Source: a virus. From it: a stretch of DNA of 30,012 nucleotides. The stretch is taken from positions 1-30,012 of IMG/VR virus record IMGVR_UViG_3300047300_000222; one strand, written 5' to 3'. A program made the translations under genes and the position numbers. The notes beneath the pieces are model-generated. The model was not told the DNA's origin, did not search any database, and saw only the letters and a program-made list of their open reading frames with translations. This document shows, piece by piece, positions 1-30,012 of this stretch. Numbering within the stretch: the stretch's first letter is position 1; each line of letters opens with the position of its first letter.

Positions 1-53
1 CACCCTCCCCCCCCATGTCTATCCATACAGCATAGGGTTTACCCTAACTCTCT

Positions 54-97
54 AATCGTTATGAGTCATAACTAATATCGTTATGATTTATAACTAT
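54..97. promoter_or_regulatory. tandem palindromic operator-like repeat
   Basis: Two 22-bp direct repeats lie back to back (54-75 and 76-97), identical at about 18 of 22 positions. Each contains a 15-bp palindrome: GTTATGAGTCATAAC at 58-72 (7-bp arms, one central base) and GTTATGATTTATAAC at 80-94 (one mismatched arm pair). The centres are 22 bp apart, about two helical turns, so dimers bound at both sites would sit on one DNA face. This is the layout of a repressor operator or an iteron-type site. No promoter hexamers are clear around it. It may control a gene left of the window edge. Confidence 0.6.
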
Positions 98-172
98 CTG
101 TGAGAGAGAGTGAAGCACCTTTTTCGATGTACTTGTTTTACTGTTTATCAAGGTTATATCCTTATCATTCCC

Positions 173-424
173 TTATGTTTCCCTTACCTTGCCTACAATA
201 GATTCATCTTCATTGGGGCTGTTTGTTTGTTCGCGGCCTATAATTAAAAAACCCGATTCCATGTTTGGGCGGTAACCTTGATTGTGCGCTTCCTGGTACA
301 GTGCCAGCACATTAGCGAATCCCTTGATTAAATTACCCTCACCCGCTGAAAGTAGGATCATTTTCTCTGGGTCTGTAAGTGTTCTTTGGAAATATCGGGT
401 CTGAGGCGTTGAGGGTCTGGGCAT
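173..424 (-). CDS. hypothetical small protein, 83 aa
   Basis: No function recognised. The reading frame is open from a TTG at 445, but the ATG at 424 is preferred because an AAGG lies 8 nt upstream of it. The protein starts MPRPSTPQTRYF and its core (LLSAGEGNLIKGFANVLALY) looks like an amphipathic helix after a Gly-rich turn. The C-terminus is charged and looks disordered. The GEGN...GF pattern resembles uncharacterised small proteins of phages and plasmids, from memory only. It is the sole leftward gene at this end of the window and lies between the palindromic repeats and the divergent rightward operon, a position that would suit a regulator, though nothing shows DNA binding. Confidence 0.55.
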   Translation of the reverse strand: MPRPSTPQTRYFQRTLTDPEKMILLSAGEGNLIKGFANVLALYQEAHNQGYRPNMESGFLIIGREQTNSPNEDESIVGKVRET

Positions 425-445
425 TGATCTAACCTTGTTCAACAA

Positions 446-558
446 ATAATTTAAATAAATTCTATCATCTAAGGGTTTGTCCCTATGTTTTTTTTATTTT
501 TTGGTGCTATTCTTACCATACTTTCAATCGGAAAGTGCTCTAAATAGGTGTCAATATC
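446..558. promoter_or_regulatory. divergent AT-rich intergenic region with hairpins
   Basis: This 113-bp gap separates the leftward gene at 173-424 from the rightward operon starting at 559. It holds a short hairpin (AGGG/CCCT near 472-485) followed by a long T-rich run (486-502), and a perfect 6-bp inverted repeat ACTTTC-AATCG-GAAAGT at 520-536 just before the first ribosome site. I see no convincing -35/-10 pair with correct spacing. The region must hold the operon promoter unless transcription reads in from the left. The T-run after a short stem could be a weak attenuator. Confidence 0.35.
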
Positions 559-756
559 ATGCGAGAACTTCTACTCTACGGCTTAGAACAAGGCGAAACC
601 CGTGATTACATGGAAACTTTGCTTCTAAGTGGCGCGAAAACAATGGCGGAAATTGAAAAAGTGATTGAGCTGGCAACCAATGCGGGCTTTCATTCTTTCC
701 GTGTTGCCTCATTCAATGGCGAAAAACCAAACTTTGCTAAGGCGGTCAACGTATGA
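559..756 (+). CDS. hypothetical phage protein, 65 aa
   Basis: First gene of the rightward operon. ATG at 559 follows TAGGTGTCAATATC; the AGGTG pairs with the anti-Shine-Dalgarno sequence, and the same leader recurs before the clamp-like gene. The protein is mostly helical (MAEIEKVIELATNAGFHSF) and ends GEKPNFAKAVNV. I recall similar uncharacterised proteins with a HSFR-(I/V)A-x-FNGE-x-PNFA ending in phages, but know no function. The stop overlaps the next start (ATGA at 753-756), suggesting translational coupling. Confidence 0.75.
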   Translation: MRELLLYGLEQGETRDYMETLLLSGAKTMAEIEKVIELATNAGFHSFRVASFNGEKPNFAKAVNV

Positions 757-848
757 AAAACACTTTGCTTGATCTATTCGCTGCCCTTGTCATTGCTTCT
801 TTGCTTTGCATAGGGTTACTGGCTTATTTTGACGTTTTGGTCAAATAA
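753..848 (+). CDS. tiny single-pass membrane protein, 31 aa
   Basis: The ATG at 753 overlaps the previous stop as ATGA. The frame reads MKNTLLDLFAALVIASLLCI and ends FDVLVK at the TAA 846-848. Residues 5-26 are a continuous hydrophobic stretch, so this is a one-helix membrane peptide with a short lysine-containing N-terminus. Support comes from the perfect coupling overlap and from a sequence almost entirely made of one membrane helix. Function is unknown. Small membrane peptides in early phage operons can act as inhibitors or exclusion factors, which is speculation here. Confidence 0.6.
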   Translation: MKNTLLDLFAALVIASLLCIGLLAYFDVLVK

Positions 849-922
849 CATTCCAGCGGGTAAGCTCACGGGCTGGGCTTATTCGGTGCAATGTTGCATC
901 ATTCAATCAATAGGTGTCAATT

Positions 923-1552
923 ATGAAATTCTCTATTCAACGCAAGTCTATCCGTGCAATGCTTCACTTGGCTGCCAAAAAAGACCTACGTTATTACTTA
1001 CAAGGCGTTAACGTTGTTCGGGACAATCGGGGCACTTATCTCGAAGCCACTGATGGGCACGTTTTAGGCCGTTTATTGATTGACGGCATTAAATCAGATA
1101 CAAAACTCAATGTTGTTTTGCCTACTGAGGCACTTTTAAAGCTAAAGGGCACTAAAAAACAAGGCGAGGAATGGCTACATTTTGACGTCAACGGTTTGTC
1201 TGTGGAATGCATCGATTCACAATCTACCACCCGTTTTTCAGCACATGATGCACGTTTTCCAGATACTGACCGAGTGATTCCCCTTGTTTTTAAGGATGAA
1301 GACGTTAAACCCGCAACATTTAACCCTGATTTACTGGTGCGTTTTGTTGACGTCAGCGAAGATTTATACGGAAAACGTCAAATTCCCCATGTTTTGCAAC
1401 GTGGTACTCAATCGGCGATTGTAAGTTTTCCCAAGTTTGACGATTCTTTTATTGGGGTCATCATGCCAATGCGCGAAGATGGCACGGCGTCCGTCCCTCA
1501 ATGGTGCTATACACCCTCAGTTAAGCCCGTAGAAGTGCCCGAAAACGTCTAA
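923..1552 (+). CDS. two-domain DNA polymerase III beta-clamp-like protein
   Basis: 209 aa, starting at the ATG at 923 behind TAGGTGTCAATT; an upstream in-frame GTG at 914 lies inside that ribosome site and is rejected. Residues about 20-115 match the middle domain of bacterial DnaN: DLRYYLQGV, then EATDGHVLGRL, then VVLPTEALLKLKG and DARFPDTDRVIP. Residues about 125-195 match the last domain, ending FIGVIMPMR, like the C-terminal VVMPMRL of DnaN. The first DnaN domain (about 120 aa) is absent; bacterial clamps are about 366 aa. A 209-aa subunit is close in size to T4 gp45, which is a trimer of two-domain subunits. The likely role is a phage sliding clamp or a modulator of the host clamp. A roughly 20-residue tail follows the clamp ending. 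Confidence 0.75.
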   Translation: MKFSIQRKSIRAMLHLAAKKDLRYYLQGVNVVRDNRGTYLEATDGHVLGRLLIDGIKSDTKLNVVLPTEALLKLKGTKKQGEEWLHFDVNGLSVECIDSQSTTRFSAHDARFPDTDRVIPLVFKDEDVKPATFNPDLLVRFVDVSEDLYGKRQIPHVLQRGTQSAIVSFPKFDDSFIGVIMPMREDGTASVPQWCYTPSVKPVEVPENV

Positions 1553-1562
1553 TTTCAGACTG

Positions 1563-1610
1563 CAAAGCCCTTGCATGAGGGTTTTGTGGCCTGCAATTCG
1601 CAGGGTTTTA
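1563..1610 (+). terminator. tandem hairpins, terminator-like or processing site
   Basis: Two hairpins fill the gap after the clamp-like gene. The first has a 9-bp stem CAAAGCCCT/AGGGTTTTG (1563-1571 with 1578-1586, one G.T pair) and a TGCATG loop. The second has a 5-bp stem CCTGC/GCAGG (1590-1594 with 1600-1604) followed by GTTTTA. Both look like intrinsic terminators with short T-tracts. They sit upstream of the next ribosome site (TAGGTGTTAA) in the same operon, so they more likely attenuate transcription or protect RNA ends than stop it fully. Confidence 0.55.
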
Positions 1611-1624
1611 TAGGTGTTAAAAAA

Positions 1625-1876
1625 ATGCAAGCTATTCACACAAAATATATACCCGCTTCAAATGTCAAAGGCTCACGAATCAAAGCAACGACAGACAGCG
1701 GATTAACTGCCACTGTATCTTTTGATCATGCTTTATGTAGGCATTTGGCGCATTTTGAAGCGGTCAAAGCATTGGCTGAAAAACATAACCTCACTTGGGA
1801 TTTGTCCAATATGTGCTATGGCGGCTCAAGCGATGGCAAGGGTTATACATTCGTTTTTTGTGACTCAAAGGTGTAA
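1625..1876 (+). CDS. conserved hypothetical protein, 83 aa
   Basis: Starts at the ATG at 1625 behind TAGGTGTTAAAAAA; longer in-frame starts lie in the hairpin region and are rejected. The N-terminus MQAIHTKYIPASNVKGSRIK belongs to a widely seen small family of unknown function, typically with a KYxPAxNxxGSRIKA beginning, found in bacterial mobile elements and phages. The middle (HLAHFEAVKALAEKHNL) is helical and the end (GKGYTFVFCDSKV) is a likely beta strand. It is 2 nt from the next gene and cotranscribed with the clamp-like gene. No catalytic motif is visible. Confidence 0.75.
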   Translation: MQAIHTKYIPASNVKGSRIKATTDSGLTATVSFDHALCRHLAHFEAVKALAEKHNLTWDLSNMCYGGSSDGKGYTFVFCDSKV

Positions 1877-1878
1877 AA

Positions 1879-2121
1879 ATGAGCAAATATACAATCACTC
1901 ACGGCTCAATTGCAGCCGTTCAATATGTTACCTTACCCGATGGAAACAAGGTCATTGTGACCGATGCAAGGGATGGCTCAGAGATCGAATTGCCTCGTTT
2001 GCCTTTAGAGGTGCAAGCGGCTGTTAATCGTCAATTTGGCACTATCTTTGCATTGCCTTATCACAGACGACAAGCCTTTATTGATAACTCAATCCCTTTT
2101 GAAGTTGAGGTGACAGAATGA
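1879..2121 (+). CDS. hypothetical protein, 80 aa
   Basis: ATG at 1879 follows AAAGGTGTAAAA, another AGGTGT-type ribosome site. The sequence alternates short strands (AAVQYVTLPDGNKVIVTD) with a helix (PLEVQAAVNRQFG) and ends in an acidic tail. I do not recognise the family. It sits directly after the KYIPAS protein and its stop overlaps the next start as ATGA, so the three genes form a translationally linked unit. Confidence 0.7.
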   Translation: MSKYTITHGSIAAVQYVTLPDGNKVIVTDARDGSEIELPRLPLEVQAAVNRQFGTIFALPYHRRQAFIDNSIPFEVEVTE

Positions 2122-2270
2122 CCTACTATGACAAGGAATTTTCGCATTTAGGCGAATTACCCGCAAATATGCAAATAACCAATGAACTAGGGCAAACCCG
2201 CTGGTTAGCGGTAACACCAGAGCAAATAAAGCAAATTTTAGAGATTATGAACAAGGACAAGGGTAAATGA
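2118..2270 (+). CDS. hypothetical protein, 50 aa
   Basis: The ATG at 2118 overlaps the preceding stop (ATGA) and the frame closes with TGA at 2268-2270. The protein begins MTYYDKEFSHLGELPANMQI and has a helical C-terminus (PEQIKQILEIMNKDKGK). It carries no recognised motif. Support is the coupling overlap and its place as the last gene before the operon terminator. Function unknown. Confidence 0.6.
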   Translation: MTYYDKEFSHLGELPANMQITNELGQTRWLAVTPEQIKQILEIMNKDKGK

Positions 2271-2323
2271 TCTATGCCACTCTTGCCCTAATTTTACGAA
2301 TACTTACAAAACGCTAGATTCTG

Positions 2324-2349
2324 ACCCGCCATTGTGCGGGTTTTCTTTT
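2324..2349 (+). terminator. rho-independent terminator of the rightward operon
   Basis: A 6-bp GC-rich stem ACCCGC/GCGGGT (2324-2329 with 2336-2341) with a 6-nt CATTGT loop is followed by TTTCTTTT. It works only in the plus direction, since the other flank has no T-tract. It lies between the end of the 559-2270 operon and the end of the convergent leftward operon at 2421. Confidence 0.85.
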
Positions 2350-2420
2350 GTCTGAAATAAGCAATTAGAGCGATTATTTTCTAATCCCTAGTGCTACATT
2401 GTCCAAGCATAGAAAACGGC

Positions 2421-2723
2421 TTAAAACGGGCTTTTAATCGTTTCTTGGGGCATTTGCTCGCATAATTTACGGATGGTTTCATTCAGTGCAGACAATTCAT
2501 CCATTTTGTAAACATTCCACAATCGTTTCTGCCCGTGGATTCCATTTAAGCTGCCACGATGACAATCGGCACACAATGGCATTGAAGTAAACCATTGACC
2601 CTGATTGATTTCATGGCATTCGCTCGGGGCTTGGGTTTGGCAAATGATACATGGCATGAGTTTAATTCTCTCAATGTGCCGCTTTTCCTCTGCCGTGGGT
2701 TTGGTTTTGTTTTTGCTTTGCAT
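2421..2723 (-). CDS. Ref/HNH-like nuclease domain protein
   Basis: 100 aa from the ATG at 2723, which overlaps the upstream stop as TGATG. Zinc and nuclease-type residues are visible: CIICQ, then CHEINQG, then LCADCHRG with GIHG following. This is the treble-clef arrangement of HNH-type nucleases, and the order CxxC...H...CxxCH...GIHG...WNVYKM resembles the nuclease domain of phage P1 Ref (recombination enhancement function) and small phage HNH proteins. A RecA-assisted DNA cleavage role is known for Ref and is only inferred here. It is the last gene of the leftward operon, which also encodes RusA. Confidence 0.7.
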   Translation of the reverse strand: MQSKNKTKPTAEEKRHIERIKLMPCIICQTQAPSECHEINQGQWFTSMPLCADCHRGSLNGIHGQKRLWNVYKMDELSALNETIRKLCEQMPQETIKSPF

Positions 2724-3046
2724 CAGCTTGTGGCCTTCATCTCGATGCGGGCTGAGTATTGCTCGGTTCTCCAGCACTCAATACGGGCTTGGGCTGCGGT
2801 CATTAGCCATCGGTACTTTTCCTCGGTTTCAACAGCTTGTCTAATGCCTCTTAAGATCATCCCATAATCTTCGTGTGCATAAGCGTAAACCTCTTGTTTT
2901 CCTAAAACCTCGGTTCCAGCTTGTGCCATGAGTTGGGCTTTTCTTGATTTCCGAAATTCCTCAAGATACATTCTGTCGGCCTTGGCTTTGGCATAAAGTG
3001 GGGCAGTGTCAATAATGTATTGAATGGCTTTAGTTGGTTCGTTCAT
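2723..3046 (-). CDS. hypothetical helical protein, 107 aa
   Basis: The start at ATG 3046 is chosen because it overlaps the upstream stop as ATGA; a longer frame begins at 3079 inside the neighbour. The protein is nearly all helix and highly charged, for example AKADRMYLEEFRKSRKAQLM and ETEEKYRWLMTAAQARIECW. The layout resembles small phage proteins found next to Ref-like nucleases in early operons, from memory. No catalytic motif is visible. It is coupled at both ends, to the gene upstream (ATGA) and to the HNH gene downstream (TGATG). Confidence 0.7.
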   Translation of the reverse strand: MNEPTKAIQYIIDTAPLYAKAKADRMYLEEFRKSRKAQLMAQAGTEVLGKQEVYAYAHEDYGMILRGIRQAVETEEKYRWLMTAAQARIECWRTEQYSARIEMKATS

Positions 3047-3291
3047 TGTGTTTCCATTCCTCGGATAAGCCTTGCGCACTCATTTGCTGCCCAATGTGCC
3101 ATTGGATTCATGTCTGAACTGGTTTTCTCGCAAACCCTTGCACACTTTTCTCTCTCTTGTTCAGCAACTAGAGAAGCAAAGAAAGTCAATTCAGGCAAAC
3201 CAGGGCCAGCATCAATCCAATCAACAAATCCGTTTGATGGATAACATAAGCCTGCCTCAGTAGCCATTGCAATAATTTCGTCTTTAGTCAT
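3043..3291 (-). CDS. small accessory phage protein, 82 aa
   Basis: Begins MTKDEIIAMATEAGL, has a middle FFASLVAEQEREKCARVCEK and ends NECARLIRGMETQ. This three-part pattern (MTKDEII, then F-x-x-LVA-x-xERE-x-CAKVCE, then ECA-x-x-IR) is very common in uncharacterised early phage proteins of proteobacteria. The N-terminal MTK(D/E)E motif recurs in neighbouring genes (3975-4319, 6292-6741, 6738-6839). Start and stop both overlap neighbours as ATGA. Function unknown. Confidence 0.75.
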   Translation of the reverse strand: MTKDEIIAMATEAGLCYPSNGFVDWIDAGPGLPELTFFASLVAEQEREKCARVCEKTSSDMNPMAHWAANECARLIRGMETQ

Positions 3292-3749
3292 TTGATTTCA
3301 ACCACTAGGTTCCCGTTTGATCTGATGTAGTCTTTGGTTTTTTGAATGTACTTTTCAAAATCTGCCCTTGGAATGCTAGATTGTTGAAGGTCTGCATATT
3401 CAAGTAGTTCTCGCACGGCTTGGATACCCTCACCCGTTAAACCCATTCTCATCGTCTTTTGATAGCGTTCGGCTGCCTGGTGCAATGCATCTTGGGCTTT
3501 TTGGCAAACAGGCATGACCTCATCTTTTCCGATATTGTGCCTAGCCATTGTTTCGGATAGGTTTAAAACGTCAACAAGGGTTCTCCAATCGTGGATAGTC
3601 CCGTTACCCTTCGTTAAGGCTTCTAGGGCTGAATATTCCATCAATCGGAGCTTATCTAGCTTATCTCGGTGGGTTATTGATGCACCAACTACGGCATGGG
3701 CTATCGGGTCTATCAATGCCCAAAACTTGCGTTTAGTTCTTTTTCTCAT
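3288..3749 (-). CDS. conserved hypothetical phage protein, 153 aa
   Basis: A basic N-terminus (MRKRTKRKFWALIDPIAHA) is followed by a long helical body (NIGKDEVMPVCQKAQDALHQ, RMGLTGEGIQAVRELLEYAD). I recall proteins of this shape in Burkholderiales phages and prophages, all without known function. No catalytic or DNA-binding motif is obvious, though the first nine residues are strongly basic. It overlaps the upstream gene by 17 bp and the downstream gene by ATGA. The start at 3749 is supported by family-like length rather than by a strong ribosome site. Confidence 0.75.
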   Translation of the reverse strand: MRKRTKRKFWALIDPIAHAVVGASITHRDKLDKLRLMEYSALEALTKGNGTIHDWRTLVDVLNLSETMARHNIGKDEVMPVCQKAQDALHQAAERYQKTMRMGLTGEGIQAVRELLEYADLQQSSIPRADFEKYIQKTKDYIRSNGNLVVEIK

Positions 3750-3978
3750 TTTTTTCTTTTAACTTGTACTCTACAAGCCTTGCCACAGCAAACATATCGC
3801 CATAACCATAATCGCCTGATAAATCAGTACTTGGGATTAAATCGCTTATTTCATCAGCAGATAAACCCTCCCAAAATACAGCAGGTCTTTCACTAGGAGG
3901 CAAACTTCTGCCACAAAAATGTTTATAAGAGTTGCCGCATTTGCAAACCCATTCAACCATTCCATCTAAGCTATTCAT
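3733..3978 (-). CDS. small Cys-containing accessory protein, 81 aa
   Basis: ATG 3978 is chosen: AAGGAG lies 7 nt upstream and the start overlaps the previous stop as ATGA; the frame extends to 4017 without a better start. The N-terminus has a short zinc-knuckle-like stretch (WVCKCGNSYKHFCG). The C-terminal half (GLSADEISDLIPS through ARLVEYKLKEKN) resembles the end of the neighbouring 3975-4319 protein (GLTDEEIWELM, AVEAKLKEKN). The two therefore share an ancestral C-terminal module. Function unknown. Confidence 0.7.
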   Translation of the reverse strand: MNSLDGMVEWVCKCGNSYKHFCGRSLPPSERPAVFWEGLSADEISDLIPSTDLSGDYGYGDMFAVARLVEYKLKEKNEKKN

Positions 3979-4319
3979 GTATTTTTCTCCTTGAGTTTGG
4001 CTTCTACTGCGCGGCATAAATCAGTCTCTAAGACATTTCTGCACATCAACTCCCATATCTCCTCATCCGTCAGCCCAACCCATTTGCGCTGTGGTGGATT
4101 TGCAAAAATAGGCGTATCAGTTTTAGTATCCCAACCAATCAATATTCCTTCACCAGCAAGTTTTTTTTCTGAGTTCGCCAATGCCTCTTTAATAGCGATT
4201 GTTGCCTTTTCAATTTCTGGCAAATGTGTCTTTCCTTTCGGGATGTAGTAGCCATCAATGCAACTGTTTGCCACTTCCAACGCCTCTAGCGACATCTTCA
4301 ATGCTTCTTCTTTAGTCAT
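3975..4319 (-). CDS. modular early protein (Ead/Ea22-like), 114 aa
   Basis: Three modules can be read: an N-terminal MTKEEALKMSLEALE helix, a middle with IEKATIAIKEALA, and PIFANPPQRKWVGLTDEEI leading to a C-terminal AVEAKLKEKN tail. This combination is typical of variable early-region phage proteins, often labelled Ead/Ea22-like, whose pieces are shuffled between genes. The same N-module occurs at 6292-6741 and 6738-6839, the PPQR junction at 6292-6741, and the tail at 3733-3978. Both ends overlap neighbours as ATGA. Molecular function is unknown. Confidence 0.75.
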   Translation of the reverse strand: MTKEEALKMSLEALEVANSCIDGYYIPKGKTHLPEIEKATIAIKEALANSEKKLAGEGILIGWDTKTDTPIFANPPQRKWVGLTDEEIWELMCRNVLETDLCRAVEAKLKEKNT

Positions 4320-4534
4320 TTGTTCCTCGCAGGACAGTTTCGACCTTGGTTACAGTTTCCATGACATGGAGGGCAGGTTTTCATGTTTCGCACATAAGAT
4401 GCAAAACTTTGTGCTGTGTCACCCAAGGACTTCATTTTGTCGAATTCTTTGGCGACCTCCTCCAGAACCTCGTTTCGGTCTGGTCTATCAATGAAATCAT
4501 GGTCATTGAGCCATGTTCTGATAATGCCCATCAT
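4316..4534 (-). CDS. Cys-rich accessory protein, 72 aa
   Basis: The start ATGATG at 4534 overlaps the upstream stop. The body (RNEVLEEVAKEFDKMKSLGD, then SFASYVRNMK) is a helical module common in phage accessory proteins. The C-terminus CPPCHGNCNQGRNCPARNK holds four cysteines and a histidine (CxxCHGxC...C), a compact probable zinc-binding knuckle that I have seen repeatedly in phage early proteins. No function is known. It belongs to the same shuffled set as its neighbours. Confidence 0.75.
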   Translation of the reverse strand: MMGIIRTWLNDHDFIDRPDRNEVLEEVAKEFDKMKSLGDTAQSFASYVRNMKTCPPCHGNCNQGRNCPARNK

Positions 4535-4758
4535 TCGTATTTGTAGTTGAGTTTGTGATGCTGAAAGCGCATGGCGGCTTCAATCTCTAGCTCTTTGAAC
4601 TGTTCATCAGATAACAGTCCCATGACATTCCTTCCCTCGAACCAAATCTCTTTGATTGACTCGTTATAGGTCGAATCACTGTCGGATTCATACTCATAAA
4701 CGACTGTGACAATTTCACTGCCTGCACCTGTGGTGGTGTCAAATTCCCATGTGGACAT
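4531..4758 (-). CDS. hypothetical acidic protein, 75 aa
   Basis: ATG at 4758 follows AGGAGTAAATA, a good ribosome site. The N-terminal half is beta-rich and acidic (EIVTVVYEYESDSDSTY), and the C-terminal half is helical (LSDEQFKELEIEAAMRFQ). No family recognised. A 65-bp gap separates it from RusA, one of the few non-overlapping junctions in this operon. I see no clear promoter in that gap. Confidence 0.7.
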   Translation of the reverse strand: MSTWEFDTTTGAGSEIVTVVYEYESDSDSTYNESIKEIWFEGRNVMGLLSDEQFKELEIEAAMRFQHHKLNYKYE

Positions 4759-4823
4759 TATTTACTCCTGTTAAAAACTGTTAATTTACTCTTGTTTTTT
4801 TCTTTGTGAATTAGGACTTACCC

Positions 4824-5252
4824 TTACTCCAAGCACTCTTTCACACAAATATCAACGCCTGGTTCACTAGAAAACACCTTCGTAACATGAATGTTGATGA
4901 TCTGCGAATCATCATGGTAAACAACCCCATTCATGCCATCCTCCACTGATTTCAAAATATTTGACGCATCGGGCTTCTTAATTGGTTTCTCTGACCCATC
5001 GGCAATGGCTTGTAGGCGCTTTTTGGTTGCTGATGCGGGGATAGGTACTCTGATGTACAGATACAGGCTTACAGGGGTTTCTAAAGGCTCTGAGCCGCCC
5101 ATTGCTTGTCTAGCTGCATCCTTAATCAAGGTTTCATAGGTTCTTGTTTTCTCAGGGGTGTAGGCTTGGACAAAGTTTCCCCTTTTGACATACCTTGCTC
5201 GACCCTTGGGGACTGGTACGCCATCTACTTTGAATGTCACCATGAATGTCAT
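4824..5252 (-). CDS. rusA: RusA-type Holliday junction resolvase
   Basis: 142 aa, a usual length for RusA. The N-terminus has the family opening VDGVPVPKGRARYV followed by AYTPEKTRTYE. The metal-binding region is KKPDASNILK and, further on, GVVYHDDSQI. In E. coli RusA three aspartates and a lysine are essential; here the first (KPD), the lysine (ILK) and the DDSQ aspartates are present, but the position two after the first Asp is Ser instead of Asp. RusA cuts four-way junctions as a dimer and would resolve replication or packaging intermediates. Start at 5252 overlaps the upstream stop as ATGA. Confidence 0.9.
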   Translation of the reverse strand: MTFMVTFKVDGVPVPKGRARYVKRGNFVQAYTPEKTRTYETLIKDAARQAMGGSEPLETPVSLYLYIRVPIPASATKKRLQAIADGSEKPIKKPDASNILKSVEDGMNGVVYHDDSQIINIHVTKVFSSEPGVDICVKECLE

Positions 5253-5458
5253 ATTAAAGTTCCATCTCTCATTTGCGCCATATAAGCTCGAATTCGATCT
5301 CTAGCGCCTCGACCATAGATTCTTTCGGCTCTCTCAAGTCTGGCTCGAATCAGGTCGCGATTCTTTGTTTGTTCCCAGTTGTGGAATAACTCTCGGGCTT
5401 CTGCCATTTCGAGAGTTACTCTATCGCTTGGGTTTTCTATGTTTCGTCTGGAGTACAT
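5249..5458 (-). CDS. small basic helical protein (DUF7696-like), 69 aa
   Basis: Arg- and Glu-rich, helical (EMAEARELFHNWEQTKNRDL, then RLERAERIYGRGARDRIRAY). It resembles short phage proteins with an EAR...R-x-x-F-L-x-x-(I/V)-x-x-RRG layout that usually lie close to RusA or replication genes. The family assignment is from memory and tentative. The start ATG at 5458 lies inside the end of the upstream 40-aa gene (22-bp overlap), and its stop overlaps rusA as ATGA. Confidence 0.65.
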   Translation of the reverse strand: MYSRRNIENPSDRVTLEMAEARELFHNWEQTKNRDLIRARLERAERIYGRGARDRIRAYMAQMRDGTLI

Positions 5459-5559
5459 AGGTCGCCAGTAAGCTCTAAAGCTTTGTTTATCAGGTGTAGT
5501 GGATAAGGTACGCCTTCACGCACCTTGTCCAGTAGTTTCATAGCTTCAAAATAGTTCAT
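5437..5559 (-). CDS. hypothetical 40-aa protein
   Basis: Frame from ATG 5559, overlapping the upstream stop as ATGA, to TAG at 5437-5439. It reads MNYFEAMKLLDKVREGVPYP, continuing HLINKALELTGDL. It looks like one helical hairpin with a Pro-rich turn and has protein-like codon usage. Without it a 97-bp gap would break the tightly packed operon. Function unknown. Confidence 0.65.
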   Translation of the reverse strand: MNYFEAMKLLDKVREGVPYPLHLINKALELTGDLCTPDET

Positions 5560-5798
5560 ATGCCACCCTTAATGCCGTGTGCGGCTTCGTTGCTGATGTC
5601 GCAAGCCTTATCGTGACCTTCCAGCCAAGACACAACACTGAGATGTGCTGACCATGTGGCAGGTGCAAGCTGTTCACTATGGACGGTGACAAGACCTTTA
5701 CTAATTGCCAAATCCCAGAGTGCAGCTTTTGTTATCTGCTCATCCGTCAGCGGCAAACGATTACAGGTGCATTTAGCCGTGGTTTGTGTATTCGCCAT
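5556..5798 (-). CDS. hypothetical accessory protein, 80 aa
   Basis: The frame is open from 5843, but the first residues there lie in the tail of the HNH gene. I prefer MANTQTTAKC from 5798, which still overlaps the HNH gene by 26 bp; its ribosome site is weak. The protein has CTC near the N-terminus, a LPLTDEQITKAALWDLAIS module like the LTDEEI module of its neighbours, and an SVVSWLEGHDKACDISNEAA tail. The LTDEQI similarity ties it to the shuffled accessory set. Function unknown. Confidence 0.65.
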   Translation of the reverse strand: MANTQTTAKCTCNRLPLTDEQITKAALWDLAISKGLVTVHSEQLAPATWSAHLSVVSWLEGHDKACDISNEAAHGIKGGI

Positions 5799-6249
5799 GA
5801 TTTTGTTCTCTGAATTTTCTAATTGCTTCGACTGCATCTTCAATCCTTTCGTATCGACCTACTGTTATTTGTTTTTTATTCACACGACAAGAGGCTTCCC
5901 ATCGTTTGCTTTGCTTGTGCCACCAAACGCCTTTGTGCCCCGATTTGTTTGTTGACCGCTTTTTTTCATTCCAATGGTTTAGCGTGTTGTCAACTTCTCG
6001 CAAGTTTTCAATCAAGTTGTTTTGTTTATTTCCATCAACGTGGTCAATCATGGTTGGCATCCGCCCATTTAATAGCAACCAAATAACTCGATGTGCTAAG
6101 TAGCGTTTTTTGGCAAATTGAACAACAACATATCCTCGATTGCTGATTGATTCAACTCGCTTGCCAGCCTTAATAGTTCCAAACGATTTTTTCCAAACAA
6201 GAAACCCATCTTGATAATCAAACAAAGATTTAGCAATTTCGTAGTCCAT
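5773..6249 (-). CDS. HNH-AP2 homing endonuclease
   Basis: 158 aa starting at ATG 6249 behind AAAGGAGGTCAT, the strongest ribosome site in this region. Residues about 45-95 form an HNH_3 core: AHRVIWLLLNG, then IDHVDGNKQNNLIENLREV. Residues about 100-155 are an AP2-type DNA-binding domain: SGHKGVWWHKQSKRWEASCR, then VGRYERIEDAVEAIRKF. This architecture is that of free-standing homing endonucleases, which cut intronless or HNH-less relatives and spread by repair. It sits between two accessory genes, with its own ribosome site and a 26-bp overlap onto the next gene, consistent with insertion. Confidence 0.9.
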   Translation of the reverse strand: MDYEIAKSLFDYQDGFLVWKKSFGTIKAGKRVESISNRGYVVVQFAKKRYLAHRVIWLLLNGRMPTMIDHVDGNKQNNLIENLREVDNTLNHWNEKKRSTNKSGHKGVWWHKQSKRWEASCRVNKKQITVGRYERIEDAVEAIRKFREQNHGEYTNHG

Positions 6250-6291
6250 ATGACCTCCTTTGCTTTATCTTATCCGTTAATGCTTGCGCTG

Positions 6292-6741
6292 TCAATCTTT
6301 ATTGCGCTGTGGCGGGGTGGTGTAGAGCGGTTGGTTGTGAATCCTATCTTTCATGATTGGTTTAGTCACATACACCCAATCGCTACCTGTCCCTTGTGGG
6401 AACTTTGAAACCCATGCTCTCCACGCCACAGGCTCCTGCTCTGGCTCTTTGAGCTTTGCCGCACGAATACATCCAAGGTGCTCTCGGTGATAAGTCATAT
6501 ATCCACAGCACTCACATCGAACATCAGTTTTGTCATGCTCTGGCTCTTTGTAGATGCTCATGGGGTCAATGCGCTTGCCGCCCTGCGTGACGCTCATGCC
6601 ATAGTTAATCTGGTCGGATATCAATTGCTCTGGCTGTGCCAAGGCTTCTTCAATAGCGGCAATTGTTTGTGGCGCTCTGTAAGCCGTAGGCGCGGCAAGT
6701 AACGCCTCTTTCGCTTGTTTTAATGCTTTGTTTTTAGTCAT
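6292..6741 (-). CDS. modular early protein with zinc-like motif, 149 aa
   Basis: ATG 6741 is chosen because it overlaps the stop of the 33-aa gene upstream (ATGA); the frame runs on to 6786. The N-module is MTKNKALKQAKEALLAA with QTIAAIEEALAQ. A middle with VRCECCGYMTYHREHLGC holds CxCC and HxxxHxxC residues that could bind zinc. The last part (EPVAWRAWVSKF, then DWVYVTKPIM, then PLYTTPPQR) is the same module family that joins the C-tail in 3975-4319. It is a mosaic variable early protein. Function unknown. Confidence 0.75.
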   Translation of the reverse strand: MTKNKALKQAKEALLAAPTAYRAPQTIAAIEEALAQPEQLISDQINYGMSVTQGGKRIDPMSIYKEPEHDKTDVRCECCGYMTYHREHLGCIRAAKLKEPEQEPVAWRAWVSKFPQGTGSDWVYVTKPIMKDRIHNQPLYTTPPQRNKD

Positions 6742-6839
6742 ACAAATCCATAAACTTTTAAAAGAACATAAATCGAAAGCGACCATACAGCCACCGACAA
6801 CGCCTTTAGCGCCAGCCTCAATGCTTCGTCTTTAGTCAT
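6738..6839 (-). CDS. 33-aa membrane peptide with MTKDEAL module
   Basis: Frame from ATG 6839 (ATGA overlap with the stop of 6836-7594) to TGA 6738-6740 (ATGA overlap with the next gene). It reads MTKDEALRLALKALSVAVWS and ends SIYVLLKVYGFV. The start is the same N-module as in the larger neighbours, but after about 14 residues it turns into a hydrophobic helix. It could be a truncated copy that survives as a membrane peptide, or a decayed leftover kept for coupling. Its perfect coupling at both ends argues that it is translated. Confidence 0.6.
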   Translation of the reverse strand: MTKDEALRLALKALSVAVWSLSIYVLLKVYGFV

Positions 6840-7594
6840 GCTTTCCTCACAACTTCTGCAAAGTATTTGCGAATATGGTCTGGCATTGGTGCAGCTTTCT
6901 TTTCATCAGCCTTAATCTTTTCCAATGCAGGGTCAGGCTCATTCTTTGATGGAACTGTGAGCCTCACAATGTCAGCAGGATTAACTTTCGGTGCATTAGT
7001 GTTTCTCACCCAATTACGCCAAGTAGCAAACCAATCCAACTTCACACCCTTTTGACCTGCTTGTGCAATCCAGTAGTCCTTAAACTTCTCAAAGGTTTGT
7101 ACTGGTTGTAAATCAGGTCTTTCCTGTTTACAAAAAACTAACCAATCACTTGGAAAAATAAAATCTTTAGAGAGGCGTGAGCCTCGCTTGTTTTCTCTAA
7201 TGTGTTTTGTGTCTTGTGTTATGGGTAATGTGTTATGTGTAGCATTGCTTTCGGATAGCGGAGGCAATGCGTTCGCATCTTTCTTACTCCATCTAGCTTT
7301 AGCACTAGCACTAGCCTTCTCTGATTTGTCACCAGCTTTGGCTATTTCCTTGTTTGCCCTATGATGAATCCACCCATCTTCTGTGCGTTCGAAATACTCT
7401 CGCAATACGATTGCAATGCTTTCGGTATGCGAACGCATACGAATCTGTCTTGAAACTTCTGCTTCATCAAGTGGAATTGGTGTTTCATGGAGATAGTACC
7501 AATCAAGCAATCGCCTGTAGACTAAATCCTCCATCTCGGAAAGATGGGAAGTGTGACTTTGATAGTCACCAATATTGAATTGGTAATAGTGCAT
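6836..7594 (-). CDS. DUF1376/replication-initiator-type protein
   Basis: 252 aa from ATG 7594; the family begins MHYYQFNIGDYQSHT, so four extra upstream residues are dropped. Residues 1-85 form a DUF1376 domain (YRRLLDWYYL, then IPLDEAEVSRQIRMRS), which is winged-helix-like. A basic, low-complexity linker follows (KASASAKARWSKK). Residues about 155-210 resemble the DnaT/phage replication C-domain: DFIFPSDWLVFCKQERPD, then FKDYWIAQAGQKGVKLDWFA, then WRNWVRN. Proteins of this shape act at phage origins and help load the helicase; that role is inferred. No helicase gene is visible here. It is the first gene after the promoter at 7695-7723. Confidence 0.8.
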   Translation of the reverse strand: MHYYQFNIGDYQSHTSHLSEMEDLVYRRLLDWYYLHETPIPLDEAEVSRQIRMRSHTESIAIVLREYFERTEDGWIHHRANKEIAKAGDKSEKASASAKARWSKKDANALPPLSESNATHNTLPITQDTKHIRENKRGSRLSKDFIFPSDWLVFCKQERPDLQPVQTFEKFKDYWIAQAGQKGVKLDWFATWRNWVRNTNAPKVNPADIVRLTVPSKNEPDPALEKIKADEKKAAPMPDHIRKYFAEVVRKA

Positions 7595-7694
7595 TTTCAG
7601 ACCCAAACATCGACCCTAAGAAGAAACTGCGGCAGGAGGGGTCTGTTCTCTTTTCGTATCGGGTAATTAGTCCGAACTAGCCGTGTTTCAAATC

Positions 7695-7729
7695 ATTGTA
7701 AACTTAAAAAAGCCTACTGTAAACTTAAA
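7695..7729 (-). promoter_or_regulatory. leftward sigma70-type promoter with paired 12-bp repeats
   Basis: On the minus strand TTTACA (7723-7718) and TACAAT (7700-7695) each match the sigma70 consensus at five of six positions and are spaced by exactly 17 bp. Both hexamers lie in identical 12-bp direct repeats, TGTAAACTTAAA on the plus strand at 7697-7708 and 7718-7729, offset by 21 bp (two helical turns). A regulator bound to both copies would cover the -35 and -10 boxes. The expected start is near 7688, giving a leader of about 95 nt before the DUF1376 gene. The promoter would drive the whole 2421-7594 operon. Confidence 0.7.
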
Positions 7730-8063
7730 TGAATTGATTGTTAGTGATTTCTTTTTTAGCAGGTTTTCCAAGCAGTCGAGTAGCTTGTGCTTTCATCTGA
7801 GCATATTCAGCCTTGGTGAACAAGCCTTTTGTCTGTATCCCAAAGAACACAGTCTGACCAACTACAGGAGCTTCTTTGGTTAACTCATACTGAGCAACCC
7901 AATAGCGTCCTGATTTAACCTTAGAGATTGTCAATTCTTTTTTGTCACGCAACTTCTTAGCTGTTGACAAAACTGTGGCTTGTGGCATACCAGTAAGGTT
8001 TGCTACTTCGTGAGAGGTGAGTGGCCCGTTCTGTAGGGCTTTAATAACTTGTGCTTGAGTCAT
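7725..8063 (-). CDS. winged-helix DNA-binding protein, 112 aa
   Basis: ATG 8063 is chosen: it overlaps the upstream stop as ATGA and begins a clean winged-helix domain, while the longer frame from 8177 translates the neighbour's DNA. Residues 1-55 read MTQAQVIKALQNGPLTSHEV, then LTGMPQATVLSTAKKLRDKK, then SGRYWVAQYEL, a MarR/Rrf2-like helix-turn-helix plus wing. The C-terminus (LFTKAEYAQMKAQATRLLGK) is helical and basic. It ends only 2 bp from the leftward promoter repeats, so it is a plausible regulator of that promoter. That link is inferred from position. Confidence 0.75.
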   Translation of the reverse strand: MTQAQVIKALQNGPLTSHEVANLTGMPQATVLSTAKKLRDKKELTISKVKSGRYWVAQYELTKEAPVVGQTVFFGIQTKGLFTKAEYAQMKAQATRLLGKPAKKEITNNQFI

Positions 8064-8239
8064 TGGTAGAGTTCTTGAATGTTGATTGGTCGGTTCATGT
8101 GGTTTTCTAGAGTCCTGGCAAGCAAAGCAACTACTGCTGCATTGAAGTCTTCTGGATCGTCCACATAGGCGTTGCACATGACTATTGCGTAATTAAGCAA
8201 TGTTTCTGCGCATTTTTGTTCAATTTGTTCGATGTTCAT
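8060..8239 (-). CDS. hypothetical 59-aa protein
   Basis: Frame from ATG 8239 to TGA 8060-8062, the stop overlapping the winged-helix start as ATGA. It reads MNIEQIEQKCAETLLNYAIV and ends NRPINIQELYQ, mostly acidic helix (DDPEDFNAAVVALLARTLEN). It is the first leftward gene at the divergent region. The ribosome site is weak. No family recognised; pairing with the winged-helix gene suggests a partner or antagonist, without direct evidence. Confidence 0.65.
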   Translation of the reverse strand: MNIEQIEQKCAETLLNYAIVMCNAYVDDPEDFNAAVVALLARTLENHMNRPINIQELYQ

Positions 8240-8371
8240 ACGAGTAGCCTAGCATCAAAAAAACTTTATGGAAGTAGGGAAAACCCCAATATAAAAATCT
8301 AAAAAGGTGTGGCACATTATCGATGTGGACAACAAATAAGCCACATTTTTGATAAACAGATAGGAGTGAAT
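8240..8371. promoter_or_regulatory. divergent control region with nested inverted repeats
   Basis: This 132-bp region separates the leftward 8060-8239 gene from the rightward operon at 8372. Two inverted repeats share a right arm: TGTGGC (8308-8313) with GCCACA (8340-8345), and ATGTGG (8323-8328) with CCACAT (8341-8346). TGTGG also recurs as a direct repeat 15 bp apart. TATAAA near 8291 is a possible rightward -10 box, but its -35 partner is poor. The layout fits an operator or an RNA hairpin in the leader of the recombination operon. Promoters remain unassigned. Confidence 0.5.
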
Positions 8372-8572
8372 ATGAAGCAATCAGCGTTTCCAATATCGGG
8401 TTCTCAGTATCGACACACACAAGGCATGACCTTGCGTGACTACTTTGCGGCAAGGGCTTTACAAAACTTTAGAGACCAAATTGGGTCTCAATCCGACCAA
8501 GAATGGTTTGATAAGGTTGCAGAAGGCGCGTACAGAATGGCAGACGCTATGCTGAAAGCAAGGGGCGAATGA
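8372..8572 (+). CDS. hypothetical phage protein, 66 aa
   Basis: ATG 8372 follows AGGAGTGAAT at ideal spacing; the longer GTG frame from 8309 lies in the operator region. The sequence has a GMTLRDYFAARAL module and ends EGAYRMADAMLKARGE. The core (GMTLRDYFAA...D...A..AY..ADAML.AR) is a well-known small protein pattern in phages of many Gram-negative hosts, without assigned function. First gene of the recombination operon; its stop overlaps the next start as ATGA. Confidence 0.8.
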   Translation: MKQSAFPISGSQYRHTQGMTLRDYFAARALQNFRDQIGSQSDQEWFDKVAEGAYRMADAMLKARGE

Positions 8573-8772
8573 TGCCGATACTTAATGGAAAGAAGGTAGT
8601 AGACCTAGAAGTAGATGGAGTAGACCCAAGAGATTATCCAGATTTCTCTGATGCCTACTTCTCTTATGGATGCTACGAAGATGGAACAGAGCTAACAGAA
8701 GATGAGTTGAATAGCCTCACCGATCTGGCAAGCGATGTTCTTTGGGAAATGGCTTTTGATAGGTTGCACTAA
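8569..8772 (+). CDS. hypothetical acidic protein, 67 aa
   Basis: Starts ATGATG at 8569, overlapping the upstream stop. The N-terminus is MMPILNGKKVVDLEVDGVDP with an acidic, aromatic middle (DYPDFSDAYFSYGCYEDGTE) and a helical end (LTDLASDVLWEMAFDRLH). I recall the pattern VDG(V/I)DxRDYPDFxDAY as a recurrent phage hypothetical protein. The strong negative charge could reflect protein binding or DNA mimicry, which is a guess. Next start overlaps as TAATG. Confidence 0.75.
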   Translation: MMPILNGKKVVDLEVDGVDPRDYPDFSDAYFSYGCYEDGTELTEDELNSLTDLASDVLWEMAFDRLH

Positions 8773-8948
8773 TGAAATCATTATTTCAAACCTATGTGGA
8801 AGAATTCTCAGAAAACCAATACTGTGGCTATTGCTTAACACTCAAGACACCAAATTGTTGCGAATATAGCTACTATGTTGAGTTCAAGGATTTAACCCCA
8901 CCTGCACAACAAAAAATCATCAATCAAGAGTTAGATAAATATCTTTAA
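8772..8948 (+). CDS. small Cys-rich protein, 58 aa
   Basis: The ATG at 8772 overlaps the previous TAA (TAATG) and the frame ends TAA 8946-8948. It begins MKSLFQTYVEEFSENQYCGY and carries CGYC followed by NCC, four cysteines within 16 residues (CxxC...CC), a possible zinc knuckle. The tail (PPAQQKIINQELDKYL) is helical. Exact packing between two genes and codon use like its neighbours support it. Function unknown. Confidence 0.7.
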   Translation: MKSLFQTYVEEFSENQYCGYCLTLKTPNCCEYSYYVEFKDLTPPAQQKIINQELDKYL

Positions 8949-8958
8949 AGGAGTGAAT

Positions 8959-9621
8959 ATGAGTTCATACACACAAGACCCGCAACAATCAGGACTCCTG
9001 GTTGACCGCAAAGAGTTAATTGAGAAGTTGTTGGCAAAGAACGTCAACGAGCATCTTGAGAAAAAGAATGGCCTATCCTACCTATCGTGGGCATGGGCAT
9101 GGGCAGAAGCCCTTAAAGCTGATTCTAGCGCCACTTACAAGATAGAGATGTTCGATGGCAAGTGCTTCATGGACATTAACGGCACAGCAATGGTATTCGT
9201 TACTGTGACCATGTTTGGCAAACCAATGACTTGCCAATTGCCCGTGATGGACTACCGAAACAAAGCCATTCCTAAACCAGATGCTTTTGCGGTCAATACA
9301 GCCATCATGCGTTGTATGACAAAGGCTTTAGCTTTGCATGGATTGGGACTCTACATATACGCTGGTGAAGACCTCCCAGAAGAGGGTAAATCAGTCGTTA
9401 TCACACCTACTCAGGGTGCAACAGACAACATTCCTCAAGAGGAATTACAGTACTTGCAAGAGATGGCAGTTGATCTGATTGCCATGTGTGAGCAAGGTGA
9501 TCCCAAGGCAGCTTGGGTTAAGTTGGAAGAAGAGAACCTAGACGATCAACAAAAGATTGCTCTATGGACTTTGCTTCCCAGTAAAGTAAGAAGTGCACTT
9601 AAAAAGGCGAAGGAGTTTTAA
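8959..9621 (+). CDS. DUF1071 (Sak3-like) single-strand annealing protein
   Basis: 220 aa. ATG 8959 follows AAAGGAGTGAAT with 5-nt spacing; the in-frame GTG at 8953 lies within that site. Residues about 25-140 carry the family pattern: NGLSYLSWAWAWAEALKA, then VTMFGKPMTCQLPVMDYRNK, then FAVNTAIMRCMTKALALHGL and GLYIYAGEDLP. DUF1071 proteins are Rad52-like annealing proteins represented by Sak3 of lactococcal phages; they anneal complementary single strands during phage recombination. The C-terminal third (after about residue 150) is helical and less conserved. It is directly followed by the SSB-tip protein, a typical recombination pair. Confidence 0.88.
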   Translation: MSSYTQDPQQSGLLVDRKELIEKLLAKNVNEHLEKKNGLSYLSWAWAWAEALKADSSATYKIEMFDGKCFMDINGTAMVFVTVTMFGKPMTCQLPVMDYRNKAIPKPDAFAVNTAIMRCMTKALALHGLGLYIYAGEDLPEEGKSVVITPTQGATDNIPQEELQYLQEMAVDLIAMCEQGDPKAAWVKLEEENLDDQQKIALWTLLPSKVRSALKKAKEF

Positions 9622-9861
9622 ATGGAAAAGAAAAATAACGCTGGTGTTTTGTTCAAAAGTGACAAAAAAGAAACACCTAATCACCCTGATTATCGCGGGA
9701 ATATTACTGTTGATGGCAAAGACTATTGGCTATCAGCATGGATTAAAGAGGGCAAGAAGGGTAAGTTTATGGGTTTGGCAGTAGCGCCTCGTGACCCTGA
9801 ATACAAGCCATCAGAGCGTTCTAAAGCAACGAACTTTGATGACGACTCGATGCCATTTTAA
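9622..9861 (+). CDS. small protein with SSB-like C-terminal tip, 79 aa
   Basis: Starts immediately after the annealing protein stop. It reads MEKKNNAGVLFKSDKKETPN, then HPDYRGNITVDGKDYWLSAW, then KGKFMGLAVAPRDPEYKP and ends NFDDDSMPF. The central 40 residues are strand-rich with the G(N/S)I-x-VDG-x-(D/E)YW-(L/I)S-(A/G)WIK pattern of a widespread uncharacterised phage family. The end closely resembles the DFDDDIPF tip by which bacterial SSB recruits partner proteins. A small single-strand binding or host-recruiting role is inferred from the tip and from the position beside a Sak3-like gene. It is shorter than usual SSB (about 170 aa). Confidence 0.75.
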   Translation: MEKKNNAGVLFKSDKKETPNHPDYRGNITVDGKDYWLSAWIKEGKKGKFMGLAVAPRDPEYKPSERSKATNFDDDSMPF

Positions 9862-9870
9862 GGAGATAAC

Positions 9871-10074
9871 ATGAACGAGGCATATGCAGTACAAGAAAAA
9901 CGAGCAATACTTGGTGCTCAACGTATTGACCACAACCCAACAGTAGAAGACAACATTGACGAGAAGATTCGTTATTACGAAGCTGAACTTGTTAGGTTAA
10001 AACAAAGCAAAGAAGACCTTGCACCATTGCTAAAGATGCGCATACGAGATATTCGTCAAGCAATGGATTATTAA
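9871..10074 (+). CDS. coiled-coil protein, 67 aa
   Basis: ATG 9871 has AAGGAGATAAC upstream. After an unstructured start (MNEAYAVQEKRAILGAQRID) the rest is one charged helix with heptad-like spacing (DEKIRYYEAELVRLKQSKED, then LLKMRIRDIRQAMDY). It probably dimerises. Similar short EKI-x-YYEA coiled coils occur in phage early operons, function unknown. It is followed by the unusual 150-nt gap, and a second open frame in +1 continues across its stop. Confidence 0.7.
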   Translation: MNEAYAVQEKRAILGAQRIDHNPTVEDNIDEKIRYYEAELVRLKQSKEDLAPLLKMRIRDIRQAMDY

Positions 10075-10225
10075 GTTTACGAAACCGAAAGCGGATGCTG
10101 TGCTACTGGGAGTTCTCGGTGGATGCAACACAGACGCAGCGATTAGGTTTCACCAATACGGGCGAAAGCGGCTAGAAATAGCGGACGAACGTTAGTAGCC
10201 CACCTTTTAATAATGATAGGAGTGA
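10075..10225 (+). ncRNA. structured-looking intergenic RNA candidate
   Basis: This 151-nt gap looks more GC-rich than its neighbours and shows several small hairpins with GNRA-type or purine tetraloops: CCG-AAAG-CGG (10085-10094), GC-GAAA-GC (10162-10169) and GCTA-GAAA-TAGC (10171-10182). A long-range pairing GCTACT (10102-10107) with AGTAGC (10194-10199) could close most of the element. It is followed by CCACCTTTTAATAATG. It matches no riboswitch or ribozyme consensus I can recall. The alternative is coding: the frame starting TTT at 10076 is open for 39 codons to TAG 10193-10195 and reads protein-like, but has no start or ribosome site. Confidence 0.4.
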
Positions 10226-10228
10226 ATG

Positions 10229-10588
10229 ATGAATAAACATACAAAAGGCCCATGGCACTTTGCCGCTGATGCAAGAGAAAATGGGTTTGAAAGAACAGAA
10301 GTGCCATTTGATTACAGAGGTAGTGGATTTTGTGGCAATCCAACCATCTATGGCGCTGATGGCGAGGAAGTTGTTGGTTGCGATGAGTACTATGTATTCC
10401 GCAACGAAGCAGATGTAAGACTGATCTGTGCTGCTCCTGATTTGCTAGAGGCACTACAAGAATTATTTGCCGATTACAAGTCCCTTGCTGATTCAGGTGA
10501 CGCTGGCTTTTGGAGCCTTGAAGACCAAGATGTCGGGAAAAAGGCAATTGCCGCCATCAACAAAGCAACAGGAGTGAATGATGAATGA
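10229..10588 (+). CDS. conserved hypothetical phage protein, 119 aa
   Basis: Two adjacent ATG codons exist (10226, 10229); the second lies 6 nt from AGGAG and is chosen. The pattern KHTKGPWHFAADA, then NEADVRLICAAPDLLEALQE, is that of a very common phage protein family (HTPGPW...NARLIAAAPELLEAL) of unknown function. The middle is strand-rich with PTIYGADGEEVVG. Its stop overlaps the next start region. It resumes the operon after the structured gap with the same AGGAGTGAATG leader. Confidence 0.82.
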   Translation: MNKHTKGPWHFAADARENGFERTEVPFDYRGSGFCGNPTIYGADGEEVVGCDEYYVFRNEADVRLICAAPDLLEALQELFADYKSLADSGDAGFWSLEDQDVGKKAIAAINKATGVNDE

Positions 10589-10910
10589 TATTTTTGGCAA
10601 CATGAAGCAGTCAATGGACAGATTCTTTGGTACACCAGCATTTAAGTTGGTACGAAAAGAAGACCCTACAACGAGTCACGAAGCGGCTCAAGTAGTTGAC
10701 ACCACCAAGCTCGAACAAATGGTCTACGAGGCTATTAAAGGCTTTCCTGAAGGTTGTATTTCAGATCAAGTCTTAGAGTTGTTCCCGCAGTACCCATATT
10801 CCTCAATAACAGCAAGATACAAATCCCTGTTAGACAAAGGATTCATTGAAATCGTGGGCGTCAAAGTAGGTCGCTCTGGTCGTAAACAAAGATTGATGCA
10901 AGCAAAATGA
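10581..10910 (+). CDS. winged-helix phage protein, 109 aa
   Basis: ATG 10581 is 6 nt from AGGAG; an adjacent ATG at 10578 is possible. After a flexible start comes DPTTSHEAAQVVDTTKLEQM, then GCISDQVLELFPQYPYSSIT, then YKSLLDKGFIEIVGVK and RSGRKQRLM. This is the widespread small phage winged-helix family (DP-x-TS-x-EAA...SSIT-x-R-x-x-x-L-x-x-KG-I-x-x-x-G-x-R...GR-x-Q). It probably binds DNA, either as a regulator or in replication. The exact role is not known. Confidence 0.82.
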   Translation: MNDIFGNMKQSMDRFFGTPAFKLVRKEDPTTSHEAAQVVDTTKLEQMVYEAIKGFPEGCISDQVLELFPQYPYSSITARYKSLLDKGFIEIVGVKVGRSGRKQRLMQAK

Positions 10911-11089
10911 TTGAAAAACCACCTTATTCAAAGATTAGTTATCCCTCTGTGCCAAACAAGGATTTCAAATGGTCATCAGGTTCCGATGTTCAAGCAATAT
11001 GGAGAAAGTACGGATGGACTCCTCCTTCGGAAAAGATGACAGCACCACCACCAGAAAAGTATCAAGAACCTTTAAGGAGAGTTAGATGA
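10907..11089 (+). CDS. Pro-rich hypothetical protein, 60 aa
   Basis: ATG 10907 overlaps the upstream stop as ATGA and its own stop overlaps the next start as ATGA. Apart from a short central segment (SSGSDVQAIWRKYGWTPPSE) the sequence is proline-rich and probably extended (PPYSKISYPSVP, TAPPPEKYQEP). The QAIWRKYGWTPPSE segment is typical of phage hypothetical proteins that often precede MazG-like genes, from memory. No function known. Confidence 0.7.
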   Translation: MIEKPPYSKISYPSVPNKDFKWSSGSDVQAIWRKYGWTPPSEKMTAPPPEKYQEPLRRVR

Positions 11090-11394
11090 GTTACGCAGCA
11101 GTAGAGATTAAGATAATTCAATGGGCAGAGGCTCGTAAGATTATCCCCAACAGCACACCAGAAGTTCAGCTTCTCAAAGCAATGTCAGAAATGGGAGAAC
11201 TAGCAGATGCGACCATTAAGAAAGACAAGGAAGTTATTATGGATTCTGTTGGTGATGTCATGGTCTGCCTGGTTAATTACTGTGCTCTTCAAGACATAAA
11301 TTTGGTAGACTGTATGGAAATTGCATACGATCAGATCAAGAATCGTAGGGGTACGCTTTTACCAAACGGATTGTTCGTTAAAGACGCTACTTAG
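11086..11394 (+). CDS. MazG-like nucleotide pyrophosphohydrolase
   Basis: 102 aa, one MazG-fold unit of all-helical type. Metal-binding residues are readable: LLKAMSEMGELADA (E-x-x-E) and DSVGDVMVCLVNYC (D-x-x-x-D). The family hydrolyses nucleoside triphosphates to monophosphates and pyrophosphate; phage versions may clean the nucleotide pool or lower ppGpp signalling. The precise substrate cannot be read from sequence. It is the last rightward gene, and its end overlaps by 8 bp the end of a convergent tiny membrane gene. Confidence 0.82.
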   Translation: MSYAAVEIKIIQWAEARKIIPNSTPEVQLLKAMSEMGELADATIKKDKEVIMDSVGDVMVCLVNYCALQDINLVDCMEIAYDQIKNRRGTLLPNGLFVKDAT

Positions 11395-11530
11395 CAAGTA
11401 AGTAAAGACCCACATTTGAAAATGCGTACCCTGCGTATACAATTGCCATGTGTGGGTTGTCTTTCCAAAGCTGTTCACCAGCTATGTAGGCATAGATTGC
11501 CCCTGTGAGAATAATTAACCAAGCACTCAA
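11387..11530 (-). CDS. 47-aa membrane protein with TTG start
   Basis: Frame from TTG 11530, which overlaps the stop of the phosphoesterase gene (TTGA), to TAG 11387-11389. It reads (M)SAWLIILTGAIYAYIAGEQL, then DNPHMAIVYAGYAFSNVGLY and LLAK. Two hydrophobic helices flank a short polar loop (EQLWKDNPH). I recall similar tiny proteins (IYAY...EQL...AFAGYAFSN.GL) in aquatic phages, function unknown. Its end overlaps the convergent MazG-like gene by 8 bp. The TTG start and small size make it easy to miss. Confidence 0.72.
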   Translation of the reverse strand: MSAWLIILTGAIYAYIAGEQLWKDNPHMAIVYAGYAFSNVGLYLLAK

Positions 11531-12510
11531 AATAAACTCACATCAATGACTTCACCACGGAACTCCACCATGTTTTCATCAAACTTGTGGACTAATTCAG
11601 GCCATAACAATTGACCATTAAAAAAGGTCAGCACCGCAAAGCCTGACCTGTGATTGCTTGGATTTAACTCACCATAAGTGAACTGTGGGCCATCAGTTTC
11701 TGCAAGTGTTCCTGTATCAACACCATAACGATTGCCGTTGTAGTCAGAGAAAGGTGTAACCTTGAGTGAGTGCAAGTGTCCAGTAACGATAGACACACCA
11801 GCGTTAACAGTATTGTTATGTGTTGCGTGAATACCACCCTTGTATCGGTGCTTCACAATAACTTTCTCGGTTGGCCAACAAGCCCAACAGAAGTCCCAAT
11901 CTGGGATATGGTCTTCTAGCTTAAAGCCATGAACTTCTTTGAACTGCGGGGCATGGTTAGCCAACTTAGTAGCAAACCGAGAATCGTGATTACCAAATGT
12001 AAACACTAGCTTTACATTGTGTCGCTCTGCTTTTGCTGCTTCCTCAATCTCACCTAACATTGCCTGACAAGCCTTTAACTCCTGAATAACAGAAGTTTGG
12101 TATTCAGAGGAATCATGGCGAGATATAGACGCACCATCAAACGCATCACCATTACATATCACCGCTTTAGGTTTGAACTCTTGGATAGCCCATAAAAGCC
12201 CTTTAAAGGCTGTAGAACGTTGACCAGGTATGAAGTGAGCATCAGAGAACACCAGAACAACGCCATCCTCTATGCCAAGGTTTATCTGTTTTAAAGGAGA
12301 AAAGGATTTTGGTCTGTTAAGGTCATATTTAGCACCTCTATGGTCAGAAGCACCTAATTTGATCTTATAGTGTTCTTCAATCCACCTTCTACGTTGATAA
12401 ACTGCCCTGATTGCAATATCAAAATGTTCAGCAATTTTTGCCGCTGATTGGAGTTCACCCCACAGCTTGATAAATTCAACATCTGAACACGATTCGTTAT
12501 GAGCACCCAT
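11527..12510 (-). CDS. calcineurin-like metallophosphoesterase with N-terminal HTH
   Basis: 327 aa. Residues about 8-60 look like a helix-turn-helix (SAAKIAEHFDIAIRAVYQRR). From about residue 85 the metallophosphoesterase motifs follow in order: VFSDAHF (DxH), CNGDAFDG (GDxxDG), FGNHDSRF (GNHD), HATHNNT and TGHLHS (GHxH). Such enzymes bind two metals and cut phosphodiesters or phosphomonoesters. The phage role could be DNA or nucleotide processing and is not determinable here. The fused HTH suggests action on DNA. It overlaps the zincin-like gene by 14 bp and a tiny membrane gene by a TTGA junction. Confidence 0.88.
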   Translation of the reverse strand: MGAHNESCSDVEFIKLWGELQSAAKIAEHFDIAIRAVYQRRRWIEEHYKIKLGASDHRGAKYDLNRPKSFSPLKQINLGIEDGVVLVFSDAHFIPGQRSTAFKGLLWAIQEFKPKAVICNGDAFDGASISRHDSSEYQTSVIQELKACQAMLGEIEEAAKAERHNVKLVFTFGNHDSRFATKLANHAPQFKEVHGFKLEDHIPDWDFCWACWPTEKVIVKHRYKGGIHATHNNTVNAGVSIVTGHLHSLKVTPFSDYNGNRYGVDTGTLAETDGPQFTYGELNPSNHRSGFAVLTFFNGQLLWPELVHKFDENMVEFRGEVIDVSLF

Positions 12511-12871
12511 TTGAATCCTTAGTAAGCAAGTTTTCTAGCAGATTGACAATCCTGTGTTCTTGCATGGATACATCATCTTCAGAAGACTTTGCATCCTGAG
12601 CAACGATTAACAAATCATGCAAAAAGATGTGCAAACACTCATGCAAAGCAGTCTTATCTAGGCTCTCTGGTGTGATTTTCTCAGCACCAAAATCACCCAA
12701 TCGATAGGTAGCCAGTCTCGCAACATCGTTGAACTCAACAGAAGCCATTGCTTGTTTGGCAGGCTTCATGCCCTTCTCAATCCTCCAATCACCAAGTGAC
12801 AATACTTCTTGCCACTTTTTGATTGACTGAGCAAAGATTTCAACGTCTTTTGGGGTGGGTATGTTAGGCAT
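12497..12871 (-). CDS. zincin-like putative metallopeptidase, 124 aa
   Basis: The motif TALHECLHIFLHDLL contains HExxH, the zinc-binding and catalytic signature of metallopeptidases, followed by another histidine four residues later. A C-terminal helix (MQEHRIVNLLENLL) could supply a third ligand. Upstream it has WQEVLSLGDWRIEKGMKP and a strand region (ASVEFNDVARLATYRL), fitting a minimal zincin fold seen in phage proteins. The substrate is unknown; it may be a structural or host protein. It lies 34 bp from the endolysin gene. Confidence 0.75.
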   Translation of the reverse strand: MPNIPTPKDVEIFAQSIKKWQEVLSLGDWRIEKGMKPAKQAMASVEFNDVARLATYRLGDFGAEKITPESLDKTALHECLHIFLHDLLIVAQDAKSSEDDVSMQEHRIVNLLENLLTKDSNGCS

Positions 12872-12905
12872 TACAGCACCATAGTCAACAAATGTGACTG
12901 TTTTT

Positions 12906-13505
12906 TTAAGTTAATACCGCAAGTGCATGATTTATATGCTTTTCTCTGTCTGCCAAACCAATAAATCCACCATTGATCTTCTTGGTCATCATCTTGTAGT
13001 CACGAGAATCAGCATATTGGTTGAGCTTATGGGTGTTCCAAAACCAGCCCGCAGTTAAGGCAGCGTACATAGGTGTAGCTACAAGTTCAGGTTGCATCAC
13101 AAAATCCTCACCCAAGGCTTGTCCTGCGTGATAGTACCCTGCATGACCAGTTAGCTGAAAAAGTCCCCTGCCTCGGAAACGATACCCATCCCCAGAAGCC
13201 TCATCCCTGTTGCCCATACGATTAGCGTAAACAGAGTTGGCGATCTTCTTTGCGTCTTTCTCATATTGTTTGGCAAACTCTAAGGTAGGAAAACGTTTAG
13301 GCCAAACCTTCATCAAAGTTTCAGCCCTATATCGAAGGTTCTCCTCCAACATCTTAAAGTTGCCACTCTCATGCCCTGCCTGACCAATGAAGGCCGCTTG
13401 GCGAAAAGGCGTAGAGATGTCAAAACGCTCAAAGGTAACATTCAACGGCCCCTCCCAAACAGGGTCGATATGAAGTTGTATAAGTTGGTCTTTATTTACC
13501 GACAT
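12906..13505 (-). CDS. GH19 (chitinase-like) endolysin
   Basis: 199 aa, the usual size for a single-domain GH19 endolysin. The catalytic region is AAFIGQAGHESGNFKMLEEN, where the glutamate after His is the likely general acid, followed by NLRYRAETL and SVYANRMGNRDEASGDGYRF, then RGRGLFQLTGHAGY. The enzyme would cut the glycan backbone of peptidoglycan. No signal peptide or membrane helix is present, so release needs a holin. The start ATG 13505 overlaps the Rz gene end by 14 bp, placing it in a compact lysis cassette. Confidence 0.93.
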   Translation of the reverse strand: MSVNKDQLIQLHIDPVWEGPLNVTFERFDISTPFRQAAFIGQAGHESGNFKMLEENLRYRAETLMKVWPKRFPTLEFAKQYEKDAKKIANSVYANRMGNRDEASGDGYRFRGRGLFQLTGHAGYYHAGQALGEDFVMQPELVATPMYAALTAGWFWNTHKLNQYADSRDYKMMTKKINGGFIGLADREKHINHALAVLT

Positions 13506-13989
13506 TTAGTAAATCTCTCATCTGGTTGTACGAGTCCACACAAGCATTTAAAGCGGCAGTATTTTTATCCCCTTGGGCGACTATTTCTGCGATGGCTTCG
13601 ATGGTTGCTCTTTCTGCGTCAGAAGGTTCATTAGTCTGTCTGTCAGATTGACTGGTTGCTTCTGTATTTGGGCTGGTAGAGGCGGTATTTGTGGGGGTTG
13701 ATACGTTACTTGCGGGGCAGAGGCGCAACTTGCCAGCACGATTGGCAGCAGCAAGAGCAGTAGTCTTTTTGTTGATAGCATCGTTAGCCTCCTGAAGTTT
13801 GGCAGATTGTTGGTTAAGTTTCTCAGTCATGTTGCGCTCGATCTGGCGAGCTTCATCATTCTTTTTAGCAATGGCTATCTTCATGTCGTTATCACGTTCT
13901 AGCCATCCATAGTGATGTCCAACTCGGTATGTACCAAAGAGAGATACCAGAACACCAACAATTAACCAAGGCAAAGGTATAGGTAGCAT
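13492..13989 (-). CDS. Rz: Rz-like inner-membrane spanin
   Basis: 165 aa with one N-terminal membrane helix (PLPWLIVGVLVSLFGTYRVG), then a long charged coiled coil (residues about 35-90), a Ser/Thr/Asn-rich segment and a helical C-terminus (ERATIEAIAEIVAQG). This is the layout of i-spanins, which pair with the Rz1 lipoprotein to fuse inner and outer membranes in the last lysis step. The Rz1 gene is fully nested inside it in another frame. Start ATG 13989 overlaps the holin-like stop as TAATG. Confidence 0.88.
   Translation of the reverse strand: MLPIPLPWLIVGVLVSLFGTYRVGHHYGWLERDNDMKIAIAKKNDEARQIERNMTEKLNQQSAKLQEANDAINKKTTALAAANRAGKLRLCPASNVSTPTNTASTSPNTEATSQSDRQTNEPSDAERATIEAIAEIVAQGDKNTAALNACVDSYNQMRDLLNVGK
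13581..13781 (-). CDS. Rz1: Rz1-like outer-membrane spanin lipoprotein, nested in Rz
   Basis: 66 aa in the +1 frame of Rz, entirely inside it. ATG 13781 has AGGAGG with 6-nt spacing. The N-terminus MLSTKRLLLLLLPIVLASCA is a lipoprotein signal with lipobox LASC, so the mature protein starts at Cys19. The mature part is proline-rich (QVTYQPPQIPPLPAQIQ), the hallmark of Rz1 o-spanins. It would sit in the outer membrane inner leaflet and bind Rz. Full nesting is as in lambda, where Rz1 also lies inside Rz. Confidence 0.93.
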   Translation of the reverse strand: MLSTKRLLLLLLPIVLASCASAPQVTYQPPQIPPLPAQIQKQPVNLTDRLMNLLTQKEQPSKPSQK

Positions 13990-14531
13990 TATTCAGACTC
14001 CTGACGAGCAACAGCCAATTCGACACGATCATTGTCGTCTTCCAAGTGGTCTGGTGGGGTTGTTGGTGGTGGACCAGGTGTCCATGATTCATCTAGTTCT
14101 GGGTTCTTCCAAACAGGCATAGCACCAAATGGTTGGCTTGGCAGGCCATAAGCCGATTGTGGAGGTGCGTAGGAAGAACTTACTGGATAACCGCCTTGGA
14201 AGCCTTGTTGAGGTGCGCACATAGGTTGCATCGGAGGAGTAGGATTCATCCTCTCTACGAGCGATTTAGCCCCTTTGTTGATGGCAAACATCCCTATAAG
14301 TGTGCTGATACTGCCGACCAACAACAAAACAACGTCATTTAAGAGTTTGGTAAAAGCTTGGTCAATGGGCGCCATTGACTTAATTGGTTGTGTCACAAAT
14401 ATCACAGAGTAGAGCATGGCAAATACTGTTAAACCAAAAACAAGCATCACCACAACAACAGCAAACAGCCATCCGCAAACCTTGATTAGCTCAATAAGCT
14501 CTTCAGTGCTTTTAACCTCAGAAACTTTCAT
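13989..14531 (-). CDS. holin-like membrane protein with Pro-rich tail
   Basis: 180 aa. Two hydrophobic segments, residues about 18-48 (LFAVVVVMLVFGLTVFAMLY) and 63-86 (VVLLLVGSISTLIGMFAINK), are followed by a long proline- and glutamine-rich tail that ends acidic. The start at 14531 overlaps the lipoprotein stop as ATGA. Position directly before Rz/Rz1 and the endolysin suggests a holin or pinholin. The long tail is unusual for holins (commonly about 70-130 aa), so a virion or membrane-anchoring role cannot be excluded. Confidence 0.65.
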   Translation of the reverse strand: MKVSEVKSTEELIELIKVCGWLFAVVVVMLVFGLTVFAMLYSVIFVTQPIKSMAPIDQAFTKLLNDVVLLLVGSISTLIGMFAINKGAKSLVERMNPTPPMQPMCAPQQGFQGGYPVSSSYAPPQSAYGLPSQPFGAMPVWKNPELDESWTPGPPPTTPPDHLEDDNDRVELAVARQESE

Positions 14532-14740
14532 TTGGGGGCTTCCTGTGTTGGTTGAACATCACTTACTTTTTTCTCCAGAATGGGCGCTACCAAGTATTCT
14601 GGGCACATCTGTGTAAACAGGCATTTAGGTTTTTGGCATTGTTCAGCATGAAAGTTGTCAGGATTTTGGCAAAAGTACCTGTACCTGTCCTCTAGGCAAC
14701 CACCTAGAAGTAGTGCTGATAACAATAGTAAATATCTCAT
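14528..14740 (-). CDS. Cys-rich small lipoprotein, 70 aa
   Basis: The N-terminus MRYLLLLSALLLGGC is a lipoprotein signal with lipobox LGGC. The mature part is Cys-rich: EDRYRYFCQNPDNFHAEQCQ, then CLFTQMCPEYL. The (E)DRYRY-x-CQ(N/D)P-x-N...C-x-x-P-x-C...CP pattern recurs in many podovirus genomes next to lysis or internal virion genes, from memory. Five cysteines besides the lipobox suggest disulphides in the periplasm. Possible roles are superinfection exclusion or envelope handling. Both ends overlap neighbours as ATGA. Confidence 0.8.
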   Translation of the reverse strand: MRYLLLLSALLLGGCLEDRYRYFCQNPDNFHAEQCQKPKCLFTQMCPEYLVAPILEKKVSDVQPTQEAPK

Positions 14741-14913
14741 GCCATCACATCCACTTGGTTAACTTTTACCCAATGAGTCTTAATCTCATAGGCTTTCTTT
14801 TGTTGGTCGGCTTGGCGATTTAACTCCGCCAACCTTTGCATATTCTGTTGGTGGATCACCCTATGAGCCTCCCATAGCATCCTTGCATTCTGCGCATAAG
14901 TCGTGACTTTCAT
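14737..14913 (-). CDS. helical hypothetical protein, 58 aa
   Basis: Frame from ATG 14913 (ATGA overlap upstream) to TGA 14737-14739 (ATGA overlap with the lipoprotein start). It reads MKVTTYAQNARMLWEAHRVI, then QQNMQRLAELNRQADQQKKA, a single amphipathic, basic helix. The end (HWVKVNQVDVMA) is extended. No family recognised. Coupling at both ends supports translation. Confidence 0.7.
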   Translation of the reverse strand: MKVTTYAQNARMLWEAHRVIHQQNMQRLAELNRQADQQKKAYEIKTHWVKVNQVDVMA

Positions 14914-15059
14914 AATCCAACCATCCCCAGAAGTTTAGCTACTATCTTATTGGACAAATCATCAGGCAGGAAGCGGAGGAAGCCAACGACATACCAAGCA
15001 ACGCAAAAGCGCACGAAAACTTTGAGAAACAGGTCAAATTGCTTTTGGTACTCATTCAC
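14910..15059 (-). CDS. 49-aa membrane protein, GTG start
   Basis: The GTG at 15059 overlaps the upstream stop as GTGA, and the TGA at 14910-14912 overlaps the next ATG. It reads (M)NEYQKQFDLFLKVFVRFCVA, then WYVVGFLRFLPDDLSNKIVA. One hydrophobic, arginine-punctuated helix spans residues 9-30. Small membrane proteins with an FLKV..RF..A.Y...FLRFLP pattern occur next to internal virion genes in aquatic podoviruses, from memory. Function unknown. Confidence 0.7.
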   Translation of the reverse strand: MNEYQKQFDLFLKVFVRFCVAWYVVGFLRFLPDDLSNKIVAKLLGMVGL

Positions 15060-15556
15060 CGACCACACCGCTTGGTAGTTGCACAGAAATCCATCATTTC
15101 ATTTATGCCGATACCAACGAGAAGTAGAACGAACGCTACTCCTCCAATAATTAGTGCCATCTCCAACTGCTCTTGCTCGGCTTGTTTCTGTTTTTTTTCC
15201 ATAGCCTTGAGTGCAGCAATCTCCTTGGCATCATCCCTGTCCATCTCTGCCTGACGAGCCTTAATCTTGTTCCAGACATCAATCTTGCCAGTCTGCATGA
15301 AGAGCATCTTTAACTCTTCCTCAAAGGCTCTGGCTTGCTCTAGTGCCATCTCAATCTGTAGAGCAGCACCCATGTTTGAGCCTTTTTTCTCTCTCTTGGC
15401 TTCAAGCATGGCTTTAGTTGCTTGACTCTTAGCGTCAAACATCTTGCCAATCATTGGGGCAAGACCGCCTATATCATTGGCTACCTTACTAGCCTTTTTA
15501 ACCATGCTGATGGCTTTTTGTAGGCCATCTAACGCAGCGATTGGATCAATGATCAT
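15056..15556 (-). CDS. coiled-coil protein with C-terminal membrane helix
   Basis: 166 aa; ATG 15556 has GGGAGAAGAGAAA upstream and overlaps the preceding stop (ATGA). The N-terminus (MIIDPIAALDGLQKAISMVK) is amphipathic. A central coiled coil covers residues about 40-130 (FEEELKMLFMQTGKIDVWNK, then KAMEKKQKQAEQEQ). A hydrophobic helix near the end (LEMALIIGGVAFVLLLVGIG) is followed by a short basic tail. Similar proteins beginning with DPI-x-AL occur beside internal virion genes in T7-like and related podoviruses. A virion or membrane-channel role is inferred. Confidence 0.75.
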   Translation of the reverse strand: MIIDPIAALDGLQKAISMVKKASKVANDIGGLAPMIGKMFDAKSQATKAMLEAKREKKGSNMGAALQIEMALEQARAFEEELKMLFMQTGKIDVWNKIKARQAEMDRDDAKEIAALKAMEKKQKQAEQEQLEMALIIGGVAFVLLLVGIGINEMMDFCATTKRCGR

Positions 15557-15666
15557 TTTCTCTTCTCCCACTTAATGCACACAACCCTTCGGTTGTAAAC
15601 ATCACCAGTCCAAGTCCACTTAATACATCGGTACTCTATGGTTGCCGCCAAGAGAAAGGCGATCAC
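15553..15666 (-). CDS. 37-aa hypothetical protein, GTG start
   Basis: The GTG at 15666 overlaps the upstream stop (GTGA) and the stop at 15553-15555 overlaps the next start (ATGA). It reads (M)IAFLLAATIEYRCIKWTWTG, continuing DVYNRRVVCIKWEKRK. The IEYRCI.W.W.GDVYNRRVVC segment is one I recall from many aquatic phage genomes as a strongly conserved tiny protein. The short hydrophobic N-terminus may be a membrane anchor or signal. Two cysteines. Function unknown. Confidence 0.75.
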   Translation of the reverse strand: MIAFLLAATIEYRCIKWTWTGDVYNRRVVCIKWEKRK

Positions 15667-15755
15667 GGAAATGCCCAAACGATAACAATACTACAAAATA
15701 TCACAAAGATTGTGACAATGGCTGCCGCTACAGTAGCTAACAGCCAGTCTTTCAT
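15663..15755 (-). CDS. 30-aa membrane peptide
   Basis: Frame from ATG 15755, overlapping the upstream TAA (TAATG), to TGA 15663-15665. It reads MKDWLLATVAAAIVTIFVIF and ends CSIVIVWAFP, almost entirely one membrane helix. Coupling overlaps at both ends support it as a real gene. It joins four other tiny genes in a run (14737-15755), at least two of which encode membrane helices. Function unknown. Confidence 0.6.
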   Translation of the reverse strand: MKDWLLATVAAAIVTIFVIFCSIVIVWAFP

Positions 15756-17434
15756 TACTGTCCCATTCTTTCAGAAAGGTTGTACTGACCAACAGCGGCA
15801 GGAACTGCTACTCCGCCAATTGGAGCCGCTTGCTGAGAAAGCAAACCTCCCATGCGTTTTACCAAATCTGGGCGTTGACGCAACAACATATCAATTGCAG
15901 CTTGACCGCTTTGACTGTAAGCAGGAGGAACAGAAACAATCGCTGGAATGGCTACCTGTGGCTGTGACAACAACCCCAGTCCACCAACAGTAGATGCCGC
16001 AATACGACCCTCTAAGGTTGAGCGTGCTGTGTCTCCAAGAACTTGTACTGCCGCATCAGAGATTTCCTGACCTTTTGCACGACCTTTGGCAAATGATGTC
16101 TTTCGTCTTGTTTGGTCTTGTTGTCTAACAGCAGTAGAGAACTGTTTTGGTGTAAACACACCATTATCTGCACCAGAGTTAGCCGCTGCCACATTGATAA
16201 CAGACAAATCACTATAAGCACTGTCTATTCGACGCAACTTAGATGTCTGCTTGGGATTTTGGAAATACAGTTCTTTTTTAATAGCGCCAAGAACATCGGT
16301 TAAAGCCTCTCCAACTTCACGCTCTGAAGCGGTGGCACTATTTGCATAGTTACTTGCTTTTTTACGCAAATCAGACTCAATACCTTTGTATGTTTGCCCA
16401 TCAATCTTTTGTCCTGCAAACTTGCCAAACACAACATCATTCAATGTGTCTGTAATTTGTTTTCTCTGATCTGGTGACAGACTCTTAGCTTTGCTTAAAG
16501 CACCAAGAATGTTGCTTGTGGTTGCAAAATCTAAGTCAAACTCCATTTTGGACAACACATCGTCATACTTTTTAGACACTTCATCAGAAGCATAAGCAAT
16601 TGCATCACGACCAACAACATCAGCAGGCAATTTGTCGTCAACCTTTTGTAAAGCTTTATTGATTACGCCTTTATTGAAGTCAAACAAAACTCTCTGTCTA
16701 GCGTTTTCAATACTCGATCCAATCAAAGGTAAGTTTTGTGCAAACTCTTCAATAGTTTTAAATTGTCCACCAAGGGTTTGACCAGTAGTAGGTGTAATTC
16801 CAAGGTCACGCATTGTTTGCTCTGCCTTAGAAACCAATGGGTTCATTGCACGAGAAACACCCTTGACAAGCTTTTCTCCAATAGGAGCAGTAACCGCGCC
16901 TAAACCAACTTGCTCTACCTTTTGTTCAGCAAAGTTATCACCCTGAACAACAGGTTGCAAAGCCCCTCCAACAGCGCCAGCAGCAACAGTTTGTCCCAAC
17001 ATATTGACACCAGCACCACGAGCTAATTGAGCCGCACGAGTAGCAGGAACAATACTGGCAGGGTTTAGGATATTTCCACCCAAACGAGCCACATCAAAAC
17101 CAGACTCGCCAGCTTTTTCACGTTTTGCTTGATAGGCTTGCTCTTCAGATTGAACCATTTTATTGACACGTTGTGCTTCTTTATAAAGAAGTTCGCTCAA
17201 AGAATTAGGTTTTGTGCCGCCTAGACTAGCCGCATAACCCAAAGCGCGAGGAAGCATCTGTGCACCAGCGCTGATAGGGTCTTTTAAACCCATCAAAAAG
17301 CCCGAGGAAGGCGCGTTTGCATCTGGTTGAGGTGTTGGCTCCAACGAACTCTTGATTCGTGATAAAGCCTCATCCTGACTCAAGCCATCAGGCAACTCAT
17401 AAGAAACGCCTTTGTATTCGTAAATGGTAGCCAT
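15755..17434 (-). CDS. large internal/ejection-type virion protein, 559 aa
   Basis: The N-terminus (MATIYEYKGVSYELPDGLSQ, then EALSRIKSSL) is a short module common at the start of phage internal proteins. Residues about 40-200 contain Ala/Gly-rich possible membrane-active helices (MLGQTVAAGAVGGALQPVVQ). The middle is long and helical (residues 200-430), and the C-terminus is Gln/Ala-rich. No enzyme motif is seen. It is the third of three consecutive long, low-complexity genes downstream of the fibre, the position of ejection proteins in podoviruses. Role in DNA delivery across the envelope is inferred. Confidence 0.7.
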   Translation of the reverse strand: MATIYEYKGVSYELPDGLSQDEALSRIKSSLEPTPQPDANAPSSGFLMGLKDPISAGAQMLPRALGYAASLGGTKPNSLSELLYKEAQRVNKMVQSEEQAYQAKREKAGESGFDVARLGGNILNPASIVPATRAAQLARGAGVNMLGQTVAAGAVGGALQPVVQGDNFAEQKVEQVGLGAVTAPIGEKLVKGVSRAMNPLVSKAEQTMRDLGITPTTGQTLGGQFKTIEEFAQNLPLIGSSIENARQRVLFDFNKGVINKALQKVDDKLPADVVGRDAIAYASDEVSKKYDDVLSKMEFDLDFATTSNILGALSKAKSLSPDQRKQITDTLNDVVFGKFAGQKIDGQTYKGIESDLRKKASNYANSATASEREVGEALTDVLGAIKKELYFQNPKQTSKLRRIDSAYSDLSVINVAAANSGADNGVFTPKQFSTAVRQQDQTRRKTSFAKGRAKGQEISDAAVQVLGDTARSTLEGRIAASTVGGLGLLSQPQVAIPAIVSVPPAYSQSGQAAIDMLLRQRPDLVKRMGGLLSQQAAPIGGVAVPAAVGQYNLSERMGQ

Positions 17435-17435
17435 A

Positions 17436-18668
17436 TTACTTATCCTTCAACTTGATTGGATTTTGTGGTGAACCAAGAGGGGCATTCATTGGTGTTATTG
17501 GCAGTGCTTCACCTGGTTTGCCTGAGGCTTGCTTTTGTAAACGCTCAATGTTGTTTCTTGTCTTGCGTTCTGCACTTTCAAGAACTCGCAACATTGCTTT
17601 TGGCTCCATGCGAAGTTCACCAGCAACAACCTTTTGCAAGTATTTAAGCTCTTCATTAGAGTCATTACCACCAAACTGTTGCAGTCTAGGAATAACAATC
17701 TCACCAATGTTTGACATAAATACTTCAGTATTTTCAACCTTTTGAGGGCTACCAATACCTGTAAACTTAGCTACAAACTGTTTTTCAGGGCCATAAGCAC
17801 CTGCGTAAATGCCTTGGTTGACTAACTTAATGGCGTCATCAAAAGCAGTCTTTAGAGAGAACTGAGTTTCAATATTGGCTACATTTTGACCAATTAATTT
17901 TGAAGCCTCTTTAGCCGCAGTTCCTGTATCAAGGTTAATGCCGCCAATAGTGACATTGCCAGTGCCTTTGCCAACTCCCTCAATTTTCTTGGTTGCATAC
18001 TCAAGCATACGCTTTTGGAATGGTTCAGTGCCTGGTGTTAAACCTGCTTCTTCAAGAGTTTGACCAAAAGCAGAAAGTTTGTCTTTTGCTTCTTTTGGAA
18101 GTTGTTGTTCAAGTGCTTTAATTGCTCTACTTACTGTGTTTATTTCTGTATCTCTTTCTGGAGACACATCCATTTTATTAAGATTATCAAGAGCTTTATT
18201 TAGTTGTGCTATGCGATCAGAAATCAAAATCTCTTTAGGAATAGCCTGTTGTTTTTCACGAGTAGCCGCAGCCAATGATGCTTGACCCGCTGCCAAACGC
18301 TGTTGTGCTTGAGCAATTTCACTCTGAGCCTTACGAGCATAGTCAGCTAAAGCAAAAGCACCTTGTTGGTCGCCCATTTGAGCAAGGGTTTGCGCTCCTT
18401 TAATCAAAGACTCAGGGTTTGTTTGGTCAATCTGTCCAAGAATAGCCTTCCTAGCACTAATCATCTGTAGTTGTGGGTCTTGAACACCCATAGCGCCTGC
18501 AATAGCACCACCAAGTCCTTTAGCGCCCGCATAGGTCATTGCCGCACCACGAGCAGCAGGATTTAGGTTTGCCAGTGCAATACCCTCATTCATTGCACCA
18601 ACTCGTTGTTGCTCACCATACATCTCTGGGCTTAGACCGAAGAGGCTTCCAATCATACTTTCTGCCAT
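17436..18668 (-). CDS. internal/ejection-type virion protein, 410 aa
   Basis: ATG 18668 has AAGGAAATATC upstream. The N-terminus is MAESMIGSLFGLSPEMYGEQ, followed by an Ala/Gly stretch (GLGGAIAGAMGVQDPQLQ) and a long Gln-rich coiled coil (residues about 105-200, e.g. RKAQSEIAQAQQRLAAGQAS). The C-terminal half is mixed helix with KAMLRVLESAERKTRNNIER. The composition and the flanking genes indicate an internal virion protein. No catalytic motif is visible and I cannot match it to a specific T7 or P22 protein. Confidence 0.68.
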   Translation of the reverse strand: MAESMIGSLFGLSPEMYGEQQRVGAMNEGIALANLNPAARGAAMTYAGAKGLGGAIAGAMGVQDPQLQMISARKAILGQIDQTNPESLIKGAQTLAQMGDQQGAFALADYARKAQSEIAQAQQRLAAGQASLAAATREKQQAIPKEILISDRIAQLNKALDNLNKMDVSPERDTEINTVSRAIKALEQQLPKEAKDKLSAFGQTLEEAGLTPGTEPFQKRMLEYATKKIEGVGKGTGNVTIGGINLDTGTAAKEASKLIGQNVANIETQFSLKTAFDDAIKLVNQGIYAGAYGPEKQFVAKFTGIGSPQKVENTEVFMSNIGEIVIPRLQQFGGNDSNEELKYLQKVVAGELRMEPKAMLRVLESAERKTRNNIERLQKQASGKPGEALPITPMNAPLGSPQNPIKLKDK

Positions 18669-18677
18669 GATATTTCC

Positions 18678-20954
18678 TTATCCGTAAATGTCGTTGAGCA
18701 TATTTTGGAAACCAGCATTGCCTGGTCCATAAGCGGCTGAACTTAAAGCGTTTACTGGTGCATTCATTCCAAATAAACCACCCAAAAGATTGCCTGCGGC
18801 AGTACCAAATGTATTAGAACCACCCAATCCAGACAACAATGAAGCATAAGGATTGTTTGTAGCCGCTTCACCAGTAGCCAAAGCAGTACTTAGTCCAGCA
18901 CCCTTCAAACCAAGTTGACCAACATTAGCGCCTGCTTGTGCGGCAGTTTGACCCAATCCAACACCCATCGTAAAGGGTTGTTGAGCAGCAGTCTCCAAGG
19001 CTTGTACTTGTCCCAAAGCGGTTGTATAAGGCGCATATGCGGCTTGTTGACCTGCATAGTACTGGCCCATAGTCTGCGCACCAGTACCCAAGAGTCCCGC
19101 ACCAAATGCAACTTGTTGTTGACCAGCTTGTTGAGCTTGAGCCGCCAATTGAGCCTCTTGTTGCGCACGAGCGTTAAACAATGCCTGTAATTCAGGAGTA
19201 GTAGCACCCAAGTTACCACCTTGAGCAACAGATAAACCGCCACGACCTTGTTGTTGCAGTTTGTTTTGCAGGTTTGCCAACTCCAACTCACGGCTAGGTT
19301 GCAACAAAGCCATCTGTTGATTCAGATAGTTTTGAGCAACTTGTTCTGGAGATTGAGCAATGTATTGATTACCCAAGTTAAACAAGTTCTGAGCACCTGT
19401 CTGCAAAGGAGCAAACTGTTGTTGTGCCGCTTCTGCTTGAGCCAATCCTTGATTACCCAAAGCAACCAAACGATTTTGTGCCTCTAAAGCACCAGGACTC
19501 AATGTGTAACCCGCACTAGTGATTTGACCAGTTACAGGATCAACTTTGAACTCGGAAGTACCGAATCGTGTTGTCATGCCAACAGGACGGAACTGAGCCG
19601 CTTGTTTGGCAGCAGCAGTTTCAGCATCAATTCTTTGTTGAGCAGCTTGAGCCGCTTCACGAGATGTTTGCTGTTGGAGAAGACCTCCACCCAATGTCAA
19701 GCCACCTGAAACCAGAGAACCCAATTGAGAAGCAGTAAGAGCGCCACTTCCTAAAGTTGATGCACCAGTTAAAGCCCCCGCAGTCAATGCACCTGCACCA
19801 ACTCCAGTTGTTAGCCCACCCAATGTAGAACCAAGTGTTGCACCGCCAAGCAATGTATTAGCACCAGTCAATGCTCCTGCTCCTGTAGTTAGACCAGAAA
19901 GAGAGCTACCTGCCGTTAAACCAGAAAGACTGCTGCCTGCTGTTAAACCTGTTCCAAGAGATGTTCCTGCCGCTGTACCTGCACCACCTGTGAGCAAACC
20001 TGTTCCTGTAGTTGTTCCTGCCGCTGTAGTGGCAGCCGCACCTTCACCAATGCCTGCTAAAGCCGCACCACCAAACATAGCGCCTGCAAGAGCTGCAAAC
20101 TTTAAAAAGTCTTGAGTAGCATTGACTTTCATTTGCGTACCAGTTCGCTCTAAAGAACCATCTGCCGCATATTGCGTATAGCCACCACCAACCTTGTTAT
20201 CGCTTGCCCTGTATGTAAACACGTTCTCAATTGGGCCAACTTGCTGATTTTCACCAGAGCCAGTTACTTGATATTGAGGTTGAACAATAGTGTCGCCAAG
20301 TTGGATTGATTGACCTTGAGGCACAGTAGCCGCTACACGAGCCGCAATTTCACCCTCAGTAATTCCTAGTCCATCAGCTAAGTTCTTTGGAGAAACATTA
20401 GCCGCTTTCATAGCCGCAACAATCTGTTGGTCACTAATGTTTGGCATTGCCGCTAGACCTTCTAAAAAGCCAGCAGGTAATGCGCTTGGGTTTGCTTTTG
20501 TTGCAGAAGCCATAGTCTTTCCTTGATCTGCTTGTTGAGCCAAAGCCGCTTGTCGATCAATCTCTTCAAGACGAGCCTTTTCAGTAGCCCATGCCGCAGC
20601 ATTAGCCGCTAATTGTGCAGGTGTAACAGTTTGGTTAAATAAACTTGAGGTAGAGTCTTGTCCACCAGCCGCAGCCAACTCACCAAGATAGGTTTGAGTT
20701 GTGATGTTGTTAGGATCGAAATCAGGCTTATAAGCAGTCAGAGAAACTTGGCGACCAGAAGCATCGGTGACATATTGACCAGGAGCCGCCATCAGTTCAG
20801 CACGAGCCGCAGCACGAGCCGCATCTACTTGGGCCTGAGTATCAACTTGTCCTGCAACTCTACGAGCCATGTAGTCTTGAGCATTCCAAGAGCCATCTGG
20901 ATTGATACCAGGAGGCAACCCCAATGCCGCATTGATTTCTGATTGTGTTGCCAT
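18678..20954 (-). CDS. large low-complexity virion protein, 758 aa
   Basis: ATG 20954 follows AAGGAAAATAGTC. Residues 1-130 are moderately complex (ALGLPPGINPDGSWNAQDYM). Residues about 285-420 form a Gly/Thr/Leu/Ser-rich low-complexity stretch with near repeats (TAGSSLSGLTAGSSLSGLTT), coded at roughly 19700-20090, that could act as a flexible or membrane-inserting segment. Residues about 430-700 are Gln/Ala-rich helices with PSRELELANLQNKLQQQGRG, a motif I recall from aquatic phage proteins of this position. Likely an internal or ejection-type protein. It is the longest of the three. Confidence 0.68.
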   Translation of the reverse strand: MATQSEINAALGLPPGINPDGSWNAQDYMARRVAGQVDTQAQVDAARAAARAELMAAPGQYVTDASGRQVSLTAYKPDFDPNNITTQTYLGELAAAGGQDSTSSLFNQTVTPAQLAANAAAWATEKARLEEIDRQAALAQQADQGKTMASATKANPSALPAGFLEGLAAMPNISDQQIVAAMKAANVSPKNLADGLGITEGEIAARVAATVPQGQSIQLGDTIVQPQYQVTGSGENQQVGPIENVFTYRASDNKVGGGYTQYAADGSLERTGTQMKVNATQDFLKFAALAGAMFGGAALAGIGEGAAATTAAGTTTGTGLLTGGAGTAAGTSLGTGLTAGSSLSGLTAGSSLSGLTTGAGALTGANTLLGGATLGSTLGGLTTGVGAGALTAGALTGASTLGSGALTASQLGSLVSGGLTLGGGLLQQQTSREAAQAAQQRIDAETAAAKQAAQFRPVGMTTRFGTSEFKVDPVTGQITSAGYTLSPGALEAQNRLVALGNQGLAQAEAAQQQFAPLQTGAQNLFNLGNQYIAQSPEQVAQNYLNQQMALLQPSRELELANLQNKLQQQGRGGLSVAQGGNLGATTPELQALFNARAQQEAQLAAQAQQAGQQQVAFGAGLLGTGAQTMGQYYAGQQAAYAPYTTALGQVQALETAAQQPFTMGVGLGQTAAQAGANVGQLGLKGAGLSTALATGEAATNNPYASLLSGLGGSNTFGTAAGNLLGGLFGMNAPVNALSSAAYGPGNAGFQNMLNDIYG

Positions 20955-20966
20955 GACTATTTTCCT

Positions 20967-21227
20967 TTAAGCGTTACGAGCCGCTTCAGCCGCAGCCTGT
21001 GCCGCTTGATAAGCCGCAACTACCTCAGTCGTCCAAGCCGCATTGCAGATTGCAACGACATTAGCGGGAACGCCTGTTAAATCTTGTGCGGGCATCAGAC
21101 TTGATCGGTGATACTTCTTGCTGATTTCCACTCCATCCTCAAGGATGCGTGTGGCTTCACGATAGAGAACAACGCCTTCCTCTGTGACTGTGATTTGATC
21201 AATTGTGGTTTGTTTGGTGAGTGACAT
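20967..21227 (-). CDS. small protein next to tail fibre, 86 aa
   Basis: ATG 21227 has AAGGAACACATTT upstream. The pattern DQITVTEEGVVLYREATRIL, then DGVEISKKYHRSSLMPAQDL, then AICNAAWTTEVVAAYQAA is a recurrent small phage protein (ITV-x-E-x-G-x-(V/I)-x-x-R...R(I/L)-x-(E/D)DG-x-EI(S/A)...HR). It often follows tail fibre genes, as here. A fibre-associated or chaperone-like role is inferred from position. The Ala-rich C-terminus is probably helical. Confidence 0.78.
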   Translation of the reverse strand: MSLTKQTTIDQITVTEEGVVLYREATRILEDGVEISKKYHRSSLMPAQDLTGVPANVVAICNAAWTTEVVAAYQAAQAAAEAARNA

Positions 21228-21273
21228 AAATGTGTTCCTTGCAAAAATATGTTTACGATTTGGAATAGATTGA

Positions 21274-23802
21274 TTACGTTGAGGTTCTATAAGTAATAGT
21301 CCCGTCTATTCGAGTGTTATTTTGAAAAACAGATGCGTTTGCTACTCCCGTAGTTCCATCCAATGCAGTTTGTGTTCCAAATCCTATTTGCGTTGAAGTT
21401 CCCCATCCCATTGCTAAAGTGATCATATAAAAATTTACAGCCACGTTATCGGTGACAGAAATACTGCCTGCTGGTGCGGCATAAGAATCGAATGGAAATG
21501 GTAAGTTTGAAATGAACTGAGAGCTTCCTGTTCCCAAGGTAGATACACCCATGTTGAACCAAACAGTAACCACGTTGCCAATTTTTGTGTAAGCGCCACC
21601 TCGTGTGCTGTAAGTGGTGTCCCCACCTAAACTCGGAGTCCAGCTTCCTTCTTCATAGTCATCTAGCGTATTAGCGTCTGATGATGCTGATTGAGTTGCG
21701 GGGAATGTGATGCCTGCACCGCTTGATGATGGGGTAGCTGCACCAACAGAAATTGAGTTTGCAGCTTGTATTCCTTGCGCATTGTTCATGCGCATTGCTT
21801 CAGTTGTAGTGCCGCCAGAACCAGTAGTTGTATAAAAAATTAAATTAGTTCCATAAGTAGAGCTATCTTTGACGGCAGAAATTGCGGTAAGACCAGCTTG
21901 AGTGCCATCGCTTGTCCATGTCTGTAACTGTAATGATGCCGTGGTGTTCGTAGCGGTAGCATTATTTCTAAAGCCAAAATTAACCGATGCGCCTGAGTTT
22001 GTACCAACCCACGCGCCTTGCAATGACGTGGATGTAGCCCCTATAGTAACTTTGCCTGTCGTGTAATAAATATCAGAACCGCTAGTTGTCCATTGGCTTG
22101 AGCCACTAGCAGTAGACCAAGACAAAGTTCCAGTACCATTTGTAGTCAATACCTGATTGCTAGTACCATCAGCACTTGGAAGTGTCCAAGTTACATTGGC
22201 AGCAATGGTGTCTGGTGCTTTGAATGACACATAGTTAGTACCATTGTCAGTATCTTCATACAGCTTGATGTTAGAACCTGCTGTAGAAGTACCTGCAACA
22301 TCAACAGAACCTGTGAAAGTAGCACCACCAGTATCGCTCAATGTCGCACCAGTAGAGTTCTGAATCAACTTACCTGTAGTGCCATCAAAGCGAGTGAAAG
22401 CATTGTCGGTTGCAGAAGCTGGGCCGACTACATCGCCTGATCCACCGCCACCAGTTGCAGCAATAGTGATTGAGCCACCCGCATTTGTAACGCTAATACC
22501 AGTTCCTGCTGTCAAGGTGGCTTTGGTCAGGGTATTACCAGTAGAGTTACCAATCAACAGTTGACCATCTGTGTAAGAAGTCTGTCCTGTACCACCATTG
22601 GCAACAGGCAAGGTGCCTGTCACACCAGTTGACAAAGGCAAGCCTGTCAGGTTAGTAGCAGTACCGCTAGAAGGTGTACCCAAAGCACCACCATTTACAA
22701 CAGCCGCACCCGCAGAACCAACATTCACAGCCAAGGCTGTAGCAACGCCAGTACCCAAACCAGATACGCCAGTTGCAATTGGCAAACCAGTCAAATTAGT
22801 TGCTGTACCGCTTGATGGAGTACCAAGCACACCACCATTAACCACAGGAGCACCAGAAGAGCCTACATTAACCGCTAGAGCCGTTGCAACACCTGTTCCT
22901 AGACCTGACACACCAGTAGCAATTGGAAGCCCTGTAGCGTTCGTTAAAGTGGCGCTAGAGGGTGTACCAAGAGCAGGAGTAACGAGAGTAGGTGAATTGG
23001 CAAATACTAGCGCACCGCTACCTGTTTCATCAGATACGGCAGTAGCCAAGTTTGCTGAACTAGGAGTAGCCAAGAAAGAAGCCACCCCCGTACCCAAACC
23101 ACTTACACCAGTACTGATTGGCAAACCAGTAGCATTTGTCAAAGTAGCAGATGATGGTGTACCCAAAGCAGGAGTAACCAATGTTGGGCTATTGGCAAAC
23201 ACCAAAGCACCAGAACCAGTTTCATCTGTTACGGCAGAAGCAAGATTAGCACTTGAAGGAGTACCCAAGAATGTCGCTACACCAGTACCAAGACCTGAAA
23301 CACCTGTTGAGATCGGCAGACCTGTTAGGTTAGTAGCTGTACCAGAAGATGGAGTTCCCAAGGCGGGAGTCACCAAAGTAGGACTGTTTGACAGAACAAC
23401 AGAGCCTGTACCAGTCGAAGAAGTCACACCAGTACCACCATTAGCAACAGGAAGAGTGCCTGTGATGTCGGCAGTAGAGATATCCAAAGCATCCCATGAG
23501 GCATCAGTACCATTGCTCTTCAAATACTTACCAGAAGCGGATGCTTGGCTTGGCAAAAGGTTATTCAAAGCAGCATTAGCTGTAGAAGCACCTGTACCAC
23601 CATCAGCAATTGCTAAGTCTGTAATACCAGTGATTGAACCACCAGTAATATTGGCAGAAGCATTGTCTGTCTTGGTTGCTACAGCAGTGGCAATATTATT
23701 GAACTCTGTATCAATCTCAGTACCCTTGACAATCTTTAGAGGATTGCCAGGTGACAGATTGTCTTTTGATGCAAAGTTTGTGGTCTTTGTGTATTGGCTC
23801 AT
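21274..23802 (-). CDS. tail fibre / receptor-binding protein with repeats
   Basis: 842 aa. The N-terminus (SQYTKTTNFASKDNLSPGNP, then GTEIDTEFNNIATAVATK) is a common virion-attachment module of podovirus fibres. Residues about 140-400 are tandem Gly/Ser/Thr-rich repeats (see repeat feature), followed by ANGGTGQTSYTDGQLLIGNS. Residues about 690-842 form a distinct C-terminal domain (TLDDYEEGSWTPSLGGDTTY, then GGAYTKIGNVVTVWFN) typical of receptor-binding or structural tips. The fibre would trimerise and choose the host. Its ribosome site CGGAGAATGAT is formed by the last codons of the upstream HNH gene. Confidence 0.88.
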   Translation of the reverse strand: MSQYTKTTNFASKDNLSPGNPLKIVKGTEIDTEFNNIATAVATKTDNASANITGGSITGITDLAIADGGTGASTANAALNNLLPSQASASGKYLKSNGTDASWDALDISTADITGTLPVANGGTGVTSSTGTGSVVLSNSPTLVTPALGTPSSGTATNLTGLPISTGVSGLGTGVATFLGTPSSANLASAVTDETGSGALVFANSPTLVTPALGTPSSATLTNATGLPISTGVSGLGTGVASFLATPSSANLATAVSDETGSGALVFANSPTLVTPALGTPSSATLTNATGLPIATGVSGLGTGVATALAVNVGSSGAPVVNGGVLGTPSSGTATNLTGLPIATGVSGLGTGVATALAVNVGSAGAAVVNGGALGTPSSGTATNLTGLPLSTGVTGTLPVANGGTGQTSYTDGQLLIGNSTGNTLTKATLTAGTGISVTNAGGSITIAATGGGGSGDVVGPASATDNAFTRFDGTTGKLIQNSTGATLSDTGGATFTGSVDVAGTSTAGSNIKLYEDTDNGTNYVSFKAPDTIAANVTWTLPSADGTSNQVLTTNGTGTLSWSTASGSSQWTTSGSDIYYTTGKVTIGATSTSLQGAWVGTNSGASVNFGFRNNATATNTTASLQLQTWTSDGTQAGLTAISAVKDSSTYGTNLIFYTTTGSGGTTTEAMRMNNAQGIQAANSISVGAATPSSSGAGITFPATQSASSDANTLDDYEEGSWTPSLGGDTTYSTRGGAYTKIGNVVTVWFNMGVSTLGTGSSQFISNLPFPFDSYAAPAGSISVTDNVAVNFYMITLAMGWGTSTQIGFGTQTALDGTTGVANASVFQNNTRIDGTITYRTST
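22615..23379 (-). repeat. tandem protein-coding repeats in the fibre shaft
   Basis: Within the fibre gene a 65-residue unit starts near residues 142 and 207, with a partial third copy near 272. It contains TLVTPALGTPSS, then GLP(I/L)(S/A)TGVSGLGTG, then LVFANSP. The region then shifts to a unit of about 48 residues present twice (VATALAVNVGSxGAxVVNGG, then GTPSSGTATNLTGLP). All share the TGVSGLGTGVA element. The copies use different synonymous codons, suggesting old duplication or selection against recombination rather than recent expansion. Confidence 0.85.
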
Positions 23803-23803
23803 A

Positions 23804-24340
23804 TCATTCTCCGTTTTTCAGGTACGCAACTAACATTTCAAGTTCTTCGACAGTAGCGTAACCTTTTATTCGGTTTGCTTTCCAAGAGATAATTTGAATG
23901 TTATCTCGTGTATATCCTTTAGTCGAGTCTATTCTGTCAATGCTAGGGCTATTTTCTCTGAATCCTGCTTGGTTAAACTCTAATTTCATGCCGAAAATTG
24001 GGCAACATCCATCTATTGGATAAATTGCTTTAATGTCTTCAACAGTAATCGAATGCTCTCTGTTTTTATTCTTTGCTCGTTGCTTTGATGAGTTAATAAG
24101 CATTTGCAATCTGTAATCATAGTTTTGTCTACGATTACGCTGATAATTTCTGCTGTACTCTAAACTTTCTGCGTAGTTTTCGGCTCTACGCTTTGTTTGA
24201 TAAATAAGATCACAAGGTCTGCATCTATATTGCAAACCATCTTTTGATGACCTATTTTTTGTATAGTCAGAAAAAGGCTTATCCTCTTTGCAATGACAGC
24301 AAACCTTAGATGTTTTTACAAGATTAAGCAAAGCAGACAA
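23804..24340 (-). CDS. HNH endonuclease with zinc knuckle, TTG start
   Basis: 178 aa. The start is TTG 24340, with AAGGAG 7 nt upstream. Residues about 13-45 hold a zinc knuckle: CCHCKEDKPFSDYTKN and YRCRPCD. The C-terminal part has CPIFGMKLEFN and SIDRIDSTKGYTRDNIQIIS followed by WKANRIK, the pattern of free-standing phage HNH/endonuclease VII-like homing nucleases. It is wedged between the tail protein gene and the fibre gene, and its last codons carry the fibre's ribosome site. It is probably a mobile gene fixed at this junction. Confidence 0.88.
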   Translation of the reverse strand: MSALLNLVKTSKVCCHCKEDKPFSDYTKNRSSKDGLQYRCRPCDLIYQTKRRAENYAESLEYSRNYQRNRRQNYDYRLQMLINSSKQRAKNKNREHSITVEDIKAIYPIDGCCPIFGMKLEFNQAGFRENSPSIDRIDSTKGYTRDNIQIISWKANRIKGYATVEELEMLVAYLKNGE

Positions 24341-24351
24341 GATAATTCTCC

Positions 24352-25896
24352 TTAGCCCATTTTGCCATCTTTGGCTTGAATTTCAATCTTTTGTAGAGAA
24401 AATGAAACCCCGTTAATGGTAGTTTCATACCCAGTCTGGACAATCTTTCCAAAGCCAGAAGCATTCGCTGTTAGCGTCTTAATTGGGACACCACTTGTGT
24501 ACTCAGCAATGTTGTATTCAGCAGTGCCATACTCATAACTTGTCTGTGAAGGAATGTAGATATTCTCTGCACGATAAGCACCTGAGTAATCAAAACCCCA
24601 GTTGATCGTCAAATACTGATTAGAGCCACCAATCACAATGGCTGTAACAGCTTTTAGAATGGAAATCTGGTTAGGATTGCCCAAGTCAGCATTGTTTGTG
24701 TAATAAGCAAAGCGATAAGTTGCTGTGTCATCAAGGTAAGTATCGTACTTACCAATGTATCCATTCTTTCCAATGTACAAATCACCATTTCTAAGTGATT
24801 TCAAGCAAGTTGGGGCAATTGAATCCCATTTGGTCACACGAGATGAGCCATCTTGCAAAGTTTGCTTGGTATCAAAGCAATAAACTTGGAATGTTGCAGG
24901 CAAAACAAGCAGGTAAAACGCTTCTTTTTCTGAGTAAACAGACTTGATGTTTGCCAGTGTTTCGCTTGCTAATGATGAATTCAGGTCAAAACGAACATTC
25001 TTTGAGAGGTCACGCAATGGAGCAGACTTCTCTTGAATAGTCCTCATCAATGAACGAACACCTGAGTCTGACAAGAAAACAACATCAGAACCAATGCTTT
25101 GAATTGAATCTCTTGCAATACAACCAATAGAACCTACTGTGTCGCTCAGAACGATCCCCGCAGGGGTAGAAGCACCTGAATAAACAAGAATCTGTCGTTT
25201 ACCAAAGATAAACAAGAAGTCATTGTGAGCAGCCAAACCCATCACTTCATCAGCACCATTAGGCCACACACGAGAAACGTCCAGAGAGCCTGAAGTGCCG
25301 CCAGACCATACATGACCTGCAATCAGGTCAGAAAAGCTCACTGTGACCTTATCTGAGGCTGTATTAGCCACCCACAGACGACCAAAAGCAGAAATACAGA
25401 TGTTTGCTTGTGGAACAGTACCAACAGAGCCTGATTTCTCAGAAACTCTACGATAAGTAGTAGTACTTACAGCAGGATCATAGATCAAAGCATCGTGACC
25501 ACTCTGGAAAAAGTAAGCAATCCCATTAAGAGAAGCACATTGCCAGTTACTTGCAGTAATAGTAGGAGCAGTGCCACCACCCCCATAGGTCAACTCAGTC
25601 ACCGCATTTGCCGCACCAAGTTTGAAAATCTTATTGTTGCCAGCAAATAACACAGTTAATGTGCCGTCAATCTGAACCAACTCATGGATCACACCAACAT
25701 CGTTAGCACCAAGGTTTCCAGAAGATGGATTAACTTTTGACCAACCTTTTCTAGCACCAATACGACCATACTGATCCAAGATGCAGTTAGTAGCAACCAA
25801 AGCAAAGCCAGCACCCAAATCAAGGGGTGAATCTTCAGTATTCAGGCCATAAAAGCCTGGTGCTGAAAGACTATAACTTTGTAATGGAGATGCCAT
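24352..25896 (-). CDS. tail hub / stabilisation-type virion protein, 514 aa
   Basis: Begins MASPLQSYSLSAPGFYGLNT with EDSPLDLGAGFALVATNCIL and GRIGARKGW, a beginning shared by podovirus tail proteins described as stabilisation or tubular-B-like. The rest is beta-rich with repeated blade-like strands (IAYFFQSGHDALIYDP, GRLWVANTASDKVTVSFSD, DFLFIFGKRQILVYSG), suggesting a propeller-like domain. It overlaps the adaptor gene by 1 bp (TAATG). It probably joins the head-tail connector to the fibre. The exact homology to P22 gp10 or T7 gp12 is not resolved. Confidence 0.75.
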   Translation of the reverse strand: MASPLQSYSLSAPGFYGLNTEDSPLDLGAGFALVATNCILDQYGRIGARKGWSKVNPSSGNLGANDVGVIHELVQIDGTLTVLFAGNNKIFKLGAANAVTELTYGGGGTAPTITASNWQCASLNGIAYFFQSGHDALIYDPAVSTTTYRRVSEKSGSVGTVPQANICISAFGRLWVANTASDKVTVSFSDLIAGHVWSGGTSGSLDVSRVWPNGADEVMGLAAHNDFLFIFGKRQILVYSGASTPAGIVLSDTVGSIGCIARDSIQSIGSDVVFLSDSGVRSLMRTIQEKSAPLRDLSKNVRFDLNSSLASETLANIKSVYSEKEAFYLLVLPATFQVYCFDTKQTLQDGSSRVTKWDSIAPTCLKSLRNGDLYIGKNGYIGKYDTYLDDTATYRFAYYTNNADLGNPNQISILKAVTAIVIGGSNQYLTINWGFDYSGAYRAENIYIPSQTSYEYGTAEYNIAEYTSGVPIKTLTANASGFGKIVQTGYETTINGVSFSLQKIEIQAKDGKMG

Positions 25897-26543
25897 TAGA
25901 CTGCCTCAAAGTTAGATTCTTCAGGATAACGAGTACTCTCTGTTGCAATTGCATCAGACAACATACCCCTGAACAAAGCATAAGCCTCTGAACTAGATGT
26001 GCCGCCATCCTCACCACGCTCAATCAAAGCACGGGCATAGGCACTCTGCGTCACCAAGTAGTCCAAGACCTTCACAGTTGTTGAGTCAGAAGACAATGCT
26101 GCTTGAGGAACAATTACATCAAACAATATTGTGTAAACGCCATCAGGAATTGGGTACAAATCAATCTTTGTGTCGCCACTAGAATCTACGCCATTGAAGC
26201 AGTATTCAGATGGAATTCCTTGAACTGGAGTCACAAAGTTCAATTTGCGATTCATGCTTGTGAAAGGAACATCACCCATTACAACATTGCTAGTTGTGTT
26301 CAAGGAGTCCATCACACGGAACTTTTGACCAACACCAGTTAAAGGATAAGAATGTGTGCCGCCAGTAGTAGTTACTGTTACTGTTTGTGAGAGGCAGTTC
26401 CAAGTGTAGGAATCCTCAATTTGGCGCTTGGCATCATTGACAAACTTGCCAATTAAAGAGGAATATGTTGTTTCACCAACAGTAGAAACAGTACTCTCAC
26501 GCAAACGCACAAGCACATCGTTAACTAATTCTAAGTAGGTCAT
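25896..26543 (-). CDS. head-tail adaptor protein, 215 aa
   Basis: The N-terminus (MTYLELVNDVLVRLRESTVS, then SLIGKFVNDAKRQIEDSYTW) has the helical start of phage adaptor or gatekeeper proteins (P22 gp4-like, tubular-A-like). A beta domain follows (VTTTGGTHSYPLTGVGQKFR), then DLYPIPDGVYTILFDVIVPQ and a closing helix with QSAYARALIERGEDGG. It would extend the portal ring and connect to the tail protein next to it. The start at 26543 overlaps the upstream stop as ATGA. Confidence 0.8.
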   Translation of the reverse strand: MTYLELVNDVLVRLRESTVSTVGETTYSSLIGKFVNDAKRQIEDSYTWNCLSQTVTVTTTGGTHSYPLTGVGQKFRVMDSLNTTSNVVMGDVPFTSMNRKLNFVTPVQGIPSEYCFNGVDSSGDTKIDLYPIPDGVYTILFDVIVPQAALSSDSTTVKVLDYLVTQSAYARALIERGEDGGTSSSEAYALFRGMLSDAIATESTRYPEESNFEAV

Positions 26544-26875
26544 GATCGTTGTGCCCCATTAATCTCAAATGTGCAAATAAAAGTATAGGAACTTCCAGCT
26601 TCAGTATTCACACGAATCTGATCGCCTTCTTCCAACACAATATAAGCACCGCCATCAAACTTCAAGTATTCTTTTGCTGTCAAAGAGTACTCAAACAAAA
26701 TATCGTAAGAAGCAGTCGTACTTGCATCATACCATTGAGCCGTGAAGTGCTTGGTAGACCCAGAAGCATTGTGGGCGTACAAGAGATTGAAGAGGGCGTA
26801 ATATCCCGTTGGCACTGTGTAAACAGTGGTCAGCGTAGCGGCTGTGGGTTCAACTCCAACGGATACTGCTCTCAC
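26540..26875 (-). CDS. small beta-rich virion-associated protein, 111 aa
   Basis: The start is GTG 26875, overlapping the upstream stop (GTGA) with AGAGGAATAAGAA before it. The protein is beta-rich: TVYTVPTGYYALFNLLYAHN, then HFTAQWYDAST, then LEEGDQIRVNTEAGSSYTFI. This pattern recurs in aquatic podovirus genomes between capsid and tail genes, usually as a structural protein of unknown place. A head-tail joining or decoration role is inferred. Confidence 0.72.
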   Translation of the reverse strand: MRAVSVGVEPTAATLTTVYTVPTGYYALFNLLYAHNASGSTKHFTAQWYDASTTASYDILFEYSLTAKEYLKFDGGAYIVLEEGDQIRVNTEAGSSYTFICTFEINGAQRS

Positions 26876-27165
26876 TTCTTATTCCTCTTAGAGATCGCTT
26901 TAGCCTTTGCTTTAGCGTCTTCCTTGGACGATGCACCCCAAGCTCTAAGAGATAGAAGGAGTCGGGTAGGCTTCCCATCTTTCATCTCAGCGCCAGGCAT
27001 ATTGCCCATTCGTGCTAAAAAGGATGCCCTACGAGGGTTATCTCCCGACTTCACTGGAGCCTTTAGATTGCCACCAGTTTCTGCATTATACGATGCTCTT
27101 CCTTTGGCATTCAAGCCCCCTTTTGGGTTTTTTCCTGCTTTTGTTTGCCAAACTGGAGATTTCAT
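26872..27165 (-). CDS. basic protein (DUF6321-like), 97 aa
   Basis: Starts MKSPVWQTKAGKNPKGGLNA, then KGRASYNAETGGNLKAPVKS and NPRRASFLARMGNMPG. This K/G/N-rich sequence matches the DUF6321-type phage proteins I recall (KEGKNPxGGLNAKGRxSYNxxTGGNLKxP). It is strongly basic and ends KEDAKAKAKAISKRNKK. It lies in a run of four tiny basic genes downstream of the capsid. Known function: none. Nucleic-acid binding inside the particle is plausible from charge only. Confidence 0.78.
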   Translation of the reverse strand: MKSPVWQTKAGKNPKGGLNAKGRASYNAETGGNLKAPVKSGDNPRRASFLARMGNMPGAEMKDGKPTRLLLSLRAWGASSKEDAKAKAKAISKRNKK

Positions 27166-27323
27166 TACTTCACCTTTTTAGGTTTTTTTGCAGTCTTAGC
27201 CGCAGCCTTAAATGCCGCCTCAGTAGGAGCGCCTTTAGAACCTACCTTGCGCATCTTTTCGCCAGAACCAGCTTTAATTCGCTCTTGTTTGGCATGAATG
27301 TTAGCGTACAAACCTTGTTTCAT
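27165..27323 (-). CDS. tiny basic conserved protein, 52 aa
   Basis: Frame from ATG 27323 (ATGA overlap) to TAA 27165-27167 (TAATG overlap). It reads MKQGLYANIHAKQERIKAGS, then GEKMRKVGSKGAPTEAAFKA and a Lys-rich end. The LYANIHAK-x-(E/R)RI-x-AGSGE-x-MR-x-x-GSKGAPT pattern is very widely conserved in phage genomes. Function unknown. The conservation of such a short protein suggests a defined binding role. Confidence 0.82.
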   Translation of the reverse strand: MKQGLYANIHAKQERIKAGSGEKMRKVGSKGAPTEAAFKAAAKTAKKPKKVK

Positions 27324-27484
27324 TTCTTCTTCCTTGGTTTGCTCATGCCTGCCTCAGACAAAGCAATGGCAATGGCTTGTTTAGGCTTTTTAACAACAGC
27401 GCCACCCTTGCCAGAGTGCAGAGTTCCTGCTTTATACTCACGCATGACTTTGCTGATCTTGGCCTCTGCTTTGGTCTTTTTCAT
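27320..27484 (-). CDS. tiny basic protein (DUF6496-like), 54 aa
   Basis: Frame from ATG 27484 (ATGA) to TGA 27320-27322 (ATGA). It reads MKKTKAEAKISKVMREYKAG, then TLHSGKGGAVVKKPKQAIAI and ALSEAGMSKPRKKK. The K-VM-x-E(Y/F)K-x-G-x-LHSG...V-x-x-x-KQAIAIALSEA pattern is that of DUF6496, a small basic family found in phages and bacteria. Function unknown; charge suggests nucleic-acid binding. Confidence 0.85.
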   Translation of the reverse strand: MKKTKAEAKISKVMREYKAGTLHSGKGGAVVKKPKQAIAIALSEAGMSKPRKKK

Positions 27485-27630
27485 TTCTTGGCTTTCTTTG
27501 CCATGTTCTTGGCAGTACGCTCACCACGTTTTGGCATAGGTTTACCAACAGCAATCATTATTGCCAATGGCATAGCCTTCTTTTCCTTCTTAGGCATTTT
27601 GGCGCTAGTCATTTTGGTTTTTCCGTACAT
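27481..27630 (-). CDS. tiny Lys/Met-rich protein, 49 aa
   Basis: Frame from ATG 27630 to TGA 27481-27483, overlapping the next start as ATGA. It reads MYGKTKMTSAKMPKKEKKAM, then PLAIMIAVGKPMPKRGERTA and a KKAKK end. A short hydrophobic stretch (PLAIMIAVG) lies between two Lys-rich arms. I recall similar KKAMPLAMMIAVGKP sequences in phage genomes, always without function. It is the first of four consecutive basic genes. Confidence 0.7.
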   Translation of the reverse strand: MYGKTKMTSAKMPKKEKKAMPLAIMIAVGKPMPKRGERTAKNMAKKAKK

Positions 27631-27634
27631 AAGA

Positions 27635-27838
27635 TCACCTTATAAGTTTGGTTGCAACAAAAGAAATGATACCGCCTACGACAGAAGCGATAGCCATACC
27701 TACAAAGAAACCACCTTTAGACCGATTAGCCATCTCTAAAAGCGCTTTAATATCTTGGCGAAGTGCGTGAACTTCTAACTGAAGCGCCTCAACTTGGGCT
27801 TCCAATTTACCGAATTCTCGTGGATCAATCTCAGACAT
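27635..27838 (-). CDS. XhlA-like holin candidate, 67 aa
   Basis: ATG 27838 is chosen over an in-frame TTG at 27844 because it begins MSEIDPREFGKLEAQVEALQ. A coiled coil (residues 8-42) is followed by a membrane helix GFFVGMAIASVVGGIISFVA and a short basic end. This is the layout of XhlA/hemolysin-type small phage membrane proteins, which can act as holins or holin partners. It lies with the head genes, 13 kb from the endolysin. A second holin-like protein lies beside Rz, so which one triggers lysis is open. Confidence 0.75.
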   Translation of the reverse strand: MSEIDPREFGKLEAQVEALQLEVHALRQDIKALLEMANRSKGGFFVGMAIASVVGGIISFVATKLIR

Positions 27839-28028
27839 TTTCAACTACCTTCTTGGGACGACCCATTTTCTTGGGTGGAGCTGTGAACTCCAAAGGTTTT
27901 TCTTGAGTTTCGACAACTTCTTCTGTGTCTATTCTCACATAACCTTGATGACCCTTCATTGAGTCAATGTCATGTTGATAGGTAAAAGTGACTGTCTGTC
28001 CACTTGTTAAACACTTAAAGGTTGCCAT
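27831..28028 (-). CDS. small protein with AT-hook-like tail, 65 aa
   Basis: ATG 28028 follows GGAGTTCTT. The N-terminal half is beta-like (MATFKCLTSGQTVTFTYQHD, then MKGHQGYVRID), an arrangement I recall from tiny phage proteins near capsid genes. The C-terminus PPKKMGRPKKVVENV contains the GRPKK core of an AT-hook, a short minor-groove binder. The acidic linker (TEEVVETQEKP) separates them. DNA or scaffold binding in the head is inferred from this tail. Downstream of a strong terminator. Confidence 0.75.
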   Translation of the reverse strand: MATFKCLTSGQTVTFTYQHDIDSMKGHQGYVRIDTEEVVETQEKPLEFTAPPKKMGRPKKVVENV

Positions 28029-28041
28029 AAGAACTCCATTA

Positions 28042-28066
28042 AAAAGGGGGTTATTAGCCCCCTTTT
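28042..28066 (-). terminator. bidirectional rho-independent terminator
   Basis: A perfect 9-bp stem AAAAGGGGG/CCCCCTTTT (28042-28050 with 28058-28066) with a 7-nt loop has T-tracts on both strands, so it can stop transcription either way. It begins right at the stop codon of the decoration-type gene and precedes the ribosome site of the AT-hook-like gene. It should reduce expression of all leftward genes beyond. Confidence 0.88.
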
Positions 28067-28067
28067 A

Positions 28068-28391
28068 TTAGACCATGCGAGCAATAACAATACGCATTGT
28101 TGTTGAAGCCAAGTCTGCTGTTGAACCAGATTCATTCTGAATACGGAACTTGACAGTATCTGCGGCAGAAACATATCCTGACACAATCAAACCTACCAAA
28201 TCCACACCCAAAGATGCACCCAGAACCATATCGCCCAAGGCTACGCCAGGGACTGTAATGTCGTCTGTTTCGCCAGCGCCATCAACCAATGAACCTGCGT
28301 TCAAAGTTGCTGTGACTGCCCATGTATCGCTGAACAAGCCACGGAACTGATCGTTACCACGACGAGATACTACTGCTGATGCGGTTGCCAT
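28068..28391 (-). CDS. head decoration-type virion protein, 107 aa
   Basis: ATG 28391 follows AGGAGGAATTTATT, a very strong ribosome site. After a short basic start (MATASAVVSRRGNDQFRGLF) the protein is beta-rich (ITVPGVALGDMVLGASLGVD, then GLIVSGYVSAADTVKFRIQN). It ends TTMRIVIARMV. The position directly after the capsid gene, between two strong terminators, and a strong ribosome site suggest an abundant structural protein such as a decoration or head-fibre protein. Assignment is by position and fold impression. Confidence 0.72.
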   Translation of the reverse strand: MATASAVVSRRGNDQFRGLFSDTWAVTATLNAGSLVDGAGETDDITVPGVALGDMVLGASLGVDLVGLIVSGYVSAADTVKFRIQNESGSTADLASTTMRIVIARMV

Positions 28392-28412
28392 AATAAATTC
28401 CTCCTAGATTAA

Positions 28413-28442
28413 GAAAAAATCCCCCCACCCGAAGGCGAGGGG
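28413..28442 (-). terminator. strong terminator with UUCG loop after capsid gene
   Basis: Read on the minus strand, a 9-bp stem CCCCTCGCC/GGTGGGGGG (two G.T pairs) is capped by the extra-stable TTCG tetraloop (c-UUCG-g) and followed by ATTTTTTCTT. It starts 14 nt after the capsid stop. It should cut most transcripts after the capsid gene while letting some through, and protect the capsid mRNA 3' end. Confidence 0.9.
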
Positions 28443-28455
28443 AAAGTGGCAACAA

Positions 28456-29430
28456 TTAGGCTGGAACTGCCAAAGCAAATGCGCCAGAAGCGTTAGCAGC
28501 AGAGCTGGTAGCGTTTGTACGCAAGGCTTTAACACCATAGATAGTGTCAGCAGTGAACAATGTACCGAGGTACTCTTGTTTGTACTGAGTCTGTGAACGG
28601 ATGCCCAACTGCTCAACCAAGACCATAGAGTCTTTGTGACCCATCAAGCAGATGCGGTCAGCGCCAGAAGAACCAGCACCGAAGTCAGCGTTGGATGTGG
28701 CGAACACAGCCATGCCGTACAGTTGACCAATTTCACCATTGCGGATTGCATTGCCGTTGCCAACAAATGCTTGCTCAGTGTAACGAGCCAAACCCATCAA
28801 AGTGTTGCGGCTTGAAGGAGGGATGATGAAGAAACGACCATCCATAGGAATGTCGTTGTCATCCAAACGCTGAATAGTGCGACGAATAGCAGCATCGGTC
28901 AAAGCAGCGGCATTGGAGGTAGAGCTGTTATAAGCAGTTGTACCATCAGAGCCGATGTAAGCCTTTGTTGTAGAAGCAGCAGTAGCGTAGTCATCAGTAC
29001 CAACTGTAGCGCCATTGAAAGCACGACCCAATTGAACCAAGTCTGTATCGATGCGCTTAGCCAAAGCATAACCAGCGTCTTCTGTGTAGAAAGAACGCAG
29101 TGATGTCAGGGCTTGAACTTCAACGATGTCTTCGATCAAACGGCTGTATTCATAGTGCTTGTTAATCAACACTTGAATGTTAGTGTCGCTCTCTGCGATC
29201 AGAGTAACGGCATCAGTAGCGGCTTTGGCAGAAGCAGAACCACGAGCTGGGCTAGGGATGTTAACAGTGTCACCCTTTTTGCCTTTGAAAGACATCTTCT
29301 TGACCAAGTTGGCCAATACGAGGTTCTTTTTATAGGCGGCAACAATTTCATCACTCCAAATCTCTGGAATGAAGTTAGCTGCGGAAGACGTTGTTACGCT
29401 ATTTGTTGGGGAAAAGGCGGTATTTGCCAT
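28456..29430 (-). CDS. major capsid protein (HK97-type)
   Basis: 324 aa, starting at ATG 29430 behind TAGGAGATTTAATC. The N-terminal arm is MANTAFSPTNSVTTSSAANF with IPEIWSDEIVAAYKKNLVLA, then FKGKKGDTVNIPSP, which is the E-loop region pattern of T7-like and related podovirus capsids. Later motifs are HYEYSRLIEDIVEVQAL, IPMDGRFFIIPPSSRNTLMG, GEIGQLYGMAVFATSNADFG and a KQEYLGTLFTADTIYGVKAL end. These match HK97-fold capsid proteins. Its position after the scaffold and before a strong terminator fits the most abundant virion protein. Confidence 0.92.
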   Translation of the reverse strand: MANTAFSPTNSVTTSSAANFIPEIWSDEIVAAYKKNLVLANLVKKMSFKGKKGDTVNIPSPARGSASAKAATDAVTLIAESDTNIQVLINKHYEYSRLIEDIVEVQALTSLRSFYTEDAGYALAKRIDTDLVQLGRAFNGATVGTDDYATAASTTKAYIGSDGTTAYNSSTSNAAALTDAAIRRTIQRLDDNDIPMDGRFFIIPPSSRNTLMGLARYTEQAFVGNGNAIRNGEIGQLYGMAVFATSNADFGAGSSGADRICLMGHKDSMVLVEQLGIRSQTQYKQEYLGTLFTADTIYGVKALRTNATSSAANASGAFALAVPA

Positions 29431-29454
29431 GATTAAATCTCCTAAAAACGATGT

Positions 29455-30012
29455 TTAACGAACCCGTTTCTCCATGTACGCTTGCATGATTTCATCACTC
29501 AAAGCGGCATAGCGTTCAGGGTCTTTCAATTGAAGCTGAATAAGGTCAGCCCTACGATAAATCTTCTTTGATGATTCACCAGAACCACCTACATCAACCG
29601 CTACTGCCTTTAAGTTCTGCTTGCGAGTTGCCTCACCTTCATCACTTACTTGCTTGTTCCTTACAGAACGCAGTTGTTTGTAAGTAGAAATCAATTCATT
29701 GGCAGAGTCGAAATCATATCCAGCATCGGCTTCTTGAAAGAGTTTTAAGCGAACAGGGCTAGACTTCACCCAGTTTGCAAATTCCTGATCTTTTGCGATG
29801 TCGCCAAAATCGGGATGCTCTTGCGCTAACCTTTGCTGAACTTGCACCTTTTTCATCTCAAGGGTCGCTAGGCGAGCCGCTTGGACGTCAGGGTGATTGT
29901 CAACAGTCCTTTGAATTGCTTTCTGTGGATTCTCAAAGAAATCTACTTCAGGCTCTTCCTGCTTTGTCTGTTGCTGTTTAGACACCAGGTTCTGTTTGAT
30001 GAGTTCATCAGC
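29455..30012 (-). CDS. scaffolding protein, N-terminus cut by window edge
   Basis: The frame is open to the right edge with residues ADELIKQNLVSKQQQ before the GTG at 29985, so the true start lies outside the window. The visible part is acidic and helical: EVDFFENPQKAIQRTVDNHP, then AQEHPDFGDIAKDQEFANWV, then PVRLKLFQEADAGYDFDSAN and ELISTYKQL. This is the widespread podovirus scaffold family (FF-x-(N/D)P-x-KAI...HPDF...SP-x-R-x-x-x-F-x-x-AD). The C-terminus is basic (YMEKRVR) and would dock on the capsid protein. It would guide procapsid assembly and then leave. Confidence 0.88.
   Translation of the reverse strand, partial: ADELIKQNLVSKQQQTKQEEPEVDFFENPQKAIQRTVDNHPDVQAARLATLEMKKVQVQQRLAQEHPDFGDIAKDQEFANWVKSSPVRLKLFQEADAGYDFDSANELISTYKQLRSVRNKQVSDEGEATRKQNLKAVAVDVGGSGESSKKIYRRADLIQLQLKDPERYAALSDEIMQAYMEKRVR

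Follow-up and report, generated by a model that had tools for sequence, protein, structure and literature searches.

A phage protein modelled as one and a half domains of the bacterial sliding clamp retains the residues of the peptide-binding pocket

Introduction

The sliding clamps T4 gp45 and PCNA are trimers whose chains each contain two complete domains and therefore four motifs. E. coli β*, a UV-inducible short form of the bacterial β clamp (DnaN), lacks domain 1, contains complete domains 2 and 3 and has been reported to be a working clamp. In full-length β, the dimer interface includes the residues Ile78, Phe106, Ile272 and Leu273 together with the more conserved charged residues Arg103, Glu298 and Glu304, and the residues of subsites I and II of the peptide-binding pocket have been catalogued in a review (PMC11139829). 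Monomeric β binds the clamp-loader δ subunit ∼50 times more strongly than dimeric β does (PMC11139829). The pore residue K198 is 87% conserved among bacterial clamps (PMC5042465). Herpesvirus UL42 and UL44 provide a precedent for clamp-like viral proteins that form no closed ring; positive charge mediates their DNA binding, and they act for a viral polymerase (PMC9690074). Phage Twort Gp168 is a clamp inhibitor (title of PDB 7evp).

The protein described here (mini-clamp) is encoded by a 30,012-base virus record, the whole of which was analysed and is referred to as the window. The mini-clamp shares with DnaN domain 2, the last motif of domain 3, the peptide pocket and the MPMR ending, but lacks domain 1, the first half of domain 3 and the dimer-interface residues, and its basic pore pair R197/K198 is replaced. 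Its general clamp fold is also that of T4 gp45 and PCNA, but it has three motifs instead of four. Like β*, it has no domain 1; unlike β*, it does not retain a complete domain 3. In contrast to UL42 and UL44, it is near neutral in charge, and most carriers of its family have no detectable polymerase. Host clamp function, the target of Gp168, is likewise the proposed target of the mini-clamp, but Gp168-type inhibitors bind the clamp itself, whereas the mini-clamp would imitate the clamp and engage the proteins that dock on it.

The closest described proteins belong to the family PHROG_3007, whose named members are Bcep781 gp15, the Serratia phage Eta protein, phiHSIC ORF2, the coliphage swi2 protein, the Pseudomonas phage TC7_030 protein and BcepC6B gp31. 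Domain 1 and the first half of domain 3 are absent from the members compared here, which have 177–241 residues and, in most cases, a preserved pocket. The window protein is only ∼21–36% identical to those from the named isolates. GenBank has contained members of the family for about two decades, so they are not new as sequences. No account of the 1.5-domain plan of the family, of the kept pocket and lost interface, or of a function was found in the searchable literature, which included few subscription papers.

Results

The mini-clamp gene and its conserved motifs

The mini-clamp open reading frame starts with an ATG at position 923 and is intact. The gene and its features are as follows.

923..1552, plus strand: mini-clamp gene, 209 residues and a stop codon; PHROG_3007 E 5.7e-30; dN/dS 0.03–0.09
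912..916, plus strand: Shine-Dalgarno-like AGGTG, read from the sequence, 6 bases 5' of the ATG
923..1282, plus strand: complete DnaN domain 2 (two β-α-β3 motifs), residues 1–120 (own profile, model, PF02767)
989..1006, plus strand: RYYLQG, E. coli R152–G157, pocket and loop II
1049..1066, plus strand: TDGHVL, E. coli T172–L177, pocket subsite I
1256..1276, plus strand: FPDTDRV, E. coli F241–V247, pocket subsite I
1283..1321, plus strand: linker, residues 121–133, in place of the missing first half of domain 3 (model, alignment, profiles)
1322..1474, plus strand: C-terminal half of domain 3 (last motif), residues 134–184, ending in VIMPMR (profile, model)
1457..1474, plus strand: VIMPMR, E. 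coli V360–R365, pocket subsites I and II
1475..1549, plus strand: extra C-terminal tail, residues 185–209, with a conserved P-x-W-C-Y (alignment, model)

The original prediction had given this frame and length and had listed four clamp motifs, all of which are present: RYYLQG at residues 23–28, ATDGHVLGRL at 42–51, DARFPDTDRVIP at 109–120 and IGVIMPMR at 177–184. R23, Y25, L26 and G28 of the RYYLQG motif are invariant in family alignment A2. The predicted extra tail behind the clamp ending was also found; these 25 residues have no counterpart in the enterobacterial/Eta subgroup. The mini-clamp is a real gene under purifying selection, as indicated by the dN/dS values of four pairs that include the window gene (0.03–0.09) and of three coliphage pairs (0.08–0.13), and a reading of the open reading frame as a decaying fragment was rejected on these values. 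Most family members have a net charge of approximately zero; in the window protein, basic residues surround the first two helices.

The mini-clamp is homologous to DnaN

The mini-clamp is homologous to DnaN far beyond chance. In a Pfam search, PF02767 (DnaN domain 2) matched at an E value of 7e-6 (26.8 bits, just below the 27-bit cut-off) and was the only DnaN domain found in the protein. The PHROG_3007 profile covers the mini-clamp end to end (profile positions 1–187 of 190), and PHROG_947, the family of full-length clamps, matches it over domain 2 (E 4e-7). A phmmer search against solved structures aligned residues 3–120 with residues 128–250 of Pseudomonas DnaN (E 6e-8) and, as a weak additional piece, residues 148–184 with the very end of DnaN. 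Profiles for domain 1, domain 2 and the domain-3 motifs were built from 79 DnaN sequences. The domain-2 profile matched the window protein at an E value of 1.9e-13. The last-motif profile (domain 3, DnaN residues 307–366) matched it at 3.2e-5 and the enterobacterial and Eta relatives at 1e-8 to 8e-11. The homology that had been read from the motifs is thus borne out by Pfam, by solved DnaN structures, by the domain-2 profile and by structural superposition (Z ∼17).

The predicted absence of domain 1 was confirmed. The best match of the domain-1 profile over 21 family members reached 2.4 bits (E 0.1), and PF00712 (DnaN domain 1) matched neither the mini-clamp nor any protein of 20 carrier records. 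Neither the window nor related records yielded a full-length DnaN or a separate domain-1 gene, either of which would have contradicted the prediction. PF02768, the complete DnaN domain 3, has no match in the window. A pattern scan of genome contigs for cellular homologues gave 86 pattern matches, none of which was confirmed.

One and a half clamp domains in the structural model

An AlphaFold2 model of the window protein was built on 40 aligned relatives, with a pLDDT of 90 and a pTM of 0.84. The modelled chain folds into two consecutive β-α-β3 motifs, a single α-β3 unit and a short tail. Domain 2 is composed of strands and helices from E2-6 to E102-106, and the last motif consists of one helix (H135-149) and three strands (E156-160, E164-168 and E176-180). 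The model superimposes on DnaN residues 126–366 over 176–177 residues at 2.7–2.8 Å with a Z score of ∼17. The last motif (residues about 130–184) corresponds to DnaN residues about 306–366, and DnaN residues about 254–305 are missing. The assignment of the mini-clamp as domain 2 plus the adjacent half of domain 3, that is, three β-α-β3 motifs in 1.5 domains, is well supported by the model and the profiles. Of the two domains assigned in the original prediction, domain 2 is therefore complete, but domain 3 is reduced to its last motif. The monomer modelling and structural search that had been proposed as a check recovered the clamp fold with only half of a second domain. A two-domain clamp was rejected on the missing half of domain 3, and the suggested analogy to a two-domain trimer such as PCNA or gp45 fails on the domain count.

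The same 1.5-domain plan was obtained for a distant family member, the 177-residue protein of an IMG/VR copy of coliphage swi2 (L158; pLDDT 88.7), which matches DnaN structures with a Z score of ∼14. In this model of the 177-residue subgroup, the helix of the second motif is also missing. The third helix of the L158 protein (L158:5001-5531; KAAKLFNPKFCGV) resembles the second half of DnaN domain 3 but also the first, which hints that the 177-residue coliphage mini-clamps contain a fused repeat. An origin of the third motif from the first half of domain 3 was considered and rejected, since the last-motif profile scores better than the first-half profile for both the L133 protein (E 8e-11 versus 0.12) and the L158 protein (1.7e-10 versus 2.5e-5). 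Some similarity to the first half of domain 3 is seen in the enterobacterial subgroup, as can occur among homologous repeats.

Loss of the dimer interface and pore charge and conservation of the pocket

All seven published dimer-interface residues of β map to segments that are deleted in the mini-clamps, according to the alignment and profiles, and all of the catalogued residues of pocket subsites I and II lie within the segments that are retained. Pocket conservation was assessed in 45 family members (19.3 effective sequences) as weighted identity to E. coli β. The mean identity is 0.75 at the 18 pocket positions versus 0.18 at the 172 other retained positions, and none of 100 000 random draws reached 0.75 (permutation P < 1e-5). 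In E. coli numbering, D150, R152, Y154, L155, G157, G174, P242 and R246 are invariant over 40 sequences, and the loop II residues D150, R152, Y153 and Y154 are likewise retained in the family. In the pore, R197 is absent, and more than half of the family by weight has Asp or Glu at the K198 position. Some of the pocket signal is a legacy of the clamp fold. However, the persistence of the pocket at ∼25% overall identity, together with the loss of K198, argues for selection on binding. Members of the BcepC6B group have an eroded MPMR end of the pocket, which reads GVIAGCR.

Distribution and annotation of the family

At an E-value limit of 0.1, 169 phage records matched a single query, 132 of them over 80% or more of its length. 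Close relatives were also found in 151 IMG/VR stretches. Targeted scans added coliphages as well as Pseudomonas aeruginosa phages and prophages. Members also occur in phages of Salmonella, Klebsiella, Vibrio and Burkholderia and in many metagenomic phages, and this widespread phage family appears to be a sliding clamp reduced to its protein-binding pocket.

GenBank records name the proteins DNA polymerase III beta subunit, beta clamp, RusA-like resolvase or hypothetical protein. The Eta copy is labelled 'putative beta-clamp protein', and Bcep781 gp15 is noted as 'DNA Pol III b subunit fragment'. PHROG_3007, whose profile is also matched by nine distant relatives, carries the label 'RusA-like resolvase', which is the sole source of a reading as a RusA-like Holliday junction resolvase. 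This reading has a negligible probability and was rejected. The mini-clamp has no match to PF05866 (RusA) at E values up to 10, and its modelled fold is that of a clamp. A genuine RusA resolvase is encoded separately in the window (4824-5252, minus strand; PF05866 E 1.7e-33), and Bcep781 likewise carries a separate Rus (gp22) besides gp15. The presence of a genuine RusA beside a PHROG_3007 protein in one genome points to an annotation error; the label, which has been copied into many records, is apparently wrong and should be corrected.

In Escherichia phage Bas80 (L155:20001-20537), codon 57 of the mini-clamp gene is an in-frame stop, and the annotation splits the gene into two hypothetical open reading frames; related phages such as swi2 have intact copies. 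The gene is therefore not essential everywhere.

Genomic context of the mini-clamp gene

The minus strand of the window carries genes for the head and tail. The window also encodes the RusA resolvase, a Sak single-strand annealing protein and a DUF1376 replication protein, and no polymerase was detected in it. Neither a portal nor a terminase was recognised, and the window is thus probably a fragment. Five close relatives of 32.2–35.5 kb have exact terminal repeats of 35–127 bases and therefore look complete. No polymerase, full clamp, clamp loader or DnaB was detected in close relatives of this complete-looking kind. The DUF1376 protein (6836-7606, minus strand) matches PHROG primosomal and replication-initiation families, is found in 70 of 130 related loci and is the likely replication initiator of the window phage.

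Pfam searches of 20–21 carrier records, which can miss divergent enzymes, found no DnaN domain 1, PolC, PolB, clamp loader or DnaB. PolA was found in only three of these records, from the BcepC6B and L139 lineages; Bcep781 is another carrier with PolA. Pseudomonas phage TC7 encodes a homologue of lambda P and so presumably recruits host DnaB and the host replicase.

In BcepC6B, the mini-clamp gene adjoins the DNA polymerase gene. A ParB-like HTH protein is encoded near the mini-clamp in three lineages (Eta, L062; Bas80, L155; TC7, L148), and their gene order makes a functional link possible. No conserved neighbour was found in the window's own group. Counts of clamp-binding motifs in phage-encoded proteins of the relatives are near chance, with the exception of QL[IL][LM]F, which seven relatives carry in their terminase. 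The latter motif lies within a DQLLxFPAxGVHDDLPDALSY stretch that was judged to be structural, and it was rejected as a clamp-binding motif.

Discussion

The mini-clamp is a variant of the sliding clamp, and its monomeric state, its peptide binding, its competition with the host clamp and the benefit to the phage are inferred here from sequence and model. The removal of both interface halves and of the pore charge with retention of the pocket argues that the docking site is used without the protein being a clamp. The best explanation, tentatively preferred and given slightly less than an even chance, is a ring-less and probably monomeric mimic of the β pocket that competes with host β for clamp-binding proteins. 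The mini-clamp would be the minimal unit that bears the peptide-binding pocket and would act as a monomer or small non-ring oligomer. Its predicted pocket would bind host replication and repair proteins through their clamp-binding motifs (QLxLF type), and competition with host β would withdraw or redirect chosen partners during phage replication by the host replicase. Candidate partners are the clamp-loader δ subunit, Pol II, Pol IV and Pol V, Hda and MutS/L, and the ∼50-fold stronger binding of δ by monomeric β makes δ one plausible target. Competition with host β would be the most economical function. The original prediction had offered capping of the host clamp or competition with it as an alternative to a ring; competition fits the conserved pocket better, and capping through the normal interface is unlikely because neither half of that interface is present.

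Several observations count against such a mimic. The pocket may be kept partly as heritage of the clamp fold, it is eroded in the BcepC6B group, and Bas80 carries the in-frame stop. Competition with the host clamp could be detrimental to a phage that depends on this clamp, and in carriers with their own PolA a role in replication is as likely. The main rival is an adaptor whose pocket tethers one specific host or phage protein, such as a polymerase, the primosome or the ParB-like neighbour, to phage DNA without acting as a decoy. The ParB-like gene near the mini-clamp in three lineages, the adjoining polymerase gene in BcepC6B and the retained loop II residues are consistent with an adaptor, but the window's own group has no conserved neighbour and no conserved phage clamp-binding motif was found in the relatives. 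This reading is considered unlikely. A factor that, like UL42 and UL44, raises processivity through direct binding of polymerase and DNA, with no ring around the DNA, is less probable still. The modelled clamp fold, the pocket, the PolA of the BcepC6B and Bcep781 carriers and the basic residues surrounding helices 1 and 2 in the window protein would suit it. Nevertheless, R197/K198 are lost, most carriers have no detectable polymerase, and the near-neutral charge of most members speaks against a DNA-sticking factor of the UL42 kind, given that such viral factors are rich in positive charge (PMC9690074).

A ring of unusual stoichiometry loaded by the host clamp loader, for example of four three-motif chains or a trimer, appears improbable. 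With three motifs each, four chains would total twelve motifs, as in known clamps, and β* has been reported to function as a clamp without domain 1. However, β* keeps a complete domain 3, which the mini-clamp does not, and a ring would need new interfaces with three motifs per chain, since all known interface residues are deleted. Moreover, the pore charge is lost, the 177-residue subgroup also lacks the second-motif helix, and no phage clamp loader was found in the carriers. The specific arrangement in which four chains encircle DNA and the odd half domains of neighbouring chains pair into a complete domain is very improbable; to our knowledge, a clamp of four three-motif chains is known nowhere else.

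If the competing pocket mimic is correct, phages would use clamp mimics as well as clamp inhibitors, and the mini-clamp would offer a natural means of probing the network of clamp interactions, as well as a possible lead for antibacterials. Family members occur in easily grown coliphages, and the function is therefore directly testable.

Other genes of the window

Two further minus-strand genes were identified. Positions 5773-6249 encode an HNH endonuclease that also contains an AP2 domain and is probably a homing endonuclease of the free-standing type. Positions 28456-29430 encode the major capsid protein, whose nearest relatives among isolates (24–34% identity) are mostly from podoviruses of filamentous cyanobacteria.

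Follow-up and report, generated by a model that had tools for sequence, protein, structure and literature searches.

Bacterial single-strand DNA-binding proteins (SSBs; PF00436), such as that of Escherichia coli, carry a tip composed of acidic residues, a hydrophobic residue and Pro-Phe behind a variable linker, and the C-terminal domain of the annealing protein Redbeta binds SSB. Tip-bearing phage SSBs encoded beside genes for annealing proteins (SSAPs) are likewise known. In phage HK620, an SSB of ~21 kDa (DUF669) is paired with Sak4; removal of its last six residues (NDYPPF) was shown to abolish the binding of Sak4 to SSB-coated ssDNA, and these residues are needed for most of the stimulation of Sak4 (PMC5928155). 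Similarly, concatemer formation by phage 80alpha involves the paired action of sak and ssb (PMC5499656). The Enc34 SSB (PF10991), the structure of which was reported in PMC5686142, represents another phage SSB, with an OB fold and a profile of 176 positions. SSAPs of different families have been found to possess common C-terminal domains related to that of Redbeta, and the name Sak3 has been given to the SSAP_Sak/DUF1071 family (PMC8093625).

In the window analysed here, a virus record of 30,012 bases, the minus strand carries head and lysis genes; on the plus strand, a small operon at ~8.3-11.4 kb contains a gene for a 79-residue protein (MEKKNNAGVLFKSDKKETPNHPDYRGNITVDGKDYWLSAWIKEGKKGKFMGLAVAPRDPEYKPSERSKATNFDDDSMPF) with the C-terminal end KATNFDDDSMPF (Table 1). 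The gene upstream, which starts at a GTG (8953) or an ATG (8959), encodes a member of SSAP_Sak, formerly DUF1071, so that the name Sak3-like used in the initial annotation was appropriate. The same annotation had placed the 79-residue protein behind the annealing gene without a gap, which is correct, as the sak stop codon (9619-9621) abuts the ATG (9622-9624) and the likely ribosome-binding site lies inside the upstream gene. The locus consequently has the arrangement of an SSAP-ssb module, with ssb directly beside the SSAP gene. RNA structure predicted across the sak/ssb junction was no more stable than that of shuffled sequences (z 0.18), a promoter scan scored under the shuffled expectation, and a PADLOC search returned no match. 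As in HK620, a candidate SSB is thus encoded beside an annealing protein, yet both the core family and the SSAP family differ from those of the HK620 pair.

Elsewhere in the window, a plus-strand gene (914-1552) encodes a 212-residue protein which matches PHROG 3007, labelled RusA-like resolvase (E 6e-30), and also PHROG 947, a DNA polymerase processivity factor (E 4.5e-7). Since a separate RusA-like gene is located at 4824-5252, the PHROG label of the 914-1552 product may be wrong, and the protein may instead resemble a sliding clamp.

Table 1. Features of the sak-ssb region in the window
Feature	Position	Strand	Basis
Sak/DUF1071 (Sak3-type) annealing protein	8953..9621	+	PF06378, E 4e-41; PHROG 659, E 1e-49
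Annealing core of Sak; sister phages have an unrelated Erf core instead	8959..9396	+	DNA homology
74-residue C-terminal domain common to Sak and Erf types	9397..9618	+	Window Sak compared with L104 Erf
Likely ribosome-binding site AAGGAG, within the 3' end of sak	9610..9615	+	Read from the sequence
Candidate minimal phage SSB of 79 residues with SSB-type tip	9622..9861	+	ORF with ATG start; PHROG 18154/7364
Core, residues 7-56, four predicted strands	9640..9789	+	Alignment, AlphaFold2 model, column counts
Variable linker, residues 57-70	9790..9831	+	Low column information, low-confidence model
Tip NFDDDSMPF (acidic run, hydrophobic residue, Pro-Phe), like the bacterial SSB C-terminus	9832..9858	+	Family counts, profile alignment

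The 79-residue protein was found to match PHROG 18154 (E 5.7e-15) and PHROG 7364 (E 3e-9), each of which bears the description single strand DNA binding protein, a label that the family also bears in many GenBank records; Pfam and NCBIfam yielded no model for it. Comparison by tblastn with named phages identified 118-140 records, including phages of Vibrio, Erwinia, Escherichia, Acinetobacter and Pectobacterium, while hundreds of relatives were present in IMG/VR (at least 553 confirmed stretches), the family comprising at least 222 distinct complete members. The initial description of the family as widespread in phages is thereby borne out. It was also described as uncharacterised, which, within the literature found, is correct with regard to experiments but not with regard to annotation, as the family is already named in PHROG and GenBank. 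ORF24 of VpV262 is noted in GenBank as 'similar to single strand DNA binding protein C-terminus' and the VP2 member as 'similar to V. cholerae SSB'; as both notes cite likeness to SSB, the former explicitly that of the C-terminus, the existing ssDNA-binding annotation may have been derived from the tip alone.

VpV262 ORF24, VP2 p29, phiEcoM-GJ1 gp15 and the members from Acinetobacter and Erwinia phages share both sequence family and tip with the window protein. In the named phages of PHROG 18154/7364, the gene is mostly located beside PolI/helicase genes or in early regions and often encodes a longer linker, whereas the window form is short and directly follows Sak. In the PolI-type lytic phages, the family gene is positioned beside or near genes for DNA polymerase, helicase or primase. 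DUF736 was rejected as a parent family (weak matches in six of 66 members, the best at 0.003 and below the cut-off wherever bits were given; profile-profile probability 0.8%). Pfam matches to 'Tower' and CTD6 were also under the cut-off, and matches to the Shiga toxin B subunit (E 0.2-1) represent a short common β-hairpin stretch at chance level.

For an assessment of the SSB-type acidic tip, ORFs were gathered with a core-only profile, after which their natural ends were read. A PF end was present in 212 of 222 distinct complete relatives, with three or more acidic residues among the last ten in 209 of these 212; in a further five of the 222, the acidic PF motif is present but is extended by a short stretch. 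By comparison, 14 of 7,463 other ORFs from the same loci end in PF, a single one of the 14 being acidic. As some loci had originally been found with tail-containing patterns, the count was redone for loci fetched by core patterns only, in which the acidic PF tip was present in 46 of 46 cases. All of the 17 named relatives that were read also have an acidic PF end, in many cases DFDDDIPF, while the tips of sak/erf phages vary (DSDLPF, DEDVPF, DESMPF, DDSMPF). The Pro codon is CCT, CCC, CCA or CCG in 88, 43, 41 and 40 cases, respectively, and the Phe codon TTT or TTC in 113 and 99 cases, with all three stop codons used after the tip across the family. The family alignment thus upholds the conserved SSB-type tip of the initial annotation; since the linker varies, the Pro and Phe codons are free, every stop codon is used and the counts far exceed those of the controls, the tip is under selection at the protein level.

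Several loci with deviating ends were also identified. In L009, LELPF is found in another frame, which points to a frameshift. L080 and L215 contain relatives without a tip, that of L080 (2489-2674) being 62 residues in length with a full core and preceded by a D5-like primase gene in place of an SSAP gene. Phage ctah5458 (L092) harbours adjoining family copies (3521-3770 and 3766-4002), the first of which is tip-less and the second of which ends in DDDVPF. In the Vibrio phages VP2 (L088, 4001-4477) and K292 (L090, 4001-4480), two cores and one tip are combined in a chain of 158-159 residues. The VP2 protein ends in KYNEPPMDFDDDIPF, near the canonical SSB tails of viral contigs L369 and L379, and the protein looks as though it had acquired the tail of a host SSB by grafting. 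In Vibrio phage VpV262 (L085), a non-family ORF (3569-3965), located just 5' of the family gene and missing from the RefSeq feature table, ends in DNDIPFDDDIPF, a tandem pair of SSB-type tips.

When a family profile (66 members) was compared with a bacterial SSB profile (12 Burkholderiales sequences), the alignment was confined to the last 11 residues, and the Pfam SSB model (PF00436) matched none of the 66 members. The tip is the only recognisable similarity of the family to bacterial SSB, and the window protein, with 79 residues, is also much shorter than the sampled Burkholderiales SSBs (~150-240). From 31 Burkholderiales SSB loci sampled, 30 gave a tail ending in DDIPF, from which the DDDSMPF of the window deviates; as one relative is located in a Burkholderiales MAG contig, this difference in tips is only suggestive. 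Because of this departure from DDIPF, binding of the window tip to host partners is uncertain. No PF00436 SSB was detected in 24 related virus records and 17 named phages, in a search whose control gave matches in 10 of 14 genomes. Searches for Enc34-type and DUF669 SSBs gave no match, although these are uninformative, as their controls were equally silent.

The body of the protein had been called strand-rich, in agreement with the AlphaFold2 model (window protein plus 66 relatives), which consists of four strands (residues 7-12, 24-30, 33-44 and 47-56) and no helix. Confidence in this model is moderate (mean pLDDT 72; core ~83-85), and the linker and tail are modelled with low confidence and no secondary structure. 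The linker is the least conserved part, with low column information at most of positions 59-71, while P22, G26 and W40 are invariant in an alignment of 66 diverse members. Basic residues outnumber acidic ones only slightly in the core (mean K+R 9.4 versus D+E 8.0). An OB fold, which the initial annotation had proposed to predict, gained no support: the model did not show one, and Foldseek gave no significant match, OB folds included, between the single-core model and the PDB.

The best leads agree with one another, albeit below significance, in pointing to the class of PC4 and PUR proteins. Among the 50 matches listed by the VIA structure comparison, the best two were AcrIIA22 (7jta; Z 3.7, rmsd 4.0, 48 residues) and Borrelia Pur-alpha (3nm7; Z 3.7, rmsd 3.7, 49 residues), with T5 PC4 (4bg7; Z 2.8, rmsd 2.7, 44 residues), other PC4 and Sub1 entries and two Whirly proteins also included; unrelated proteins tie at such Z values. 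PC4 ranked first among solved structures in a single-sequence phmmer search (E 0.32, not significant). For the two-core VP2-type protein, the AlphaFold2 model is of low confidence (mean pLDDT 66); its best three Foldseek matches were human PURA (E 0.07-0.1, not significant), and avidins led its VIA comparison (Z 3.1). AcrIIA22 has four strands and resembles PC4 but lacks the usual helix, its nearest relative being the SSB-like PC4 of T5 (PMC8545432). T5 PC4, AcrIIA22 and PUR domains are, like the predicted core, small four-stranded sheets in phage or nucleic acid-binding proteins. In contrast to PC4, however, no terminal helix is predicted for the window protein, and Pfam PC4 (PF02229) gave no match at E 0.1 or better in the 66 members. 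PC4 homologues from which a profile for direct comparison might have been built were not found in 60 Burkholderiales genomes. A PC4/PUR-like fold of the core is consequently to be taken as a lead only.

Gene neighbourhoods were compared for 247 viral loci, all of which include 1.8 kb or more of upstream sequence. An annealing protein belonging to one large cluster is encoded upstream in 218 of these loci and an Erf of a second cluster in a further 11, while a YqaJ/RecE-like exonuclease is encoded in 111 and an HNH endonuclease in 23. The HNH genes, as in L060 (1992-2489) and ~22 other loci, are inserted between the annealing gene and ssb, and probably encode homing endonucleases.

The large annealing cluster was shown to consist of Sak (108) and Erf (126, by profile-based classification) proteins, which thus occur upstream in similar numbers and are joined by their C-terminal part. 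Comparison of the window Sak with the Erf of L104 (1872-2498), the core of which was identified by PF04404, revealed identity at 67 of 74 C-terminal residues, whereas the N-terminal parts could not be significantly aligned. The same Erf arrangement is seen in 43 other loci. This 74-residue C-terminal type, for which no match of its own was found in the PDB or PHROG, is joined to a Sak core in 77 cases and to an Erf core in 44; further C-terminal types likewise pair with both kinds of core. In 37 of the 44 Erf loci, DNA homologous to the window was present on both flanks, the annealing core alone differing; in most of these 37, homology stops at ~8940-8976 and restarts at ~9393-9406. As the flanking DNA is homologous and the core is not, the C-terminal domain and ssb have been kept while the core was exchanged. 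Since this domain and ssb stay together, and since the equivalent part of Redbeta is an SSB-binding domain, it represents the best candidate receptor for the tip, although physical linkage alone could produce their co-inheritance.

Either a minimal SSB or a decoy had been considered in the initial annotation. The former, which PHROG 18154/7364 and GenBank already imply, is the best reading: the 79-residue protein is probably a minimal phage SSB, the tip of which serves to bring in the annealing protein and perhaps also partners of the host SSB. A core of ~55 residues, all-β and probably oligomeric, would coat phage ssDNA, and a flexible linker would present a copy of the bacterial SSB tip, allowing partners to dock onto the coated DNA. 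The first of these partners would most likely be the annealing protein encoded upstream, bound via its C-terminal domain; the exonuclease, where present, may be another, and host SSB-binding proteins may be drawn in too. This predicted division of labour, in which the core coats DNA and the tip hands it over, follows the HK620 SSB-Sak4 (PMC5928155) and 80alpha sak-ssb (PMC5499656) pairs.

As a decoy or adaptor, the protein would bind little or no DNA and its tip would hijack or titrate RecO, PriA, Exo I, RecQ or DnaG, so that host SSB-binding proteins are pulled off the host or towards phage intermediates. Such a role agrees with the tip being the sole part that resembles SSB, with the DFDDDIPF-type tips of most enterobacterial and vibrio named phages and with the near-canonical tail of VP2. 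Nevertheless, the positions that are invariant or nearly so lie mostly in the core, which would be dispensable for a protein that only carries the tip, and the tips of sak/erf phages drift while those of the sampled Burkholderiales SSBs stay DDIPF. Moreover, the family gene holds the SSB position both in polymerase/helicase phages and in recombination operons, without a PF00436 SSB in the genomes searched, which makes a decoy unlikely.

An accessory role in annealing was also judged improbable. The protein would then be a small, non-coating loading or clamp subunit of a Sak/Erf-exonuclease complex, which binds the SSAP C-terminal domain and presents the SSAP to DNA coated by host SSB, as the very tight linkage to SSAP genes and the few types of SSAP C-terminal domain would allow. 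However, PolI-type lytic phages have the same family and tip although no SSAP gene is annotated in the vicinity, and the SSAP is therefore not the sole partner. Finally, a small classical OB-fold SSB might have been missed by prediction if a partial OB barrel is completed on dimerisation; the AlphaFold2 model is of moderate confidence only, and the Enc34 SSB appears at Foldseek rank 25, although not significantly. Against this, four strands and no helix were again predicted for the first core of the two-core VP2-type model, and with no Pfam SSB match among the 66 members and a bacterial SSB profile that aligns at the tip alone, an OB fold of this kind is very unlikely.

With regard to the minimal SSB reading, the presence of the family in databases and the existence of tip-bearing phage SSBs beside SSAP genes were already known. 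As far as the literature shows, four points are new: the tip has been tested systematically, it proves to be the sole likeness to bacterial SSB, the core is tiny and does not look like an OB fold, and Sak and Erf cores are exchanged at the nucleotide level while the C-terminal domain and SSB stay fixed. We tentatively raise the further possibility, which we consider doubtful, of a distinct non-OB class of SSBs, in which a PC4/PUR-like core of ~55 residues gained the bacterial SSB tip independently and the tip is read by a C-terminal adaptor of the SSAP, with Sak and Erf cores being swapped over this adaptor, which is retained together with the SSB.

If the minimal SSB reading is true, the protein would, to our knowledge, be among the smallest SSBs known, and the SSB tip would act as a portable docking code on unrelated DNA-binding cores. 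The natural Sak/Erf swap over a common C-terminal domain offers a direct route to mapping the tip-reading site of SSAPs. As the dependence of SSAPs on the SSB tail restricts recombineering in species other than their own hosts, a matched SSB-SSAP pair with so small an SSB could be a practical tool in laboratory strains.
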